A stretch of 64,000 nt of DNA, taken from the NCBI RefSeq assembly GCF_001244545.1, contig NZ_LN852694.1:192172-256171 (forward strand), written 5' to 3'. The position numbers and the translations under genes are program-made. The notes under the pieces are model-generated. The model saw only the letters and a program-made list of their open reading frames with translations, was not told the DNA's origin and made no database searches. Source of the DNA: Candidatus Stoquefichus sp. SB1 (GTDB taxonomy: Bacteria; Bacillota_I; Bacilli_A; Erysipelotrichales; Coprobacillaceae). The number at the start of each line of letters is the position of its first letter. Position 1 is the stretch's first letter. Below, in pieces: positions 1-64,000 of this stretch.

Positions 1-516
1 CTGGGATTAAGTGCAGTTGTCAATGAATTTGTACCTGTATTCTATGGACAGGGGTATGAAGCCTGCAAAGCAATTATTCCAGTGCTGGTTATGTCATCCA
101 TATTTGTTGCATGGGCTAATGTGATTAGAACACAGTACCTGATTCCAAATAAGCAGGATAGGATATATATTATATCAGTATTTTTGGGAGCTATTGTCAA
201 TGTAGTTATTAATTATCTGCTGATACCTAGATATCAGGCATTTGGAGCAGGAATAGGAACATTGGCTGCAGAAATGACAGTCTGTCTGTATCAGACATTC
301 ATGGTAAGAAAGAGTATAAAAGTAACAAAATATTTCATACAGTCTCTGCCGTTTGTTGTGTTTGCGGTTATCATGTATTTCGTACTGATATTGATACCAG
401 ATATGTATAGCCCTTTAATGATGCTGTGTACAAAAGTAATCATTGGAGGAGTAATATATATATCATTATCCTACATATACTACAAAGCAATTCTAATAAG
501 AGTTTTTAAAAGATAA
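1..516 (+). CDS. Polysaccharide flippase (Wzx/MATE-like), 3' fragment
   Basis: The reading frame is open from base 1, so this is the C-terminal 171 residues of a gene cut by the window edge. What remains has several long hydrophobic segments separated by short basic loops. The text 'VIRTQYLIPNKQDR' followed by 'NVVINYLLIPRYQAFGAGIGT' in pieces is typical of oligosaccharide-repeat flippases of the Wzx/MOP superfamily, which move lipid-linked sugar units across the cytoplasmic membrane. An internal GTG at 82 is not the start. Its codon use is somewhat GC-richer than the next gene, which fits an exopolysaccharide cluster lying to the left. The substrate cannot be read. Confidence 0.75.
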   Translation: MGLSAVVNEFVPVFYGQGYEACKAIIPVLVMSSIFVAWANVIRTQYLIPNKQDRIYIISVFLGAIVNVVINYLLIPRYQAFGAGIGTLAAEMTVCLYQTFMVRKSIKVTKYFIQSLPFVVFAVIMYFVLILIPDMYSPLMMLCTKVIIGGVIYISLSYIYYKAILIRVFKR

Positions 517-655
517 ATAACTTTATTATCTCAATTATTTTAATGGTTAAAGCAATTAAAAATAATATTTTATATTAATTTTAATCACAATCGGTCGTTG
601 CAGAGAAAGAATATATGACTCGATTTTTTTAGATTTCTGGTGAGGAGGTGCATAC

Positions 656-1450
656 ATGTATATCAATACAACAACTATTAGTTTAATAGAACAATCAGTA
701 TATGATTCATTAAATATAAACAAACAAGAATTAGATGATTTACTTGAAGAATGTTATAACTTACTTCAAAATAATCATCATGTTTTCATGTTAGATGAAC
801 AATATGATTTCTTTAATGAATATGTAAGAAATCATATTAATCAAGAGATTGATAAAGTTATGTTTATCCATTTATCAAGAAGATTAGATCAGGATAATAA
901 TGGATATGGTTTGGATTATGTGTTAACTCATGAAACATCATTATCTCAATATTTAAAGAAATATGGTTTAACATTTCGTTATGAAAATCATATAAAAATG
1001 TATATTGATGATAAAGAAGTGATAATTCATAATGATTATTCTGGTAGAAACTTAAAACAAAGATTAGGATATACATTTAAAGATTATGCATTTAGTGGTT
1101 ATGCATTTTGTGAGAATATTATAGATAATGATTACTATGAAATTGCAGTTGGAGGACCTGAATTTTTTGGTTATCTCTATCCCTATTTTGATGATGATGC
1201 ACTTATTGATCAGTTTATAAATAAGAGTGTATTTTATCAGTTTATTTATTTACTGTCAATTGATGACATTGAGTTTGAAGGATACGAGGAATTAGATAAT
1301 CAGGGGAAGCAGTATCATATGGTTACCAAAACATTACAACGTTTATATTTTTATAAATATGAACCTGATTTTGTTAATGAAATGAGTGTCATTATGAAAT
1401 CAAAAAATGATGTTTCAGAAAAGTATTTAATAAATAAAGTTGTATTATAG
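656..1450 (+). CDS. Hypothetical protein (264 aa)
   Basis: A strong GAGGAGG site precedes the ATG. The product is acidic, asparagine- and tyrosine-rich and looks soluble: there is no signal peptide and no hydrophobic segment. I recognise no domain. A cysteine-poor central part (about residues 95-170) contains several aspartate-rich turns such as 'NDYSGRNL' and 'FDDDALIDQF'. It is flanked by a cut flippase gene and by a terminator, so it is probably monocistronic. Composition is very AT-rich compared with the flippase. Function unknown. Confidence 0.7.
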   Translation: MYINTTTISLIEQSVYDSLNINKQELDDLLEECYNLLQNNHHVFMLDEQYDFFNEYVRNHINQEIDKVMFIHLSRRLDQDNNGYGLDYVLTHETSLSQYLKKYGLTFRYENHIKMYIDDKEVIIHNDYSGRNLKQRLGYTFKDYAFSGYAFCENIIDNDYYEIAVGGPEFFGYLYPYFDDDALIDQFINKSVFYQFIYLLSIDDIEFEGYEELDNQGKQYHMVTKTLQRLYFYKYEPDFVNEMSVIMKSKNDVSEKYLINKVVL

Positions 1451-1460
1451 ATTGATAAGA

Positions 1461-1508
1461 AAAGACAATGTGTCAGTATTTAACGACTGAATGCATTGTC
1501 TTTTTTTT
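1461..1508 (+). terminator. Intrinsic terminator
   Basis: The arms AAGACAATG and CATTGTCTT pair around a long loop and are followed by a run of T. It closes the 264-aa hypothetical gene. Confidence 0.8.
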
Positions 1509-1513
1509 ATGTT

Positions 1514-1551
1514 TTATCTTAAAATTTTGCTATTTATCTTAAAATTAAGAT
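1514..1551 (+). promoter_or_regulatory. Repeated operator-like motif upstream of SGNH gene
   Basis: TTATCTTAAAATT occurs at 1514-1526 and again at 1534-1546, exactly 20 bp apart, that is about two helical turns. The second copy also forms the palindrome ATCTTAAAATTAAGAT (1536-1551). This arrangement suggests a dimer-binding regulator acting on the downstream gene. The cognate protein is not identifiable. Confidence 0.4.
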
Positions 1552-1602
1552 ATAAATAAATCTATTTTTTCTCTAAAATGATTAGTAATGGAGGGGATAA
1601 GG

Positions 1603-2337
1603 ATGAATAAGAAAAAAACTTGGATAGTAGGGATTGTTTGTATGTTGATACCCATTATATTGACAGTAGGGATTGCTATTTTTTTGTTTCAGGGAATCGC
1701 AACAATGGGTGAAAATGAAATTAGACATAAGACAGTCAATTATGAAGAAATATCTAAAACATCAATGAAACAAACAACAGTCTTCTTTGGTGATTCTATT
1801 ACGGAACTATGTCCAGTTGAGGACTTGTATGCCATGTATACGAAGCAAACTGGCAACCCTGTTATCAATCGTGGCATCAGTGCTGAGACAACCACAACAA
1901 TGCTAAAAAGAATTGAAAAGACAGTACTTGTGATGGAACCAAAAAATCTTGTTATGCTGATGGGGATTAATGACATTGCTCAAAAAGTTGATAATCAACA
2001 GATAATCAATAATATTCATCAGATGATTACATTGACAAAGCAAAAAAGTCCTCATACTCATATGATTTTACAGGCTGTTTATCCTGTGAATAAGAGTGAA
2101 AGAGAATCTTTATATGATAAGTTTCAATTAAGAGATAGAGATAATGAAACAATTCATTCCTTAAATCAAATGCTTGAAGAACTTGCTGTAAAAGAAAATA
2201 TTACTTTTATAAATGTCAATTCTTATTTAGTCAATGAAAATGGCGAATTGAAAAATGAGTTCACATTTGATGGTTTACATCCCAATATGCAAGGCTATCT
2301 TGCCATTAGAGATGCTATTATGAAAACTTTAAAATAA
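1603..2337 (+). CDS. SGNH/GDSL hydrolase, membrane-anchored
   Basis: I chose the ATG at 1603 rather than the one at 1588 because GGAGGGG lies 6 bases before it. The 244-aa product has one N-terminal membrane segment (about residues 7-30) and then an SGNH domain. The nucleophile block 'FFGDSITEL' is at 61-69 (Ser65), 'RGISAETT' follows near 90, 'MGINDI' is near 120-125, and the catalytic Asp/His block 'DGLHP' is at 223-227. It is likely an extracytoplasmic esterase or lipase acting on acylated glycans or lipids. It is transcribed alone, converging on an AraC gene. Confidence 0.85.
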   Translation: MNKKKTWIVGIVCMLIPIILTVGIAIFLFQGIATMGENEIRHKTVNYEEISKTSMKQTTVFFGDSITELCPVEDLYAMYTKQTGNPVINRGISAETTTTMLKRIEKTVLVMEPKNLVMLMGINDIAQKVDNQQIINNIHQMITLTKQKSPHTHMILQAVYPVNKSERESLYDKFQLRDRDNETIHSLNQMLEELAVKENITFINVNSYLVNENGELKNEFTFDGLHPNMQGYLAIRDAIMKTLK

Positions 2338-2341
2338 TATT

Positions 2342-3505
2342 TTAATGATCTTTGAGATGTGAGTCTTGATATTGCTTAGGGGTCATCAGTTTGTATTTTT
2401 TAAAGATTTGAATAAAATTACTTTGTGAACTATAATTTAATAAACAACTGATTTCAATATGCGTTTTATTTGTAAATAATAACAAACGGGCAGCTTCGTC
2501 TGCCTTTTTTCTTTGGATATAGTTAGTCACAGTTTCACCAACCTCATTTTTAAATGCAACAGAAAGATAACTTTCTGATAAACCAGTATGCAGCGCTAAA
2601 TGGCGTAAAGAGATCTTATCATAAAGATGAGTGTCAATATAATGTATACATTTATAAATATGTAATGAATAATGTTCTTTTTTAGCATTAGTCATTTGCT
2701 GATAAAAATCATAAATGGATTGTTGAAAAAGAATAATGAGATCATGTGTATTATGAATGGATGATAACTTATTAAGAATGGAATCAGATAAAGAAAATGC
2801 CAATTCACTAGAAACACCTTCTTGAATATTAATACGCGTTATTAATGTGATAAAACTAATAAACTTATAATTTAAATCCTGCAAGATATTTTGGGTTAAC
2901 CTTTGAGATTCTAAAACATCTATTTCTGATAATAATGATTTGACTTTATAAAAATGACCATCTCGATATGCATTTAATAAAAGTTGTTCAAAATGATAAT
3001 AATCAGGAGTCCCTTGTGTTATACGACGATGTGTTAAAATATCGTCTTTTTTCTTTGATTGTTTTTTATTGATATAGTCAATGTGAATATCTTGTGGGGA
3101 AATATATTGGTGTGTACATATTTCATAAAGCATTTTTATGAAATTTTGAAATGTCATGAGATGAAGTGAAGCTATATGTGAACGAATAATTGATTCGGGA
3201 ATAATTTTTGTCCAATTATCAGGAAGTTGCTGTTGTGGATTTTGCAAATCATTGAGTATACAAGAACATACAATCATATATGTTCTTTTCTCAAAGGTAA
3301 CTTGTAGACGGGCATAAGCAACACTATGGTCATAGACAAGAATATGGGCATGATGATGTGTCATTGAAAAGACATCATGAAGAAATTCTTTTAAATCTAT
3401 CATAGTAATTTTAGGATGGATAAGTTGAAATTGTTCATCAAAAATAACACAAGGAATATGTTGGGTATTATATAGTTCATCAATAATTGAAATCAGTGCA
3501 TCCAT
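2342..3505 (-). CDS. AraC-family transcriptional regulator 1
   Basis: 387 aa, started at the ATG preceded by AAGGAG. The C-terminal ~100 residues hold the double helix-turn-helix of the AraC/XylS family ('CIHYIDTHLYDKISLRHLA', then 'GLSESYLSVAFK' and 'YSSQSNFIQIFKKY...TPKQYQ'). The long N-terminal part is a sensor domain of unknown ligand, shared with the second AraC gene at 7313-8458. The two proteins match in layout and in motifs such as 'SLSDSILNKL' versus 'GLSDALIQNL'. It faces the operon starting at 3685 and probably activates it in response to a sugar. Confidence 0.9.
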   Translation of the reverse strand: MDALISIIDELYNTQHIPCVIFDEQFQLIHPKITMIDLKEFLHDVFSMTHHHAHILVYDHSVAYARLQVTFEKRTYMIVCSCILNDLQNPQQQLPDNWTKIIPESIIRSHIASLHLMTFQNFIKMLYEICTHQYISPQDIHIDYINKKQSKKKDDILTHRRITQGTPDYYHFEQLLLNAYRDGHFYKVKSLLSEIDVLESQRLTQNILQDLNYKFISFITLITRINIQEGVSSELAFSLSDSILNKLSSIHNTHDLIILFQQSIYDFYQQMTNAKKEHYSLHIYKCIHYIDTHLYDKISLRHLALHTGLSESYLSVAFKNEVGETVTNYIQRKKADEAARLLLFTNKTHIEISCLLNYSSQSNFIQIFKKYKLMTPKQYQDSHLKDH

Positions 3506-3580
3506 TTTAAACTCCTTAATTAATAATAAAATAATGATATAGACAAAAAAATATAAATATAAATGACTTTATGGTTATTG

Positions 3581-3619
3581 TATACTAAATGCATCAAAAA
3601 CACAATGAAAACACTTACA
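3581..3619 (+). promoter_or_regulatory. Probable activator-dependent promoter with cre-like site
   Basis: TATACT (3581-3586) has no good -35 box at the normal spacing, as expected for an AraC-activated promoter. Downstream, ATGAAAACACTTACA (3605-3619) fits the catabolite-responsive element consensus with one mismatch, at the central G. The block around the -10 resembles the promoter of the 8615 operon. Confidence 0.45.
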
Positions 3620-3684
3620 TATAAAAATGAGTTTTCATTGATTGTCAAAAACAATATGAATCAAAGAAAGGGGAAAGACATATC

Positions 3685-5178
3685 ATGTTGAATAAAAAAA
3701 AGAAGATTATCATTGGAGGGACAACTGCAGCTGTTCTCATTGTGAGTGGCATTGCAGGTGGAGGTATGGCTTTGAATGCATTGCAAAATGGAACAGGTCA
3801 ATTGAATGATGGTGCCGTTGCTTTAGAACAAGTTGCAGAAAAAATGGTTAATGGTGCAACAACCCTGAAAGATGGAAGTGCAGGATTATATACTGGAATT
3901 GATCAGTATACTCAAGGTGTGAGTGCATTGGGTGAGGGCTCTGGACAACTCAATGAAGGTATGAAAAAATATACAGGTGCAGTGTCTTTGTTGAAAGAAG
4001 GAGCAGATGGATTATATAACGGTGTATATGGTTATACAAATGCAGTGAATGGAATGAATCAGGGAATTCAAGTCCTTGATCAGGGTGCTACTGTTTTAGA
4101 ACAAGGAACAAGTGGGTTATCAACTGGAGCAGAGAAATTAAGTGAAGGAACCAAAACATTGTATGGTGGTATGAAGGTATTGGATGAGAATTCATCAGCA
4201 CTTTTATCAGCACCCAATATGATGATAGAAGGTTTGACACAATTAAAAAAAGGATTAACTGTTGTTCCTAGTGAAGCAGATATTCAAAAATTAATGCAAG
4301 GTTCTTCAACTGTGAAAACATCATTAAATGGAATGAGTCAAATAGCAAATGGTGTCAATAGTACAGTTTTAACTTTAGAAACAACAATGAATGGTTTAAA
4401 ACAAACAGCTTATAGTTCACAAGAATTAAATCAATTTGCCCAATTATTAGCGACCAATCCAAGTGCCGCATTAGCTTTACCTCAAGCTCAAGATATGCTT
4501 CAAGCACTTGCAGGTGCATATGTAGCAACCAACACAGCATTAGATGGTGCATCATCAACACTATCAGGTATGAAAACTTATACAGGGCAGTTATCTGCTG
4601 GGATGTCACAATTAAATCAAAATTACCAGTATATTGATGCTGGAGTCCAATCATTATCAGCATTACCAACAGCTGCTAATACTTTAGGACAGGGAATTGA
4701 TGGTATGATGAATGTGATTGAAAAAGAAAAAGGTGGTATTGAAACTTATGTGAATGGTGTAAAGACTGCTTATGAAGGGACAAAAGTATTAAATCATGGA
4801 GCAAATGAATTGAAAAATGGAACTGATGTATTGGATAGTGGGGTTCAAAAACTGACATCAGGAATTCATGAACTTTATCAAGGTTCAAGTCAATTAAGTC
4901 AAGTAGGAGGATCACTGAAAGCGGGATCGTTAACTTTGATGCAAAGTTTAGCACAATTACATCAAACGAGTTCACCTCTTTTACTAGGAATGAATACACT
5001 CTATGTAGGAATTCAGAAACTAGATGAGATAAAAGCCGATCTTATGAAAGGTGCATTAGCCATTAAAGATGGGAATTCTGGGGTTAATGATGCAATGAAT
5101 GGTCTTTATGAAGGCATTAAAACACTCAAAAAAGGGACAAACCAATTGTATTCTACAGTTGGAGGAAAAGAAAAATAA
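3685..5178 (+). CDS. Membrane-anchored Leu/Gly heptad-repeat protein
   Basis: 497 aa. A basic start ('MLNKKKKIIIGG') and one hydrophobic segment (about 8-30) form a signal anchor. The rest is built from the x-x-x-Leu-x-x-Gly heptads (TIGR03057 type) also seen in YhgE/Pip proteins and RND-related surface proteins, for example 'LKDGSAGLYTG', 'LGEGSGQLNEG' and 'LSEGTKTLYGG'. These heptads dominate about residues 35-170 and 365-490, with a less regular, Ala-rich middle. An extended helical surface structure is likely. It lacks the multi-TM half of YhgE. It is first in an operon with mupG and a ROK kinase, so a cell-wall or adhesion role is possible, but nothing in the sequence proves one. Confidence 0.75.
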   Translation: MLNKKKKIIIGGTTAAVLIVSGIAGGGMALNALQNGTGQLNDGAVALEQVAEKMVNGATTLKDGSAGLYTGIDQYTQGVSALGEGSGQLNEGMKKYTGAVSLLKEGADGLYNGVYGYTNAVNGMNQGIQVLDQGATVLEQGTSGLSTGAEKLSEGTKTLYGGMKVLDENSSALLSAPNMMIEGLTQLKKGLTVVPSEADIQKLMQGSSTVKTSLNGMSQIANGVNSTVLTLETTMNGLKQTAYSSQELNQFAQLLATNPSAALALPQAQDMLQALAGAYVATNTALDGASSTLSGMKTYTGQLSAGMSQLNQNYQYIDAGVQSLSALPTAANTLGQGIDGMMNVIEKEKGGIETYVNGVKTAYEGTKVLNHGANELKNGTDVLDSGVQKLTSGIHELYQGSSQLSQVGGSLKAGSLTLMQSLAQLHQTSSPLLLGMNTLYVGIQKLDEIKADLMKGALAIKDGNSGVNDAMNGLYEGIKTLKKGTNQLYSTVGGKEK

Positions 5179-5204
5179 CTCTCATCATTTTGAGAGTTTT
5201 TCTT
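5176..5204 (+). terminator. Intrinsic terminator
   Basis: AACTCTCA pairs with TGAGAGTT, followed by a T-rich tail. It lies between the heptad-repeat gene and mupG, so it may be partial and set the ratio of the two products. Confidence 0.7.
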
Positions 5205-5296
5205 ATAATATTAAAAATATAATATAAAGATGAAAATTATGATAAAAGTTGATGAAAGAGTCTGTTAAACTGTTCTTAAAAGAAGGAGGCATGATT

Positions 5297-6388
5297 ATGC
5301 TTGGTATTGCATTATATCCAGATAAAACAACAATTGAAGAAGATAAGAACTATCTTTCACTCGCAAAAAAATATGGGTATCAAAGAGTCTTTATGAGTTT
5401 ATTACAAATTGATATTGAAAATCCTAAAAAATCTATTCAAAGATTAAAAGAAAGTATTCAATATGCGAATGAATTACAAATGGAAGTGACATTAGATATC
5501 CATCCTATGGTCTTTCAATATTTAAAAATAAAAGAAGATGATTTATCTTATTTTGCTAAAATGGGTGTCCATACATTAAGGTTAGATAGTGGTTATGATG
5601 GGAGAATAGAAGCTATGATGACACATAATCCTTATCATATTCATATTGAAGTCAATATGAGTAAAGAAACCAATTATCTTGATCTCATTTCTTCTTATCA
5701 TCCACAAAAACAATATTTAAAGGGTTCACATAACTTTTATCCACAAAGATATACAGGTTTATCTCTTCAATCTTTTATGAGATGTAGTCAAAAGTTTCAA
5801 AATGCTCATCTTTCAAGTGCAGTATTTTTAACATCACAACAGGCAAAAGTCTCACCATGGCCAATATCGGAAGGGCTGTGTACATTAGAAATGCATCGAG
5901 ATTTACCTATAGAAGTTCAAGCGAGACACATGAAGATGCTAGATATGATTGACGATTGGTTTATTGGCAATGCTTATGCAAGTGAAGAGGAATTAAAAAC
6001 AGTAAGTGAGGTCTATCATTCTCAAATAGATACACTTTATATTGAAATAAATGATGATATAACGGATTTAGAGAAAGAGATGTTATTGAAATATATTCAT
6101 GAATATCGGGGTGATGCTTCTGAATATGTTATTCGTTCTAGTAAAAACAGACAGCGTTATTATCAGTGTTCATTACCCGCTCATAAGATTCCAAAAGACA
6201 TTCAACGTGGAGATCTATTAATATTGAATGAAAACTATGGACAGTACAAATCTGAGGTACAAATTGCCTTAACTGATCGTCAAGCTGATGCACGTATTAA
6301 TGTTGTTGGAAGAGTAAGACATGAAGATATGATATTATTAGAATGTTTAAAACCATTTCAATGTTTTCAACTTTTAGAAAAGGAGTGA
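5297..6388 (+). CDS. mupG: MupG-type DUF871 TIM-barrel 6-phospho-muramidase
   Basis: I chose the ATG at 5297 because AAGGAGG ends 7 bases before it; the upstream in-frame ATG at 5291 is too close. The 363-aa product has an N-terminal TIM-barrel ('MLGIALYPDKTT', 'YGYQRVFMSLLQ', 'LDIHPMVFQYL', 'LRLDSGYDG', 'HNFYPQRYTGLS') and a C-terminal beta domain ending near 'RVRHEDMILLECLKPFQ'. Both are typical of DUF871. In Staphylococcus aureus the family member MupG cleaves MurNAc-6-phosphate-GlcNAc inside the cell. The neighbouring ROK kinase fits recycling of amino sugars. No MurQ etherase is present nearby, so the exact substrate is inferred. Confidence 0.8.
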   Translation: MLGIALYPDKTTIEEDKNYLSLAKKYGYQRVFMSLLQIDIENPKKSIQRLKESIQYANELQMEVTLDIHPMVFQYLKIKEDDLSYFAKMGVHTLRLDSGYDGRIEAMMTHNPYHIHIEVNMSKETNYLDLISSYHPQKQYLKGSHNFYPQRYTGLSLQSFMRCSQKFQNAHLSSAVFLTSQQAKVSPWPISEGLCTLEMHRDLPIEVQARHMKMLDMIDDWFIGNAYASEEELKTVSEVYHSQIDTLYIEINDDITDLEKEMLLKYIHEYRGDASEYVIRSSKNRQRYYQCSLPAHKIPKDIQRGDLLILNENYGQYKSEVQIALTDRQADARINVVGRVRHEDMILLECLKPFQCFQLLEKE

Positions 6389-6392
6389 AATC

Positions 6393-7292
6393 ATGAATTA
6401 TTATGTAGGAATTGATATTGGTGGAACAAGAATAAAAATGGGAATTATCAATGAGGATGGAGATATCCTTATAAGTGAAAATCAAAAGACACAATTAGAA
6501 AAAGAAAAACTCTTTCAACAGATTAATCATTTTATCAAAGGACAGGATTATCACATCAAAGGGGTAGGTTTGAGTATGCCAGGGGTTATTAAAGAAGATG
6601 GTTATGCGCAAACAAGTGGTGCTATTCATTGCTTTTTAAATTGTCATGTGAAAAAGGAACTTGAAGATTATTTAGGGTTACCTGTCATTGTTGAAAATGA
6701 TGCGAAGGCAGCAGCGATGGCAGAAAAATGGTTAGGAACAGCCAAAAATGAAAATGATTTTGTCTGTTTGACGCTTGGAACAGCAGTTGGCGGAGCGACT
6801 TATATGAATGGGCAGCTTCAGCGCGGATTAGGTGGATTAGCTGGTGAGTTTGGTGTTGCTTTGGTGGGATTAGAACCTCATCAATATGATGAACAGTCAT
6901 TTTCATTTCATGCTGCTACAGTTGCAGGGTTATGTCGCCATTACAGTTATCGTGTAAAGCAGCGGGTATTAGATGCAAGAGAAATTATCAAACGCGCGCA
7001 AGATGGAGATTCTATAGCACAGAATTGTTTAGAAGATTTTTATCATGCTGTGGCTGCATTGTTTGTCAATATAGCAGTGATGATTGCTCCTCATACAATA
7101 ATTGTCGGTGGAGGGATCAGTGAGAATCAGGAAGTGATGGCAGCGATTGATAAGGAATATCATCATATCTGTCAACAGTATCATGTTTTAAGTTTAGTTG
7201 ATATGCCAGTTATAAAAACTTGTCAGTTTAAAAATGATGCTGGAATGATAGGAGCAGTTTATTCATTTTTAAGACGACATACAGATATATAA
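6393..7292 (+). CDS. ROK-family sugar kinase
   Basis: 299 aa with AAAGGAG upstream, 4 bases after mupG. It has the ATP-binding 'GIDIGGTRIKMGI' at the start, the ROK sugar-site stretch 'VENDAKAAAMAEKWLG' near 100-115, and phosphate motif 'LGTAVGG' near 130. The usual ROK zinc cluster (CxCGxxGCxE) is absent, as in several glucose/ManNAc kinase-like subfamilies. It probably phosphorylates a hexose or N-acetyl sugar released by the upstream enzyme. Specificity cannot be read. Confidence 0.85.
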   Translation: MNYYVGIDIGGTRIKMGIINEDGDILISENQKTQLEKEKLFQQINHFIKGQDYHIKGVGLSMPGVIKEDGYAQTSGAIHCFLNCHVKKELEDYLGLPVIVENDAKAAAMAEKWLGTAKNENDFVCLTLGTAVGGATYMNGQLQRGLGGLAGEFGVALVGLEPHQYDEQSFSFHAATVAGLCRHYSYRVKQRVLDAREIIKRAQDGDSIAQNCLEDFYHAVAALFVNIAVMIAPHTIIVGGGISENQEVMAAIDKEYHHICQQYHVLSLVDMPVIKTCQFKNDAGMIGAVYSFLRRHTDI

Positions 7293-7314
7293 AAAACGCA
7301 CAATGTGCGTTTTT
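7291..7314. terminator. Bidirectional terminator
   Basis: AAAAACGCAC and GTGCGTTTTT form a near-perfect hairpin with A and T runs on both sides, between the converging ROK and AraC genes. Confidence 0.85.
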
Positions 7315-8458
7315 AGAGGTATTGGAAATTTTTTTGACGAAATTGTTTTGGGGTTTGCTGGGTCACTTGCTTAAAACGTTGCGTGAAATGACTTTGGCTT
7401 GTAAAGTTTAATAAAGTACTGATTTCCTGAAAAGAATGATCAGTGAATAGAAGAAGATGTTTAGCTTCTTCTATTTTTCTTTCTAAAAGATATTGTGAAA
7501 AAGAAATATCTAATTCTTTTTTAAAACGTGTTGAAATATAAACTGAAGAATGATTTGTTAAATCTTCTAAGTCCTGAAGTGTAATTTTTTCATAGAGATG
7601 AGTATCAATGTAACTTAAACATTGATTAATAAGAGTTGAACATTGTTTTGCGGTTGATCGAATCAGTTCAATAAATTCATAACTGGCATATTTAATATAC
7701 TGTATACATTCTTCAACTGTATGAATATGTGGTAGATTTTGAATCAGTGCATCAGAAAGTCCAAAAGCACTTTCTAAAGGAACACCATTATCAATAGCCA
7801 TACGTGTCATAAGGGTGACAATAGAAATAAATTTAATCTTAACAGTATCTAAAGAATTATCAGCCAATGAAACAATATATGTTTTTGCCATTTGTGAAAA
7901 TATCCAGTCAATTTTATCTTTACGTCCTCTTTTTACATAATCTAAAAAACGTAATTCAAACTGATAAGAATCACGGGTCGAATCTTCAACACGACGATTA
8001 TATAAATTCTTTTCAAAAATTTCCTTAGCACTCATAGCTTTTGGATTGATTCTTAAATATTGAATCGGTATTTGTGTAATATCAATATCTTCATGTGTTA
8101 ACAAAGAATAGAGCATACCCATTGTTTTGACAAAACTATCTGCTGATTCAGTCGCTGTATATATTTGAAATTGACTAAAATAATAATTGTTTTCTTGAGA
8201 AGCACCAAGTAACATACATGGACCAATGAGGAGTGTATATTCTTCATAATCAAATGAAGCCAATAGAACCTGATAGGTGTTGATGATATGGAGAGGATGT
8301 TGATCTTTTTTTGTTAAATAAGGAAAATCATGAAGATGTAAATAAAGTGGTGAATAGGCAGGATAATATAGTTTTTGTTGTTGATCAATGAGGCTAATAG
8401 GGATATATGTACGCTGATAAAAGGCATCAATGATTTTTTTGAGAGTTTCTATTTTCAT
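7313..8458 (-). CDS. AraC-family transcriptional regulator 2
   Basis: 381 aa, preceded by AAGGAGA. It has the same architecture as the regulator at 2342-3505: an N-terminal sensor region, a central helical part containing 'MTRMAIDNGVPLESAFGLSDAL' in two blocks, and a C-terminal AraC helix-turn-helix pair ('CLSYIDTHLYEKITLQDLE', 'FTSQSHFTQRFKQ', 'TPKQFRQ'). It is divergent from the PTS operon at 8615 and is its likely activator. The pair probably arose by duplication of a whole regulator-promoter module. Confidence 0.9.
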   Translation of the reverse strand: MKIETLKKIIDAFYQRTYIPISLIDQQQKLYYPAYSPLYLHLHDFPYLTKKDQHPLHIINTYQVLLASFDYEEYTLLIGPCMLLGASQENNYYFSQFQIYTATESADSFVKTMGMLYSLLTHEDIDITQIPIQYLRINPKAMSAKEIFEKNLYNRRVEDSTRDSYQFELRFLDYVKRGRKDKIDWIFSQMAKTYIVSLADNSLDTVKIKFISIVTLMTRMAIDNGVPLESAFGLSDALIQNLPHIHTVEECIQYIKYASYEFIELIRSTAKQCSTLINQCLSYIDTHLYEKITLQDLEDLTNHSSVYISTRFKKELDISFSQYLLERKIEEAKHLLLFTDHSFQEISTLLNFTSQSHFTQRFKQVTQQTPKQFRQKNFQYL

Positions 8459-8524
8459 AAGTTATCTCCTTAAAATTATTATAAAAACATTAAAAATATG
8501 ATATATATACTTCTTTGGCTATTA

Positions 8525-8558
8525 TATAATGGATTTGCAACAAAGTAAAGCGATTACA
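8525..8558 (+). promoter_or_regulatory. Probable activator-dependent promoter with weak cre-like site
   Basis: TATAAT (8525-8530) lacks a recognisable -35. Downstream, AGTAAAGCGATTACA (8544-8558) fits the cre consensus with two mismatches. The sequence across the -10 (TTTGGCTATTATATAATGGA) resembles that of the 3685 operon. Confidence 0.4.
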
Positions 8559-8614
8559 ATATGGCCATGTTTTTTCACTTTGATAACAGGATTGATGCAG
8601 AAAGGATTGAGTTT

Positions 8615-9928
8615 ATGAACAAATTAGAACAGATTATTAATGAAAAGTTAATGCCACTGGCTGAAAAGCTAACTAAGAATAATATCTTAGGGGCATTAAT
8701 GGAAGGTTTTATTAGAACAAGTCCTATTACACTAGGTATTGCTTTTATCACAATTATTGGGAATTTCCCAGTTCCTGGATGGACAGATTATTTAACAAAG
8801 ATTGGTTTGATGGAACATGTGAATGCGATTACCAATGGGGCAACAGGGGTTTTAACTCTTTATGTTATTTACTCATTAGCAATGGCTTATGCGAAACGTT
8901 TGCAAACAAATGAAAGAAATGCAGCAATTGTTTCATTGGCCTTCTTTATTATGATTATTCCACAAACAATCACAACAACAGTTATGGAAAATGGTCAAGC
9001 TGTTGAAAGTGTTGTCAATGCTTTGAAACTTGATTATTTAGGTGGACAAGGTTTATTTATTGGAATGATTGTTGCTTTGGTAGTGACAAAATTATACGCA
9101 TATCTTTCAAGTAAAAACTTATCATTTCAATTACCAGATAGTGTACCACCAATGGTATCACAATCATTATCACCAGTTTTTGTCGTCACAATTATCTTTG
9201 TTTTGGCTTTTGCCATCAGAGTTGGATTTAGTTATACACCAGCCGGAGATATTATTAATTTCTTTGTACAAGTGATTAATGCACCATTGAATTCAATGGT
9301 AGCTAGTCCAATTTCAATTATCATTATTATGGGATTATTAGCTATTCTTTGGTTCTTTGGTATTCATAATGCTGTTTTACAAGGACCACTAGGGGTCATT
9401 AGTTTAACAATGGTCATGGGAAATATTACAGCGTTTCAAAACAATCAAGAACTTCCTTATTTATTACCATCTGTTATTTATGGTGGAATGATGGCATCAG
9501 GCTTTATGGGAATTGTCATTGGATCGATGTTTAAAGCGAAATCAGCCAAGTTTAAACAATTAGCAAAATTATCTTTCATTCCATCTTTGTTTAATATCAC
9601 AGAACCGATTATGTTTGGTATGCCTATTATTATGAATCCAATGTTTATGATTCCACAGTGTTTCACTCAAATTATATGTGGATTTGTGACTTGGGGATTA
9701 GCCGCAACTGTTTTACCCATTACATTGAATCCATTTATGTCACTTTTGCCTTGGACAACACCAATATTTATCAAAATGCCATTAGCAGGTGGACTGAATT
9801 ACGCCATTATTATGGTTGTTTGTTTTGTGATTACATTCTTGATGTGGTATCCGTTTTTAAAGGTCGCTGATCGTCATGAATATGAATTAGAAAAGGCGAA
9901 TGAAGAAGCACATGTCATTTCAGAATAA
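8615..9928 (+). CDS. PTS EIIC, lactose/cellobiose type
   Basis: The ATG at 8615 follows AGAAAGGA with 8-base spacing; the upstream ATG at 8561 has no ribosome site. The 437-aa integral membrane protein starts 'MNKLEQIINEKLMPLAEKL', as CelB/LacE-type EIIC proteins do. It contains the long hydrophobic segments and the loop 'FNITEPIMFGMPIIMNP' conserved around the sugar site of this family. It would translocate and phosphorylate a beta-glucoside or similar sugar. No EIIA or EIIB gene accompanies it, so it must borrow partners encoded elsewhere. It is the first gene of the second AraC-linked operon. Confidence 0.92.
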   Translation: MNKLEQIINEKLMPLAEKLTKNNILGALMEGFIRTSPITLGIAFITIIGNFPVPGWTDYLTKIGLMEHVNAITNGATGVLTLYVIYSLAMAYAKRLQTNERNAAIVSLAFFIMIIPQTITTTVMENGQAVESVVNALKLDYLGGQGLFIGMIVALVVTKLYAYLSSKNLSFQLPDSVPPMVSQSLSPVFVVTIIFVLAFAIRVGFSYTPAGDIINFFVQVINAPLNSMVASPISIIIIMGLLAILWFFGIHNAVLQGPLGVISLTMVMGNITAFQNNQELPYLLPSVIYGGMMASGFMGIVIGSMFKAKSAKFKQLAKLSFIPSLFNITEPIMFGMPIIMNPMFMIPQCFTQIICGFVTWGLAATVLPITLNPFMSLLPWTTPIFIKMPLAGGLNYAIIMVVCFVITFLMWYPFLKVADRHEYELEKANEEAHVISE

Positions 9929-10984
9929 TCAATGGGTGACATGGTGGAGTCGTGCGCAACGAGGCTTAAGACTGCTCTCTCAAAAATGTCCGCAGCACCA
10001 TACCATTTATCTAAAAGAAATACCCAAAAGTCAAAAGATAAGATTAAGATTTGCAGCTTTTTATGATACCCAATCCATAACAATACAAAATGTTTATTGT
10101 TATGAAAAAGGAAAATCAAAAAAATATCCCATAACTTTTAAGACTCAACAAACATATCAATTAACATCACAGAGTTCTATATGGAGTGATGCATTAGATC
10201 TTAACTATATCAATCAGTCTCATTTGGTCATTGAGTATGATATTCTTAGTGACGAAGGATATACTTGTGCATCGGGCTTTGAATCAAAGGATTATGATGT
10301 ATTTGTAGCTTCTGCAAATCAGATTTATGGATTATGCAGTTTAGAATTACTTGGCTCTTCGTTAAAAGGATGTCTTTGTGCTTTTGGTGATTCAATTGTT
10401 GAACAGGGTCATTATACAAGCATCTTACAAGAAAAAGCATTGACAAAAGGATACAGTTTTATCCAATTAGGTTTAAGTGGAAATCGGTTATTAAGACAAT
10501 TAGAGGCTGTTGATTTATATGGTAGGAATTATACAAATATAACAATTGATAAACAATGTTTTGGAATTGCAGGTATTGAACGTTTTCAAAGAGAAGCTTT
10601 AGAATGTCATCAAATAAAACAAATCATGATTGCGATTGGTATTAATGATCTTTATCAGCCAGGAACATTCTGTGCACAAATAAGTGAATTACCAGAGATT
10701 GAAGAGATGAAAAAGGGATATCTGTTATTAAAAAATATGATTTCAGATATTCCAGCATTATGGTGTGGCATAACACCATTTATAGGAAATTCAGATTGGA
10801 CATTACCAAAAGAAAAGATACGTTTACAAATAAATGAATGGATTGAATATGCATTTATAAATAGTATCAATTTTGATGATTTACTGTTAGATGATCAAAA
10901 CCAATACATTCAAGAAAATCATATAGGTGATTATTTACATCCTAGTGAAATAGGTGGAAATAAAATGGCAAAGGAGATGAGTCA

Positions 10985-11000
<16 letters not shown>
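9900..11000 (+). CDS. SGNH/GDSL hydrolase (carbohydrate-esterase-like)
   Basis: 366 aa. The start overlaps the EIIC gene by 29 bases; a second ATG at 9912 is equally possible since neither has a strong ribosome site. After an N-terminal beta-rich part ('WVTWWSRAQRGLRL' to 'LGSSLKG', about 1-155) comes an SGNH domain: 'AFGDSIVEQGHY' (nucleophile Ser), 'LSGNRLLRQ', 'IAIGINDLYQPG' and the final Asp/His 'DYLHPSEIGG'. This layout matches secreted-type deacylases, but no signal peptide is seen, so it probably works in the cytoplasm on imported sugars. It is embedded in the PTS/GH1 operon. Confidence 0.85.
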
Positions 11001-14247
<3,247 letters not shown>

Positions 14248-14260
<13 letters not shown>

Positions 14261-14284
14261 AGAGAAGTTTCTTGCTTTTTCTTT
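14248..14284 (+). terminator. Intrinsic terminator
   Basis: AGTAAGAGAC pairs with GTTTCTTGCT (two G-U pairs), followed by TTTTTCTTTT. It ends the PTS/GH1 operon before the rpiR pair. Confidence 0.8.
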
Positions 14285-14350
14285 TGCTAAAAATGACATA
14301 TATATGTACATATCTTTATGGTATAATAGAAATAATTGGGAGGAATGACA

Positions 14351-15139
14351 ATGCGTTTAGAGGAATTGGTTAATAAAAATTATAATCAATTAAATGAAAA
14401 TGATTTATATATCTGGCAATATATTTCTGCTCATCGTAAAGAATGTGAAAAGTTATCAATTGATGATTTAGCATTACGATGTCATGTATCACGAACAACC
14501 ATTATGCGATTTGCCCAAAGATTAGGGTTAAAGGGATATACAGAATTAAAGGTCTATTTACGTATTGATAATCAAAATCATCAACATCAGCAAACTGGGT
14601 TAGAGTTAGTTTATCGAACATATCATGAATATATGGATATTATTAAGAAAAAAGATTTAACCCATGTTATTGAAATGATTGCGCAATCGGAAAATGCTTA
14701 TGTCTATGGAACTGGAAGTATTCAAAATAATGTGGCGGCTGAGATAAAAAGATCTTTTTTAGAGGTTGGAAAATTATTTTTTACAATTCAGTCAATGAAT
14801 GAGACATATGCTTTTGAAAGTATGATGACAAGCAATGATGTCATCATTATGATTTCTTATTCTGGTGAAAATCAGCAATTATTAGATTTTGCTAAAAAAC
14901 TAAAAACCAAAAGTGTTCCGATTATTGCTATTACTGCAACAAAAGATAATACTTTATCCCATATTGCAAGTGAATCTTTTTATGTGGATGTACCTAATAT
15001 TTTAAATCCACTCGGTCCACGTCATGAAGGATTAGTCAATTATTTTATTCTCATTGATTTTATCCTTGTCAAATATATAGATTATTATGAAAGGAAAATG
15101 AATAATGACAATCGAAGAACTCGTGAACTCTCACTATGA
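14351..15139 (+). CDS. RpiR-family regulator (HTH_6 + SIS), copy 1
   Basis: GGGAGGAA precedes the ATG at 14351, which I prefer to the upstream TTG/ATG codons. 262 aa: an N-terminal winged HTH ('LSIDDLALRCHVSRTTIMRF', about 35-55) and a C-terminal SIS phosphosugar-binding domain ('AYVYGTGSIQNNVAAEI', 'VIIMISYSGENQQLLDFA'). Such proteins sense phosphosugars. Its position just after the operon makes it a likely second layer of control over the GH1/ROK genes. Confidence 0.9.
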   Translation: MRLEELVNKNYNQLNENDLYIWQYISAHRKECEKLSIDDLALRCHVSRTTIMRFAQRLGLKGYTELKVYLRIDNQNHQHQQTGLELVYRTYHEYMDIIKKKDLTHVIEMIAQSENAYVYGTGSIQNNVAAEIKRSFLEVGKLFFTIQSMNETYAFESMMTSNDVIIMISYSGENQQLLDFAKKLKTKSVPIIAITATKDNTLSHIASESFYVDVPNILNPLGPRHEGLVNYFILIDFILVKYIDYYERKMNNDNRRTRELSL

Positions 15140-15884
15140 TCAATTAAATGAAAATGATTTATATATCTGGCAATATATTTATCATCACAAAAGAGAATGT
15201 CAAAAAATGTCTATACAAGAATTGGCTCATTCTTGTAATGTTTCACATACAAGTATTATTCGTTTTTGTAAAAAGATTGGTTTAGATGGATATAGTGAAT
15301 TAAAGGTTTATTTAAAATGGAGTCTCAATCGACAGTTTGATTTTGATAGTCAAATTATGCGTAAAGTGACTGATGAATTAAAAGGAACATTGGATATGAT
15401 GGGTAATCAGGATTTTGACCACTTGCTTAAATTGATTGATGAAGCCAAAAGAATATATGTTTATGCTACTGGAGAAGTTCAATTTCATGCAGCTCAAGAA
15501 TTTAATCGTGAGTTTGCTTATCGTCATAAGATCATGCATGTCATTGAAGGGAGAACTGAGTTAGACACTGTTTTAAATCGTGCAAGCAAAGATGATTTAT
15601 TTATTTTGATTTCATTATCTGGTGATAATGAAACAATTGTTTTACTTTCTAAAGTTCTAGAAAAGATGAAAATAAAAACAATTGGTATTGGAATTGATAA
15701 TGGCAATCTTTTATCACAGCATGTTAGTGAATATATTGGCTTTAAAACCAGTTATTTTCATACTGGTTTTCAAGATAAGAGTTATTGCTGTACAGGTCAT
15801 TTTTTTCTGATTGTTAATATGTTGTTTTTAAGATATTTAGAATATTGTTCATTAAAAGAACATCAACAATTTGTATTATCATAA
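15105..15884 (+). CDS. RpiR-family regulator (HTH_6 + SIS), copy 2
   Basis: 259 aa, starting inside copy 1 (35-base overlap) with AAGGAAA upstream. It is clearly a tandem duplicate: both copies contain 'QLNENDLYIWQYI' near the N-terminus. HTH 'SCNVSHTSIIRFCKKIG' and SIS motifs ('YVYATGEVQFHAA', 'LFILISLSGDNETI') are intact. The SIS parts have diverged more than the HTH parts, suggesting different ligands, or a heterodimer sharing operators. Confidence 0.88.
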   Translation: MTIEELVNSHYDQLNENDLYIWQYIYHHKRECQKMSIQELAHSCNVSHTSIIRFCKKIGLDGYSELKVYLKWSLNRQFDFDSQIMRKVTDELKGTLDMMGNQDFDHLLKLIDEAKRIYVYATGEVQFHAAQEFNREFAYRHKIMHVIEGRTELDTVLNRASKDDLFILISLSGDNETIVLLSKVLEKMKIKTIGIGIDNGNLLSQHVSEYIGFKTSYFHTGFQDKSYCCTGHFFLIVNMLFLRYLEYCSLKEHQQFVLS

Positions 15885-15892
15885 TTATGATA
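15877..15892. promoter_or_regulatory. 16-bp perfect palindrome
   Basis: TATCATAATTATGATA spans the stop codon of the second rpiR gene. It has no T-run, so it is a better operator than terminator candidate. Confidence 0.4.
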
Positions 15893-15898
15893 GAGATA

Positions 15899-15928
15899 TT
15901 GGAATAACATCAATATTTTTGATATAAT
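15899..15928 (+). promoter_or_regulatory. ridA promoter
   Basis: TTGGAA and TATAAT are separated by 18 bases, 33 bases before the ridA start. Confidence 0.6.
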
Positions 15929-15960
15929 ACACTATATAGAAAACAAGGAGGAAATATGAA

Positions 15961-16338
15961 ATGAAAAAAGTTATCAAAACAGATAAGGCTCCAGGAGCCA
16001 TTGGTCCATATAGCCAAGGAATTGATTTAGGAAATATGATTTTCTTTTCTGGACAAATCCCATTGGATCCAAAAACAGGAGAAATGCCAGAAGGTATTGA
16101 AGCACAAGCTAAACAAGCATTAGATAATGTCAAAGGTTTATTAGAAAGTCAGGGACTTGATTTTTCAGATGTTGTGAAAACAACTGTATTTTTAGATAAT
16201 ATGGATGATTTTGCAACAGTCAATGGTATTTATGCAGAATATTTTGTGGAACCATATCCTGCGAGAAGTGCAGTAGAGGTTGCAAAACTTCCAAAAGGTG
16301 CACTTATTGAAGTCGAAGTTATTGTCGCTAAGTCATAA
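15961..16338 (+). CDS. ridA: RidA family enamine/imine deaminase
   Basis: 125 aa, full length for the family, with AAGGAGG 9 bases before the ATG. The characteristic motifs are present: 'APGAIGPYSQG' at the N-terminus, 'FFSGQIPLDP', and 'YPARSAVEVAKLPKGALIEVE' split across the trimer interface, including the catalytic Arg in 'PARS'. It hydrolyses reactive 2-aminoacrylate-type intermediates from PLP enzymes in the cytosol. A two-codon ORF (ATGAAATGA) overlaps the start; this is probably incidental. Confidence 0.95.
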   Translation: MKKVIKTDKAPGAIGPYSQGIDLGNMIFFSGQIPLDPKTGEMPEGIEAQAKQALDNVKGLLESQGLDFSDVVKTTVFLDNMDDFATVNGIYAEYFVEPYPARSAVEVAKLPKGALIEVEVIVAKS

Positions 16339-16663
16339 TAGTGTTATATTGATAGAACGTTATGATGAATATTTAAGGGTGTATTATGCTGATGGACATA
16401 GTGAAATCGCTGATGAGGATATTCGTAGTTATATTAAGAAAAACAAAGGAAAACAAGGATATAAGAATCCTGTTTTGGTAAATTCACAATGGTTATATCC
16501 AACAGTGGATCAAAAAGATTATCTTTGTTGTTGGATAGATTTAGAACAGTTGGATGAAGATAATGAATTTTATATACATCTTCTCAGACAAAAAGGAATT
16601 TATCAAAAAGCAATCTCAATATACCTAAAGCAAAAAGAAAAAAGTTTCAAAAAAGATGATTGA
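16280..16663 (+). CDS. Hypothetical protein, start uncertain
   Basis: This frame overlaps the end of ridA and runs to a clear terminator. No good start is visible: TTG at 16280, GTG at 16298 and TTG at 16349 are the candidates, none with a proper ribosome site, so translation may be coupled to ridA. The conserved-looking part begins around 'LIERYDEYLRVYYADG'. The product is about 105-127 aa, soluble, and contains 'WLYPTVDQKDYLCCWIDLEQL'. No family recognised. Confidence 0.5.
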   Translation: MQNFQKVHLLKSKLLSLSHNSVILIERYDEYLRVYYADGHSEIADEDIRSYIKKNKGKQGYKNPVLVNSQWLYPTVDQKDYLCCWIDLEQLDEDNEFYIHLLRQKGIYQKAISIYLKQKEKSFKKDD

Positions 16664-16680
16664 AAACTCAATCATCTTTT
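16651..16680. terminator. Bidirectional terminator
   Basis: AAAAGATGATTGA and TCAATCATCTTTT form a perfect 13-bp stem with a 4-base loop between converging genes. Confidence 0.9.
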
Positions 16681-17518
16681 AAAGTACGATTAATGTAAAT
16701 AATCCCATAGCTAAGCAATAAGCAGAGAAATAATTCATTTTACGTTTATTAAGAATACTAAATAATAATTGTAATGCTAAATAAGTCACAACTCCACTAA
16801 TTATAAAAGCAATAAGATAAGGTAACCATAATGTTGTGAGTGTTGGGCTGGCTATAAAATCTTTTAGTTTTAAAACAATCGCTCCTAAGCTAACAGGCAT
16901 AAACATAAAGAAAGAAAAATCTCTTGCTGTTTTTTGTTCAAGACCACCTAACATACCACCAGTAATTGTAGAACCACTACGAGATATTCCTGGTAATAAG
17001 GCAACTAATTGGAAACACCCCATACGTAAAGCATCCCATAGATTTAATTTTCTTTTCGTTCTATTTCCTTTATATCCATATTTATGAATGAGCATTAAAA
17101 AGACGGCAGTCACTAATAAAGTACAACCTACAAGTTTAACATTGGAAAAAGCATTTTCAATATAATCATTGAGTAAAACTCCACCAATAGCAGCAGGTAT
17201 TGTCGCAACAATCAACAACATACAATAGCGAAAATCTGGGAGCACTTCATCTCTTTTGTCAGCTTTAAAAATATAACTAAAGAAAGACATGAAGAGTCTA
17301 GCTATATCTTTACGATAATAAAACATAATGGCTAATAATGAACCTGTATTCACAAGAACTTCAAAAGTAATATCGGTCGTTGGAAATGACCAACCAAAAT
17401 GTTGAAAGATACTTTTAAAAATAACCAAATGACCACTACTCGAAATAGGAATAGGTTCACTAAACCCTTGAATGGCTCCTAAAATTCCATAAACTAAAAT
17501 ATTTTGCAATAAATCCAT
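16679..17518 (-). CDS. uppP: Undecaprenyl-diphosphatase UppP/BacA
   Basis: 279 aa, preceded by GAGGGG. An integral membrane protein with the two diagnostic BacA motifs, 'EPIPISSSGHLVIF' near the N-terminus and 'LLPGISRSGSTITGGM' at mid-protein. It recycles undecaprenyl-pyrophosphate to the monophosphate carrier for cell-wall synthesis and contributes to bacitracin resistance. The first motif has PI where most homologues have LP, a conservative change. Transcribed alone. Confidence 0.95.
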   Translation of the reverse strand: MDLLQNILVYGILGAIQGFSEPIPISSSGHLVIFKSIFQHFGWSFPTTDITFEVLVNTGSLLAIMFYYRKDIARLFMSFFSYIFKADKRDEVLPDFRYCMLLIVATIPAAIGGVLLNDYIENAFSNVKLVGCTLLVTAVFLMLIHKYGYKGNRTKRKLNLWDALRMGCFQLVALLPGISRSGSTITGGMLGGLEQKTARDFSFFMFMPVSLGAIVLKLKDFIASPTLTTLWLPYLIAFIISGVVTYLALQLLFSILNKRKMNYFSAYCLAMGLFTLIVL

Positions 17519-17702
17519 AAGATAACCCCTCTCATATTGATATCAATCATAAATTGTTCACTTTATATGGATAAAAATGAAATTCATTTCATTGTTTTTA
17601 CTATATTCATTATATATGAAATTTCTAAAAAAACCTAGAAAGAATTATATTTAATCATTTTTAAGGAATACTAGACATAAAATAGAAAACAGGGGGTTAA
17701 AT

Positions 17703-18269
17703 ATGTTTTTAGTTAATTTTGTATATGATGATGAAGAGTTACTGGAACCCTATGAATGGCAAGATGATGATTGTTTTGAAGAATTTTATTATCTTCCTAT
17801 TTATCGTGTGACTTTAGAACAATTACATGATTTTATTTATGCCCAAATGTGTATAGAAAATTGTGAAGATACACATTTTATAGTTGGAGATGGACATTAT
17901 AGTGTTGTTATTGAAATAAAAGATCAAAGAATAGCACGTAGGGGAACCGTTTCATATGTTCAAAGAGAAATGATTAATCATATTATTATGTCTTTAGGAT
18001 TGACTTATTTTGAATATCGTATTATTGAAGAGGCTTATGAAAAAGAATTTGGTTTAACAAGAGAGGAAAGAATGAAGAAGATTTGTATTGAAGAAGTTAT
18101 TGATGAAATTTTTGTAGTTCATTATGAATTGTTTTTAGAGTTGTGTGATCAATTAAATATTAAGGAAGAAGGTCCTAGTGAACAATACTTAGCATTAAAG
18201 AATAAGATTGATAAAGGCTATTCTTCATTACATGAATTATTATATCGTGAATTGATTCAAAAACGTTAA
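17703..18269 (+). CDS. DUF3603/UPF0736 (YjbA-like) protein
   Basis: 188 aa with CAGGGGG upstream. Acidic and soluble. The stretch 'THFIVGDGHYSVVIEIKDQ' followed by 'YFEYRIIEEAYEKEFGLTREERMKK' resembles the YjbA/UPF0736 family of Bacilli, whose members end with a similar 'GLTRxER' helix. The family has no established function. This copy is shorter than the ~250-aa Bacillus proteins, lacking part of the N-terminal region. Confidence 0.6.
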   Translation: MFLVNFVYDDEELLEPYEWQDDDCFEEFYYLPIYRVTLEQLHDFIYAQMCIENCEDTHFIVGDGHYSVVIEIKDQRIARRGTVSYVQREMINHIIMSLGLTYFEYRIIEEAYEKEFGLTREERMKKICIEEVIDEIFVVHYELFLELCDQLNIKEEGPSEQYLALKNKIDKGYSSLHELLYRELIQKR

Positions 18270-18358
18270 ATGTTAAAAGAATTAGACATATTGCTAAAGA
18301 AATTTGCTAGGCAATCATGTCTTTTTTCTTTATAATAAAAGTACATTGGAGGGATATT

Positions 18359-18823
18359 ATGTTAGGTGAAAAATTAATGCGATTAAGAAAGAAACAGGGT
18401 TATAGTCAACAGGAAGTCGCAGATTTACTTTCAGTAACAAGACAGACAATATCAAACTGGGAATCTGAACAAGGGGTCCCAGGAATTGATAAAGCAAAAA
18501 TGTTAGCACAGTTATATAATGTGAGTTTAGATGATCTTGCTGAAAATGATGTAGAAGTTGTTACCAAAGAAAAAAGTTATAAAGATTTACATTTGCTTTC
18601 TTATTTAATTGGAAAGACTTGTATTCTTGAATGTTATGATAGTTCGTTATTATTTGATGCATCGAATAGTTCAAAAGTTAAAGTTATTGATGTCAATGAA
18701 GATTGGATAAAAGTTGAATATCAACGTACTGCATCACATTCACTCTTTAAAAAAGAATCAGTGATAAAATTAATTGATTTATCAGATGTCAATGGTTTTG
18801 AAATTATGGAGGATAATTTATGA
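18359..18823 (+). CDS. XRE-family transcriptional regulator
   Basis: I chose the ATG at 18359 because GGAGGGA sits 5 bases upstream. The 154-aa product has an N-terminal HTH ('MRLRKKQGYSQQEVADLLSVTRQTISNWE', written here as one HTH_3 block at about 6-34). A C-terminal beta-rich part of about 70 residues ('GKTCILECYDSS', 'VKVIDVNEDWIKVEY') resembles small RNA- or ligand-binding barrels. It is co-transcribed with the next gene by ATGA overlap. Confidence 0.85.
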   Translation: MLGEKLMRLRKKQGYSQQEVADLLSVTRQTISNWESEQGVPGIDKAKMLAQLYNVSLDDLAENDVEVVTKEKSYKDLHLLSYLIGKTCILECYDSSLLFDASNSSKVKVIDVNEDWIKVEYQRTASHSLFKKESVIKLIDLSDVNGFEIMEDNL

Positions 18824-19146
18824 GTGGGATTGGGATTATTCTGACACTTATTGTTGCTTGTTGTATTTTAAAAGAAGTTAAGAAACTTAATAAGAGTGAA
18901 GGTATGACAAAAGAAGAAATTATGGTAAGACAAATGTTAGCTGGATTGGTTCAACAAAAATGTGAGATTGTTATGAAAGAACCATCATGGCTTATCGATA
19001 TCCCTTATAGTGTTGAGGGAATTATAAAAGATATTGATGATGAATGGGTTTTAATTTCGATTCAAAAATCTAAAAAAGAAATATTAAAAATGTTACGTAT
19101 ATCAATGATCAAAGATGTTAAGGAAATTGGAGAAAAAAGTCATTAA
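18820..19146 (+). CDS. Small membrane-anchored protein
   Basis: 108 aa, ATGA overlap with the XRE gene and a GGAGG site. One N-terminal hydrophobic helix ('GIGIILTLIVACCILKEV') precedes a cytoplasmic domain that mirrors the C-terminus of its neighbour ('CEIVMKEPSWLIDIPYSVEG', 'DDEWVLISIQK'). The shared 'DEDW/DDEW' strand suggests that both carry the same small beta fold. It may tether or antagonise the regulator at the membrane; this is inference only. Confidence 0.7.
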   Translation: MSGIGIILTLIVACCILKEVKKLNKSEGMTKEEIMVRQMLAGLVQQKCEIVMKEPSWLIDIPYSVEGIIKDIDDEWVLISIQKSKKEILKMLRISMIKDVKEIGEKSH

Positions 19147-19175
19147 AGTCCTGTTTTTCTCCAATTTCTTTTTGA
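19123..19175 (+). terminator. Intrinsic terminator
   Basis: GAAATTGGAGAAAAA pairs perfectly with TTTTTCTCCAATTTC, followed by a T-rich stretch. The left arm lies in the end of the small membrane-protein gene. Confidence 0.85.
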
Positions 19176-19206
19176 ATTTAGAAAAGAAATTGATTGCATG
19201 TTAAGG

Positions 19207-19253
19207 TTGACAATGAGGATGATTTGCATATAATTAAACCGAGAGTTTAATTA
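19207..19253 (+). promoter_or_regulatory. TetR promoter with overlapping operator palindrome
   Basis: TTGACA (19207-19212) and TATAAT (19229-19234) are 16 bases apart. The palindrome TAATTAAAC-5-GTTTAATTA (19231-19253) overlaps the -10, as expected for autorepression by the TetR protein encoded next. Confidence 0.8.
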
Positions 19254-19267
19254 ATGGAGGGACAGAA

Positions 19268-19912
19268 ATGGGAAGACGAAAAAAACAACCTTGTTATATT
19301 CATAGAGAGAATATTGCAACATCTGCACATCAGCTGTTTATGAGTAAAGGAATTGAACAGACATCTATGAATGATATTGCCAAAGCAGCAGGTTACAGCA
19401 AGGCAACATTATATGTATATTTTCAAAATAAAGAAGAAATTATTGCATTATTGGTTCTTGAAAGTATGAAAAAGTTAGATGAATATATAACATCAGCACT
19501 TGAAAAAGAGAAGAAGGCTAAAGCACGTTATGAAATGATTTGTCAGTCATTAGTTCATTATCAGGAACAATTTCCCTTTTACTTTGAAATGGTACTTGAT
19601 GAAATTAATATTAATTGGCAAAAGAGTCATTGTGTGGCAGAAGAACAGGAAACATTTCGGGTAGGAGAAAGCATAAATGAAAAACTTGGACAATTTATCC
19701 AAGAAGGAATACAAAATGGAGAGTTAAGAAAAGATATTCAGATCATTTCTACCATTATGGCATTTTGGGGAATGTTATCAGGGCTTATTCAATTAGGAGT
19801 AAAAAAGGAATTATATATTAAACAAGAACTTCATTTATCTAAACAGAGTTTTTTACAATATGGATTTGATACATTGTATCGTTCTATAACTATGGAGGGG
19901 AAAAATGAGTAA
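19268..19912 (+). CDS. TetR/AcrR-family regulator
   Basis: 214 aa with GGAGGG upstream. The N-terminal TetR HTH is clear ('ATSAHQLFMSKGIEQTSMND' then 'AAGYSKATLYVYFQNKEEI', about 15-55); the rest is an alpha-helical ligand domain. It overlaps the downstream flavoprotein gene by 8 bases, and a palindrome overlaps its own promoter. It therefore probably represses this two-gene unit until an inducer, perhaps a quinone or other redox-active compound, binds. Confidence 0.92.
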   Translation: MGRRKKQPCYIHRENIATSAHQLFMSKGIEQTSMNDIAKAAGYSKATLYVYFQNKEEIIALLVLESMKKLDEYITSALEKEKKAKARYEMICQSLVHYQEQFPFYFEMVLDEININWQKSHCVAEEQETFRVGESINEKLGQFIQEGIQNGELRKDIQIISTIMAFWGMLSGLIQLGVKKELYIKQELHLSKQSFLQYGFDTLYRSITMEGKNE

Positions 19913-20480
19913 AAAAAGATTATTAGCCATTTTAGGTAGCCCACATCATAATGGAGCAACAGGAAGTCTATTGAATTATATTTTAAAAGAAGCAAAGAAA
20001 AAGGGATGGGACATTAATAAAGTCAATCTCTATGAAAAAGAAATTGCATATTGCAGAGGATGTAGAAGATGTCTGAGTACAAAGGAGTGTATTCAAAAGG
20101 ATGATATTGGTGAAATTGCTGAATTATTAAAAGAATGTGATTTGGTTATTTTAGCTGCTCCTACTTATTGGGCAAATGTTCCAGCTATTGTTAAAAATAT
20201 GTTTGATCGTTTACTAGGTGTTGTGATGGAGGAGACAGGTCAATTTCCTAAGCCTCGTCTGTCTTCTCAACAAAAATATTTTCTTATAACAGCCTGCAAT
20301 ACACCTTTTCCATTTTCATTTTTATGTGGTCAAAGTCGAGGAACAATTCGGGCTATGAAAGAGTTTTTTAAGACAGCTGGATTGAGTTATTTGGGAAAGA
20401 TTGTTTTGACAAATTATAAAGGTAATTTAAAAATATCTCAAAAATTAAAAAACAAAGTCAAAAAAATATTAGAAGAATGA
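19905..20480 (+). CDS. Flavodoxin-family NAD(P)H-dependent oxidoreductase
   Basis: 191 aa. The N-terminal FMN-phosphate loop 'ILGSPHHNGATGSLL' and the cysteine-rich 'YCRGCRRCLSTKECIQKDD' are those of iron-sulfur-flavoprotein-like reductases. 'APTYWANVPAIVKNMFDR' is the second flavin motif. It probably reduces quinones or nitro compounds. It is co-transcribed with the tetR gene, consistent with inducible detoxification. Confidence 0.88.
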   Translation: MSKKRLLAILGSPHHNGATGSLLNYILKEAKKKGWDINKVNLYEKEIAYCRGCRRCLSTKECIQKDDIGEIAELLKECDLVILAAPTYWANVPAIVKNMFDRLLGVVMEETGQFPKPRLSSQQKYFLITACNTPFPFSFLCGQSRGTIRAMKEFFKTAGLSYLGKIVLTNYKGNLKISQKLKNKVKKILEE

Positions 20481-20494
20481 AAGAAGATATGAAA

Positions 20495-20518
20495 AAAGGA
20501 ATCAATAATGATTCCTTT
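20495..20518. terminator. Bidirectional terminator
   Basis: AAAGGAATCA and TGATTCCTTT form a perfect stem with a 4-base loop between converging genes. Confidence 0.85.
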
Positions 20519-21506
20519 ATCTTTTCTTGATTGTAATTCCAATTTTTCTTTCGACTTTCGCTAATTTCTTTCTTGCGATAGGTCTTGCCTTATTGGCACC
20601 AGCTTCTAAGACATCATCTAAATAACTACCTGTTGTAATTTCCTTATAGCGTGCTTGAATGTTTTCTAGTTCTGCACCAACGATTTCGGCTAAATCAGTT
20701 TTAAATTCACCATAACCTTTTCCATCATATTCTTTTTCAATATCCTCAATTGTTTTTCCTGATAAAATAGAATAGATCTCTAATAGATTGGAAATACCAG
20801 GTTTGTTTTGAGGATCATAGTGAATATGCCCATCGCTGTCAGTAACAGCTGATTTGATTTTCTTTTTAGAAACATTAATATCATCAAGAATATAAATTGT
20901 TCCTTTCCCAGCTTCATCTGATTTAGACATTTTTTTAGTTGGATTTTGTAAATCCATAATTCTTCCTCCCACTTTAGCAATTAAAGGTTCAGGAAGTTTA
21001 AATGTTTCACTATAACGTGAATTAAATCTTTCTGCCACATCACGACATAATTCAACATGCTGTTTTTGATCTTCACCGACTGGAACATAATCAGGATCAT
21101 ACATTAAAATATCAGCATTCATAAGTGATGGATAATTGAAAATACCAGCCCCAATAACTTCGTTTTTTGAAGCTTTATCTTTATATTGTGTCATACGAGA
21201 TAATTCACCCATAGAGACCATACATCCTAAATACCAACCAAGTTGAGCATGTTCTAAGACATCGGATTGTAAAAAGAGTGTCACTTTTTCAGGATCTAAT
21301 CCAGCAGCAATATATAAAGCAATCAAATCTTTTGTATTTTGTCTTAATTCTTTTGGTTCCTGGTAGATTGTCATTGAGTGTAAATTGGCAATAAAAATAA
21401 ACATTTCATATTCATCCTGATAAGAAACAAATGGCTTAATAGCCCCAATATAGTTTCCTAAAGTTACACGACCAGTTGGTTTAATTCCACTTAACATTCT
21501 TTTCAT
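20517..21506 (-). CDS. trpS: Tryptophanyl-tRNA synthetase
   Basis: AAGGAGG precedes two consecutive ATGs (21507-21509 and 21504-21506); I used the second, 8 bases away. The longer open frame runs into the T-box leader and is not coding. About 329 aa. The class I motifs are 'SGIKPTGRVTLGNYIGA' (HIGH-equivalent 'TLGNYIGA') and 'KKMSKSDEAGKG' (KMSKS). It charges tRNA-Trp. Expression is controlled by the upstream T-box. Confidence 0.95.
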   Translation of the reverse strand: MKRMLSGIKPTGRVTLGNYIGAIKPFVSYQDEYEMFIFIANLHSMTIYQEPKELRQNTKDLIALYIAAGLDPEKVTLFLQSDVLEHAQLGWYLGCMVSMGELSRMTQYKDKASKNEVIGAGIFNYPSLMNADILMYDPDYVPVGEDQKQHVELCRDVAERFNSRYSETFKLPEPLIAKVGGRIMDLQNPTKKMSKSDEAGKGTIYILDDINVSKKKIKSAVTDSDGHIHYDPQNKPGISNLLEIYSILSGKTIEDIEKEYDGKGYGEFKTDLAEIVGAELENIQARYKEITTGSYLDDVLEAGANKARPIARKKLAKVERKIGITIKKR

Positions 21507-21523
21507 CATTATTTCCTCCTTAA

Positions 21524-21741
21524 AATAAAAAAACATCCTTATAAAAAGGACGTTTGAACGCGGTACCACCTTTATTCATATCATTTGATATGCACTTTCA
21601 TCTTAACGCGATTAACGATAAATAACTCTTGCTATTTATGACTCCAGAATCCCAATTCATCTATGTCTATGACTTGTTTTCACCAACCACAAGTTCTCTA
21701 TATTCATTCAACATAAATTACTTCATTCCTTCTTTGTCTTT
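21524..21741 (-). ncRNA. T-box riboswitch (tRNA-Trp)
   Basis: The leader on the minus strand has the invariant T-box AAAGGTGGTACCGCG (21559-21573). It has a Stem I apical part with 'GAGAACTTGTGGTTGGTGA' and a probable specifier TGG (21652-21654) just before 'GATTCTGGAG'. A terminator hairpin ends in a T-run at 21523-21553. Uncharged tRNA-Trp would pair with the T-box bulge and prevent termination, switching on trpS. Confidence 0.93.
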
Positions 21742-21747
21742 ATTGTC

Positions 21748-21776
21748 ATTATAGAAGTCTTTCTGCTAAAAATCAA
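21748..21776 (-). promoter_or_regulatory. trpS leader promoter
   Basis: Read on the minus strand, TTGATT and TATAAT are 17 bases apart, directly upstream of the T-box. Confidence 0.8.
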
Positions 21777-21847
21777 GAGATTATCGAAAAAAGAATTTCA
21801 TAAATAAACAAAATGATGTATAATATGAAATGCGAGGAGATGATATT

Positions 21848-22303
21848 ATGATTAGAATATATACAGCACCAAGTTGTGCATCATGTCGTAAGGTAAAGGC
21901 TTGGTTAAAAGAACACCAAATCCCTTATGTAGAAAAAAACATCTTTTCAACCCTTTTAAGAGAAACAGAATTACGAGAACTTTTAGAAAGAAGTGAAAAT
22001 GGAACAGATGATATTATTTCTAAGAGATCTAAAATTATAAAAGAAAATCAAGTTGATATAGACGATATGTCAGTTAATCAACTGATTCATTTTATTCAAG
22101 AGAATCCATCGATTTTAAAACGACCAATCATCATTGATGAAAGACGTTTCCAGGTTGGATATAATGCTGAAGAAATAAGAGCGTTTATTCCACGAGAGTT
22201 AAGAAGGTTGCAAGAATGCGATAATAGTGATTTCTGTCCACAGTTTACAGATATCAAAACAGAATACTATAAAGATAAACAGGCGGACTGCCCTCAAGAT
22301 TAA
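21848..22303 (+). CDS. spx: Spx-family transcriptional regulator
   Basis: GAGGAGA lies before the ATG at 21848, which I prefer to the upstream ATG at 21830. The 151-aa product has the N-terminal redox pair CxxC ('APSCASCRKVKAWL') and the family-defining 'KRPIIIDERRFQVGYNAEEI'. Spx binds the RNA polymerase alpha subunit and switches transcription under disulfide stress. It is longer than the usual 131 aa because of a C-terminal tail with an extra 'CDNSDFC' and a final Cys. Confidence 0.92.
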   Translation: MIRIYTAPSCASCRKVKAWLKEHQIPYVEKNIFSTLLRETELRELLERSENGTDDIISKRSKIIKENQVDIDDMSVNQLIHFIQENPSILKRPIIIDERRFQVGYNAEEIRAFIPRELRRLQECDNSDFCPQFTDIKTEYYKDKQADCPQD

Positions 22304-22311
22304 AATAACAT

Positions 22312-22338
22312 GGCAGATTATATTCTGCCTGTTTTTTT
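22312..22338 (+). terminator. Intrinsic terminator
   Basis: GGCAG and CTGCC pair and are followed by GTTTTTTT, after spx. Confidence 0.75.
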
Positions 22339-22430
22339 AATTGAAACAATTTCAAAAAATTTTGAAACCTTAAATCCTGATTGCATTTTATTTGGACCTC
22401 AAGTAAAATAATCATTAGAGGATAGAGTAA

Positions 22431-22505
22431 ATGACTATCAAAAAAAGTTATGAAGAAAATGAAAAAACTGGGATATTCTCAGTTTTATTTGTTAAAGGAG
22501 GTTAA
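22431..22505 (+). CDS. Possible 24-aa leader peptide
   Basis: An ATG with AGAGGA 8 bases upstream opens a 24-codon frame. Its last codons overlap the AAAGGAGG ribosome site of the next gene. It also contains a 10-bp hairpin (AAACTGGGA with TCTCAGTTT, 22464-22486) followed by a short T-rich run. Translation of the leader would melt this hairpin and uncover the downstream site. The arrangement suggests translational coupling or attenuation, but the peptide itself may be incidental. Confidence 0.35.
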   Translation: MTIKKSYEENEKTGIFSVLFVKGG

Positions 22506-22509
22506 AATT

Positions 22510-23466
22510 ATGTGGGGTATTATTGCTACTTGGCGTATGGCAGTAGAAGGAATTAGTGAAGCAAGTGAAATTTTAGAAAATCATGGTGATGCTGGTGATG
22601 CAATTGAAACTGCCATTAGAGCAGTTGAAGATTTTGAGTATTATAAATCAGTAGGTTATGGAGGGCTTCCTAATGAGGATATGGAAGTTGAATTGGATGC
22701 TGCTTTTATGGATGGGAATACTTTTGATATTGGAGCAGTTGCAGCTATTAAAGATTTTGCAAATCCAGTTTCGATTGCGAGACGATTAGCAAAAGAAAAA
22801 GTCAATTGCATGTTAGTTGGAGAAGGTGCAGAAAGATTTGCTCATAAAGAAGGTTTTGAAAGAAAAAACATGTTAACAGATCGTGCCAAAATTCATTATA
22901 AAAATCGTGTCAAAGAAGTTCAGGATCAAGTGATTAAGCCTTATGCTGGACATGATACAGTAGGGATGGTTTGTCTGGATATGAGTGGAAAAATGACAGC
23001 TGCAACATCGACAAGTGGATTGTTTATGAAGAAGAAGGGGCGTGTTGGTGATTCTCCAATCGTTGGGTCTGGCTTTTATGTAGATTCCACTGTTGGTGGT
23101 GCAAGCGCAACGGGTCTAGGTGAAGATTTAATGAAAGGCTGTATTTCTTATGAAATTGTTCGTCTGATGAAAGAGGGAATGCACCCACAAGCTGCATGTG
23201 AAAAAGCTGTTCAAGAATTAGATAAAACATTAAAACAAAGAAGAGGAAGTGCAGGAGACTTATCTTTAATTGCAATGAATAATAAAGGTGAATGGGGTGT
23301 AGCAACAAATATTGAAGGTTTTTCTTTTGCTGTTGCAACTGCGTCACAAAAACCGATTGTTTATTTAACAAAGCTCATTGATGGAAAATGCCAGCATGAA
23401 GTCGCAAGTCAAGAATGGTTAGATAACTATATGAAAACAAGAATGGCACCTTTAGAAGAGAAATAA
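22510..23466 (+). CDS. Isoaspartyl peptidase/L-asparaginase-type Ntn hydrolase
   Basis: I chose the ATG at 22510 behind AAAGGAGG; the open frame to 22450 lacks a start signal. The 318-aa precursor is the glycosylasparaginase/IaaA type. The autoprocessing site is 'GHDTVGMVCLD', so Thr in 'HDTVG' becomes the N-terminal nucleophile of the beta subunit, and 'GDSPIVGSGFYVD' plus 'GGASATGLGED' form the active-site loops. It probably cleaves beta-aspartyl bonds or GlcNAc-Asn of glycoproteins (N4-GlcNAc-asparaginase), useful in a gut habitat. Confidence 0.88.
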   Translation: MWGIIATWRMAVEGISEASEILENHGDAGDAIETAIRAVEDFEYYKSVGYGGLPNEDMEVELDAAFMDGNTFDIGAVAAIKDFANPVSIARRLAKEKVNCMLVGEGAERFAHKEGFERKNMLTDRAKIHYKNRVKEVQDQVIKPYAGHDTVGMVCLDMSGKMTAATSTSGLFMKKKGRVGDSPIVGSGFYVDSTVGGASATGLGEDLMKGCISYEIVRLMKEGMHPQAACEKAVQELDKTLKQRRGSAGDLSLIAMNNKGEWGVATNIEGFSFAVATASQKPIVYLTKLIDGKCQHEVASQEWLDNYMKTRMAPLEEK

Positions 23467-23895
23467 TGTAAAAAAGATATTGCAGTCATTGATAAACAAA
23501 TTTTGAAGTTGTTCAAAAGATGAGAATTTTAAATAAAGAATAGGAATGGTTATAGAGGAAATGAAATTATTGTTCTAAGGATAATAAAGAATCAATATTA
23601 AGTTGTTTATATGTTCACTATGCGTTAAAATTATTATAGGTAGAGGTTAAAGAAACCAGTGCGTATGATTTGAGGTTATGATGAGTAAACTGAATGTAGA
23701 GATTGAAATATTATCTTCAATATGAATGGTTACTGATAAAAATAATTTGGATGAATTTCTGACTTTTGTGAATACTTGTTTTATGAAAAGATATAAGTCA
23801 TTAACTCAATCAATGAATAGTGAGGATATCCATACAAATACAAAAATATACACTCCTGGTATCTATTATCTTGCAAACATATAGGAGGTCAAGAC
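23467..23895 (+). other. Non-coding gap with probable decayed coding sequence
   Basis: No complete gene. Short in-phase pieces are visible, such as 'DIAVIDKQILKLFKR' near 23475-23520, which resembles the first helix of chorismate-mutase-type domains. A 52-codon frame at 23726-23884 begins 'MVTDKNNLDEFLTFVN'. Stops in all frames separate them, so this looks like the remains of one or more genes. I would not assign a function. Confidence 0.35.
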
Positions 23896-24636
23896 ATGGA
23901 AAGAATAGTTGAAATTTGTTGTGGCAGTTATGAAGATGCATTGAATGCATATCGTGGTGGAGCATCACGTATTGAACTCAATAGTGGACTTTATTTAGGT
24001 GGCTTAACACCAAGTTTAGGAACTTTAATTCTGACTAAGCAAAATACAGAGTTAAAAGTTATAGCAATGTTACGTCCAAGAGGAGCAGGTTTTCATTATA
24101 CTGATGATGAATTTGAAGTGATGAAAAATGATGCGGTTTTGATGATGGAACATGGAGCAGATGGAATTGCCTTTGGATGTTTAGATGAGAATGGAAATAT
24201 TGATGTAAAACAAACACAACAAATCATTAATATTGTGAAAGAATTTGATGGAGAAGTTGTTTTTCATCGTGCTTTTGATTGTGTTAAGGATCCTTATCAA
24301 GCCATTGAAAAATTAATTGATATGGGTGTTCACCGTATTTTAACAAGTGGACTTCAACCTAAGGCAGTAGATGGTAAAGAATTGATTAAAGATTTACAAA
24401 TGAAATATGGAGATCAAATTGAAATCTTGGCAGGTAGTGGCATCAATGCTGACAATGCTTTGGAAATGATGAATGATACAGGGATTAGCCAAGTTCATAG
24501 TTCTTGCAAAGATTGGGTCAATGATCCAACAACGAAATGTCATGCTGTATCTTTTGGTTATGCAACACATCCTCATGAAATGGATTATGATGTTGTGAGT
24601 CAGGAATTCGTGGAGAAGATTGTGAATAGTCTATGA
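23896..24636 (+). CDS. cutC: CutC family protein
   Basis: 246 aa with AGGAGG upstream. The CutC TIM-barrel is recognisable from 'VEICCGSYEDALNAYRGGA', 'RIELNSGLYLGGLTPS', 'MLRPRGAGFHYTDDE' and 'DGIAFGCLDENG'. It was historically linked to copper homeostasis, but the enzymatic role of CutC remains unsettled. It overlaps the yitT-like gene by 4 bases (ATGA). Confidence 0.93.
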   Translation: MERIVEICCGSYEDALNAYRGGASRIELNSGLYLGGLTPSLGTLILTKQNTELKVIAMLRPRGAGFHYTDDEFEVMKNDAVLMMEHGADGIAFGCLDENGNIDVKQTQQIINIVKEFDGEVVFHRAFDCVKDPYQAIEKLIDMGVHRILTSGLQPKAVDGKELIKDLQMKYGDQIEILAGSGINADNALEMMNDTGISQVHSSCKDWVNDPTTKCHAVSFGYATHPHEMDYDVVSQEFVEKIVNSL

Positions 24637-25508
24637 TAAGAAATTTAAGAAAAAATAAGCAGATAAGATTGTTGATTACACTTGTTTGTGTAATTGTTGC
24701 AGCTTTTTTACAGGCTTATGTGATTCAGGTTTTTATTCAGCCTGCTGATCTTCTGTCAAGTGGATTTACAGGTGTAGCTTTATTGATTGAAAAAATAACA
24801 TCTACATATTTAGGTTTCTCTTTTTCAACTTCACTTGGAATGATTTTATTAAATGTTCCAGTAGCCATGATTTGTTATAAGAGTATTAGTCCTAAATTTA
24901 CGTTCTTTTCTTTATTAGAAGTCTTTTTAGCCAGTTTCTTTTTAAGAGTTATTCATTTTTCACCTATTTTTGATGATGTTTTATTAAACATCGCTTTTGG
25001 TGGTTTTGCATATGGTTTATTAACTGTTATTGCTTTAAGAGGCAATGCTTCAACAGGTGGAACAGACTTTATTGCTTTATATGTTTCTAATAAAAAAGGA
25101 AGAGCTATCTGGGAGTATGTCTTCTTGTTCAATACAGTTATTTTGGTTATTTTTGGTTTTATGTTTGGATGGGAACATGCTGGATACTCCATTCTTTTTC
25201 AGTTTATTTCTACCCGCACAATTGATTCGTTCTACCATCGCTATGAACGTGTCACTTTACAGGTCACAACAACACATGCTCAAAAAGTCATTGATGCCTA
25301 TGTTCAACACTATCGTCATGGTATTTCATGTGTTGATGCAATGGGAGGATATAGTCAAAAACCAATGAATCTACTGCATACTGTTGTCTCAAGTTATGAA
25401 GTTCAGGATATTATTGATTTAATGAGAGAAGTCGATCCAAAAGTGATTGTCAATGTATTAAAAACTGAAAATTTCTTTGGTGGTTTTTATCAGGCACCAA
25501 TAGAATAA
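24633..25508 (+). CDS. YitT family membrane protein
   Basis: 291 aa. Five or six membrane helices (DUF161; 'QPADLLSSGFTGVALLIEK', 'GNASTGGTDFIALYVS') are followed by a cytoplasmic DUF2179 domain from about residue 215 ('ISCVDAMGGYSQKPMNLL', 'DPKVIVNVLKTENFFGGF'). This is the standard YitT architecture. Function is unknown; a nucleotide- or ion-linked transport role is often assumed. Confidence 0.92.
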   Translation: MIRNLRKNKQIRLLITLVCVIVAAFLQAYVIQVFIQPADLLSSGFTGVALLIEKITSTYLGFSFSTSLGMILLNVPVAMICYKSISPKFTFFSLLEVFLASFFLRVIHFSPIFDDVLLNIAFGGFAYGLLTVIALRGNASTGGTDFIALYVSNKKGRAIWEYVFLFNTVILVIFGFMFGWEHAGYSILFQFISTRTIDSFYHRYERVTLQVTTTHAQKVIDAYVQHYRHGISCVDAMGGYSQKPMNLLHTVVSSYEVQDIIDLMREVDPKVIVNVLKTENFFGGFYQAPIE

Positions 25509-25538
25509 AGAGTCTTAGATGGCATCTAAGACTCTTTT
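25508..25538. terminator. Bidirectional terminator
   Basis: AAGAGTCTTAGATG and CATCTAAGACTCTT form a perfect stem with almost no loop between convergent genes, and overlap both stop codons. Confidence 0.85.
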
Positions 25539-26075
25539 GATTTTACTATCACAGTTTTTGATATACTGAAGATGATATGGCTTGATAATTTCTAAAAATC
25601 TAATATAACCTGTATCTTCATGATAAACCTCAAATTCTAGTTCATAATCTTTTTGCTGAAGATACGTATTTTCATCCAGTGATAAAATACCTTCTTCAAA
25701 TTCAATATCATAACGATGTGTTGTTAAAGAAAATTGTTGTTTTAAATCTTTCAAATCAATTCCTTCTTTTTTTAATATATCTACAATTTCATTATGAAGT
25801 TCATGATTTTGATAAAAATGTTCTTTGTCTTGAACTGATAAAAGAATATTGGTTTCGATACGATGATCATTGATAGGTCTTTTTAAAGTCATTTCATATT
25901 GATTGTTTTTACTTCTTACACGTAGCATGTATTTTTTTTGTTGTAAGAGAGGATGAGTAAAATAATCATTGATTTGGATATAATCCTCTTTAATGCGACT
26001 ATGATAGTCGTTTAAAATTTGATGAAAAATATCTTTTGTAAGTAAAATCTTATATTCAATTTCTATATGTTCCAT
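25515..26075 (-). CDS. CYTH domain protein (tripolyphosphatase-like)
   Basis: I started at the ATG encoding 'MEHIEIEYKILL', which places the diagnostic ExExK motif at residues 4-8 as in other CYTH proteins; an upstream ATG at 26087 is possible. 186 aa. Alternating charged strands ('KYMLRVRSKNNQYEMTLKRP', 'SLTTHRYDIEFEEGILSLDEN') form the triphosphate tunnel. It likely hydrolyses inorganic tripolyphosphate or a nucleoside triphosphate. It sits divergent from nadK, a neighbourhood often seen in Firmicutes. Confidence 0.88.
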   Translation of the reverse strand: MEHIEIEYKILLTKDIFHQILNDYHSRIKEDYIQINDYFTHPLLQQKKYMLRVRSKNNQYEMTLKRPINDHRIETNILLSVQDKEHFYQNHELHNEIVDILKKEGIDLKDLKQQFSLTTHRYDIEFEEGILSLDENTYLQQKDYELEFEVYHEDTGYIRFLEIIKPYHLQYIKNCDSKIKRVLDAI

Positions 26076-26152
26076 TCTTATCACCATTCTTATTTTATCT
26101 TTTATTGAATTATATTTCAATTATTATATAATAAAGAAAAGTGGGTGAAAAA

Positions 26153-26929
26153 ATGAAAAGGTATGCAACTGTTTGTAAACTTGATGAGTGTTCAAAAAAA
26201 TTAGAACAGAAAATAAAAAAGGAACTTGATACTTTTATGACTTATGATGAAGACAATCCAGAACTTGTGATTAGTGTTGGTGGGGATGGAACAGTTCTTT
26301 ATAGTGTACATAAGTATATTCACCAATTAGATCAGGTTTCTTTTATTGGTATTCATAGTGGAACGCTAGGGTTTTTAACGGATTATCAAAAGGACGAATA
26401 TATGGATCTGGTTCATGATATACGATTAGATGAATTTAAAACTTATAATCGTTGTTTATTAGAAGTGAAAACACATGATGAAACATATATGGCTTTAAAT
26501 GAAGTAAGATTAGAAAATAATCGTCGCTCACAAGTTTTGGGAGTTTATATTAATGGTGATTTTTTTGAAACATTTAGGGGAAATGGTTTATGTGTATCAA
26601 CAGCTTCAGGGTCAACTGCTTATAATAAATCATTAGGGGGAGCAGTTATTAATTCTGGAGCAGGATTAATGCAGTTAAGTGAAATTGCTGGGATACATCA
26701 TAATGCTTATCGTTCTTTAGGGTCACCACTTATTTTAGATTGGACGCATATTATTCATTTAGAATCTGAGAATTTTGATGGTTCTATTTTAGGAATTGAT
26801 ACATTGGTTGTTGATTTAAAAGGAGCAGGATCTGTTGATATATCTTTAGCAAAGCAAAGAGCAAGATTTGTTCAATACAAACGTGTTCCTTATATTGAAA
26901 GACTCAAAAGAGCGTATTTAAGTGAATGA
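26153..26929 (+). CDS. nadK: NAD kinase
   Basis: The ATG at 26153 follows GGGTGA; the GTG at 26141 lies inside that site. 258 aa. The phosphate-donor motif 'VGGDGTVL' is at about 40-47, the 'ALNEVRLEN' NAD-binding motif near 115, and 'GSTAYNKSLGGAVI' follows. It converts NAD to NADP in the cytosol. It overlaps the pseudouridine synthase gene by 4 bases, a common pairing. Confidence 0.95.
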   Translation: MKRYATVCKLDECSKKLEQKIKKELDTFMTYDEDNPELVISVGGDGTVLYSVHKYIHQLDQVSFIGIHSGTLGFLTDYQKDEYMDLVHDIRLDEFKTYNRCLLEVKTHDETYMALNEVRLENNRRSQVLGVYINGDFFETFRGNGLCVSTASGSTAYNKSLGGAVINSGAGLMQLSEIAGIHHNAYRSLGSPLILDWTHIIHLESENFDGSILGIDTLVVDLKGAGSVDISLAKQRARFVQYKRVPYIERLKRAYLSE

Positions 26930-27759
26930 AAAGACAATGGATTGTAGAAGCTCAACATGCTCAAATCAGAATTGATGATTTTGCTTATCAGCATGGAATG
27001 AGTCGAAAAACTTTAAAGGATATTAAATTACGCGGGGATATACTTGTAGATAATGTTCATCGTACTGTGAGATATTTATTGCAGCCTGGAGAGGTTGTCA
27101 CCTTCTTATATCCTGATGAAATCAATCAAATAAAAGCGGTCAATATTCCATTACAAATTATTTATGAAGATGACTATTTATTGGTTGTTCATAAACCCAA
27201 AGGACTTCCTTGTATTCCCACAAAAGCCCATCCTTATTATACCCTTGCAAATGCCTTGACATATTATTATCAGCAAATTCATCTTCCTTCAACAGTTCAT
27301 CTTGTGAATCGTTTAGATAAAGATACATCCGGATTGTTGATAGTTGCTAAATATCGAGATATTCATGATTGTATGATGAAAGATTTTCAGCATATCTATC
27401 GGCAATATCAAGCCCATGTTCATGGTCGTGTTGAGCAGGGGACAATTCGTTTACCTATTTATTGTGAAGGTCAGGGGATGACAAGAATTATTGATGAAAG
27501 AGGAAAGGATTCGTGTACACATTATAAGTGCCTTGATTATAAGCAAGATACATCGCTAGTAGAGTTTGTTTTAGAAACAGGACGGACTCATCAAATTCGA
27601 GTTCATATGAAGGCTATTGGTCATCCATTGATAGGGGATGAACTATATGGTGATGGACAGGGAATATTTGATTTAGAGAGTGTTATGGTTGCATTTCAAC
27701 ATCCAGTGACAAAACAAATAAAGGTTATTAAAAAGGGAAACAGAAATGTTTCCCTTTAG
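26926..27759 (+). CDS. RluA-family pseudouridine synthase
   Basis: 277 aa. An S4-like N-terminal part ('IRIDDFAYQHGMSRKTLKDI') is followed by the catalytic domain with 'HLVNRLDKDTSGLLIVAK', where the Asp of 'RLDKDTSG' is catalytic, and 'ETGRTHQIRVHMKAIGHPL'. It isomerises uridine in rRNA or tRNA. ATGA-coupled to nadK. Confidence 0.93.
   Translation: MKRQWIVEAQHAQIRIDDFAYQHGMSRKTLKDIKLRGDILVDNVHRTVRYLLQPGEVVTFLYPDEINQIKAVNIPLQIIYEDDYLLVVHKPKGLPCIPTKAHPYYTLANALTYYYQQIHLPSTVHLVNRLDKDTSGLLIVAKYRDIHDCMMKDFQHIYRQYQAHVHGRVEQGTIRLPIYCEGQGMTRIIDERGKDSCTHYKCLDYKQDTSLVEFVLETGRTHQIRVHMKAIGHPLIGDELYGDGQGIFDLESVMVAFQHPVTKQIKVIKKGNRNVSL
27732..27757. terminator. Bidirectional terminator
   Basis: AAAGGGAAACA and TGTTTCCCTTT pair perfectly at the end of two converging genes. 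Confidence 0.85.
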
Positions 27760-28961
27760 AGTCTTAGTCTATTTTTAACAATGTTATTTTGACTATTCAT
27801 GTCAATAAACATTCCAATTGCAATCATATATGATAATAATGATGAACCACCATAGGATATAAATGGAAGCGTGATTCCAGTAATAGGAAGTAATCCTAAA
27901 ATCATACCCATATTCCATAATTGCTGAAAGATGAGCATACCAAAGATTCCCATAGTAAAGAATTTATCATGATCATTTGTAGAATCAAAGCCAATCTTTA
28001 AAATAACTAAATCCAGTCCTACAATAGCTAAAATAGTGAATAATCCACCAATATAACCATAGTCTGTTAAAATAACAGCAAAGATAAAATCAGTTTGGGC
28101 TTCTGGAAAGACTTTAATGACCTGTTGAAAACCATGACCAAACCAGCCAGCAGTTCCATAAGATAATAATGAGTAAAATAATTGAAAACCTTGATTACCA
28201 ACCGTTCCTTCCGGATCTACCCAGCCATAAAACCTATCTGATTTATGTCCGCTCATAAACTTTGCAAAAATATCAGGCTGATATATAAATAAATAGACAC
28301 CTATACCAATCACAATAGCAACTAAAATAAATCCAACAGTAAACCATTGCCCACGTAATCCACTAGAAAATAATACAAAAGCAACACCAATTAATATAAT
28401 CAATACAACTCCAGTATCATTTTGTAAATAAACAAGCAGAGCTGGTGGTAAAACAACGGCCATACATTTTAAAATATATTTGAATTCAGTTTCAAAAGTT
28501 CTTACCAAATAATAATCATTGTATTCTTTTGTAATTCTTGCAAGAGCAATGACAATTGCTATTTTCATAAATTCAGATGGCTGAAAACTAAAACCAGGGA
28601 AATTAAACCATGATGTTGCACCACCTGCAGTATTAACAAATGGAATAATGTGATGACCAGTCCATATTCTTGTATAAATAAAGTGTTCTATAGCCAAAAT
28701 AATAAGGAAAACCATTAATGCACCATAAATCAACCATATTTTATCATAAATCTGTTCATTCCCAACTTTATAGATAATAAAAACAAGAACAGCAGATATA
28801 ACATAAAACACCCCTTGTTTTAACCATAGGGTATCAGGATTCCCAACTTTATTTGATATTAAAGGAGCGGCATTTAAGATTGCAAAGCAACTAATGGCTG
28901 CTAATATACAAACAATTGGAATTAATGGTTGGTTAAGACATAGCTTTTTTATTTTTTCCAC
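27756..28961 (-). CDS. FtsW/RodA/SpoVE family SEDS glycosyltransferase
   Basis: I chose the GTG at 28959-28961 because AAAGGAG lies 7 bases upstream; the longer frame with an ATG start lacks a ribosome site. 401 aa, about ten membrane helices. The family motifs 'FPEAQTDFIFAVI' and 'LPFISYGGSSLLSYM' are near the C-terminus, and the loop 'PGFSFQPSEFMKIAIVIALA' carries the conserved Gln-Pro-Ser-Glu. SEDS proteins polymerise lipid II into glycan strands with a class B PBP. It looks more like RodA than FtsW, but this is not certain. Confidence 0.88.
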   Translation of the reverse strand: MEKIKKLCLNQPLIPIVCILAAISCFAILNAAPLISNKVGNPDTLWLKQGVFYVISAVLVFIIYKVGNEQIYDKIWLIYGALMVFLIILAIEHFIYTRIWTGHHIIPFVNTAGGATSWFNFPGFSFQPSEFMKIAIVIALARITKEYNDYYLVRTFETEFKYILKCMAVVLPPALLVYLQNDTGVVLIILIGVAFVLFSSGLRGQWFTVGFILVAIVIGIGVYLFIYQPDIFAKFMSGHKSDRFYGWVDPEGTVGNQGFQLFYSLLSYGTAGWFGHGFQQVIKVFPEAQTDFIFAVILTDYGYIGGLFTILAIVGLDLVILKIGFDSTNDHDKFFTMGIFGMLIFQQLWNMGMILGLLPITGITLPFISYGGSSLLSYMIAIGMFIDMNSQNNIVKNRLRL

Positions 28962-28989
28962 TTTGTTGCTCCTTTCTTTTTTTGTCATC

Positions 28990-29005
28990 TTATAGTATAC
29001 TATAA
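28990..29005. promoter_or_regulatory. Palindrome between divergent genes
   Basis: TTATAGTATACTATAA is a perfect 16-bp palindrome holding a -10-like TATACT/TATAGT on each strand. It may be the shared promoter core or an operator for the rodA-like and EIIB-like genes. Confidence 0.45.
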
Positions 29006-29041
29006 AAAAGAAATACTTCAATCAAAAAAGGATGTGAATAT

Positions 29042-29386
29042 ATGGAATTTGAATATGTTTTGATATTTATTGGAATTGCCTTAGCTCTTATTTTACTTTA
29101 TTATGGTTTTACACGTTTTATTAAAAATAAAGATTTAAAACAAGAGGTAAGCTCAACTGTAGATATTCAAAAACTGTTAGAAGCATTAGGTGGAAAAGAT
29201 AACATTACTGCTGTTAAAAGTTCTCCATCAAAATTAACAGTATCGTTGAAATCGCATGAGAAAATTGATGTAGAAACGATTCAGGCATTAGGAGCAAGTG
29301 GAATTGTTGAAGGAAAAGATAATCTTTCAATGATTTTTGGAAAACAATCAGTACTTATTGAAGATGATTTAAGAAAGTATTTATAA
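29042..29386 (+). CDS. Membrane-anchored EIIB-like domain lacking the active Cys
   Basis: 114 aa with AAAGGATG upstream. One N-terminal transmembrane helix (about 4-22) is followed by a domain matching the glucose-type PTS EIIB fold: 'IQKLLEALGGKDNITAVKSSPSKLTVSL' in two parts, 'ETIQALGASGIV' and 'LSMIFGKQSVLIEDDL'. In true EIIB the position after 'NIxxV' carries the phosphorylated Cys; here the stretch is 'KSSPSKL' with no Cys anywhere in the domain. It cannot carry a phosphoryl group in the usual way and is probably a structural or regulatory relative. Confidence 0.75.
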   Translation: MEFEYVLIFIGIALALILLYYGFTRFIKNKDLKQEVSSTVDIQKLLEALGGKDNITAVKSSPSKLTVSLKSHEKIDVETIQALGASGIVEGKDNLSMIFGKQSVLIEDDLRKYL

Positions 29387-29393
29387 AATGAAG

Positions 29394-29433
29394 GAATAAA
29401 CATAACTCTAAGGAAATGTTTATTCTTTTTTTT
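29394..29433 (+). terminator. Intrinsic terminator
   Basis: GAATAAACAT and ATGTTTATTC pair and are followed by nine Ts. Confidence 0.85.
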
Positions 29434-29592
29434 GATATCTTGTGAAAAAATTATAAAGGAAATAGAGCAAATGAATGGACGAAACAAAGGATATTTGTTA
29501 TAGTGAAGTTGTCGCAAAGATAATACTCAGAAACAAGCATTCTAACTCATAGAAAATGGCTGATTATTCATCAAAAAAAGTGTCATTTTTCA

Positions 29593-29621
29593 TTGTGCAT
29601 AAGTAGTAAGAGTGCTATAAT
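29593..29621 (+). promoter_or_regulatory. pflB promoter
   Basis: TTGTGC and TATAAT are 17 bases apart, with an extended TGC before the -10. Confidence 0.7.
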
Positions 29622-29658
29622 GGGTGAGGAATTTAATTTCAAGGAGGAAACAAAAAAC

Positions 29659-31911
29659 ATGTTAGAGAAAGAACAATGGAAAGGGTTCAAGGGTAGAATT
29701 TGGAAAGAAGAAGTGAATACACGTGACTTCATCCAAAACAACTATAAACCTTATGAAGGTGATGCTTCATTCTTGGCTGAACCTACTGAAGCAACAAATA
29801 AATTATGGGGAAAATTACAGGAACTTCAAAAAGAAGAACGTGCTAAAGGTGGAGTTCTTGATATGGAAACTCACATTGTATCAGGATTAACTGCTTATGG
29901 TGCTGGATACATTGATGAAAGTATGAAAGATTTAGAAACAGTTGTTGGTTTACAAACTGATAAGCCATTAAAAAGAGCATTTATGCCTTATGGTGGTATT
30001 AAAATGGCTGAACAAGCTTGTGAAACTTATGGTTATACACCAGATCCTGAATTACACAAGATCTTTACTGAATACCATAAAACACACAACCAAGGTGTTT
30101 TTGATGTTTATACACCAGAAATTAGAAAAGCACGTCGTAATAAAGTCATTACTGGACTTCCAGATACTTATGGACGTGGACGTATCGTAGGTGATTATCG
30201 TCGTGTTGCTTTATACGGAATTGATTTCTTAATGGAAGAAAAATTAAAAGATTTCAATAACTGTGGTAGCGGATCAATGAAAGAAGACGTTATCCGTAAA
30301 CGTGAAGAAATTGCTGAACAATATAAAGCATTAGGTGGTATGAAAAAGATGGCTGAAGCTTATGGTTTCGATATCTCTCAACCTGCTAAAGATGCTAGAG
30401 AAGCTGTTCAATGGTTATACTTTGGATATTTGGCTGCTATTAAAACACAAAATGGTGCAGCTATGTCAGTTGGACGTGTGTCAACTTTCTTAGATATCTA
30501 TATCCAAAGAGATTTAGATAATGGATTATTAACTGAAGAACAAGCACAAGAATTAATTGACCATTTCGTTATGAAATGTAGAATGGTTAAGTTTGCAAGA
30601 ATTCCTTCTTACAATCAATTATTCTCTGGTGACCCAGTATGGGCAACACTTGAAGTCGCTGGACTTGGAACTGACGGACGTTCAATGGTTACTAAAAATG
30701 ATTTCCGTTTCTTACACACACTTGAAAACATGGGACCTTCTCCAGAACCAAACTTAACAGTATTATATACTGAAGCTTTACCAGAAAACTTTAAGAAATA
30801 TGCTGCTAAGATTTCTGTAGATACAAGCTCAATTCAATATGAAAATGATGATGTTATGAGACCTGTATGGGGAGATGACTATTCAATTTGTTGTTGTGTT
30901 TCTGCAACTCAAACTGGTAAAGAAATGCAATTCTTTGGAGCACGTGCTAACTTAGCAAAATGTTTATTATATGCAATCAATGGTGGGGTAGATGAAAAAT
31001 CTAAAGACCAAGTTGCTCCTAAATATCGTCCAATTACATCTGAATATTTAGATTATGATGAAGTTATGGATGCTTATGACCAAATGATGGAATGGTTAGC
31101 TGATATTTATGTTAATACATTGAACTTAATTCAATATATGCATGATAAATATTATTATGAAGCAGCTGAAATGGCTTTAATTGATACTGAAGTAAGACGT
31201 ACATTTGCTACTGGTATTGCTGGATTCTCTCATGTTGTAGATTCAATCAGTGCTATCAAATATGCAAAAGTAAAAACTATTCGTGATGAAGATGGTCTTG
31301 TTATTGATTATGAAGTAGAAGGAGATTTCCCTCGTTATGGTAATGATGATGATCGTGCAGATGATATTGCTGTATGGTTACTTGGAACATTCTTAACTAA
31401 ACTTAAGAAACATCATACTTACCGTGATAGTGAACCAACAACTTCTATCTTAACAATTACTTCTAACGTTGTTTATGGTAAAGCAACAGGTGCATTACCT
31501 GATGGTCGTAAAGCTGGGGAACCTTTAGCTCCAGGTGGAAACCCATCTTATGGTGCAGAACAAAATGGTTTATTGGCTTCATTAAACTCTGTTGCTAAAC
31601 TTCCTTATGAATGGGCATTAGATGGTATTTCTAATACACAAACAATTAATCCTGATGCATTAGGACATGATGAAGAAGAAAGAGTTAACAACTTAGTTAC
31701 TGTTTTAGATGGATACTTTAGACAAGGTGCTCATCACTTAAATGTAAATGTATTTGGAAAAGAAAAATTATATGATGCTATGGAACATCCAGAAAAAGAA
31801 GAATATGCAAACTTCACAATTCGTGTATCTGGATATGCTGTTAAATTCATTGACTTAACTAGAGAACAACAATTAGATGTTATCGCTAGAACTTGTCATG
31901 ATCATATGTAA
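29659..31911 (+). CDS. pflB: Formate C-acetyltransferase (pyruvate formate-lyase)
   Basis: AAGGAGG precedes the ATG at 29659; the longer frame to 29593 overlaps the promoter. 750 aa, full length. The adjacent active-site cysteines are in '[16 protein letters not shown]' and the glycyl-radical loop '[10 protein letters not shown]' is near the C-terminus. It converts pyruvate and CoA to acetyl-CoA and formate under anaerobic conditions. Codon use is strongly biased, as in a highly expressed gene. The activase follows. Confidence 0.98.
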
Positions 31912-31933
31912 TCATTAAGAATTTGATAAAGAT

Positions 31934-31964
31934 GAAACAGTCTCTTTTATAGAGGCTGTTTTTA
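31934..31964 (+). terminator. Hairpin between pflB and pflA
   Basis: AAACAGTCTCT pairs with AGAGGCTGTTT (one G-U) and is followed by TTTT, then the pflA ribosome site. A leaky terminator that lowers activase relative to PFL is likely. Confidence 0.7.
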
Positions 31965-31975
31965 TAGGAGATTAA

Positions 31976-32734
31976 ATGGAAAAGAAAAAAGGAAGAATTC
32001 ATTCAATTGAAAGTTTTGGTTCAGTAGATGGACCAGGCGTAAGATATATTTATTTCTTACATGGTTGTCCTTTAAGATGTCAATTTTGTCATAACCCAGA
32101 TACATGGGGATCAGAAAAGTACCAGGAAATGACTGCTGAAGAAGCTTTAAAACAGGCTATGAAATATCAAAGTTATTGGGGTGATAAGGGCGGACTGACA
32201 ATCAGTGGAGGAGAGCCTTTGATGCAGATTGATTTCTTATTAGAGTTATTTAAACTTGCTAAAAAAGAAGGAATACATACATGCATTGATACGAGTGGGG
32301 GTTGTTTTACAAGAGCAGAACCTTTCTTCTCAAAATTTGAAGAATTAATGCAATATACTGATTTGTTATTGGTTGATATTAAAGAAATTAATAATGATAG
32401 ACATTTATTATTAACTGGAAAAGATAATGCGCCTATCTTAGATATGGCTCAATATCTTTCAGATATTCAAAAACCTGTATGGATTAGACATGTTCTTGTT
32501 CCTCAAAGAAGTGATTTTGATGAAGATTTAAAAGCCTTAGATAGCTTTATTAAATCATTGAATAATGTAGAAAGAGTAGAAGTCTTACCTTATCATACAT
32601 TAGGTACATTTAAGTGGAAAGAATTAGGAATTGATTATCCATTAGAAGGAATTAATCCACCGGATGCTACACGTATAGCGAATGCAAATCAATTGCTTCA
32701 TGTTCAAGATTATCAAGGGTTTAAAAATAAATAA
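31976..32734 (+). CDS. pflA: Pyruvate formate-lyase-activating enzyme
   Basis: 252 aa with AGGAG upstream. A radical-SAM enzyme with 'CPLRCQFCHNPDTW' (Cx3Cx2C cluster ligands), 'GGLTISGGEPLMQ' and the C-terminal 'RVEVLPYHTLGTFKW'. It installs the glycyl radical in PflB using S-adenosylmethionine. Placed directly after pflB. Confidence 0.97.
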   Translation: MEKKKGRIHSIESFGSVDGPGVRYIYFLHGCPLRCQFCHNPDTWGSEKYQEMTAEEALKQAMKYQSYWGDKGGLTISGGEPLMQIDFLLELFKLAKKEGIHTCIDTSGGCFTRAEPFFSKFEELMQYTDLLLVDIKEINNDRHLLLTGKDNAPILDMAQYLSDIQKPVWIRHVLVPQRSDFDEDLKALDSFIKSLNNVERVEVLPYHTLGTFKWKELGIDYPLEGINPPDATRIANANQLLHVQDYQGFKNK

Positions 32735-32738
32735 GCAT

Positions 32739-32774
32739 AAAAGTATCTCAATTGAAAAATTGAGATACTTTTTA
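32739..32774 (+). terminator. Intrinsic terminator
   Basis: AAAGTATCTCAATT and AATTGAGATACTTT form a 14-bp perfect stem followed by T. Confidence 0.9.
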
Positions 32775-32853
32775 TTTGAATTTGAGTATTTTGCTTATCA
32801 ATTTTTAATAAGAAAGTGATGATCATGAAAAATGATGAATCACTATAAAAAAT

Positions 32854-33288
32854 TTAATCCCATTTTTTTAATAATCTTAATAAAACAGCAATAGCTTCAT
32901 TAAACTCAGCTTGTTCATCTAAGGTAAGATGCTGTTGGATTTGTTTTTGAAGTGCAGTTGTATCTAAGGGATTATCTTTTATAAATTGTTGACCTTTTTG
33001 ATTAATGCAGATAAGAATACTGCGACGATCAAGAGGGTCATTTTTACGGTCAATGAGTTGATATTGATAAAGTTTATCAATCATTTGTGTTGCTTGTTGT
33101 TTACTTAAGCGTAATTGTTTAGCAATTTCACTCATTTTCATATCACCTTGTTTTTCAAGTATCAAAAGACAAAAATATGTTTCATAACTAACATTTTTAT
33201 TTTTTTGATTTTGTTTAATACTTCTTTCTATTTTATAGTGCCAGTGCGGTAGAATGTGAATAATATTTTTATGTAAAGTGCTGTTCAT
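32854..33288 (-). CDS. MarR-family regulator
   Basis: AGGAGG precedes the ATG at 33288 ('MNSTLHKN'); the longer frame lacks a site. 144 aa. Winged HTH typical of MarR: 'MKMSEIAKQLRLSKQQATQMIDKL' across two helices, then 'LIDRKNDPLDRRSILICIN', where the Asp-Arg-Arg wing is diagnostic. It is divergent from the FUSC exporter gene and the intergenic inverted repeat is its likely operator. Confidence 0.92.
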   Translation of the reverse strand: MNSTLHKNIIHILPHWHYKIERSIKQNQKNKNVSYETYFCLLILEKQGDMKMSEIAKQLRLSKQQATQMIDKLYQYQLIDRKNDPLDRRSILICINQKGQQFIKDNPLDTTALQKQIQQHLTLDEQAEFNEAIAVLLRLLKKWD

Positions 33289-33311
33289 TGATAATCCTCC
33301 TATTATGAATA

Positions 33312-33360
33312 TTGACATTTAAATGAATATTGTTATAATAGTAAATAAAAGTTTACTATT
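33312..33360 (+). promoter_or_regulatory. FUSC gene promoter and MarR operator
   Basis: TTGACA (33312-33317) and TATAAT (33334-33339) are 16 bases apart. The inverted repeat AATAGTAAA-6-TTTACTATT (33337-33360) overlaps the -10 and start region. A further half-site TTTACTAT follows near 33369. Confidence 0.75.
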
Positions 33361-33434
33361 AATATTTATTTACTATATATTAATCATAATGGATTTGATT
33401 TTAAAAATCAAGTCAAAAGAAAGGATGATGATTG

Positions 33435-34487
33435 ATGATGTTTCTTCATAAAGAGAGTTTTATTGGACAATTGTTTTATAATGCTTTTCGTTTTATGATA
33501 AGCGTAGGATTTGTAACCTTATTTCAGGTATTATTTGGAATTGAAAATACGCTATTAGGTGTTGCTATTGGTGTTGGATTTACTATGTTGCCAATGTGTC
33601 ATCTGGATATAAAACCGATGACAATGTTTTGGATTATTGTTTTATTATATGGTGGCAGCTCGTTTGTTGCACAAATCAGTATGATAAATCCATGGTTGGC
33701 TTTTATTTGTGATTTCCTATTCTTAAGTTTCATTATTTTATTAACAACAGAGCCAATAGAATATCAGACAAACATTACTTTTCTTTTATGTTTTGTTTTT
33801 AGTCAATCAACGCTTGTTTCCTGGAACCAATTCCCCATGCGTGCTATTTCAGGAATTATTGGAGGATTATTTGTTGGTGGATGTGTCTTATTGAATTGGT
33901 ATCGTCATGGATATGGTGGAGAGATAGGATTTAAACAGCAAATATTACGTTGTCAGGTGAATCGTAGTTATTTATTGCGAATGGCTTTTGGTGTTTCTAT
34001 AGCAATGCTTATTGGAACATTATTTCATATTAGCAAACCATTGTGGATAAGTATTGTCGTGATGTCATTGACACAGTTAGAATTTAAAGAAACACTAACA
34101 AGAATTAAGCATCGTTTTGTTGGGACTTTAGTAGGAATTGTTCTTTTCTTTATCTTTTTTCAATATCTCATTCCTCAACAGTATGCTATATTGGTTGTCA
34201 TGTTTCTAGGGTATATGGGATTTTTTCTACCTGAATATAAGTACAAACAAGTGATAAATGCTGTGAGTGCGTTAAATGCTTCATTGGTTATTTTAGATAC
34301 GAAAACAGCTATTGAAAATCGTATGATTTGTTTAATTGCTGGAATTTTAATTGTTCTTTGTATTTATATGATAACAAAGCTTATAAGAAATTTACATTTA
34401 AAATCACTCGCATATATGAAACAAAAAACTGATGATTTTTTTGATCGTTTAGAAATAAAAAAGTATGATTTGAATCCACCTAGATGA
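33435..34487 (+). CDS. FUSC-family membrane exporter
   Basis: 350 aa, start at ATG 33435 behind AAAGGA (TTG 33432 also possible). Two homologous blocks of hydrophobic helices, the second beginning 'LRMAFGVSIAMLIGTLFHISKPLWISIVVM' (spread over two helices), are typical of FUSC/aromatic-acid exporter proteins (AaeB-like). The usual large cytoplasmic C-terminal domain is reduced to a short basic tail. MarR control suggests induction by phenolic or antimicrobial compounds. Confidence 0.8.
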   Translation: MMFLHKESFIGQLFYNAFRFMISVGFVTLFQVLFGIENTLLGVAIGVGFTMLPMCHLDIKPMTMFWIIVLLYGGSSFVAQISMINPWLAFICDFLFLSFIILLTTEPIEYQTNITFLLCFVFSQSTLVSWNQFPMRAISGIIGGLFVGGCVLLNWYRHGYGGEIGFKQQILRCQVNRSYLLRMAFGVSIAMLIGTLFHISKPLWISIVVMSLTQLEFKETLTRIKHRFVGTLVGIVLFFIFFQYLIPQQYAILVVMFLGYMGFFLPEYKYKQVINAVSALNASLVILDTKTAIENRMICLIAGILIVLCIYMITKLIRNLHLKSLAYMKQKTDDFFDRLEIKKYDLNPPR

Positions 34488-34508
34488 TAGGGGTTCAAAT
34501 CATATTTT
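34464..34508. terminator. Bidirectional terminator
   Basis: ATGATTTGAATCC pairs with GGGTTCAAATCAT (one G-T), followed by ATTTTT, between converging genes. Confidence 0.8.
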
Positions 34509-35245
34509 TATGATTTATGTGTTTTTTTCATGAAAACATAAATGGATATTGCAATAATAATGATTGCATAACCAATAACCCATATAAGTTCTCCAAAAAC
34601 ATGTGCATAATCATGGGCAATGATTAATCGACCGACATTAACAGCGTGAACAAATGGTAACATGTTGGCAAAACTTTCAAACCAGCCACCCACTAATGAT
34701 GTATCGAACCAAATACCTGATAACCAGGCACTGATATTGGTAAGCAAGGCACCACATGCTCCACCTACTTGTTTTTCATTGAAAAGGGCACCACACAAGA
34801 TACCAATGCCAATAAAAAGAAGAGCAGCAGGTAATGATGCAATAATTGCATAGAAAATGGATATATCTAATGGTAATCCTAGAAAGACTGCACAGATAAA
34901 ACAACCGATTGATTCTAATAAAGCCATTGGAATTAAGGGCAGTATATAGCCTAGAATAAAATGACTAGATGTCATAGGTGAACTCATTAAACGCATCATA
35001 AATGAACTATTACGGTCTTTAGATATCAATAATCCACTAAACAATGAAATAAAGGAAAGTCCAAAAATAGCCATACCAGGTGCTAGTTTTTCAATTGCAA
35101 AAGGCCCCTGATTATTTGGAATATGAGATTGGATAAAAGTTAATAAGAGTAACAATATAACTGGAAAGACAATTCCAAAAATAATACTAAGAATATCTCG
35201 AGAGATTTCTTTGGCATTTCTTTTGGCAAAAATAAGTGTTTTCAT
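34508..35245 (-). CDS. ABC-2 type transporter permease
   Basis: 245 aa, GGAGG before the ATG. Six hydrophobic segments and the ABC-2 layout, with the conserved 'LFSGLLISKDRNSSFMMRLMSSPM' region after the second helix. It overlaps the ATPase gene by 4 bases. The pair probably exports a drug, lipid or peptide. Confidence 0.9.
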   Translation of the reverse strand: MKTLIFAKRNAKEISRDILSIIFGIVFPVILLLLLTFIQSHIPNNQGPFAIEKLAPGMAIFGLSFISLFSGLLISKDRNSSFMMRLMSSPMTSSHFILGYILPLIPMALLESIGCFICAVFLGLPLDISIFYAIIASLPAALLFIGIGILCGALFNEKQVGGACGALLTNISAWLSGIWFDTSLVGGWFESFANMLPFVHAVNVGRLIIAHDYAHVFGELIWVIGYAIIIIAISIYVFMKKTHKS

Positions 35246-35973
35246 AAAATGCCTCCTTGTTGACTTAACTTCACAAATGCATCTTCAAAACAAATTGTAT
35301 TTGTCTGTTGAAGCAGTTCTTCAACGCTACCACTTGCTACCAGTTTTCCCTGATTCATAATACCAATATGATCACTTAAAGATTCCGCTTCTTCTAAATA
35401 ATGCGTTGTGAGGATAATTGTCATTTGTTTTTTTAATTGAACAATCAAATTCCAAAGTTCACGTCTAGCCAGGACATCCAATCCTAATGTTGGTTCATCT
35501 AAAAATAAAATTTTAGGTTCGCTAATAATTGCCATTGCAATAGATAAGCGTCTTTGATATCCTCCAGATAGTGTTCCGGCTTTTTGATGAGCAACTGAAG
35601 ATAACTGCAAAGTATCCATAATATCTTTTGTTTTTTGCTTTGCAGTCAATTTATCAAAGCCATAGATTTCAGCCATAAATATTAAATTTTCTTGAACACT
35701 CAACATTGGAGCAACCGCTGTTTCTTGTGGTGATATATTGATAATTTGTTTAATATTTTGTGATTGTGTAAGTAAATCATAATTATAAATTTGTGCATCG
35801 CCAGATGTCGGTTTGATAAGACATGATAACATTTTTAATGTTGTTGTTTTTCCAGCACCATTAACTCCTAATAATGAATAAAGTTCTCCATCCATAATTT
35901 CTATATTAAGATTTGTAACAGCATTGATATGCTGATAACTTTTACAAAGATGGGTCGTTTTGATGGCTATCAT
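35242..35973 (-). CDS. ABC transporter ATP-binding protein
   Basis: 243 aa. Walker A 'GVNGAGKTTTLK', Q-loop, signature 'LSGGYQRRLSIAMA', Walker B 'ILFLDEPTLGLD' and the H-loop 'LTTHYLEEAE' are all intact. It belongs to the drug/antibiotic exporter type (DrrA/YhaQ-like) and energises the downstream permease. Its start overlaps the XRE-AbrB gene by 32 bases, so the three form one operon. Confidence 0.95.
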   Translation of the reverse strand: MIAIKTTHLCKSYQHINAVTNLNIEIMDGELYSLLGVNGAGKTTTLKMLSCLIKPTSGDAQIYNYDLLTQSQNIKQIINISPQETAVAPMLSVQENLIFMAEIYGFDKLTAKQKTKDIMDTLQLSSVAHQKAGTLSGGYQRRLSIAMAIISEPKILFLDEPTLGLDVLARRELWNLIVQLKKQMTIILTTHYLEEAESLSDHIGIMNQGKLVASGSVEELLQQTNTICFEDAFVKLSQQGGIL

Positions 35974-36400
35974 TAGAAATACCTCCCATAGCTAAAATTT
36001 CTTCAGCCATTTTCATAAATACTGTACTTTTAACAAGGGCAATTCCACCTTGTTCTTCATCGCCTAAGACAATCAGACTTTCTCCAGGATGAAAATCAAA
36101 AATATCTCTTGCTTTTTTAGGAATCACAATTTGCCCACGTTCACCAACAGTAACATTCCCAAAAATATGTTTTCCTATTGGTGGAACAGCATATCCTTTT
36201 TGATCTTGATCATGATGGACTAAATCATCAATAGTCACTCCATATAATTTTGATAAAGCTATGGAATTCATCAAATCAGGAACAGTCTCTCCATTCTCCC
36301 ATTTTGCAACAGCTTGACGAGATACCCCGATTTTTTCTGCAACTTCTTCTAATGTGAAGTGATGTGCATTTCTTAAAAACATTAAATTCTTACTAATCAT
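35942..36400 (-). CDS. XRE regulator fused to SpoVT-AbrB domain
   Basis: I used the second ATG (36400) because GGGAGG is too close to the first (36409). 152 aa. The N-terminal HTH_3 ('FTLEEVAEKIGVSRQAVAKWE') is joined to a C-terminal swapped-hairpin AbrB domain ('VTVGERGQIVIPKKARDIFD', 'PGESLIVLGDEEQGGIALVK'). Two DNA-binding modules in one chain is a known fusion in Bacillota ABC operons. It probably autoregulates from the duplicated upstream region with the ATAACAA-3-TTGTTAT palindrome. Confidence 0.9.
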   Translation of the reverse strand: MISKNLMFLRNAHHFTLEEVAEKIGVSRQAVAKWENGETVPDLMNSIALSKLYGVTIDDLVHHDQDQKGYAVPPIGKHIFGNVTVGERGQIVIPKKARDIFDFHPGESLIVLGDEEQGGIALVKSTVFMKMAEEILAMGGISNDSHQNDPSL

Positions 36401-36576
36401 ATTTTTCATACCTCCCTATATTTATAAGTATACACTACTTTTCAGATGAATCCACCAACCCATAATAACAACTTTTGTTATCTTTGATTTACAAGATATC
36501 TGCTTTGTATACTTTGTAGTGAATAAAATACGAATGTGTTCTTTTGCTTGTGAACAAAATCATCCCGCTGTATAAT
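36295..36576. repeat. Segmental duplication, copy A (XRE 5' end plus divergent promoter)
   Basis: The first part of the XRE-AbrB gene, its leader and the divergent promoter are repeated with about 85-90% identity by eye at 38518-38768. Shared elements are the palindrome ATAACAACTTTTGTTAT (36465-36481) and the divergent plus-strand promoter TTGTGA-17-TATAAT (36548-36576). Confidence 0.8.
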
Positions 36577-36884
36577 AAAATAGGAAGTTAAAATGATTTG
36601 AAGAGGAAATAAAAAAAGATATCAAGTTATTTCAATATCTCATCGAAGCATTATATAAACAAACCGTTTTAAGTTCAATTGTACGAAACCGTATGAAGTT
36701 TCTATGATGACCTTTTTTCTTTACAAGGTGAAACTTATCAAAATAAATTTTACTTATTGCATTATTTTGCTATGCTTGAAAGTGAGATAAAAAACATTCA
36801 ATAATTAACCGTAAGTGAAATTGGGTGAATAGAAGAAAATAGTCATATTCATTTATTATAAAGTGAAAGTAGGAGTGATTGAAG
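36577..36884 (+). other. Gap with degraded gene downstream of duplicated promoter
   Basis: The plus-strand promoter at 36548-36576 drives no intact gene. Open stretches such as 'EEEIKKDIKLFQYLIEALYK' (about 36600-36660) and 'LFSLQGETYQNKFYLLHYF' (about 36713-36770) are broken by stops and frame changes, so a gene has decayed here. Family unknown. Confidence 0.4.
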
Positions 36885-37867
36885 ATGGATAATTCAAAAA
36901 TGGTAATTTATACAACAGAAGACGGATTGGTAAAAATTGAAACAACATTTAATTCCGAAACAGTTTGGTTATCATTAGATCAAATGTCCACTTTGTTTCA
37001 AAGAGATAAATCAACTATATCAAGACATATTAAAAATATTTTTGATGAAGGAGAACTTATTCGTGAAGCAACTGTTGCAAAATTTGCAACAGTTCAAAAT
37101 GAAGGTGATAGACAGGTAGAAAGAAATATAGAATATTTCAATCTAGATGTTATTATCTCTGTGGGATATCGTGTGAAATCAAAGCGAGGAGTTCAATTTA
37201 GAATTTGGGCAACAAATCTTATTAAGGAGTATATGAAAAAAGGATTTGTTCTTGATGATGATCGTTTAAAAGAATTAGGTGGTGGCGGATACTTCAAAGA
37301 ATTACTTGAAAGAATTCGTGATATTCGTGCTTCAGAAAAAGTATTTTATAGACAGATACTTGAAATATATGCCACAAGTATTGATTATGATCCAACAGCT
37401 GATGTATCTATTCAATTCTTTAGAAAAGTACAAAATAAAATTCATTATGCAATTCATGGAGAAACGCTGCAGAAGTTATCTATCATAGAGCTGATGCTGA
37501 AAAAGAATTCATGGGATTAACTACTTTTTCTGGTAATCAACCGACATTAAAAGAAACTAAAATCGCAAAGAATTACTTAAATGAAAAAGAATTAAAGGCA
37601 ATGGGACAGCTAGTATCAGGATATCTTGATTTTGCTGAAAGACAGGCTGAGCGAGAACAAGTAATGACAATGGAAGATTGGATAAAACACTTAGACAACA
37701 TTCTAACGGTTACTGGAGAACAATTACTAACTGGTAATGGTTTGATTTCACATCAAAAAGCTATGAAGAAAGCTGAAACAGAGTACAAGAAATATAAAGC
37801 AAAGACATTAAGTGATGTTGAAAAGGATTATTTAGAAGTCATTAGAAAACTTGATAATTTGAAGTAA
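36885..37867 (+). pseudogene. RhuM-family protein, frameshifted
   Basis: The ATG at 36885 follows AGGAGTG. The N-terminal frame ('VWLSLDQMSTLFQRDKSTIS', 'ERNIEYFNLDVIISVGYRVK') is a clear RhuM virulence-type domain. Near 37465 the reading frame shifts by one base: the natural continuation 'AAEVIYHRADAEKEFMGLTTF' is in the next frame and runs to 37867. The break lies at 'GAAACGCTGC', not in a long homopolymer, so it is more likely a mutation than phase variation. An unbroken version would be about 327 aa. RhuM genes often travel with mobile islands. Confidence 0.85.
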
Positions 37868-38162
37868 TTCAATACATTGCGATTTTGATTGGAAAAGAAT
37901 TATGATTTTATAAGACAGTGGTGTTTAACTGATAATGTTTAAAGGTGATTTTTTCAAGTTGATACTAAAATCTTGGGAAGTGCTTTTATTTTAATATTAT
38001 TAATTCGCAAAATAGAAAAATACATAAAATATGAGTACATAAAAGCTATTCTAATAGAGTGTATTAACTCGAATAGGTCAGCAAAATAACATATTGGAAC
38101 AAATTTGAATAGTATCTGATATGAAAAAGGTAAATTAAAGTTTAATAGGAGGAAATTTTATT

Positions 38163-38477
38163 GTGAAAAAATTTATTATTTTACGAAATAAAAGAAAGGG
38201 GGAATTGCAAGCTGAATTATTAAGATCGCATGTTAATCATTTGAGAGAATTAAATAAATTAGGCATTTTATTTTTGTGCGGTCCATTTGCAGATAATAAT
38301 GACGCCATGAAGATCATAAAAGCAAATAGTTTTAAAGAGGCAGATAAAATAGCAAATTTAGATCCATTTACAATTAATTAATATTATCTTGAATATGAGA
38401 TTCATGAACTAATTGAAGCAAATGAGAATAATGATTTTTTGTTAAGTAACACTTTAGATAAATTGCTTGTTGAATAA
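38163..38477 (+). pseudogene. YciI-like protein with internal stop
   Basis: A GTG start behind AGGAGG gives a YCII-related N-terminal part ('FIILRNKR', 'HVNHLRELNKLGILFLCGPF', 'ADKIANLDPFTIN'). An in-frame TAA at 38379-38381 then interrupts it. The same frame continues after the stop with 'YYLEYEIHELIEANENND', which is the expected C-terminus, to 38477. A single nonsense mutation therefore splits an otherwise complete gene. A short 72-aa product might still be made. Confidence 0.75.
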
Positions 38478-38499
38478 ATAAAATAAATATGTGATTGAA

Positions 38500-38604
38500 A
38501 TTAAAGTTTGTCTCGCCATTTTCCCATTTTGCGACGGCTTGACGAGAGCTACCAATTTTTTCAGCAACATCTTCTAATAAAAACATTAAATTCTTACTAA
38601 TCAT
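38500..38604 (-). pseudogene. Truncated copy of XRE regulator N-terminus
   Basis: The frame reads 'MISKNLMFLLEDVAEKIG' then 'SSRQAVAKWENGET', matching the N-terminus of the XRE-AbrB protein at 36400 except for an in-frame 7-residue deletion. It loses homology after 'WENGET', so the second half of the HTH and the AbrB domain are missing. Confidence 0.8.
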
Positions 38605-38768
38605 ATTTTTCATACCTCCCTATATCTATAAGTATATACTACTTTTGAGATGAATCCACCAACCCACAATAACAACTTTTGTTACGTTTGATTGACACAA
38701 TCATTCATTTTATATAAAAAAATGAATGTGCTCTTTTGCTTGTGAACAAAATCATCAAGCAGTATAAT
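38518..38768. repeat. Segmental duplication, copy B
   Basis: Second copy of the region at 36295-36576. It retains the palindrome (ATAACAACTTTTGTTAC, 38669-38685) and the divergent promoter TTGTGA-17-TATAAT (38740-38768), which here drives the nitroreductase gene. Confidence 0.8.
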
Positions 38769-38799
38769 TATTCTATAGATAAACAAGGAGGAATTTTGG

Positions 38800-39312
38800 A
38801 TGAATGAAACAGTAAAAAATTTAATAAATAGAAAAAGTTGTAAGAGTTATCAGACAAAACATGTTCCTAAAGAATTGATTGATGAGATTGTTGCTGCTGG
38901 ATTGAATGCACCTTCTGGTATGAATTTGCAAACGCCACGATTTGTGGTAGTGACGCATCAGGATATGGTTAAAAAATTATCTGATATGAATGGGGCAATT
39001 GCGAATATGCCATTTGATCCATTCTATGGAGCTCGGGATGTTATTATTGTGCTTGCAAAAAAAGAAGGAACTTATCTTTATGATGGCAGTCTTGCTATGG
39101 GAAATCTTATGAATGCAGCATGGGCAATGGGAATTGATTCACGTTGGATACATCGTGCTAAGGAAATTTTTGCTAGTGAGGAAGGTCAGCAACTTTTGAA
39201 GGACTGGGGTATTGAAGAAGAGGTTGAAGGCATCGGTTTTTGTATTCTTGGATATGCTAAAGAAGAGAAAGAAAAAACAGAAATCAAGACAGGTAGAGTA
39301 TTCTATGTTTAA
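38800..39312 (+). CDS. Nitroreductase family protein
   Basis: 170 aa with AAGGAGG upstream. FMN-binding motifs are visible: 'RKSCKSYQTKHVPKE' at the N-terminus, 'NAPSGMNLQTPRFVVV', and 'AAWAMGIDSRWIHRAKE' with 'GFCILGYAKEE' at the C-terminus. It probably reduces nitro or quinone compounds using NAD(P)H. The promoter lies in duplication copy B, so it may be controlled by the XRE-AbrB regulator that recognises the shared palindrome. Confidence 0.92.
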   Translation: MNETVKNLINRKSCKSYQTKHVPKELIDEIVAAGLNAPSGMNLQTPRFVVVTHQDMVKKLSDMNGAIANMPFDPFYGARDVIIVLAKKEGTYLYDGSLAMGNLMNAAWAMGIDSRWIHRAKEIFASEEGQQLLKDWGIEEEVEGIGFCILGYAKEEKEKTEIKTGRVFYV

Positions 39313-39330
39313 GATAGATGCGTTATTTTG

Positions 39331-39360
39331 AACAGTTGATTGATATCTTCAACTGTTTTT
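39331..39360 (+). terminator. Intrinsic terminator
   Basis: AACAGTTGA and TCAACTGTT pair, followed by TTT. Confidence 0.75.
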
Positions 39361-39423
39361 GCGTCTTGAAAATATGTGTGTTGTTTGTAAAGGATTATAT
39401 GAAAATAAAGAAAAGGATAGGAA

Positions 39424-40056
39424 ATGATAATGAAAAAGTATAAAGCGATTATATATGATATTGATGGAACAGTTTTAAATACATTAAATATGAATATGTA
39501 TCCATTAATGAAAATTATAAAAGAAGAACTAGGAGAAGATTGGTCTTTTGAGGATGTTTTAAAGTTTGCCTCTTATCCCGGAATGAAGGTCATGGAGGAA
39601 CTCCATATTCAGGATAAAGAAAAAACTTATGAAAGATGGGTAAAGTATGTCAATGAATATGAAGAAGGGGCATCACTTTATGATGGATTTGAAGAAGTCT
39701 TTAAGCAGTTTGAAAAGGCAGGTATTATTCAAGCAGTTGTTTCAGCCAAAACAAAAGAACAATACCAAATTGATATGGTAGAAAAAGGGTTAGATAAATA
39801 TATGCAGGCAACAATATTGGCAGATGATACAGATAAACATAAACCAGATCCCCAACCGCTATTAGAATGTTTAAAAAGATTACAAGTGAATCCTGAAGAA
39901 GCGATTTATATTGGTGATGCAAAATCAGATGAATTGGCATCTTTAAATGCACATATTGATTTTGGATATGCAAAGTGGGGAAATGTTAATAAAGAGGAAA
40001 TGAAAGATGCAGCATTTGTTTTTGAACAACCACTTGATTTATTGGAATTACTATAA
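39424..40056 (+). CDS. HAD-superfamily phosphatase (PGMB-like)
   Basis: 210 aa with AAAAGGA upstream. HAD motif I 'IIYDIDGTVLNT' (catalytic Asp), motif II 'AVVSAKTKEQ', and motif III/IV 'KHKPDPQPLLE' plus 'AIYIGDAKSDELA' are intact, with an alpha-helical cap inserted after motif I. It resembles beta-phosphoglucomutase/phosphoglycolate phosphatase relatives. Substrate is not readable. Confidence 0.9.
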   Translation: MIMKKYKAIIYDIDGTVLNTLNMNMYPLMKIIKEELGEDWSFEDVLKFASYPGMKVMEELHIQDKEKTYERWVKYVNEYEEGASLYDGFEEVFKQFEKAGIIQAVVSAKTKEQYQIDMVEKGLDKYMQATILADDTDKHKPDPQPLLECLKRLQVNPEEAIYIGDAKSDELASLNAHIDFGYAKWGNVNKEEMKDAAFVFEQPLDLLELL

Positions 40057-40133
40057 AATAGAGATATAAGATTCTGATGAAAAGACAGCCTTTAAACTTC
40101 AAAAATTGATAACATCATGAATGGGGTGAGAAA

Positions 40134-41369
40134 ATGAAAAAGATAATAAGTATGATTGTGACTTTGATGCTTTTATGTGCTTGTGTTCAAAAGCCTTTGG
40201 TTGCTCATCAGGAATTAAAACTTGTTATTGCAAGTGATATTCACTATTTTTTAAAAGATTATTATCAAGAATGTGAATGGTTTGAAGAAAGTATGATGTA
40301 TAGTGATGGAAAGATGGTAACATATGCTGATAAGATTTTAGATGCATTTGTTGCTGAAATGAAAATTCAAAAACCAGATTTGATTATTTTGACTGGTGAT
40401 TTATCTTTTAATGGTGAAAAAGGTAGTCATCAGGGATTGGCAGAGCATTTAATGAAGTTAAAAGATGAGGGCATTCATGTTGCGGTTTTACCTGGTAATC
40501 ATGATGTAGATAATATCAATGCAAAAGGTTATGGTAAAGATGACTATATGGAAGTTGCAAAAACAGATGCTAAGGATTTTGAAAATATTTATCAGGATTT
40601 AGGATATGATATAGCTGTTAATAAACATGAAAATTCATTGAGTTATCGTATTGATTTGAATGACGATTATTCATTGGTTATGTTGGATACAACATCTCAT
40701 GAACAGACAACACAAACAGCATTGGATATAGGTGGACTGTTAAGCGAAAAGACATATTCATGGTTACAAACAGAACTAGGTCAGATTGAAAAAGAAAATC
40801 GTCGTCCTCTTATTGCGATGCATCATAATTTAGTAGATCATAATGAATTGTTAAATCGAGGATATACAATTAGGGATAATCAAAAGATAATAGAATTATT
40901 TGAGCAATATCATGTTCCTTTTGTTTTCAGTGGACATATTCATTGTCAAAATATAAAAAAAGCAAATACAATCTATGATATTGCTTCATCATCTTTATTA
41001 GATGCCCCATTACAATATGGAATTGTAGAACTCAATGCAACAGCTATGAATTATCAGACTCATTCTTTAAAAATATCAAAAGATGCAAATCAATATTTTG
41101 ATGAAGTGTCAAGAAATCGCTTTATGGAATCTTTTGAAACTGTTAAGGATCAAAAAAGACGTGATGCTATGTTAGATGTTTTAGTGAAAGCAAATCGTTA
41201 TTTCTTTGCCGGTGAGATGAATGAACATATTGATGAAATAAAGAATATGGCAGGTTATTCTTATTTCTATGATAAACAGATGGGATTAGATAGTTTTTAT
41301 CGTCAATATTTAGAGAGTATGTTAAATGAGAAGGAATCTTCACAGAATTTGACATTAAAGTTTTCATAA
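40134..41369 (+). CDS. Metallophosphoesterase lipoprotein
   Basis: 411 aa. A lipoprotein signal ends in 'LMLLCACVQ', so the lipidated Cys is in the LCAC lipobox and the protein is anchored outside the membrane. The calcineurin-type metal motifs are complete: 'ASDIHYF', 'LTGDLSFNG', 'PGNHDVD', 'AMHHNL' and 'FSGHIHCQN'. The C-terminal ~110 residues are helical. It probably hydrolyses extracellular phosphodiesters or phosphomonoesters. Confidence 0.9.
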   Translation: MKKIISMIVTLMLLCACVQKPLVAHQELKLVIASDIHYFLKDYYQECEWFEESMMYSDGKMVTYADKILDAFVAEMKIQKPDLIILTGDLSFNGEKGSHQGLAEHLMKLKDEGIHVAVLPGNHDVDNINAKGYGKDDYMEVAKTDAKDFENIYQDLGYDIAVNKHENSLSYRIDLNDDYSLVMLDTTSHEQTTQTALDIGGLLSEKTYSWLQTELGQIEKENRRPLIAMHHNLVDHNELLNRGYTIRDNQKIIELFEQYHVPFVFSGHIHCQNIKKANTIYDIASSSLLDAPLQYGIVELNATAMNYQTHSLKISKDANQYFDEVSRNRFMESFETVKDQKRRDAMLDVLVKANRYFFAGEMNEHIDEIKNMAGYSYFYDKQMGLDSFYRQYLESMLNEKESSQNLTLKFS

Positions 41370-41438
41370 TATAGTGCTTTTTATTTATATATAAACATGA
41401 TAAAATAAATGCGAGGTAGTGAAGGAGGAGAAAAAGAA

Positions 41439-42320
41439 ATGAGATTAGGAGCAATTGAAGCAGGAGGAACAAAGTTTGTTGTTGCCATTGGTGATGAAAA
41501 TGGTCATGTTATTGAAAGAGATGCTTTTCCAACAACTTCACCTGAAGAAACAGTAGAAAATATTTTTAAGTTTTTTGATGGTAAAGATATTGAAGCGTTA
41601 GGATTAGGGTGTTTTGGACCGATTGATCCAGATTTAAAGAGTCCAACATATGGGTATATTACAACAACACCTAAGCCAGGATGGACAAATTATAATATTG
41701 TAGGTGCTATTCAAGCACATTATCCTGACTTACCAATTGGATTTGATACAGATGTTAATGGTGCTGCTTTAGGTGAAGCTTATTTTGGTGCAGCAAAAGG
41801 ATTGGATAGTGCTTTGTATTTAACAATTGGAACTGGAATTGGTGGCGGTGCTATCGTGGAAGGAAATCTTGTTCATGGTTTGTTGCATCCTGAAATGGGA
41901 CATATGATGATGACAGTGAGAGATGATGATCATTATGCTGGAAAATGTCCTTATCATGGAACTTGTTTTGAAGGGTTAGCTGCTGGTCCTGCTATTGAAG
42001 CAAGATGGGGTGTAAAAGGTAGTGAATTGGCTGAAGATCATCCTGCATGGGATTTAGAGGCATGGTATATTGCTCAGGCATTGGCTATTTATATTTTGAC
42101 AATTTCACCTAAGAAGATTATTTTGGGTGGAGGCGTTATGCATCAAAAACAATTATTTCCAATGATTCATCGTTATCTTCAAGAAAGATTAAATGGTTAT
42201 GTACAAAAAGATGAAATCACAACAGATAAAATTAAAGATTATATCGTTTATCCTGGATTAGGGGATAATGCTGGCGTTTGTGGAGCATTAGCTCTTGCTA
42301 AGCTTGCTAAAGAAAGATAA
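41439..42320 (+). CDS. scrK: ROK fructokinase
   Basis: I chose the ATG at 41439 behind GGAGGAG. 293 aa, starting 'MRLGAIEAGGTKFVVAIG', the fructokinase signature. Unlike the two ROK proteins near 6.4 and 13.4 kb it keeps a zinc cluster ('GHMMM', 'CPYHGTCFEGLAAGP'). 'LYLTIGTGIGGGAI' is the phosphate loop. It makes fructose-6-phosphate from fructose, and may also accept mannose or glucose. It is followed by a terminator. Confidence 0.9.
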   Translation: MRLGAIEAGGTKFVVAIGDENGHVIERDAFPTTSPEETVENIFKFFDGKDIEALGLGCFGPIDPDLKSPTYGYITTTPKPGWTNYNIVGAIQAHYPDLPIGFDTDVNGAALGEAYFGAAKGLDSALYLTIGTGIGGGAIVEGNLVHGLLHPEMGHMMMTVRDDDHYAGKCPYHGTCFEGLAAGPAIEARWGVKGSELAEDHPAWDLEAWYIAQALAIYILTISPKKIILGGGVMHQKQLFPMIHRYLQERLNGYVQKDEITTDKIKDYIVYPGLGDNAGVCGALALAKLAKER

Positions 42321-42342
42321 GGGAGAAAATCCCTTTTTCTTT
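42318..42342 (+). terminator. Intrinsic terminator
   Basis: AAGGGA and TCCCTT with a 5-base loop and T-run. Confidence 0.75.
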
Positions 42343-42413
42343 TACTGCGTCATTTCCAGGGAAATAATGTAAAAATATCAATAAAACATAAGAAATATGG
42401 CTTTCGCAACCAA

Positions 42414-42471
42414 TAGTTTCCTTGTTTCAACCTGAAATGGGTGGTCGCAACTGAGATTATTACATTATAAT
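42414..42471 (+). promoter_or_regulatory. Promoter with repeated TCGCAAC boxes
   Basis: TCGCAAC occurs at 42414-42420 and 42445-42451 (31 bp apart), flanking the dyad TTTCA-3-TGAAA (42425-42437). TATAAT (42466-42471) lies just downstream and leads to the XRE membrane regulator. Autoregulation is plausible. Confidence 0.4.
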
Positions 42472-42496
42472 AGGGGTGCTTAGGGAGGAATTATTT

Positions 42497-43237
42497 ATGA
42501 ATATAGAAATCGCAAATAAATTATTACAATTAAGAAAAGAGAAAGGTTTATCTCAAGAAGCGTTAGCTCAAGAGTTAGGTATTAGTCGACAGGCAGTCAG
42601 TAAATGGGAACGAGCAGAGGCATCACCTGATACTGATAATTTAATTGAATTAGCAAAACTTTATGGTATCTCTTTAGATGAATTATTATTGCATGAACCA
42701 ACTGCTCAAGAAGAAAAGAACAATGATCAAACGAATGAAACAGATAATTCTAAATATGTTCATGTTGGATTTGATGGTATCCATGTTAAAGAGGAAGATG
42801 GGGATGAAGTGCATGTGTCATGGAAAGGTATTCATGTTCATGAAAAACATGGTGATAAAGTTGATATTGATGAACAAGGCGTTTATATTAATGGAAAACA
42901 ATATGATCATGATGACTGGAAAGAGTTTAAACATGAACATCGTTATGATTTTCCATTTGGAGTCATATTATTTTTAGGGTATCTTATCTATGGATTATTA
43001 ACAGGGTTATGGCATCCTGCTTGGATTATTTTGTTCATTATTCCATTGATTTATAGTTTTGTGACTGCCGTGAAAAAAAGAAAACTTAGTTATTTTGCAT
43101 ATCCTATTTTAGCGGTTATGATTTTTTTATGGGTTGGTTTTACAAAGTTTATGTGGCATCCAACATGGGTCATTTTCTTAACAATTCCGTGTTTTTATGC
43201 CATTGCACAATATATTGATCATCGAAAAAACTTCTAA
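42497..43237 (+). CDS. XRE regulator with beta-repeat and membrane domains
   Basis: GGGAGGA precedes the ATG at 42497. 246 aa. The N-terminal HTH ('LSQEALAQELGISRQAVSKWE') is followed by a His/Asp-rich linker with a short repeated strand ('DGIHVKEEDGDEVHV', 'KGIHVHEKHGDKVDI', 'QGVYINGKQYD'). At least four hydrophobic segments (about 155-240) follow. Such proteins couple a membrane state to DNA binding. The repeats resemble the beta units of DUF4097 proteins, one of which is encoded 1.9 kb downstream. Confidence 0.85.
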   Translation: MNIEIANKLLQLRKEKGLSQEALAQELGISRQAVSKWERAEASPDTDNLIELAKLYGISLDELLLHEPTAQEEKNNDQTNETDNSKYVHVGFDGIHVKEEDGDEVHVSWKGIHVHEKHGDKVDIDEQGVYINGKQYDHDDWKEFKHEHRYDFPFGVILFLGYLIYGLLTGLWHPAWIILFIIPLIYSFVTAVKKRKLSYFAYPILAVMIFLWVGFTKFMWHPTWVIFLTIPCFYAIAQYIDHRKNF

Positions 43238-43249
43238 AGAAGTTTTTTT
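43225..43249 (+). terminator. Intrinsic terminator
   Basis: AAAAACTTCT and AGAAGTTTTT pair with a 2-base loop and T-run. Confidence 0.85.
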
Positions 43250-43259
43250 CTTTAGAGTA

Positions 43260-43288
43260 TTGACATATAATATTATATGTCGTATAGT
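43260..43288 (+). promoter_or_regulatory. padR promoter with 20-bp perfect palindrome
   Basis: TTGACA (43260-43265) and TATAGT (43283-43288) are 17 bases apart. The perfect palindrome GACATATAATATTATATGTC (43262-43281) fills the spacer and is the likely PadR operator. Confidence 0.8.
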
Positions 43289-43312
43289 ATTATATGAAAT
43301 GAAGGTGGTTGA

Positions 43313-43639
43313 ATGATATTTAATACTGGTGCAGCCTTATTGGATGCAGTTGTGCTTTCGGTCGTATCAAGAGAAAAAGAAGGAACATATGGATATAAAA
43401 TTACCCAAGATGTTCAGGCTGTGATTAGTGTCAGTGAATCGACACTTTATCCAGTTTTGAGACGGCTATTAAAAGATGGATGTTTGGAAAGTTATGATCA
43501 GGAATTTCAAGGTAGAAATCGTCGCTATTATAAAATTACAGCTACAGGAGTTGTTCAATTGAATATGTACAAACGAGAATGGCATGATTATACTTTAAAA
43601 ATCAATAATTTATTTGATGGGGGATATCAAAATGGATAG
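43313..43639 (+). CDS. PadR-family regulator
   Basis: 108 aa with AAGGTGG upstream. A PadR winged helix: 'EGTYGYKITQDVQAVISVSESTLYPVLRRL' over three helices, then 'GRNRRYYKITATG' as wing. It belongs to the short PadR-s2 type. It begins a four-gene operon (PadR, DUF1700, DUF4097, PspC), a classic Bacillota envelope-stress arrangement, and overlaps the next gene by 8 bases. Confidence 0.93.
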   Translation: MIFNTGAALLDAVVLSVVSREKEGTYGYKITQDVQAVISVSESTLYPVLRRLLKDGCLESYDQEFQGRNRRYYKITATGVVQLNMYKREWHDYTLKINNLFDGGYQNG

Positions 43640-44378
43640 AAAACAATTTATGAGGGAATTAGAGTTTTTACTGCAGGACATTAATGAAGATGAACGTCTA
43701 GAAGCGATGGCATTTTATGAAAATTATTTTGATGAAGCAGGTCAAGAGAATGAACAAAAGGTTATCAGTGAATTAGGGGATCCTGCACGTGTTGCAGCGA
43801 TTATTAAAGATGGTTTAAAAGGTCATTTTGATGAACATATCTATGCTGGTAGCAGTGGCTTTTCTAATGATGATTACTCAAAAAATTATGAAGTGATTGA
43901 TGTAGATAAAAAAGAGAAGAAAAAGAAAACATCTTCACAAAAGGAAAGTCATGTTCGTAATAGATGGAATGAAATGGATTCAAGAGATAGATTAATATTG
44001 ATTGTTTTGGCTGTCTTGGCATGTGTACCTTTCTCATTTTCTTTTATAGGTCTTTTTAAAGGGATTTTTGGTGGAGCGTTTGGTTTGTTTGGAATTGGTT
44101 TTTCGGTGTTGATTGTTTTTCTATGTTTTATATTTGGTTTTTGGATTTTAACTTTCTTATTTCATATTTTAGCATTTATCTTTATTATGATGGGTATCTT
44201 CTATTTGTTTTCAATGCCTGGTGCAGGATTAATATATATGGGAATTGGATGTTTTTTAGCAGGATTGGGAACGATTTTTGGAAAAATAGCATCTTGGTTT
44301 TTTAAAGATTGTATTCCAACAATAGTGAATGCGATTGCTGATGGATTAAGTAAAATATTCCATCCAAGGGGAGCATAA
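43632..44378 (+). CDS. DUF1700 (HAAS-domain) membrane protein
   Basis: I chose the ATG at 43632 because of GGGG about 7 bases upstream. 248 aa. The N-terminal HAAS signal-transducing domain ('MRELEFLLQDINEDERLEAMAFYENYFDEAG' in pieces, then 'ISELGDPARVAAII') is followed by a charged linker and four or five membrane helices. HAAS proteins interact with the co-encoded PadR regulator, relaying an envelope signal. This is from family knowledge. Confidence 0.9.
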   Translation: MDRKQFMRELEFLLQDINEDERLEAMAFYENYFDEAGQENEQKVISELGDPARVAAIIKDGLKGHFDEHIYAGSSGFSNDDYSKNYEVIDVDKKEKKKKTSSQKESHVRNRWNEMDSRDRLILIVLAVLACVPFSFSFIGLFKGIFGGAFGLFGIGFSVLIVFLCFIFGFWILTFLFHILAFIFIMMGIFYLFSMPGAGLIYMGIGCFLAGLGTIFGKIASWFFKDCIPTIVNAIADGLSKIFHPRGA

Positions 44379-44379
44379 T

Positions 44380-45168
44380 ATGAAAACAATATATAAAGTA
44401 TTAATAAGTTTTTTGATAGGAGTTTGTTTGATTTTTGCTGGATTAAGTATAGGTGGATTAAGTGAATTAGGTGAAGTTGGATTTTTGAGTCGTTTGAATT
44501 TAAGATGGAGTGCAAGTGAAATGAGTTATAAAGATTTTGTTGCTTCTTATGATATTGATGAACTTTCAATTCAGATTCATAAAGGAACTGTTCAATTTCA
44601 TCAAAGTCAGGATATAGATAGAATAAAAATTACAGCGCGTCAAGTATATAGTGGGTTTGATATTTTTCAAAAAGGTGATAAAATAGTGATTGAGCAGCCT
44701 CATTATTGGTTAAATCGCCATTATGAGAGTGCTATAATAGATATCTATATTCCTGAAAAAAAGGATTTAGAGACTGTTAAAATTGATATGAGTGCTGGTG
44801 ATTTATCAGTCCATGATTTGGTTGCTAATGAAGTGAAAATAGATACAGCAGCAGGTCGTTTACAAGTGAATCGCTTAGAATGCAATGATTTAAAACTGAA
44901 CACTGCTATGGGGCAAACAAAAATAAAAGATGCAACAGTGCAAAAGAAAGTGAATGTAGATGTTGGTGCTGGTGATGTGAATTTAAATTTACGTGGTCGT
45001 CAAGCTGATTTCCACAAACGTGTAAGTGTTGGTTTAGGACATGTTCGTGTTGGAGATTCATCATACTCAGGTATTGCTGATCGTGAGTCTTATGATTCAG
45101 ATGGTAAAATAGAATTAGATATTGATTGTGGTTTAGGAAATGTCAATGTAGAAATGGAGGATTTATAA
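44380..45168 (+). CDS. DUF4097-family beta-strand repeat protein
   Basis: 262 aa with AAGGGGAG upstream. One N-terminal membrane helix (about 5-27) precedes a beta-helix-like domain with alternating short strands ('IDMSAGDLSVHDLVANEVKI', 'DTAAGRLQVNRLECNDLKLN', 'DVGAGDVNLNL'). This is typical of DUF4097/YvlB-like envelope proteins. The stop codon overlaps the next start (TAATG). Confidence 0.9.
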   Translation: MKTIYKVLISFLIGVCLIFAGLSIGGLSELGEVGFLSRLNLRWSASEMSYKDFVASYDIDELSIQIHKGTVQFHQSQDIDRIKITARQVYSGFDIFQKGDKIVIEQPHYWLNRHYESAIIDIYIPEKKDLETVKIDMSAGDLSVHDLVANEVKIDTAAGRLQVNRLECNDLKLNTAMGQTKIKDATVQKKVNVDVGAGDVNLNLRGRQADFHKRVSVGLGHVRVGDSSYSGIADRESYDSDGKIELDIDCGLGNVNVEMEDL

Positions 45169-45362
45169 TGAATAGTAAAAGATTATATAGATCAAAAAGA
45201 GATGTTATGATTTGTGGTGTATGTGGTGGAATTGCAGAATATTTTGATATTGATCCAACAATAGTGAGATTGATTGCAGTTGTCTTGATTTTTGGTTGGG
45301 GATCAGGTTTATTGGCTTATTTAGTAGGTGCAATTATTATTCCAAAAAATCCATATCAATAA
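45168..45362 (+). CDS. PspC-domain protein
   Basis: 64 aa, starting at the overlapping ATG with GGAGG just upstream. 'KRLYRSKRDVMICGVCGGIAEYFDIDPT' (in pieces) and one membrane segment form a bare PspC domain. PspC proteins sense membrane damage in phage-shock systems. Last gene of the PadR operon. Confidence 0.93.
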   Translation: MNSKRLYRSKRDVMICGVCGGIAEYFDIDPTIVRLIAVVLIFGWGSGLLAYLVGAIIIPKNPYQ

Positions 45363-45385
45363 AAAAGTTATCTTTCGATAACTTT
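45363..45385. terminator. Bidirectional terminator
   Basis: AAAGTTATC and GATAACTTT pair with a 4-base loop; A and T runs serve both strands. Confidence 0.8.
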
Positions 45386-46274
45386 AGGGAACAATCACGT
45401 GAAGTGATTGTTTTTTTACGCATACATGAATAGGAAAAGTTGTTCCTTCTTCTCCATCAACATCATAGATAATATCCTTATCACATTCAATTGTTATATC
45501 TTTTGCTTGTACGTATTTAACAAAAGGATTTTTTTCATGTGTATTTAATTTATAATCTTTAAATATAGCAATCATTTCAGCAGGTGAACATTTTTTAATA
45601 ATTAATAAATCCATAACACCATCTTGAATATCAGCATGTGGCGTAATATCTTTAAATCCACCAACTTGTGAAGTATTTGTAATCATGAAAAGTCTTGCAT
45701 CTTCTTCAAATTCTTCTTTTTCTGTTTTGACTTTTAAATGCAAGGATGTATTTAACTGTGATGGTAACTGTCGTATTCCACTGATATAATAAGCCAATGG
45801 ACCAAAACGTTCTTTATCAGCTTTACTCACTTGAAAACTAATGTCACTAAACATTCCACCAGCAATAACATTAGCAAAATAACCATCATTCACCTGACCA
45901 ACATCAACTTTCATAATATGTCTATGTTTCATCATTTCAATAAATTGATCAGTTGTATGTGGTAATTTCAAATGATTAGCAAAATCATTAACAGTTCCAC
46001 CTGGTAAAATAGCAAGAGGAATATTGAGATGCTTTTTAACAATCCCACTAATAATTTCATTAACTGTTCCATCACCACCAACACTAATGATAAAATCATA
46101 ATCTTCATCTTGTAAGGATAAACATTTATCAAGAGCATCATTTTTTTGTTGCGTATAAAAGACATCAACATGATTGACAATTTGTTGTAAGATCATTTGA
46201 CCAATCATCTGATCAAGCTTTTTTTGAATTGTTTTTGTTCCTGAACTTGGATTCACAATAAATAAACATCTCAT
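45384..46274 (-). CDS. Diacylglycerol kinase-family lipid kinase
   Basis: GGGAGG lies 8 bases before the ATG at 46274. 296 aa. The DAGK catalytic domain starts 'CLFIVNPSSG' and has the phosphate-binding 'SVGGDGTVNEII' and 'ILPGGTVNDFANHL'. It phosphorylates diacylglycerol or a related lipid (DgkB/YegS type), recycling DAG from lipoteichoic acid synthesis. A second hairpin in its 3' end (45390-45418) has a T-run on the plus strand. Confidence 0.93.
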   Translation of the reverse strand: MRCLFIVNPSSGTKTIQKKLDQMIGQMILQQIVNHVDVFYTQQKNDALDKCLSLQDEDYDFIISVGGDGTVNEIISGIVKKHLNIPLAILPGGTVNDFANHLKLPHTTDQFIEMMKHRHIMKVDVGQVNDGYFANVIAGGMFSDISFQVSKADKERFGPLAYYISGIRQLPSQLNTSLHLKVKTEKEEFEEDARLFMITNTSQVGGFKDITPHADIQDGVMDLLIIKKCSPAEMIAIFKDYKLNTHEKNPFVKYVQAKDITIECDKDIIYDVDGEEGTTFPIHVCVKKQSLHVIVP

Positions 46275-46302
46275 TATCAACACCTCCCTGGATTATATAG
46301 TA

Positions 46303-47538
46303 TTAAAAAGGCATATCTGCTTTATTATAAACATTATTTCTAATAAGCCTTAATAATAATTCAACACCTTTTTTCATCATTGTTATGGAAACAAATTCAT
46401 AAGGTCCATGACAATAAAAACCACCCGTTCCGATATTTGGACAAGGTAAACCTTCAAATGAGAGTCTAGCCCCATCAGTTCCTCCTCGAATAGGAACAAT
46501 CGTTGGATTCAAACCTACATCCTGCATTGCTAATTCAACTTGTTCAACAATATATAAATGATCAACAAGAACATCTTTCATATTTAAATATTGTTCATGC
46601 ATTGTGATATTAATTAATTCATAACCATAACGACTATTTAAATAAGCTTGAATACGTTTAAAATCATTAAGCTGATTTTTAAGTTCTAAAAAATGATGAT
46701 CTCGTACAATATATTCCAGATGAGCTTTCTCACAATTTCCCTGCATATGATTAAGATGATGAAAACCTTCATATCCTTCTGTATATTCAGGACGACGATT
46801 CAGTGGTAAAAGCTGATCAAATTCAATACCGACTTCTAAAGCATTGACCATTTTATTTTTAGCATAGCCTGGATGAATACTTTTTCCAGTGATATCAACC
46901 AAAACCTGATAAGCGTTAAAGTTTTCAAAATAAAATTCATTGATATCGCCACCATCAACTGTATATGCATAATCTGCATTAAAAATAGCTAAATCAAAAT
47001 GTTCTGTTCCACGTCCCACCTCTTCATCAGGCGTAAAAGCAATTTGAATATCATTATGCTTAAATTCAGGATGTTTAAACATATACTCAGCCATACTCAT
47101 AATAATAGCAATCCCAGCTTTATCATCAGCACCAAGCAAAGTTGTTCCATCGGTTGTTATAATATCATGTTCAATGACTTTCTTTAAATCAGTGAATTCT
47201 TGAGGATCTAAAGAAGTTGTTGGATTGAGTGTAATTTTCTGACCGTCATAATTTCTAATAATTTGTGGATGAATATTGTCACCACTGGCATCAGGAGATG
47301 TATCCATGTGAGCAATAAAACCTATAACATCACCTTGATGGTGATTATTTGAAGGTATTGTTCCATAGACAATACCATATTCATTCATTTGTACATTGAC
47401 TAATCCTAAGATACGCATTTCTTCTACTAAAAATTCAGCTAATTCTTTTTGATTTGTAGAAGAAGGAGAAGTTGTAGAGTAAGGATCAGATTGTGTGTTA
47501 AAACTTATATATTTTAAAAATCTATTTTCTATTTTCAT
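46303..47538 (-). CDS. pepT: Peptidase T (M20 tripeptidase)
   Basis: AAAGGA precedes the ATG at 47538; an upstream ATG lacks a site. 411 aa. Zinc ligands appear in 'IAHMDTSPDASG', 'LLGADDKAGIA' and 'FTPDEEVGRGTEHF'; the C-terminal 'PIRGGTDGARLSFEGLPCPN' is the M20B signature. It releases the N-terminal residue of tripeptides in the cytosol. Confidence 0.96.
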   Translation of the reverse strand: MKIENRFLKYISFNTQSDPYSTTSPSSTNQKELAEFLVEEMRILGLVNVQMNEYGIVYGTIPSNNHHQGDVIGFIAHMDTSPDASGDNIHPQIIRNYDGQKITLNPTTSLDPQEFTDLKKVIEHDIITTDGTTLLGADDKAGIAIIMSMAEYMFKHPEFKHNDIQIAFTPDEEVGRGTEHFDLAIFNADYAYTVDGGDINEFYFENFNAYQVLVDITGKSIHPGYAKNKMVNALEVGIEFDQLLPLNRRPEYTEGYEGFHHLNHMQGNCEKAHLEYIVRDHHFLELKNQLNDFKRIQAYLNSRYGYELINITMHEQYLNMKDVLVDHLYIVEQVELAMQDVGLNPTIVPIRGGTDGARLSFEGLPCPNIGTGGFYCHGPYEFVSITMMKKGVELLLRLIRNNVYNKADMPF

Positions 47539-47654
47539 ATTGGTCTTCCTTTCTCTCATATTATATCAATTATTGAATTTGACCACAATATAATTGTAAT
47601 TATACTAGCCAAAAGTGATATTAATCATTATAATGGAGCATGGAGGTTTTAACG

Positions 47655-48245
47655 ATGGGTAAATATTATGCAGTTAAAAAAGGGAGACAGACGGGTATCT
47701 TTTCTTCTTGGGGTGAATGTGAGATACAAGTCAAAGGTTTTAAAGGGGCAGTGTATAAATCATTTGCCAGCCAGAAAGAAGCACAACAATATTTAGAAGA
47801 GAATTCAGCCATTAATGTTGACCAAGATGGATTAATTGCTTATGTAGATGGAAGCTATAATCAAAAGACCAAAGAATATGGATATGGATGTGTTATCTTA
47901 CATGGGCAGGAAGTGTTAGCGAAGTATTATGGTAAAGGCAATCATCCTGATCATGTTTCTATGCGTAATGTGGCGGGAGAAATCGCTGGAGCACATAGAG
48001 CCATTCAATATGCCATTGAACACCATTATCCACTGATATGTATCTATTATGATTATGCAGGAATTGAAAAATGGGCGAATCAGGAATGGAAAGCCAATAA
48101 GCCAGGAACAATTGCTTATCAGCAGTTTATTCAGGAAAGTCGTCAACAAATCAAGATTGTGTTTTTTAAAGTGCTAGCACATAGTGGTGATTTCTATAAT
48201 GAAATGGCAGATACTTTAGCGAAAAAGGCTGTTGGGATTCAATGA
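47655..48245 (+). CDS. rnhA: Ribonuclease H1 with N-terminal hybrid-binding domain
   Basis: GGAGG precedes the ATG at 47655. 196 aa. The N-terminal viroplasmin/HBD module ('YYAVKKGRQTGIFSSWGECE', 'VYKSFASQKEAQQYL') binds RNA-DNA hybrids. The RNase H fold follows with 'AYVDGSYNQKTKEYGYG' (first Asp), 'GEIAGAHRAIQYA' (Glu) and 'IYYDYAGIEKWANQEW' (Asp). It removes RNA from hybrids. ATGA-coupled to the exonuclease gene. Confidence 0.93.
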   Translation: MGKYYAVKKGRQTGIFSSWGECEIQVKGFKGAVYKSFASQKEAQQYLEENSAINVDQDGLIAYVDGSYNQKTKEYGYGCVILHGQEVLAKYYGKGNHPDHVSMRNVAGEIAGAHRAIQYAIEHHYPLICIYYDYAGIEKWANQEWKANKPGTIAYQQFIQESRQQIKIVFFKVLAHSGDFYNEMADTLAKKAVGIQ

Positions 48246-49147
48246 GTGATAGAATAACTGTTTTTGATATTGAAGTTTTAAATCAAGATCCTGCCAGTAT
48301 TTGTGCCATTGGAATCGTAGAAGTTGTTGATACAGAAATTGTTTCCACGTACTATTCATTAATTAAACCAAAAAATTTAAGTTATGATAGTTATCGTTAT
48401 AAAGTCCATCAAATCAAACCTAAATCCCTTTATAAAGAAAAAACATTTTGTGAAGTGTGGCAAGACATCAAAGAATATTTTGAACATACCATTGTTGTAT
48501 CTCATGATATTCAAGGAGATATGATGAATTTACGAGCTGCCTGCAAACAAAATAAAATTCCTTATCCACAACTGAAAATGTCGTGTACAAATGTTTTAGC
48601 TCATCTGGTCTATCCCCAATTACATAAATATAATTTAAAAGAATTATCTCAAATGATTGGCTTTGAATTTCAGGCTCATCAGGCTTTAGATGATGCATTG
48701 GCTTGTGCGCAATTATTAATTGAAATGATGAAACATGAAAATTGTGAAAATATTTTAGAATTACATCAAAAATTTCATTTAGATTTTGGAGAAATGAAAG
48801 AAAATTACTATCGTAATATTATTTCAGCTGAAGTTGCACCCCAGCTTTTAAATATGGTTCAAAGAGAAGATGCACTGTTATATCATCAATCGGTGTGTTT
48901 TACAGGAAAACTATCAATGCCTAAAGAAATTCTTGAAGAGAAAACAAAGCAAGTCAGTGGATTACCATCTCATCAAGTGAGTACTCAAACAAATTATCTG
49001 GTTATTGGTAAAGAGGGGTATCATAAAGTTCGTTTTGGAAAAGAAAATAAAAAGGTTAAAAAAGCATTGCAGTTGATGAAACAAGGACAAGATTTACGAA
49101 TTGTACATGAAAGTGAATATTTAAAGTTATTAGAAACAAAAAAATAA
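48242..49147 (+). CDS. DnaQ-like 3'-5' exonuclease with BRCT domain
   Basis: 301 aa. The exonuclease domain has Exo I 'ITVFDIEVLNQDP' (Glu of the usual DxE pair retained), Exo II 'VVSHDIQGDMMNLRAACK' and Exo III 'FQAHQALDDALACAQLL'. The C-terminal BRCT (about 215-295: 'SVCFTGKLSMPKEILEEK', 'TNYLVIGKEGY') resembles that of NAD-dependent ligases. The pairing is known among Pol III epsilon-like proteins. Its coupling to RNase H suggests a role in R-loop or replication repair. Confidence 0.9.
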   Translation: MSDRITVFDIEVLNQDPASICAIGIVEVVDTEIVSTYYSLIKPKNLSYDSYRYKVHQIKPKSLYKEKTFCEVWQDIKEYFEHTIVVSHDIQGDMMNLRAACKQNKIPYPQLKMSCTNVLAHLVYPQLHKYNLKELSQMIGFEFQAHQALDDALACAQLLIEMMKHENCENILELHQKFHLDFGEMKENYYRNIISAEVAPQLLNMVQREDALLYHQSVCFTGKLSMPKEILEEKTKQVSGLPSHQVSTQTNYLVIGKEGYHKVRFGKENKKVKKALQLMKQGQDLRIVHESEYLKLLETKK

Positions 49148-49162
49148 ATTTGTTTCTTTTTT
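49132..49162 (+). terminator. Intrinsic terminator
   Basis: AGAAACAAA and TTTGTTTCT pair, followed by a T-run. Confidence 0.8.
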
Positions 49163-49190
49163 CTTAAGAAAATCTTTTGTATTGTAACAT
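49163..49190. repeat. 28-bp direct repeat, left (target duplication)
   Basis: Begins CTTAAGAAAATC and ends TTGTAACAT; identical to 50742-50769. The two copies flank the insertion sequence exactly, so they are its target-site duplication. Confidence 0.9.
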
Positions 49191-49222
49191 GTCAATCAAT
49201 TTTGAAAATGTCTCAAAAATAG

Positions 49223-50230
49223 TTAAACATTAGCACCATAATACTGGTGCTTTTGTTTTGCATGATATTGTAAAATATTGTCTATCCTCCATGGATGATT
49301 CATTGGGGGAATATATTTTTTCTTTTGTTTTGGTTTCTCGATTTCACCATCAAACTCTTTTGAGTGAACTTCATGCTGAGGGACTTCCTTCATGATATAG
49401 ATATTATCAAGCACATTGACATAGAGATTTTTATCAAATGCCTCTATAACTATACAATCTGATTTGTTTTTGAAGTAAAATGGGATCCCCTTCTCGGATT
49501 CTGGCAGATAAATCTTGTTGTTATAGCGAATACTATGACCTGAATCAATCTTTCTTGGTGAGAGGACTGCAAGAGTGCAGTTGATTTCTTCCAAAGTTGG
49601 TTGTTTTTCAAAGACGGATTTGGTAGTATTAAGGCATAGAGCGAACTGACCATTAAATTTTTTTAGGTAGGATTTTAAAAATTCATTGGCGTCCTCTATG
49701 CTGGTGATACGAGCACGTCTTAATTCAACAGGCAGACGAGACTGAAATGTCTGATTAAGTCTTTCTATTCTGCCTTTGGCTTGAGCGATGCTCGTTGTTT
49801 TTATTTCAATGCCAAGGTTATGACATGCATAGGAGAACTGTGTAAAGGTATCCTCGTCATCAAGGGCATTGTTTTTTCTTTTATATTCAAACACAGTCCG
49901 TCTATCAGTGTAGAACATAGCAGGTATGCCATAATTGATAAGGATATGATAAAGAACGTTATAATAGCCCTTAAGAGTTTCCTGGAAATCAAAGTAGGCA
50001 CCAACAACTTCTCCGGATGCATCATCAATAGCTAAATGGAGATGCCAGATCTGACCGGAAATCCATTCAAAGGATGAGGCATCCATTTGAATCATTTCAC
50101 CAAAATACTTGGATCTTGGTCTGCGGGGATGAGCACTGTTGTCATCAATAGTGGCAATTGCCAGCTTTATCTCATTTTGAACCTTTTGAGAAGAGGTGGA
50201 TTTCTGCTCAGCTTTCAGTATTTTCTTCAT
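49223..50230 (-). CDS. IS transposase, DDE catalytic part (ORF2)
   Basis: 335 aa. An rve/RNase H-like integrase core: 'GEMIQMDASSFEWISGQIWH' (first Asp), 'HLAIDDASGEVVGAYFD', 'YGIPAMFYTDRRTVFE' (second Asp) and 'IAQAKGRIERLNQTFQSRLP' (Glu). The C-terminus is a basic beta domain. Its ATG overlaps the stop of ORF1 (TAATG). It is probably made mainly as a fusion with ORF1 by -1 slippage at AAAAAAAAAG. Confidence 0.9.
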   Translation of the reverse strand: MKKILKAEQKSTSSQKVQNEIKLAIATIDDNSAHPRRPRSKYFGEMIQMDASSFEWISGQIWHLHLAIDDASGEVVGAYFDFQETLKGYYNVLYHILINYGIPAMFYTDRRTVFEYKRKNNALDDEDTFTQFSYACHNLGIEIKTTSIAQAKGRIERLNQTFQSRLPVELRRARITSIEDANEFLKSYLKKFNGQFALCLNTTKSVFEKQPTLEEINCTLAVLSPRKIDSGHSIRYNNKIYLPESEKGIPFYFKNKSDCIVIEAFDKNLYVNVLDNIYIMKEVPQHEVHSKEFDGEIEKPKQKKKYIPPMNHPWRIDNILQYHAKQKHQYYGANV

Positions 50231-50622
50231 TATTTTTCTTTTTTTTTGTGAGCCTTGGGAGAAAGGACATTTTCTTCTCTAAGCCATTTATGAATAGTTG
50301 TATCACTAACAGAAATACCAAAGTCCTCATTCAGGATTTCAGTGAAATGTGAGAAATTGGCATCAGAATACTCGGCAACATAAATTTTCTTGACGAAATC
50401 TTTTTGAGCAAAAGAAATAGTGGAAGCCGGAAGCCTATTGCGATTGCCGTGAACAAAGCCTTCCTTTCCCATTTCTTTGTATTTGAAAATCAATCTGTTG
50501 ATAGTTCTGGTAGAGCAGTTCAGTTTCATGGCAGCCTTTTTCTTATTGCCATTTGATTCGACAAGCTTTTTAATAATTCTATATTTCTTATCTTCATTCA
50601 TTCTTAAATCAACCTTTCTCAT
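50230..50622 (-). CDS. IS transposase N-terminal HTH part (ORF1)
   Basis: 130 aa from the ATG at 50622 behind AGGAGG. It has two helix-turn-helix segments: 'KKAAMKLNCSTRTINRLIFK' and 'DFGISVSDTTIHKWLREENV', the second being the usual recognition module ahead of rve domains. The end reads 'AHKKKEK' at a run of nine A followed by G, where ribosomes could slip -1 into ORF2. Confidence 0.88.
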   Translation of the reverse strand: MRKVDLRMNEDKKYRIIKKLVESNGNKKKAAMKLNCSTRTINRLIFKYKEMGKEGFVHGNRNRLPASTISFAQKDFVKKIYVAEYSDANFSHFTEILNEDFGISVSDTTIHKWLREENVLSPKAHKKKEK

Positions 50623-50741
50623 CATAACCTCCTGGAGTAAAACATTGAGGTTATAGTGTAACATAAATTCAAATTAATTATTTAACTTATTGAGACAAAA
50701 TCAACTTTGATATATTAAGACATTATCATATTTGAATTAGA

Positions 50742-50769
50742 CTTAAGAAAATCTTTTGTATTGTAACAT
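50742..50769. repeat. 28-bp direct repeat, right (target duplication)
   Basis: Perfect copy of 49163-49190. Its last base is the first base of the GNAT gene -35 box, which the duplication leaves intact. Confidence 0.9.
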
Positions 50770-50797
50770 TGCACCAATGTTTATTTTGATGTATAAT
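50769..50797 (+). promoter_or_regulatory. GNAT gene promoter
   Basis: TTGCAC and TATAAT are 17 bases apart, immediately right of the IS duplication. Confidence 0.75.
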
Positions 50798-50822
50798 TGA
50801 AAAGATTTTAGAGGTGGAAAAG

Positions 50823-51377
50823 ATGAACATAAGAGTGGCTAAAGTCAGTGATGCCAAAGATATTCAAAGAATTTATGCACCCTATGTAAAGAATACAAAT
50901 ATTACTTTTGAATATGTGATTCCTTCAGTTGAAGAGATGGCAAAACGAATCAAAAAAACACTTGAGAATTATCCTTACTTAGTAGCAGAAATGGATGGAC
51001 GTATTGTTGGGTATGCTTATGCATCATTATATCGTGAACGACATGCTTATCTATGGGATAGTGAATTGTCTATTTATTTAGATGAAGATTATCACGGGAA
51101 ATCTATCGCAAAAGCATTATATGAAAAATTATTCAATATTTTACAAGCTATGCATATTCAAAATGTTTATGCTTGTATTACTTATCCAAATGAAAAGAGT
51201 GAAAAATTTCATCAGAAATTTGGATTTGAATTGATTGGATGTTTTCATCAGGTAGGTTATAAATTTGAAAAATGGCATGATGTGATTTGGATGGAAAAAT
51301 CAATTGGTGATAAGAATGATGTTCAGGAAGTTATTCCATTTTCATTGCTTTCATCAACATATTTTGAATTGATATAA
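50823..51377 (+). CDS. GNAT N-acetyltransferase (Pat-like)
   Basis: I chose the ATG at 50823 behind GAGGTGG. 184 aa. The start 'NIRVAKVSDAKDIQRIYAPY' and 'TFEYVIPSVEEMAKRI' are those of phosphinothricin-acetyltransferase-type GNATs; the acetyl-CoA loop is 'LDEDYHGKSIAKALYEKL'. It acetylates a small amine; many such annotated Pat homologues actually act on methionine sulfone/sulfoximine. Confidence 0.9.
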   Translation: MNIRVAKVSDAKDIQRIYAPYVKNTNITFEYVIPSVEEMAKRIKKTLENYPYLVAEMDGRIVGYAYASLYRERHAYLWDSELSIYLDEDYHGKSIAKALYEKLFNILQAMHIQNVYACITYPNEKSEKFHQKFGFELIGCFHQVGYKFEKWHDVIWMEKSIGDKNDVQEVIPFSLLSSTYFELI

Positions 51378-51435
51378 GAAAACAGTATGTTCAAGTGATA
51401 GAGAATATGGTATGATAGAAACTAGAGGTGAGAAA

Positions 51436-52572
51436 GTGGATACATTAATTATAGGTAGTGGTTTTGCTGGAAGTAGTGTTGCACGTGTCTTGGCAGAGAG
51501 AGGGCATAAAGTTAAAATTATTGAAAAGAGAAACCACATTGGTGGAAATTGTTATGATGAATATGATCAGTATGGTGTTTTAGTCCATAAATATGGGCCA
51601 CATATTTTTCATACAAATAATAAAGAAGTCTATGATTTTTTATCACGTTTTACAAAGTGGTATGATTATAGTCATGAAGTTGTTGGGAATGTTTATGGGA
51701 AAATTATTCCGATTCCTTTTAATTTGAATACTTTGATGATTGTTTTTGGAGAGGAAAAAGGACAACTTCTCAAACAGGAATTGATTGATACATATGGTGA
51801 AAATGCAAGAGTTCCTATTTTAGAATTACAAAAGAGTGATTCTGTAGGTATTCAGGAAGTGGCTCAATATGTTTATGAAAATATTTTCTTAAAATATACA
51901 ATGAAACAATGGAACCAAAAACCTGAAGAAGTTGATCAAAGCGTCACAGCACGTGTTCCTGTATTGATTTCATATGATAATCGTTATTTTCAGGATACTT
52001 ATCAGGGATTGCCATTAGAAGGTTATACAAAGTTATTTGAAAATATGCTTGATCATGAAAATATTGAAATAGAACTGAATAGGGATGCTAAGTTGGATCT
52101 TACATTTGATTTTGATCATCATAAAATTTATTATAAAAATCAGGAATTTACAGGGCAAATTATTTTTACTGGTGCGATTGATGAATTTTTTGATAATCAG
52201 TTAGGCCAATTGCCTTATCGTTCATTACGTTTTGATTTTGAACATTACCCTGAGGATTATTATCAATCTAAAGGGGTTGTTAATTATACAGTCAGTGAGG
52301 ATTATACGCGTATTACTGAATTTAAATATTTGACTGGACAGGTCATCGATGGAACAACAATTATTAAAGAATATCCAGAAGTTTATAAGGATAATCGCCA
52401 AGTTCCATATTATGCTATTTTAAATTCAGAAAATATAGCAATGCATCAAAAATATGTTGATATGGTGAAACCATTCTCTCGTTTTCATTTATTAGGAAGA
52501 TTAGCTCAATATAAATATTATAATATTGATGGAATTGTCGAAGAAGCTTTAGCTTTAACAAAACAATTATAG
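51436..52572 (+). CDS. glf: UDP-galactopyranose mutase
   Basis: I chose the GTG at 51436 because AGAGGTG lies just upstream and the ATG at 51412 falls inside a -10-like TATGAT. 378 aa. FAD motif 'LIIGSGFAGSSVARVLAERG', then 'HIGGNCYDEYD', 'YGPHIFHTNNKEVYDF' and 'FTGAIDEFFDNQLGQLPYRS' are diagnostic. It converts UDP-Galp to UDP-Galf for galactofuranose-containing glycans. It leads an operon with a glycosyltransferase and a PAP2 protein. Confidence 0.96.
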   Translation: MDTLIIGSGFAGSSVARVLAERGHKVKIIEKRNHIGGNCYDEYDQYGVLVHKYGPHIFHTNNKEVYDFLSRFTKWYDYSHEVVGNVYGKIIPIPFNLNTLMIVFGEEKGQLLKQELIDTYGENARVPILELQKSDSVGIQEVAQYVYENIFLKYTMKQWNQKPEEVDQSVTARVPVLISYDNRYFQDTYQGLPLEGYTKLFENMLDHENIEIELNRDAKLDLTFDFDHHKIYYKNQEFTGQIIFTGAIDEFFDNQLGQLPYRSLRFDFEHYPEDYYQSKGVVNYTVSEDYTRITEFKYLTGQVIDGTTIIKEYPEVYKDNRQVPYYAILNSENIAMHQKYVDMVKPFSRFHLLGRLAQYKYYNIDGIVEEALALTKQL

Positions 52573-52581
52573 GAGGACATT

Positions 52582-53598
52582 ATGAAATATTTAAGTGTTG
52601 CCATTCCTTGTTATAATTCACAGGAATATATGAATAAGGCCATTGAATCATGTCTTATTTTAAAAGATGATGTAGAAGTGATTATTGTTGATGATGGTTC
52701 AAAGGATGAAACGGCACGTATTGGTGATGAGTATGCAGCATTATATCCAGAAACTATCAAATGTGTTCATCAGGAAAATGGTGGTCATGGTCAGGCTGTC
52801 AATACTGGACTTAAAAATTCAACGGGATTATATTTTAAAGTTTTAGATAGTGATGATTGGTTTGATCAGTCAGCACTTGTTAAAGTTTTAGAAACAATTA
52901 AACAATTACATGAAAAAGATAATGATGTTGATATGTTAATAGCAAATTATGTTTATGAAAAACCAAGTGAAAATAAATCAAGTGTGATTAAATATACAAA
53001 TGCATTACCACAAAATAGAACTTTTAGATGGTATGATATCAAGCATTTTTATCCACAGCAGAATTTATTAATGCATAGTGTTATTTATCGTACACAACTT
53101 TTAAGAAATTGTAATTTAGAATTACCTAAACATACATTCTATGTTGATAACTTATTTGTTTATCAGCCACTTCCTTATGTTGTGACATTATATTATTTAA
53201 ATGTAGATTTATATCGTTATTATATTGGTAGAGAAGATCAATCAGTGAATGAAAAAGTCATGATTTCACGTATTGATCAACAGATTAAAGTAAATAAGAT
53301 GATGATTGATTGTTGCGATGTTATGCAGTTAAAGAGTCGTAAATTACGTAATTATATGGTTAAATATTTAACTATGATTACAACTGTTTCAACAGTTCTT
53401 TTGGTGAAGTCAGGAACACCTGAACATCTTCAAAAAAGAGATGATTTATGGTTGTATTTAAAGATGAAAAATCCAGAATTATATAAAGCTGTGAAACATA
53501 CAACATTGGGATCTCTTATGGAAATGGATAGTTTTGTAGGTAAGAAATTGATTACAACAGGATATGGTATATCTAGAAAGTTATTTGGGTTTAATTAA
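52582..53598 (+). CDS. Family 2 glycosyltransferase
   Basis: 338 aa with AGGAGG upstream. GT-A fold: 'VAIPCYNSQEYMNKAIES', 'VEVIIVDDGSKDET', 'NGGHGQAVNTGL' and the metal site 'VLDSDDWFD'. No membrane helices are evident. Given the neighbouring mutase it may transfer galactofuranose, but the donor is inferred from context only. Its stop overlaps the next start (TAATG). Confidence 0.93.
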   Translation: MKYLSVAIPCYNSQEYMNKAIESCLILKDDVEVIIVDDGSKDETARIGDEYAALYPETIKCVHQENGGHGQAVNTGLKNSTGLYFKVLDSDDWFDQSALVKVLETIKQLHEKDNDVDMLIANYVYEKPSENKSSVIKYTNALPQNRTFRWYDIKHFYPQQNLLMHSVIYRTQLLRNCNLELPKHTFYVDNLFVYQPLPYVVTLYYLNVDLYRYYIGREDQSVNEKVMISRIDQQIKVNKMMIDCCDVMQLKSRKLRNYMVKYLTMITTVSTVLLVKSGTPEHLQKRDDLWLYLKMKNPELYKAVKHTTLGSLMEMDSFVGKKLITTGYGISRKLFGFN

Positions 53599-54284
53599 TG
53601 AAAAAAATATTAGAACAATATAAACATGCATGGGTTTTTCTTTATTTTATTATTTATTTACCATGGTATTTTGGTCTTCAACAAAGAGGAAACATGGGCT
53701 TTCATGATATTTATACAACAGTAGATCAGGCTATTCCTTTTGTATCATGGTTTATCTATCCATATGTTTATTGGTTCCTCTTTGTTGCTGGAACTATTGC
53801 TTATTTATTTTTTACTCATAAAAAGGACTTTTATAAATGTGTTGCATTCTTATTTATTGGTATGACAATATGTTTAATTGTCTTTACAGTCTATCCAACG
53901 AGTTTTGATCATCGTCCTTTCAATATTCAGGGAAGTCCTTTATCTACTTTCCTTGTGAATTTTATTTATACAGCTGATAAGAGTCAAAATGTATTTCCAA
54001 GTATCCATGTTTTTAATTCTATTGGTTGTGCAATTGCACTTGTCAAATGTCAGGATTTTCACTCTTCATATTTTATGAAAATATTTGCGAATGGGTCAGC
54101 ATTAATGATTACTCTTTCAACAATGTTTATTAAACAACATTCTATTTTAGATGCTGTTTCAGCTGGGGTACTGGCTATCGTTCTCTATATTCTCATTTAT
54201 AAATTAGATGTGTTTAAGATTGAAGAGCGGGTTGATGAAAAAAGACCACGATTATCTAAAAACTTTAGCAAAGTAAGCAGGTAA
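53598..54284 (+). CDS. PAP2-superfamily (AUR1/IPC-synthase-like) membrane protein
   Basis: 228 aa with about six membrane helices. The PAP2 active site is reduced to 'FPSIHVFNSIG' and 'KQHSILDAVSAGVLA', the form seen in inositol-phosphorylceramide-synthase-type PAP2_3 proteins rather than PgpB. It may transfer or remove a phospho-headgroup on a membrane lipid. It is translationally coupled to the glycosyltransferase, so a Galf-modified glycolipid or lipid carrier is a reasonable guess. Confidence 0.82.
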   Translation: MKKILEQYKHAWVFLYFIIYLPWYFGLQQRGNMGFHDIYTTVDQAIPFVSWFIYPYVYWFLFVAGTIAYLFFTHKKDFYKCVAFLFIGMTICLIVFTVYPTSFDHRPFNIQGSPLSTFLVNFIYTADKSQNVFPSIHVFNSIGCAIALVKCQDFHSSYFMKIFANGSALMITLSTMFIKQHSILDAVSAGVLAIVLYILIYKLDVFKIEERVDEKRPRLSKNFSKVSR

Positions 54285-54300
54285 GTCTTTACCTGTTTTC
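54276..54300 (+). terminator. Intrinsic terminator
   Basis: CAGGTAA and TTTACCTG pair around a short loop, with a T-rich tail. Confidence 0.7.
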
Positions 54301-54326
54301 TTATGTTTTCAAAAAGGAGGAAATTT

Positions 54327-55751
54327 ATGGCTACAAATCAGAATTTAGCTCATGAAAAAATATCAAAATTATTATTTTCACTTGCTATTCCATCAATTAT
54401 TGCACAGCTAGTGAATATTTTATATAACATTGTTGATCGTATTTATATTGGTCAAATGCATAATGGAACTGTTGCTATGGCTGCTTTATCAGTAGCTTTA
54501 CCAATTGTCACTTTTGTGAGTGCTTTTACGCAATTGGTTGGTGTTGGTGGGGCACCATTATGTGCGATTAAAATGGGTGAACAAAGAAAAGAAAAAGCTG
54601 AAGAAATTATGACCAATAGTTTTGTATTATTGATTATTGTTGGGATTATTTTAACGCTTATTATTCTTTTTTTCCATGAACCATTATTGTATATCTTTGG
54701 GGCAAATGAAGAAACCATTGTGCCAGCAATTTCATATACTAGTATATATGCATTAGGAACAATCTTTGTTCAAATTACATTAGGAATGAATGCTTATATT
54801 AACACTCAGGGATTTGCTAAGATGGGAATGTATACTGTTGTTATTGGTGCTATTATTAATATTGTTTTGGATCCTCTCTTTATCTTTGTTTTTGATATGG
54901 GAGTTGCTGGTGCTGCTCTCGCAACAATTATTGCTCAGGGAGCTTCCGCTGTTTGGGTATTGATTTTCTTGTTTGGAACAAAAAGTATTATTAAGATTAG
55001 AAAAAAATATCTCGTACCGAAGTTGCATATTGCTTTTTCAATCGTAGCGTTAGGAATTTCACCATTTGTTCAAACGGCAACTGAAAGTCTGTTACAGATC
55101 TCATTTAATAATCAGTTACTTATTTATGGTGGAACAATGGCAGTTGCGACAATGGCTATTTTAATGAGTATCTGGCAGTTTATTACATTGCCTCTTCAGG
55201 GTCTTTGTCAGGGAGCACAGCCAATCTTAAGTTATAATTATGGAGCACGAAATTATACACGTGTAAGAGAAACCTTTCATTTAATGTTTAAATTATGTTT
55301 AGGTTTTGCTTTTGCTGCAAGTTTTATTGCAATGTTCTTTTCATCTTTCTTTGTTTCAATCTTTGCAAGTGATGCACAAACAATTCAGTTTTCTTCATGG
55401 GCTTTACGTATCTTTTTAATAGGGGCAGGAATGTTTGGGGCACAGATTGCATGTCAACAGGCATTTATGGCTTTTGGGCAGGCAAAAGTTTCTGTTTGGA
55501 TGGCTATTACAAGAAAAATTATTTTATTAATTCCTTTAATTTATGTTTTCCCTTATTTATTAGGTGGTAGTGGATTTGCAACAATGATGTCCCATTCGAT
55601 TGCTCCAATGGTTCATGATGGATCACGTGTTTTTGCAGTTTTATTTGCAGAACCTGTGTCAGATATTTTAGCAGCTTGTATTACAACATTTATGTTTATT
55701 CGTTTTTATCGCAAGGAATTAAAGAAGCCAGATGAAATAATTGGAGAATAA
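54327..55751 (+). CDS. MATE-family efflux transporter
   Basis: AAGGAGG precedes the ATG at 54327. 474 aa, twelve predicted membrane helices in two MatE halves ('FSLAIPSIIAQLVNILYNIVDRIYIG' in pieces; 'LPLQGLCQGAQPILSYNYGAR'). Exports cationic drugs or metabolites in exchange for Na+ or H+. It stands alone after a terminator. Confidence 0.94.
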   Translation: MATNQNLAHEKISKLLFSLAIPSIIAQLVNILYNIVDRIYIGQMHNGTVAMAALSVALPIVTFVSAFTQLVGVGGAPLCAIKMGEQRKEKAEEIMTNSFVLLIIVGIILTLIILFFHEPLLYIFGANEETIVPAISYTSIYALGTIFVQITLGMNAYINTQGFAKMGMYTVVIGAIINIVLDPLFIFVFDMGVAGAALATIIAQGASAVWVLIFLFGTKSIIKIRKKYLVPKLHIAFSIVALGISPFVQTATESLLQISFNNQLLIYGGTMAVATMAILMSIWQFITLPLQGLCQGAQPILSYNYGARNYTRVRETFHLMFKLCLGFAFAASFIAMFFSSFFVSIFASDAQTIQFSSWALRIFLIGAGMFGAQIACQQAFMAFGQAKVSVWMAITRKIILLIPLIYVFPYLLGGSGFATMMSHSIAPMVHDGSRVFAVLFAEPVSDILAACITTFMFIRFYRKELKKPDEIIGE

Positions 55752-55821
55752 AAAAATTATAACTTAAATTGTTTCTTTTGCATATTTGTGGTTAAATATG
55801 TAAAACAAAGGGGTGAGAGTG

Positions 55822-56358
55822 ATGGAAAAGAGTTTGATATCAAGAATATTAGAGATGGATCCAGCTGCTCGAAATAGAGTGAATGTTATTTTGAATTATC
55901 CAGGGCTACATGCGATGTTTTTTTATCGTATTAATCATTTTTTATGGAATGCTCATTTGAAAATGTTAGCACGTTTTTTAAGTCAGTTTGCTAGATTTTT
56001 AACAGGGATAGAAATTCATCCAGGAGCAACCATCGGTAGAAGATTTTTTATTGATCATGGAATGGGTGTTGTGATTGGGGAAACAACAATTATTGGTGAT
56101 GATTGTATCTTATATCAGGGTGTAACATTAGGTGGTGTTGGAACTGGTGAACATAAGGTCAAAAGACATCCAACATTAAATAATAATGTGATGATTTCAG
56201 CTGGGGCAAAAATTATAGGTGATGTGACAATTGGAGATAACAGTATTGTTGGAGCTTCTTCAGTTGTGTTAAAGGATGTTCCACCAAATTGTACAGTTGT
56301 TGGAGTACCAGGAAGAATTGTGAAAGAAAATGGTATTAGAGTTGATAAAGACTTATAG
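55822..56358 (+). CDS. cysE: Serine O-acetyltransferase
   Basis: I chose the ATG at 55822 behind AAAGGGGTGA. 178 aa, the short Gram-positive form. An N-terminal helical part is followed by the left-handed beta-helix of hexapeptide repeats ('[20 protein letters not shown]', '[14 protein letters not shown]', '[19 protein letters not shown]'). It makes O-acetylserine for cysteine synthesis. No cysK is nearby. Confidence 0.95.
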
Positions 56359-56374
56359 GATAAAATATCAATAT

Positions 56375-56941
56375 ATGATTTTATCATGGATACTTTTGAT
56401 TATTTATTTAGGACTTTTTGTCAGTGGAAAATTAACAATCATGGATCAATATATCTATCAGGTGATTCATACTTTGCAAAGTGATACAATGACAAGTTTT
56501 ATGATTGCTGTGACTTTTTTAGGATCAACTGTTGGAATTGTTTTGATTTGCTTGATTTGTCTTGTAATTCATTTTCAAAAAGGCTGTTTAATAAGTATTC
56601 ATGTAGCATTGATGGCGATTGTGAATCAGGTGATTAAATATCTTGTTGCAAGACCAAGACCAACAGTTGTTCATTTAGTGAAGGAAACAAGTTATAGTTT
56701 TCCTTCCGCTCATGCTATGACATCAATGGCTGTCTTTGGTATGATTGCTTATTTATTGTGGGAGAAACATAAGGTATTTTCAATCTTTATGATGTGTTTT
56801 CCTCTCATGATTGGTGTGACACGTATTTATTTGGGTGTTCATTTTGCAAGTGATGTTATTGGGGGATTTTTATTTTCTATAACTTCATTATGTACAGTGA
56901 TTCCATTTCTTAAATATCATAAAATACTCCCATGTTCATAG
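56375..56941 (+). CDS. PAP2-family phosphatase (PgpB-like)
   Basis: The ATG at 56375 is 16 bases after cysE but its AGGA site is far; an ATG at 56330 inside cysE is the alternative. 188 aa, six helices. Complete PAP2 signature: 'KYLVARPRP', 'SFPSAHAMTS' and 'TRIYLGVHFASDVIGG'. It probably dephosphorylates undecaprenyl-pyrophosphate or phosphatidyl-glycerophosphate. It gives this region a second, canonical PAP2 enzyme besides the one at 53598. Confidence 0.88.
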   Translation: MILSWILLIIYLGLFVSGKLTIMDQYIYQVIHTLQSDTMTSFMIAVTFLGSTVGIVLICLICLVIHFQKGCLISIHVALMAIVNQVIKYLVARPRPTVVHLVKETSYSFPSAHAMTSMAVFGMIAYLLWEKHKVFSIFMMCFPLMIGVTRIYLGVHFASDVIGGFLFSITSLCTVIPFLKYHKILPCS

Positions 56942-56962
56942 AATAAAACAGGGGGTATTTTT

Positions 56963-57154
56963 ATGTCTATTGATGTTGATATACAATCCAGTCTTTATTA
57001 TTATGATTTAACGATTGTAGAAAGAGAAAATAATCTCTTTTGTTTGGTTGATTTAAAGACAGGAGAATGGTATGAAAAAATGACTATTTATTATATTCAA
57101 AGATTATTAGATTTATGGAATACAAAAAGAGGAAATATTGGAATAATATCTTGA
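56963..57154 (+). CDS. Small hypothetical protein
   Basis: 63 aa with GGGGG upstream, between pap2 and a terminator. Soluble; 'SLYYYDLTIVERENNLFCLV' and 'LKTGEWYEKMTIYYI' suggest a small beta-alpha fold. No family recognised. Confidence 0.6.
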   Translation: MSIDVDIQSSLYYYDLTIVERENNLFCLVDLKTGEWYEKMTIYYIQRLLDLWNTKRGNIGIIS

Positions 57155-57173
57155 CCTATCCCTGAGGGATAGG
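57155..57173 (+). terminator. Hairpin terminator
   Basis: CCTATCCC and GGGATAGG with a 3-base loop, weak T tail. Confidence 0.65.
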
Positions 57174-57199
57174 TTTAATATAAGTATGAGGTGATGAGC

Positions 57200-58117
57200 G
57201 TGACAATAAAAGAAGTCATAGAAAAATATGGTATGACAAGAAAAGCATTATTAATATATGAAGAAAAAGGATTAATTCATCCGACAAGGAATATGTCAGG
57301 TTATCGAGAATATGACTTAAAGCAAATTGAAATCATAGGGAAAATATGTTTTTTAAGAAAATTAGAATTTTCTTTAAATGAAATAGAAGATATTTTAATG
57401 AATCATCATTATGAATTATTTCAAGAAAAGAAAAAAGAATATGATAAAGATATTCATTTCATTGAAATGAAGAAAAGTTATTTGGATTATGCAAATGATG
57501 TATTTAATGATCAATATTCAATTGATGAAGCTTATAAGGCAGTTAATGATACAATTGAATTATATGATACTGATGAATATAATGAATTGATTCATTTTGA
57601 ATTTCAACGAGAATCAGTAGGAATCATGTGGTTATTAACTTTAATCATTTCATTTTTATCTGGGCAATTCTCTTTAATAATTATGGCTTTTTTCTCTTTA
57701 TTTGTTCCTATTATTTTAAGTTTAAAGAGTGTTAGAAACTTCTTCTTGTCAATTTATGCAAGAAGGCGATTAGCTATCACATTACTTCTTTTTGGTATGT
57801 TTGGAAGTTTATTTTTTTGGTGTCAGCCCAATAATATGGTTAATGAATTTTTATTTGGCATGAGTCTTTTGCTTTGTTTTGGATCAATAGCTTCTTTTCA
57901 TCAAGTTCAAAAATACTTTAAAAAATATCAATCCTTTTTATCCATGATATTCTTTATATTGAGTATTGGTATGTTTGGGTTTATCTTTTTTATTGAAATT
58001 AATGGTAAAATAGGATTGGGTTATATAATAATAGCATCGTTTTTATTAGGAATAGGGGTTATATTTAATCAACGTATACGTCAAATATTAGGTTATATAT
58101 TAATGGGTATGATATGA
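57200..58117 (+). CDS. MerR-family regulator with membrane domain
   Basis: I chose the GTG at 57200 because GAGGTGAT overlaps the upstream ATG. 305 aa. The MerR HTH ('KEVIEKYGMTRKALLIYEEKGL') and dimer helix are in the first 110 residues. Residues about 145-305 carry five or six hydrophobic helices, including 'GIMWLLTLIISFLSGQFSL'. Membrane-bound MerR proteins are unusual, and the signal is probably a membrane-state or lipophilic ligand. Transcribed alone. Confidence 0.88.
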   Translation: MTIKEVIEKYGMTRKALLIYEEKGLIHPTRNMSGYREYDLKQIEIIGKICFLRKLEFSLNEIEDILMNHHYELFQEKKKEYDKDIHFIEMKKSYLDYANDVFNDQYSIDEAYKAVNDTIELYDTDEYNELIHFEFQRESVGIMWLLTLIISFLSGQFSLIIMAFFSLFVPIILSLKSVRNFFLSIYARRRLAITLLLFGMFGSLFFWCQPNNMVNEFLFGMSLLLCFGSIASFHQVQKYFKKYQSFLSMIFFILSIGMFGFIFFIEINGKIGLGYIIIASFLLGIGVIFNQRIRQILGYILMGMI

Positions 58118-58160
58118 TTATTTGTTTGTGTTCATATTGAAAATATGAATTGTTCATGTT

Positions 58161-58230
58161 AAAATGAAACATGCTTATGAAAATAGATGATTGGCTATTT
58201 ATTGAGGATGTTTCATTGTTTTATTTTTTT
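58161..58230 (+). terminator. Long-loop terminator
   Basis: AATGAAACAT and ATGTTTCATT pair over a loop with a small inner stem (ATAG with CTAT). T-rich run follows. Confidence 0.6.
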
Positions 58231-58260
58231 AAATAACTATAAAATATTATGTCCTTATCA

Positions 58261-58290
58261 CTCAGCAAGATAGAGCACACGCTTCCTAGG
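58261..58290 (+). repeat. tRNA-Arg fragment (5' half)
   Basis: This stretch (CTCAGCAAGATAGAGCACAC and on to CTTCCTAG) matches the D-arm to anticodon of the intact tRNA 93 bp downstream at about 27 of 30 positions. The acceptor and T arm are missing. It is a scar of duplication or integration. Confidence 0.75.
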
Positions 58291-58341
58291 GTTTTGTTGA
58301 ACACTCCCCAAATTGTTATCAAAATACTAAAAATTTAATAT

Positions 58342-58418
58342 GGTGCATTAGCTCAGCAGGATAGAGCATACGCCTCCTAAGCGTAAGGTCATGCGTTCGA
58401 ATCGCATATGTACCGCCA
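58342..58418 (+). tRNA. tRNA-Arg (anticodon CCT)
   Basis: All stems pair: acceptor GGTGCAT/ATGTACC (one G-T), D-arm GCTC/GAGC, anticodon stem TACGC/GCGTA with loop CTCCTAA, and T-arm ATGCG/CGCAT with TTCGAAT. Discriminator G is followed by encoded CCA. The anticodon CCT decodes AGG. It is a typical integrase target and lies beside integration debris. Confidence 0.95.
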
Positions 58419-58464
58419 TTTTTAAGCATTTTAAGGGGTTTTATTGCTAAATAATAAGCCCCTA

Positions 58465-58490
58465 AAGACATGTCATTGACATGTCTTTTT
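58465..58490 (+). terminator. Intrinsic terminator after tRNA-Arg
   Basis: AAGACATGTCA and TGACATGTCTT pair with a 1-base centre and T-run. Confidence 0.8.
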
Positions 58491-58920
58491 TTGGCTTTTC
58501 TCCTAACAAGGAGTTGAACTCCTTGAACTCATTTCTCTAACAAAAAAATGTTTTCCAAACATGACTGAGAAGAATAGATAATGAGTTAATATTTCTTTGT
58601 TCATTTTGTGTTTGTCATAATACCATACTGAATTATTGGAAAAGCACCATGCTTTGAGATAAACTTTTGGAATATAGTATTGATATTTTGCTTCATCTTT
58701 ATTTTTTATTATCAGATTATCTTTTAAAACATTGTCTCAGATTAAAGAGTTGAGTTCAATGAAAAAAGGGGAAACTCCCCTTAAAAAGATATAGAGGCTA
58801 TCCATATCCAGTGCTTGTTGGTATAGTGCATTCATATTAGATAGTAGGTGTATTTATAACTTTAAAAAAACAGCAATGTTTTATGAATTGCTGCTTTCGA
58901 TATTTGAATAATAAAATAAA
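58491..58920. other. Non-coding gap after tRNA
   Basis: No gene seen. It holds the palindrome CAAGGAGTTGAACTCCTTG (58507-58525). It also holds a stretch starting TCTCTAACAAAAAAATG (58532) that recurs in degenerate form beside the tRNA fragment near 61145. Confidence 0.5.
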
Positions 58921-59790
58921 TTAGTCATGAATTTTATTTGCTAAAACAGTTTTTACAAATTCCGGATCAAAGTGCTTGGTTCTGCTTCCACCATATCCTT
59001 TATCGAGTGAAGAAATAAGCTTCATTTCTTCATCATTAAGACAAAAATCAAATACATCTATATTCTCAACAATTCTTTCTTGATGTGTTGATTTTGGAAT
59101 AACAACAACACCTCTTTGAATATTCCAGCGAAGAATAACTTGTCCTACTGTTTTATTGTATTTAGTTGCAATTTCTTGAAGCATTTGATCTTCAAAGGGG
59201 TTATATCTTCCACCCCCAAGAGGTGCCCAAGCTTCGGGAATTACATTATATTCTTTCATCACTTTCAAAGCATCTTCTTGTATGAAATAAGGATGCAGTT
59301 CAATTTGGTTAACCATTGGTTTAATTTCTACCGTTTCACAAAAGTTAGTTAAAATATGAGGATAAAAGTTAGATACACCAATACTTTTTAGTTTTCCCTC
59401 TTTGTAAGCAACTTCTAATGCTCTCCAAGCAGCAAAATAATCGCCTAATGCTTGATGCAATAAATATAAGTCAAAATATTCTAAACCGCTTTTTTTAAGT
59501 GAAGTATCAATTGCTTGTTTTGCACTATCAAAATCTTTCATGTCCTGTACCCACAGTTTTGAAGTAATGAATAAATCTTCTCGACTACAAATACCCTCAG
59601 ACATTGCTTTTCTTATACCATCACCTACAGCATCTTCATTTGTGTACACTGCTGCTGTATCAATTAAACGATACCCAGCTTTAATAGCTTGATACACTAT
59701 TTCAGCACATTCATTTTTATCAGGAACTCTAAAGACCCCAAATCCTAAAACAGGCATTTTTAAATGATTATTTAAAGTTACATATTCCAT
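58921..59790 (-). CDS. Aldo/keto reductase
   Basis: 289 aa with GAAGGAGG upstream. Catalytic tetrad in context: 'YRLIDTAAVYTNE' (Asp, Tyr), 'FITSKLWVQD' (Lys) and 'LYLLHQAL' (His), and NADPH motif 'VVIPKSTHQERI'. AKR5/2,5-diketo-gluconate-reductase type. It lies inside the integration scar but is intact, perhaps cargo. Confidence 0.93.
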   Translation of the reverse strand: MEYVTLNNHLKMPVLGFGVFRVPDKNECAEIVYQAIKAGYRLIDTAAVYTNEDAVGDGIRKAMSEGICSREDLFITSKLWVQDMKDFDSAKQAIDTSLKKSGLEYFDLYLLHQALGDYFAAWRALEVAYKEGKLKSIGVSNFYPHILTNFCETVEIKPMVNQIELHPYFIQEDALKVMKEYNVIPEAWAPLGGGRYNPFEDQMLQEIATKYNKTVGQVILRWNIQRGVVVIPKSTHQERIVENIDVFDFCLNDEEMKLISSLDKGYGGSRTKHFDPEFVKTVLANKIHD

Positions 59791-59870
59791 AAAAAATCCT
59801 CCTTCAATAAGAAAACTATAAACCTTGGAGTGTACTTCATGTCAAGAAAAATAATGATAATGAAATATAT

Positions 59871-60220
59871 TTAACGGGTACTACAAATTTCTTTTTCATT
59901 CAATCTAGATTTATTTGATGTAATACCAATTCTAAGACATAAGCTATCATTCATATCCTTATAATATTTTGGTGTTTGATCATAACAATTGTATATTGGC
60001 ATTTTTGACTTCATACTTTCAATAATTAACCTTGTGGCTTGTCTACCAACTTTATCTAAATCAAGATGAAAAATAATCTGGTTGACTTGTGGGTGATTCT
60101 CTAGAAATTGAGATAATGCTAAGATATGATGATTAAAATCCATCTTATCTAAAGTAAATAGAATGGCTAATGATAATGCATCAATAGGGGCTTCACAAAG
60201 ATGAACTGTGTTATTTAGCG
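59871..60220 (-). pseudogene. TOPRIM/DUF3991-type protein remnant
   Basis: The frame 'HLCEAPIDALSLAILFTLDK' then 'VNQIIFHLDLDKVGRQATRL' and 'KYYKDMNDSLCLRIG' is the TOPRIM domain of DUF3991 proteins, which are found on conjugative elements. Only this C-terminal domain remains, and the frame is cut upstream near 60220 by IS-derived sequence. Evidence of an older mobile element. Confidence 0.75.
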
Positions 60221-60221
60221 T

Positions 60222-60340
60222 ACGAATAAGCTTCTACGACTTCACCAATGGCATTATCGACAACGAGATGAAGATGTTAGAGTATTTATAAATTTAGTTC
60301 ATTGAGATAAAAAACTGGAGAAATTGATTGAACTCAGAAA
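60222..60340 (-). mobile_element. Remnant of an IS1202-like insertion sequence
   Basis: Minus-strand codons at 60222-60277 read 'HLHLVVDNAIGEVVEAY', a decayed version of the 'HLHLAIDDASGEVVGAY' in the intact IS at 49.2-50.7 kb. About 20 bases further, TTCATTGAGATAAAAAACT resembles that IS right end (TTATTGAGACAAAATCAACT). A large internal deletion is implied. The following 60341-60560 shows nothing recognisable. Confidence 0.6.
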
Positions 60341-60560
60341 TGATACTATTAATAATCTGAAAATACTCAGCTGATTTTCATCATTTTATATGATAATAGT
60401 GGTAATCATGAGAAATTACTGGAAAATGAAACAATAAGAACTATCATAGAAAATTGTGAAATTGAATAATTATAAGAAAATATTTAACTATGAATATATA
60501 CTACGTTGAGTTAAAATATAATAATTTCAGTTAAGATATTCAGCTTGATAATTCATTTTA

Positions 60561-60755
60561 TTATTTATTTCTACTGTAGAACAACGCAATGACAGCAAAT
60601 GCAAATTCACATATAACAATTTGTATAAAAAATATAAATAAATTTATTTCACCATACTTAATATAATTAAATGAATTTATTGCAAATATGACGATTAATA
60701 TAAGATTGCTATAAAGAAAAGATTTTATGATCTTTTTTATATCGAATTTTCTCAT
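60561..60755 (-). CDS. Small two-helix membrane protein
   Basis: 64 aa with AAGGAG 9 bases upstream of the ATG. A basic start ('MRKFDIKKIIKSF') and two hydrophobic helices ('LYSNLILIVIFAINSF', 'FFIQIVICEFAFAVIALF'). No family recognised. It could be real, given its ribosome site, or a remnant. Confidence 0.5.
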   Translation of the reverse strand: MRKFDIKKIIKSFLYSNLILIVIFAINSFNYIKYGEINLFIFFIQIVICEFAFAVIALFYSRNK

Positions 60756-61337
60756 TTAAATAAGCTCCTTCCATATCAACATCTGATATTTGAATTATAG
60801 TATGCAAATAAACTATATACAATTATTAGATATTAAAATATGTCTTTTATGTAATCTGACAAAATTTAAAAAGTGTATTTACTCTGTTATCTTGAATTGG
60901 TGTAAGCACATCTTTTAAAACTGTTTCTTTATCCTCAATACTTCATAGTGTAACTTCTATATTAAAGAGTTTTCATTAGTAATTGCTATAATCTTTCTAT
61001 AGGTCATATTTTATGAGCTTACTCAAATGAATTGGCTATGTAACTTATAAAAAGGTTTAGATATGTTATATAAAATATATGTTTTGTTCACATGATACTT
61101 TAATATGAAAAAAGAAAATTTAGCTTCTAAAGCGTAAGGTCATCTCTTTAACAAAAAAATTTCTTAACTAGACTATAGGATAATAGGCAAAGAATACGTT
61201 ATTATATAAACAAATTAAGAAAAAATAATAATCAATTATTCATAGATTATTATTTTAGTAGAACTTATCATAATTATTGATTAAATCAAATAGCAATCAT
61301 AAAAACACACGTACCTTAGATAATCATTTAAATAAGT
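60756..61337. other. Degenerate AT-rich gap
   Basis: No intact gene. On the minus strand near 60885-60965 the codons 'SIEDKETVLKDVLTPIQDN' resemble the C-terminal part of the DUF4143/AAA ATPases whose N-terminal remains lie at 62.2-62.4 kb. A tRNA-Arg fragment lies near 61128. The rest is unassigned. Confidence 0.4.
61119..61160 (+). repeat. tRNA-Arg fragment (anticodon stem) with flank
   Basis: TTCTAAAGCGTAAGGTCAT matches the anticodon-loop to variable region of the intact tRNA (exact for AGCGTAAGGTCAT except context). It is then joined to TCTTTAACAAAAAAAT, a near copy of 58532-58547. The 58342-61145 interval is thus bounded by related tRNA-derived ends. Confidence 0.6.
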
Positions 61338-61508
61338 TTATCTTTTCATGTTTTTGTAATAGTAATAAACATGGAAGATATTTGCTACTAATATTATGAA
61401 TAGAAGAGGTACTAATCTAGTTCCCCATTCTAGATATATCATATATATAACAAAACATAATACGACTATTGATATGATGAGTCCAATCATAAACGTGTTT
61501 TTTTTCAT
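61338..61508 (-). CDS. Small two-helix membrane protein
   Basis: 56 aa with GGAG 8 bases before the ATG. It starts 'MKKNTFMIGLIISIVVLCF' and has a second helix 'RLVPLLFIILVANIFHVYYY'. It resembles the 64-aa protein at 60561 in size and layout, but sequence identity is not obvious. Function unknown. Confidence 0.5.
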   Translation of the reverse strand: MKKNTFMIGLIISIVVLCFVIYMIYLEWGTRLVPLLFIILVANIFHVYYYYKNMKR

Positions 61509-61642
61509 AATAACGTCTCCATTATAAAAGATACACGTGTCTTTATTTAGATTATAACATAATTAAATTTGCTTGTGTTTTTTTATATGATCTTCAAATT
61601 TTATGATATAATTTAGTTAATGAAAGGGTAGGTATTTAGTTT

Positions 61643-61969
61643 ATGAATATGGAAAATATGATGAGTCATTTACTTTTCTCAGCTGTTGCAATATTTTTTT
61701 TCATATTGTGTAACCAGGCTAGAAAGTCAAAACATGCAGTTAGTTTTTTTAACATAATGAGATCAATTCAAGATTCTGATATTTCAAATATAGAAAAATA
61801 TAATAAAAGTATTGCAATACTGTACTTTATATTTGGATTAATAATGGCAGGTGTCTCACTAATTGATGCTAGTAATCAAAAGGAAATAGCTATGTGTATA
61901 GTCGGTTTTGGTTGTGTCATATTAGTTTTGGGTAATTATTTAGTATTGAAAAAATATAGGAATAAATAA
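61643..61969 (+). CDS. Hypothetical membrane protein
   Basis: 108 aa, AAAGGG about 14 bases upstream (weak). Three hydrophobic segments (about 9-25, 56-75, 83-100) separated by a polar loop containing 'NIMRSIQDSDISNIEKYNK'. No family recognised. It is flanked only by degraded sequence. Confidence 0.6.
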   Translation: MNMENMMSHLLFSAVAIFFFILCNQARKSKHAVSFFNIMRSIQDSDISNIEKYNKSIAILYFIFGLIMAGVSLIDASNQKEIAMCIVGFGCVILVLGNYLVLKKYRNK

Positions 61970-62149
61970 TTTATTAAAGATAAGTTGGCTTGAGTTGAAA
62001 AGTAGAGTATTTGTAAGTAGAATAAGAAAATATGGAAGATAATGAGATTATTTATTTTTTATGTCCTTACTTGTTTAAAGGTGTCAATATAAATAAATTT
62101 AGAAGAGGAAATTAAGTTTTTATCAAGGACTTTATTCCTTTTTTTTCAT

Positions 62150-62425
62150 TTGCTTATTTTGCTTTAGAACATAGTTGAACTTCATCAAGATAGTAACAGA
62201 TTTTCTAGTTTTCAATTCAGTATGTTATTGTAATTGAAGTTGTAGAAAAAATAATTAACATCTGATATATCATCAAATAATTCTTTTACATTGCTTGAGA
62301 CTGTAGAAAAATCAATTAAAATAACTGTCGACTTTCCTACACGTCTAGCACCTTCAATTAATAAAATAGTTTTACCATGAGAACTGTATGAATATTCTTT
62401 TTTAACATCTTCATAATCGTATTAT
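62150..62425 (-). pseudogene. AAA ATPase (DUF4143-type) remnant
   Basis: Minus-strand codons read 'KTILLIEGARRVGKSTVILID' in part: a P-loop 'GARRVGKST' is joined directly to 'VILIDFS', with the residues normally between them deleted. 'VKELFDDISDVNYFF' follows, then after a stop 'YYLDEVQLCSKAK', the Walker B region in another frame. This is a decayed copy of the large AAA/DUF4143 ATPase family. Confidence 0.7.
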
Positions 62426-62674
62426 ATCTAAATAAAATACTAATATTTATGGCGTACCTCCAATTTCCGCAATTCAAAAATACATAAAACCTCCAAAAAA
62501 CGCAAAACATAAGAGAAAAATAACATAAACTATAAAAGTTAATCAGAATTTTAATTGTTCATTCATTTTTATAATTATGAAAAGAAAACTAGCATTAAAC
62601 CACGGTTTTATAAGGTCTAATGTTAGTTAAAGTTAGTAAAAACTTATTTAAAAGTTACAAACAAGTTACAAATA
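62426..62674. other. Gap downstream of integrase
   Basis: AT-rich, no gene. It would be the place for an att site if the integrase marks the left end of an element; nothing here matches the tRNA-Arg 3' end. GTTAGTTAAAGTTAGTAAAA and TTACAAACAAGTTACAAA are short tandem-like repeats that could be recombinase arm sites. Confidence 0.4.
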
Positions 62675-63829
62675 TTATAGCTTTATTTTATTTATTTCTG
62701 TATACAACTTGTTAATAAAAATGTCTGTATATACATCATCTGTAAGGTCATTAGATTTATGGCCAACAATTCTTTTTCTTGCAAACGGATCCATATTATA
62801 AAGTTTTGCAAGTGATACAAATGTATGTCTACATGCGTAAGGAACTTTGTTATAATTCAGTTCTTTCATCAATGGCTCAAATAAATCACGATGATATTTA
62901 TTTACAATATTATCACACTGTTTGATAATAAGATAATTAGGATGTTTTTCCAACAAATCTATTATAATAGGTTTAATTGTATCATGAATAGGGACTATTC
63001 TATCTCTCCCTGCCTCTGTTTTAGAGCCAGTAATCATATAAGATATCTTTCTCTTTACACCATCATCATTGCAATCTACATCTATATAAATTTTACTTGT
63101 GTCTATTTCTAGAAGTTCGTTAGGTCTGCAACCAGTAAAAATATATAATAATGCATATTTAGATTCTAATGTATTATGCTTCATAATGTTACGCACTTCG
63201 TCAACTGTAAATGATTTTCTTTTATCCGTATTATCTTCTTTTTTATCGTAACCTTTTAATGATATATCTATAAATTCAGTATAATCATCATCGCGGCTAA
63301 TATATTGATGTTTAACAGCATATTTGAAAATATCCATAGTAACACCTTTCACATGAGATAAAGTACCTGTTCCTAGTCCTGCCTCTTTAATGTTGTCAAA
63401 GATGCTTTGTAAATCGTAAAGATTAATAGTGTTTATATTTTTATTATGTATGTCTGTTAATTTATTAAACCAACTCTTTACAGAGGCTTTGTTATTTTGA
63501 AACTTATATTTTTCTTCAAAAAGAATATAAAATATTTCTTTAAATGTAAGCATATCGGGAGTGATTGATTGCATGACTTGTTCGGTCAAATCCTGATCCA
63601 ATGAATTTGCTTGAGTTGCATTAATTTTCTTTTTCTTCATGAGAGTATATAGTTTTATAAAATCCTCTGCTTCTTCTCTTGTCTCAAAGTACGCAATATA
63701 TTTTTGTTTTTGCGAATAAGACATTTCTACAGTTTCACGGATCGCAAAAGGTTTAGAACGATTGCCTTTTAATTGTGTTATAGATAACGCACCATTAGCA
63801 CGTCTTTTGAGTTTTCTTTTCTTAGGCAT
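62675..63829 (-). CDS. int: Tyrosine-type site-specific integrase
   Basis: I chose the ATG at 63829 because AAAGG lies 9 bases upstream; the one at 63838 is next to the site. 384 aa. N-terminal arm-binding part, SAM-like core-binding domain (about 90-200) and catalytic domain with 'TGCRPNELLEI' (Arg I), 'ITGSKTEAGRDRIVPI' (Lys), 'CRHTFVSLAKL' (His-x-x-Arg) and 'VGHKSNDLTDDVYTDI' (His, nucleophile Tyr). It is complete and presumably active. The element probably extends beyond the right edge. Confidence 0.93.
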   Translation of the reverse strand: MPKKRKLKRRANGALSITQLKGNRSKPFAIRETVEMSYSQKQKYIAYFETREEAEDFIKLYTLMKKKKINATQANSLDQDLTEQVMQSITPDMLTFKEIFYILFEEKYKFQNNKASVKSWFNKLTDIHNKNINTINLYDLQSIFDNIKEAGLGTGTLSHVKGVTMDIFKYAVKHQYISRDDDYTEFIDISLKGYDKKEDNTDKRKSFTVDEVRNIMKHNTLESKYALLYIFTGCRPNELLEIDTSKIYIDVDCNDDGVKRKISYMITGSKTEAGRDRIVPIHDTIKPIIIDLLEKHPNYLIIKQCDNIVNKYHRDLFEPLMKELNYNKVPYACRHTFVSLAKLYNMDPFARKRIVGHKSNDLTDDVYTDIFINKLYTEINKIKL

Positions 63830-63855
63830 ATACAACATCCTTTCTTTTTAAAACC

Positions 63856-63884
63856 TTGTACACGCCCGATAAATATGCTAAAAT
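63856..63884 (+). promoter_or_regulatory. Promoter divergent from the integrase
   Basis: TTGTAC and TAAAAT are 17 bases apart on the plus strand, 27 bases from the integrase start, reading away from it. Confidence 0.55.
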
Positions 63885-63890
63885 TGGGTA

Positions 63891-63986
63891 TGTAAAAGGA
63901 TATCCTTAATAACGTTAAATTCTTTTTACATTAGAGATATTACCAGTATCTCTTTGGCACATGTTACCAGCATGTGTCTTTTTTTA
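63891..63986 (+). ncRNA. Candidate structured RNA with twin TTACCAG loops
   Basis: From just after a plausible promoter the plus strand can fold into three stems. TGTAAAA (63891) pairs with TTTTTACA (ends 63930). AGAGATA/TATCTCT (63933-63953) follows. CACATG/CATGTG (63958-63976) is last, and a T-run after it acts as a terminator. The second and third stems carry the identical 7-base loop TTACCAG. There is no ORF inside. Identical loops on unrelated stems suggest a conserved binding site for a protein or RNA, perhaps controlling the integrase. The family is not known to me. Confidence 0.5.
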
Positions 63987-64000
63987 TATTCCTAATAATT

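What the first reader, a model, noticed from the sequence alone, without database searches (positions are those of the whole stretch)
63856..63986. Candidate new structured RNA divergent from the integrase
A promoter-like TTGTAC-17-TAAAAT is followed within about 100 bases by three consecutive stems, the last a terminator. Two stems of different sequence present the same loop TTACCAG. Keeping the loop constant while the stems differ is a mark of selection on RNA, not of a simple terminator. It may be a small regulatory RNA or an anti-integrase control element.
Basis: partly seen in the sequence, partly recalled or inferred. Interest (0 to 1): 0.65.

Follow-up and report, generated by a model that had tools for sequence, protein, structure and literature searches.

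The report
New prophage RNA with twin loops
Next to the integration gene of many gut-bacterial prophages lies an undescribed small RNA of about 95 bases whose two hairpins almost always carry the same loop, and it probably acts as an antisense brake on that gene, although its target has not been shown.

Summary
Window 63856-63985 holds a promoter, three stems and a terminator, and two stems of different sequence carry the loop TTACCAG. It is not chance: about 47 relatives, nearly all from Erysipelotrichales prophages, share the architecture, with heavy covariation (157 double-sided changes; at most 19 in slid controls). Forty-one of 47 fold as three helices. HP3 has 68 G-U pairs and no A-C mismatches, so the plus-strand RNA is what is selected. 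It varies between elements (TTGGTAG, TTGGCG, TTGCCAG, TTACCAG, CTGGTAA, TTGCAG and others) but is the same in both hairpins of one RNA in 38 of 42 cases (12.8 expected). Apart from a few second copies and degenerate loci, the RNA is divergent from the integrase, tyrosine or serine type. On its other side is a gene on the integrase strand, often of lysogeny or defence, with no terminator on that strand (0 of 26). Rfam has no match. Best explanation: a counter-transcribed antisense RNA against the integrase part of the leftward lysogeny transcript, pairing through kissing loops. The RNA family is well supported; the mechanism is inferred (about 0.5). Why both loops match is open.

The parts
63856..63861 (+). 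-35-like hexamer TTGTAC of the RNA promoter; relatives use TTGCCT 17-18 bases before the -10
   Evidence: sequence; promoters of relatives
63879..63884 (+). -10 hexamer TAAAAT
   Evidence: TAAAAT or TATAAT in nearly all relatives
63890..63931 (+). stem 1, A/U-rich 5' hairpin with arms 63890-63900 and 63921-63931; RNA start inferred near 63890
   Evidence: the stem is kept with other sequences, e.g. GTACAATAAAA/TTTTATTGTAC in L298 and L300 and GCATAGTAAAA/TTTTACTATGC in L462
63933..63953 (+). hairpin 2, loop TTACCAG 63940-63946
63956..63978 (+). hairpin 3, terminator stem, loop TTACCAG 63964-63970
63979..63985 (+). T-run, inferred 3' end of the RNA (about 95 nt)
62675..63838 (-). tyrosine integrase divergent from the RNA; the likely start is the second ATG (63829), whose open frame begins 60 bases before the RNA
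   Evidence: Phage_integrase, below the Pfam cut-off; 38-47% identical relatives
63984..64000 (-). 3' end of a SHOCT/bacterial-PH-domain gene (continues beyond the window), the last gene before integrase on the leftward strand; its stop codon overlaps the T-run
   Evidence: then Mrr-like and CI-like HTH genes on the same strand

Best explanation
The locus encodes a new small RNA of about 95 nt, made of three hairpins and ending in its own terminator, carried by prophages of Erysipelotrichales. It most likely works as a counter-transcribed antisense RNA. The leftward lysogeny transcript (repressor, accessory or defence genes, then integrase) has no detectable terminator before the integrase, so its integrase part would carry the exact complement of the RNA. 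The RNA would first touch that leader by loop-loop kissing through its two equal loops, then form a duplex, leading to decay or early termination and keeping integrase low in the lysogen. Shown by computation: the RNA structure and its strand, covariation, coupled loops, position, and the absence of an opposing terminator. Inferred: transcription, pairing, the effect on integrase, and the reason the loops are equal (possibly so that one RNA also acts on second copies or co-resident prophages).
For: Covariation: 98.6% of cells paired, 16 of 17 pairs with double-sided changes, 157 such cells against 36 in shuffles and at most 19 in slid controls. HP3 carries 68 G-U and 0 A-C. 41 of 47 members fold as three helices, median z -5.4. 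Position: divergent from recombinases of several unrelated kinds, tyrosine and serine, so the link is to the integrase role, not to one protein. Plus-strand terminator in 25 of 26; minus-strand terminator between the neighbouring gene and integrase in 0 of 26; integrase open frames begin only 34-80 bases from the RNA; no minus-strand promoter-like site between the two genes in this prophage. Loop chemistry: in every UUNNNAG or CUNNNAA loop either the loop or its complement begins with YUNR, the U-turn motif found in one partner of loop-loop antisense systems (PMC4485353). Where the two loops of one RNA differ, the change is mostly C/U at one position, neutral for pairing with G. The window's genome carries a second such RNA with unrelated arms but the same rare loop, and phage G050 carries two copies with the same loop.
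Against: A cis antisense RNA matches its target whatever its loops, so loop equality needs a further reason. G-U pairs in HP3 make the complementary leader hairpin weaker. A few copies sit beside other lysogeny genes (G050, G058, L292). L105 has a C/G loop difference, and TTGCCG and TTGCAG loops lack YUNR on either strand. A weak or unusual integrase promoter inside the RNA gene is not excluded. There are no expression data.
Confidence: 0.5

Rival explanations
1. A trans-acting antisense RNA whose two equal loops bind one target elsewhere: a host mRNA, a superinfecting phage's mRNA, or the RNA of another prophage. Loop types would be specificity or immunity groups, like plasmid incompatibility groups.
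For: Loops are coupled within an RNA yet vary between RNAs (38 of 42 against 12.8 expected). Their cores fall into complementary classes (GGU/ACC, GGC/GCC), and CTGGTAA in L280 is the exact complement of the window's loop. Second copies and co-resident elements often share a loop (G000, G013, G005, G050).
Against: No loop complement recurs in untranslated regions of the same phages (own 10, control 10) or as a tandem site. Co-resident G041 and G200 pairs have different loops. The near-constant link to integrase is unexplained.
Confidence: 0.27
2. A decoy or docking RNA for a phage or host protein that recognises the loops.
For: Tandem hairpins with one loop are typical of protein-sequestering RNAs (general knowledge); all loops keep the frame YU...AG, AA or G.
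Against: The inner three bases change completely, including to their reverse complement, which a protein site rarely tolerates. The integrase itself can be tyrosine or serine type, and closely similar integrases (L056, L058) go with different loops. No candidate protein was identified.
Confidence: 0.13
3. Only a terminator with a decorative extra hairpin, ending leaky transcription from the integrase region.
For: HP3 plus T-run is a good terminator.
Against: Conserved promoter, stem 1, HP2 and loop coupling, none needed for termination.
Confidence: 0.05
4. DNA-level sites (operator or recombinase core site) that happen to be palindromic.
For: Inverted repeats around a 7-bp core resemble tyrosine-recombinase core sites (general knowledge); an imperfect dyad surrounds the -10 box in relatives.
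Against: 68 G-U against 0 A-C in HP3 is RNA selection on one strand; the element also sits beside serine recombinases, and the integrase lies between it and the contig end in several prophage contigs.
Confidence: 0.05

Closest known systems
Counter-transcribed antisense RNAs of plasmid replication control (R1 CopA, ColE1 RNAI, pIP501 RNAIII)
   Same: Short structured RNA transcribed against a leader; terminator hairpin as a recognition hairpin; YUNR-type recognition loops; pIP501 pairs through two 3' stem-loops; loop mutations make new incompatibility groups (PMC4485353)
   Different: Here in prophages, beside integrases rather than rep genes; the two loops of one RNA are equal; target not shown; no Rfam ctRNA family reaches its cut-off
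Phage antisense RNAs of lysogeny control (P22 sar, P1/P7 C4, lambda OOP) - from general knowledge
   Same: Small prophage RNA in the immunity region thought to act by pairing
   Different: Those act on antirepressor or cII transcripts; here the neighbour is the integrase, and an antirepressor-like gene is present only in a minority of these phages
Lacto-int and int-alpA RNA motifs (candidate sRNAs near integrases) - from general knowledge
   Same: Structured candidate sRNA next to phage integrase genes
   Different: No Rfam family of this kind matched the window (E up to 10) or 18 relatives (E up to 5); no paper describing them was found in the library

Membership tests
Any RNA family in Rfam 15 | score at or above the curated gathering threshold | tested here: not met
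   Window: no relevant match at E up to 10. 18 relatives: only tRNAs pass; best other ctRNA_pND324 at 33.7 bits against a cut-off of 45, and its alignment covers AT-rich stems, not the twin loops
ctRNA_pND324 (RF00238) | gathering score 45 bits | tested here: not met
   29.4-33.7 bits in two members
Counter-transcribed antisense RNA (functional class) | transcribed from the strand opposite its target, overlapping it | tested here: inconclusive
   Opposite strand, and no terminator found before integrase in 26 of 26 loci; actual transcripts unknown
Counter-transcribed antisense RNA (functional class) | recognition loop with YUNR in sense or antisense RNA | tested here: met
   Holds for all UUNNNAG and CUNNNAA loops and for UUGGCG, hence for most members; not for UUGCCG or UUGCAG (loops; rule from PMC4485353)
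Counter-transcribed antisense RNA (functional class) | represses its target | not testable with these tools
   needs expression data and genetics
P22 sar / P1 C4 type RNA | antirepressor gene as target | tested here: not met
   An antirepressor-like family occurs in only 5 of 14 phages scanned, and the loop complement lies near its start in only one phage
Lacto-int / int-alpA motifs | match to the published consensus | tested here: inconclusive
   no such match in the Rfam scans, but I did not verify that both models are in the library
Type III toxin-antitoxin RNA (ToxI) | tandem RNA repeats followed by a ToxN-like gene on the same strand | tested here: not met
   neighbouring genes are on the opposite strand and of many unrelated kinds

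The most novel reading that the evidence does not exclude
The RNAs form a kissing-loop specificity system among prophages: each has one 'password' loop displayed twice or three times, complementary loop types exist in other prophages (UUACCAG in the window, CUGGUAA in L280; UUGCCAG and UUGGCG both in genome G041), and pairing in trans decides compatibility, cross-immunity or cross-control of integration between prophages in one cell.
Probability: 0.12. Interest if true: 0.9.

Novelty: new variant of a known kind. Interest (0 to 1): 0.62.

Why it matters
It is an undescribed RNA family with strong covariation, found beside integrases of unrelated mechanism, so it marks a control point of the integration/excision decision that is independent of the recombinase. 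The coupled but variable loops are a rare natural record of what looks like recognition by base pairing and give a direct handle for finding the partner. They would also make prophage compatibility in gut Erysipelotrichales testable with loop swaps.

Tried and rejected
Targets in the same phage: loop complements in untranslated regions and tandem complement sites showed nothing above control loops. The exact complement CTACCAA is rare on the lytic strand of GGT phages but about as rare in others, so no avoidance signal. tRNA anticodon mimicry (loop YU-NNN-A) was rejected, because ACC, ACU, AGU, AGC and GCG are not usual bacterial anticodons (own knowledge). A small ORF in the RNA was rejected: no start or frame is kept (from the sequences). 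Att core site: rejected (serine recombinases too). Rfam ctRNA and cow-rumen-4 resemblance: AT-rich stems only. Single-sequence integrase scans found nothing; an alignment query did.

Full report
The window ends inside a prophage; the rest was taken from the same genome. The integrase (62675-63838, minus strand) stands at the left end. To the right on the same strand follow a SHOCT/bacterial-PH gene, an Mrr-type nuclease gene and two HTH genes, one CI-like; rightward genes include ERF and SSB. The candidate RNA lies in the gap of about 150 bases between the integrase start and the SHOCT gene's end, on the plus strand, so it is divergent from the one and convergent with the other.

The described parts are present at the stated places. 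The fold beats all 200 shuffles (z -4.56). The two hairpins with a shared loop are the only strong pair of that kind in 39 kb.

Relatives were found by integrase homology, by the conserved string ACGTAAAAGGACTTT and then by a covariance model. In 316 genomes of the order, 25 carry the RNA. Even samples of about 390 genomes of the class and of the phylum gave the same order plus one weak hit (E 0.005) in another family. That the order is Erysipelotrichales is read from the titles of matching named records (Faecalibacillus, Thomasclavelia, Erysipelotrichaceae MAGs). IMG/VR holds further members, among them L462 and L466 beside serine recombinases and L470 with a fully different stem 1.

All share a promoter with TAAAAT or TATAAT, an A/U-rich stem 1, hairpin 2, terminator hairpin 3 and a T-run. 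On the model-fitted alignment of 43 distinct sequences, 98.6% of cells pair, 16 of 17 pairs show double-sided change, and there are 157 double-sided cells; shuffles average 36 and slid versions reach at most 19. The alignment leans towards the model, and related sequences are counted several times, so the numbers are an upper view. Independent single-sequence folding gives three top-level helices in 41 of 47, and four where an extra hairpin is inserted, with median z -5.4. Hairpin 3 holds 68 G-U pairs and no A-C mismatch. My stem walk accepts G-U freely and a mismatch only once, which favours G-U, but the column counts agree: helix 3 is 99.2% paired with many U-G cells. This fixes the plus strand as the selected RNA.

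The loops are the surprising part. Across elements the loop is TTGGTAG (most), TTGGCG, TTGCCAG, TTACCAG, TTGCAG, TTGCCG or CTGGTAA, yet within an element the two loops are identical in 38 of 42 cases against 12.8 in shuffles, none of 20000 reaching it; after collapsing related stems it is 25 of 29 against 7.1 (eight pairs that the automatic parser missed were read by eye, and in three of the collapsed keys the stem letters are the parser's wrong hairpin). Some elements carry a third such hairpin (L096, L124, L276). Where the loops differ, it is mostly C against U at one position (L284, the second copy in G058, L298, L300), which is neutral for pairing with a G. The window's genome has a second element with unrelated arms but the same rare loop. 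Phage G050 has two copies with the same loop. L280 carries the exact complement of the window's loop in both hairpins. These facts point to recognition by base pairing.

Neighbours: on one side stands a recombinase, tyrosine of several unrelated kinds or serine; exceptions are the second copies (G050, G058, L292) and degenerate loci (L280, L289). On the other side usually stands a gene on the integrase strand: SHOCT/PH, Thoeris ThsB TIR, Abi_2, Fic, MazF-like, or directly an S24-type repressor. Of 26 loci, 25 have a plus-strand terminator in the RNA and none has a minus-strand terminator between that gene and the integrase, whose open frame begins only 34-80 bases away. No minus-strand promoter-like site lies between the two genes in this prophage. 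Integrase messages should therefore come through the RNA gene and carry its complement.

Mechanism: this is the layout of a counter-transcribed antisense RNA. In loop-loop antisense systems one partner's loop has the U-turn motif YUNR; two 3' stem-loops act together in pIP501; and loop mutations create new incompatibility groups (PMC4485353). Any UUNNNAG loop gives YUNR either in itself or in its complement, so the constant frame with a variable core fits this class. The step from layout to function is inference. What the cis model does not explain is why both loops of one RNA must match; a partner in trans, or cross-control between copies, would. Searches for such a partner in the same phages gave nothing above controls.

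Known families: no Rfam family reaches its threshold. It works like a plasmid ctRNA, but membership in any described family was tested and not met, or could not be settled. The finding is a new family within the broad kind of mobile-element antisense or regulatory RNAs.

Noticed in passing
G000:C6:916756-916842 (L274:1501-1587): Second copy of the RNA in the window's own genome, beside an unrelated tyrosine integrase, with the same rare TTACCAG loops but different stems and promoter.
   Followed up: yes
L260:12596-12718 (minus); L241:5106-5227 (minus); L292:1501-1589: Second copies within lysogeny modules (beside ImmA/Mrr-like genes or a lipoprotein gene) rather than beside integrase; loops as in, or close to, the first copy.
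   Followed up: partly
L145 and L154, region upstream of the integrase match at 4001: Lachnospiraceae-type prophages with a single integrase-divergent terminator hairpin whose loop is TTGGTAG or CTGGTAA; perhaps a reduced relative of this RNA.
   Followed up: no
L212 upstream of the integrase (about 3810-3947): Element in which hairpin 2 is lost and the hairpin 3 loop has shrunk to TTGAG, as if the loops decay together.
   Followed up: no
L270 and L292, right-hand neighbour genes: Similar TIR-like genes sit beside the RNA in different prophages (the L270 one matches Thoeris ThsB); the slot between integrase and repressor looks like a hotspot for defence genes (also Abi_2, Fic, MazF-like).
   Followed up: partly
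L002:2729-3889 (just right of the window): Prophage protein joining an FtsK gamma domain to an Mrr-type nuclease domain.
   Followed up: no
window 63839-63900 and relatives: Int leader and RNA 5' end share an AAAGGA(C/T) string in inverted orientation, and in relatives an imperfect dyad (ACGTGCTC...GAGTACGT) flanks the RNA -10 box: possible operator.
   Followed up: no
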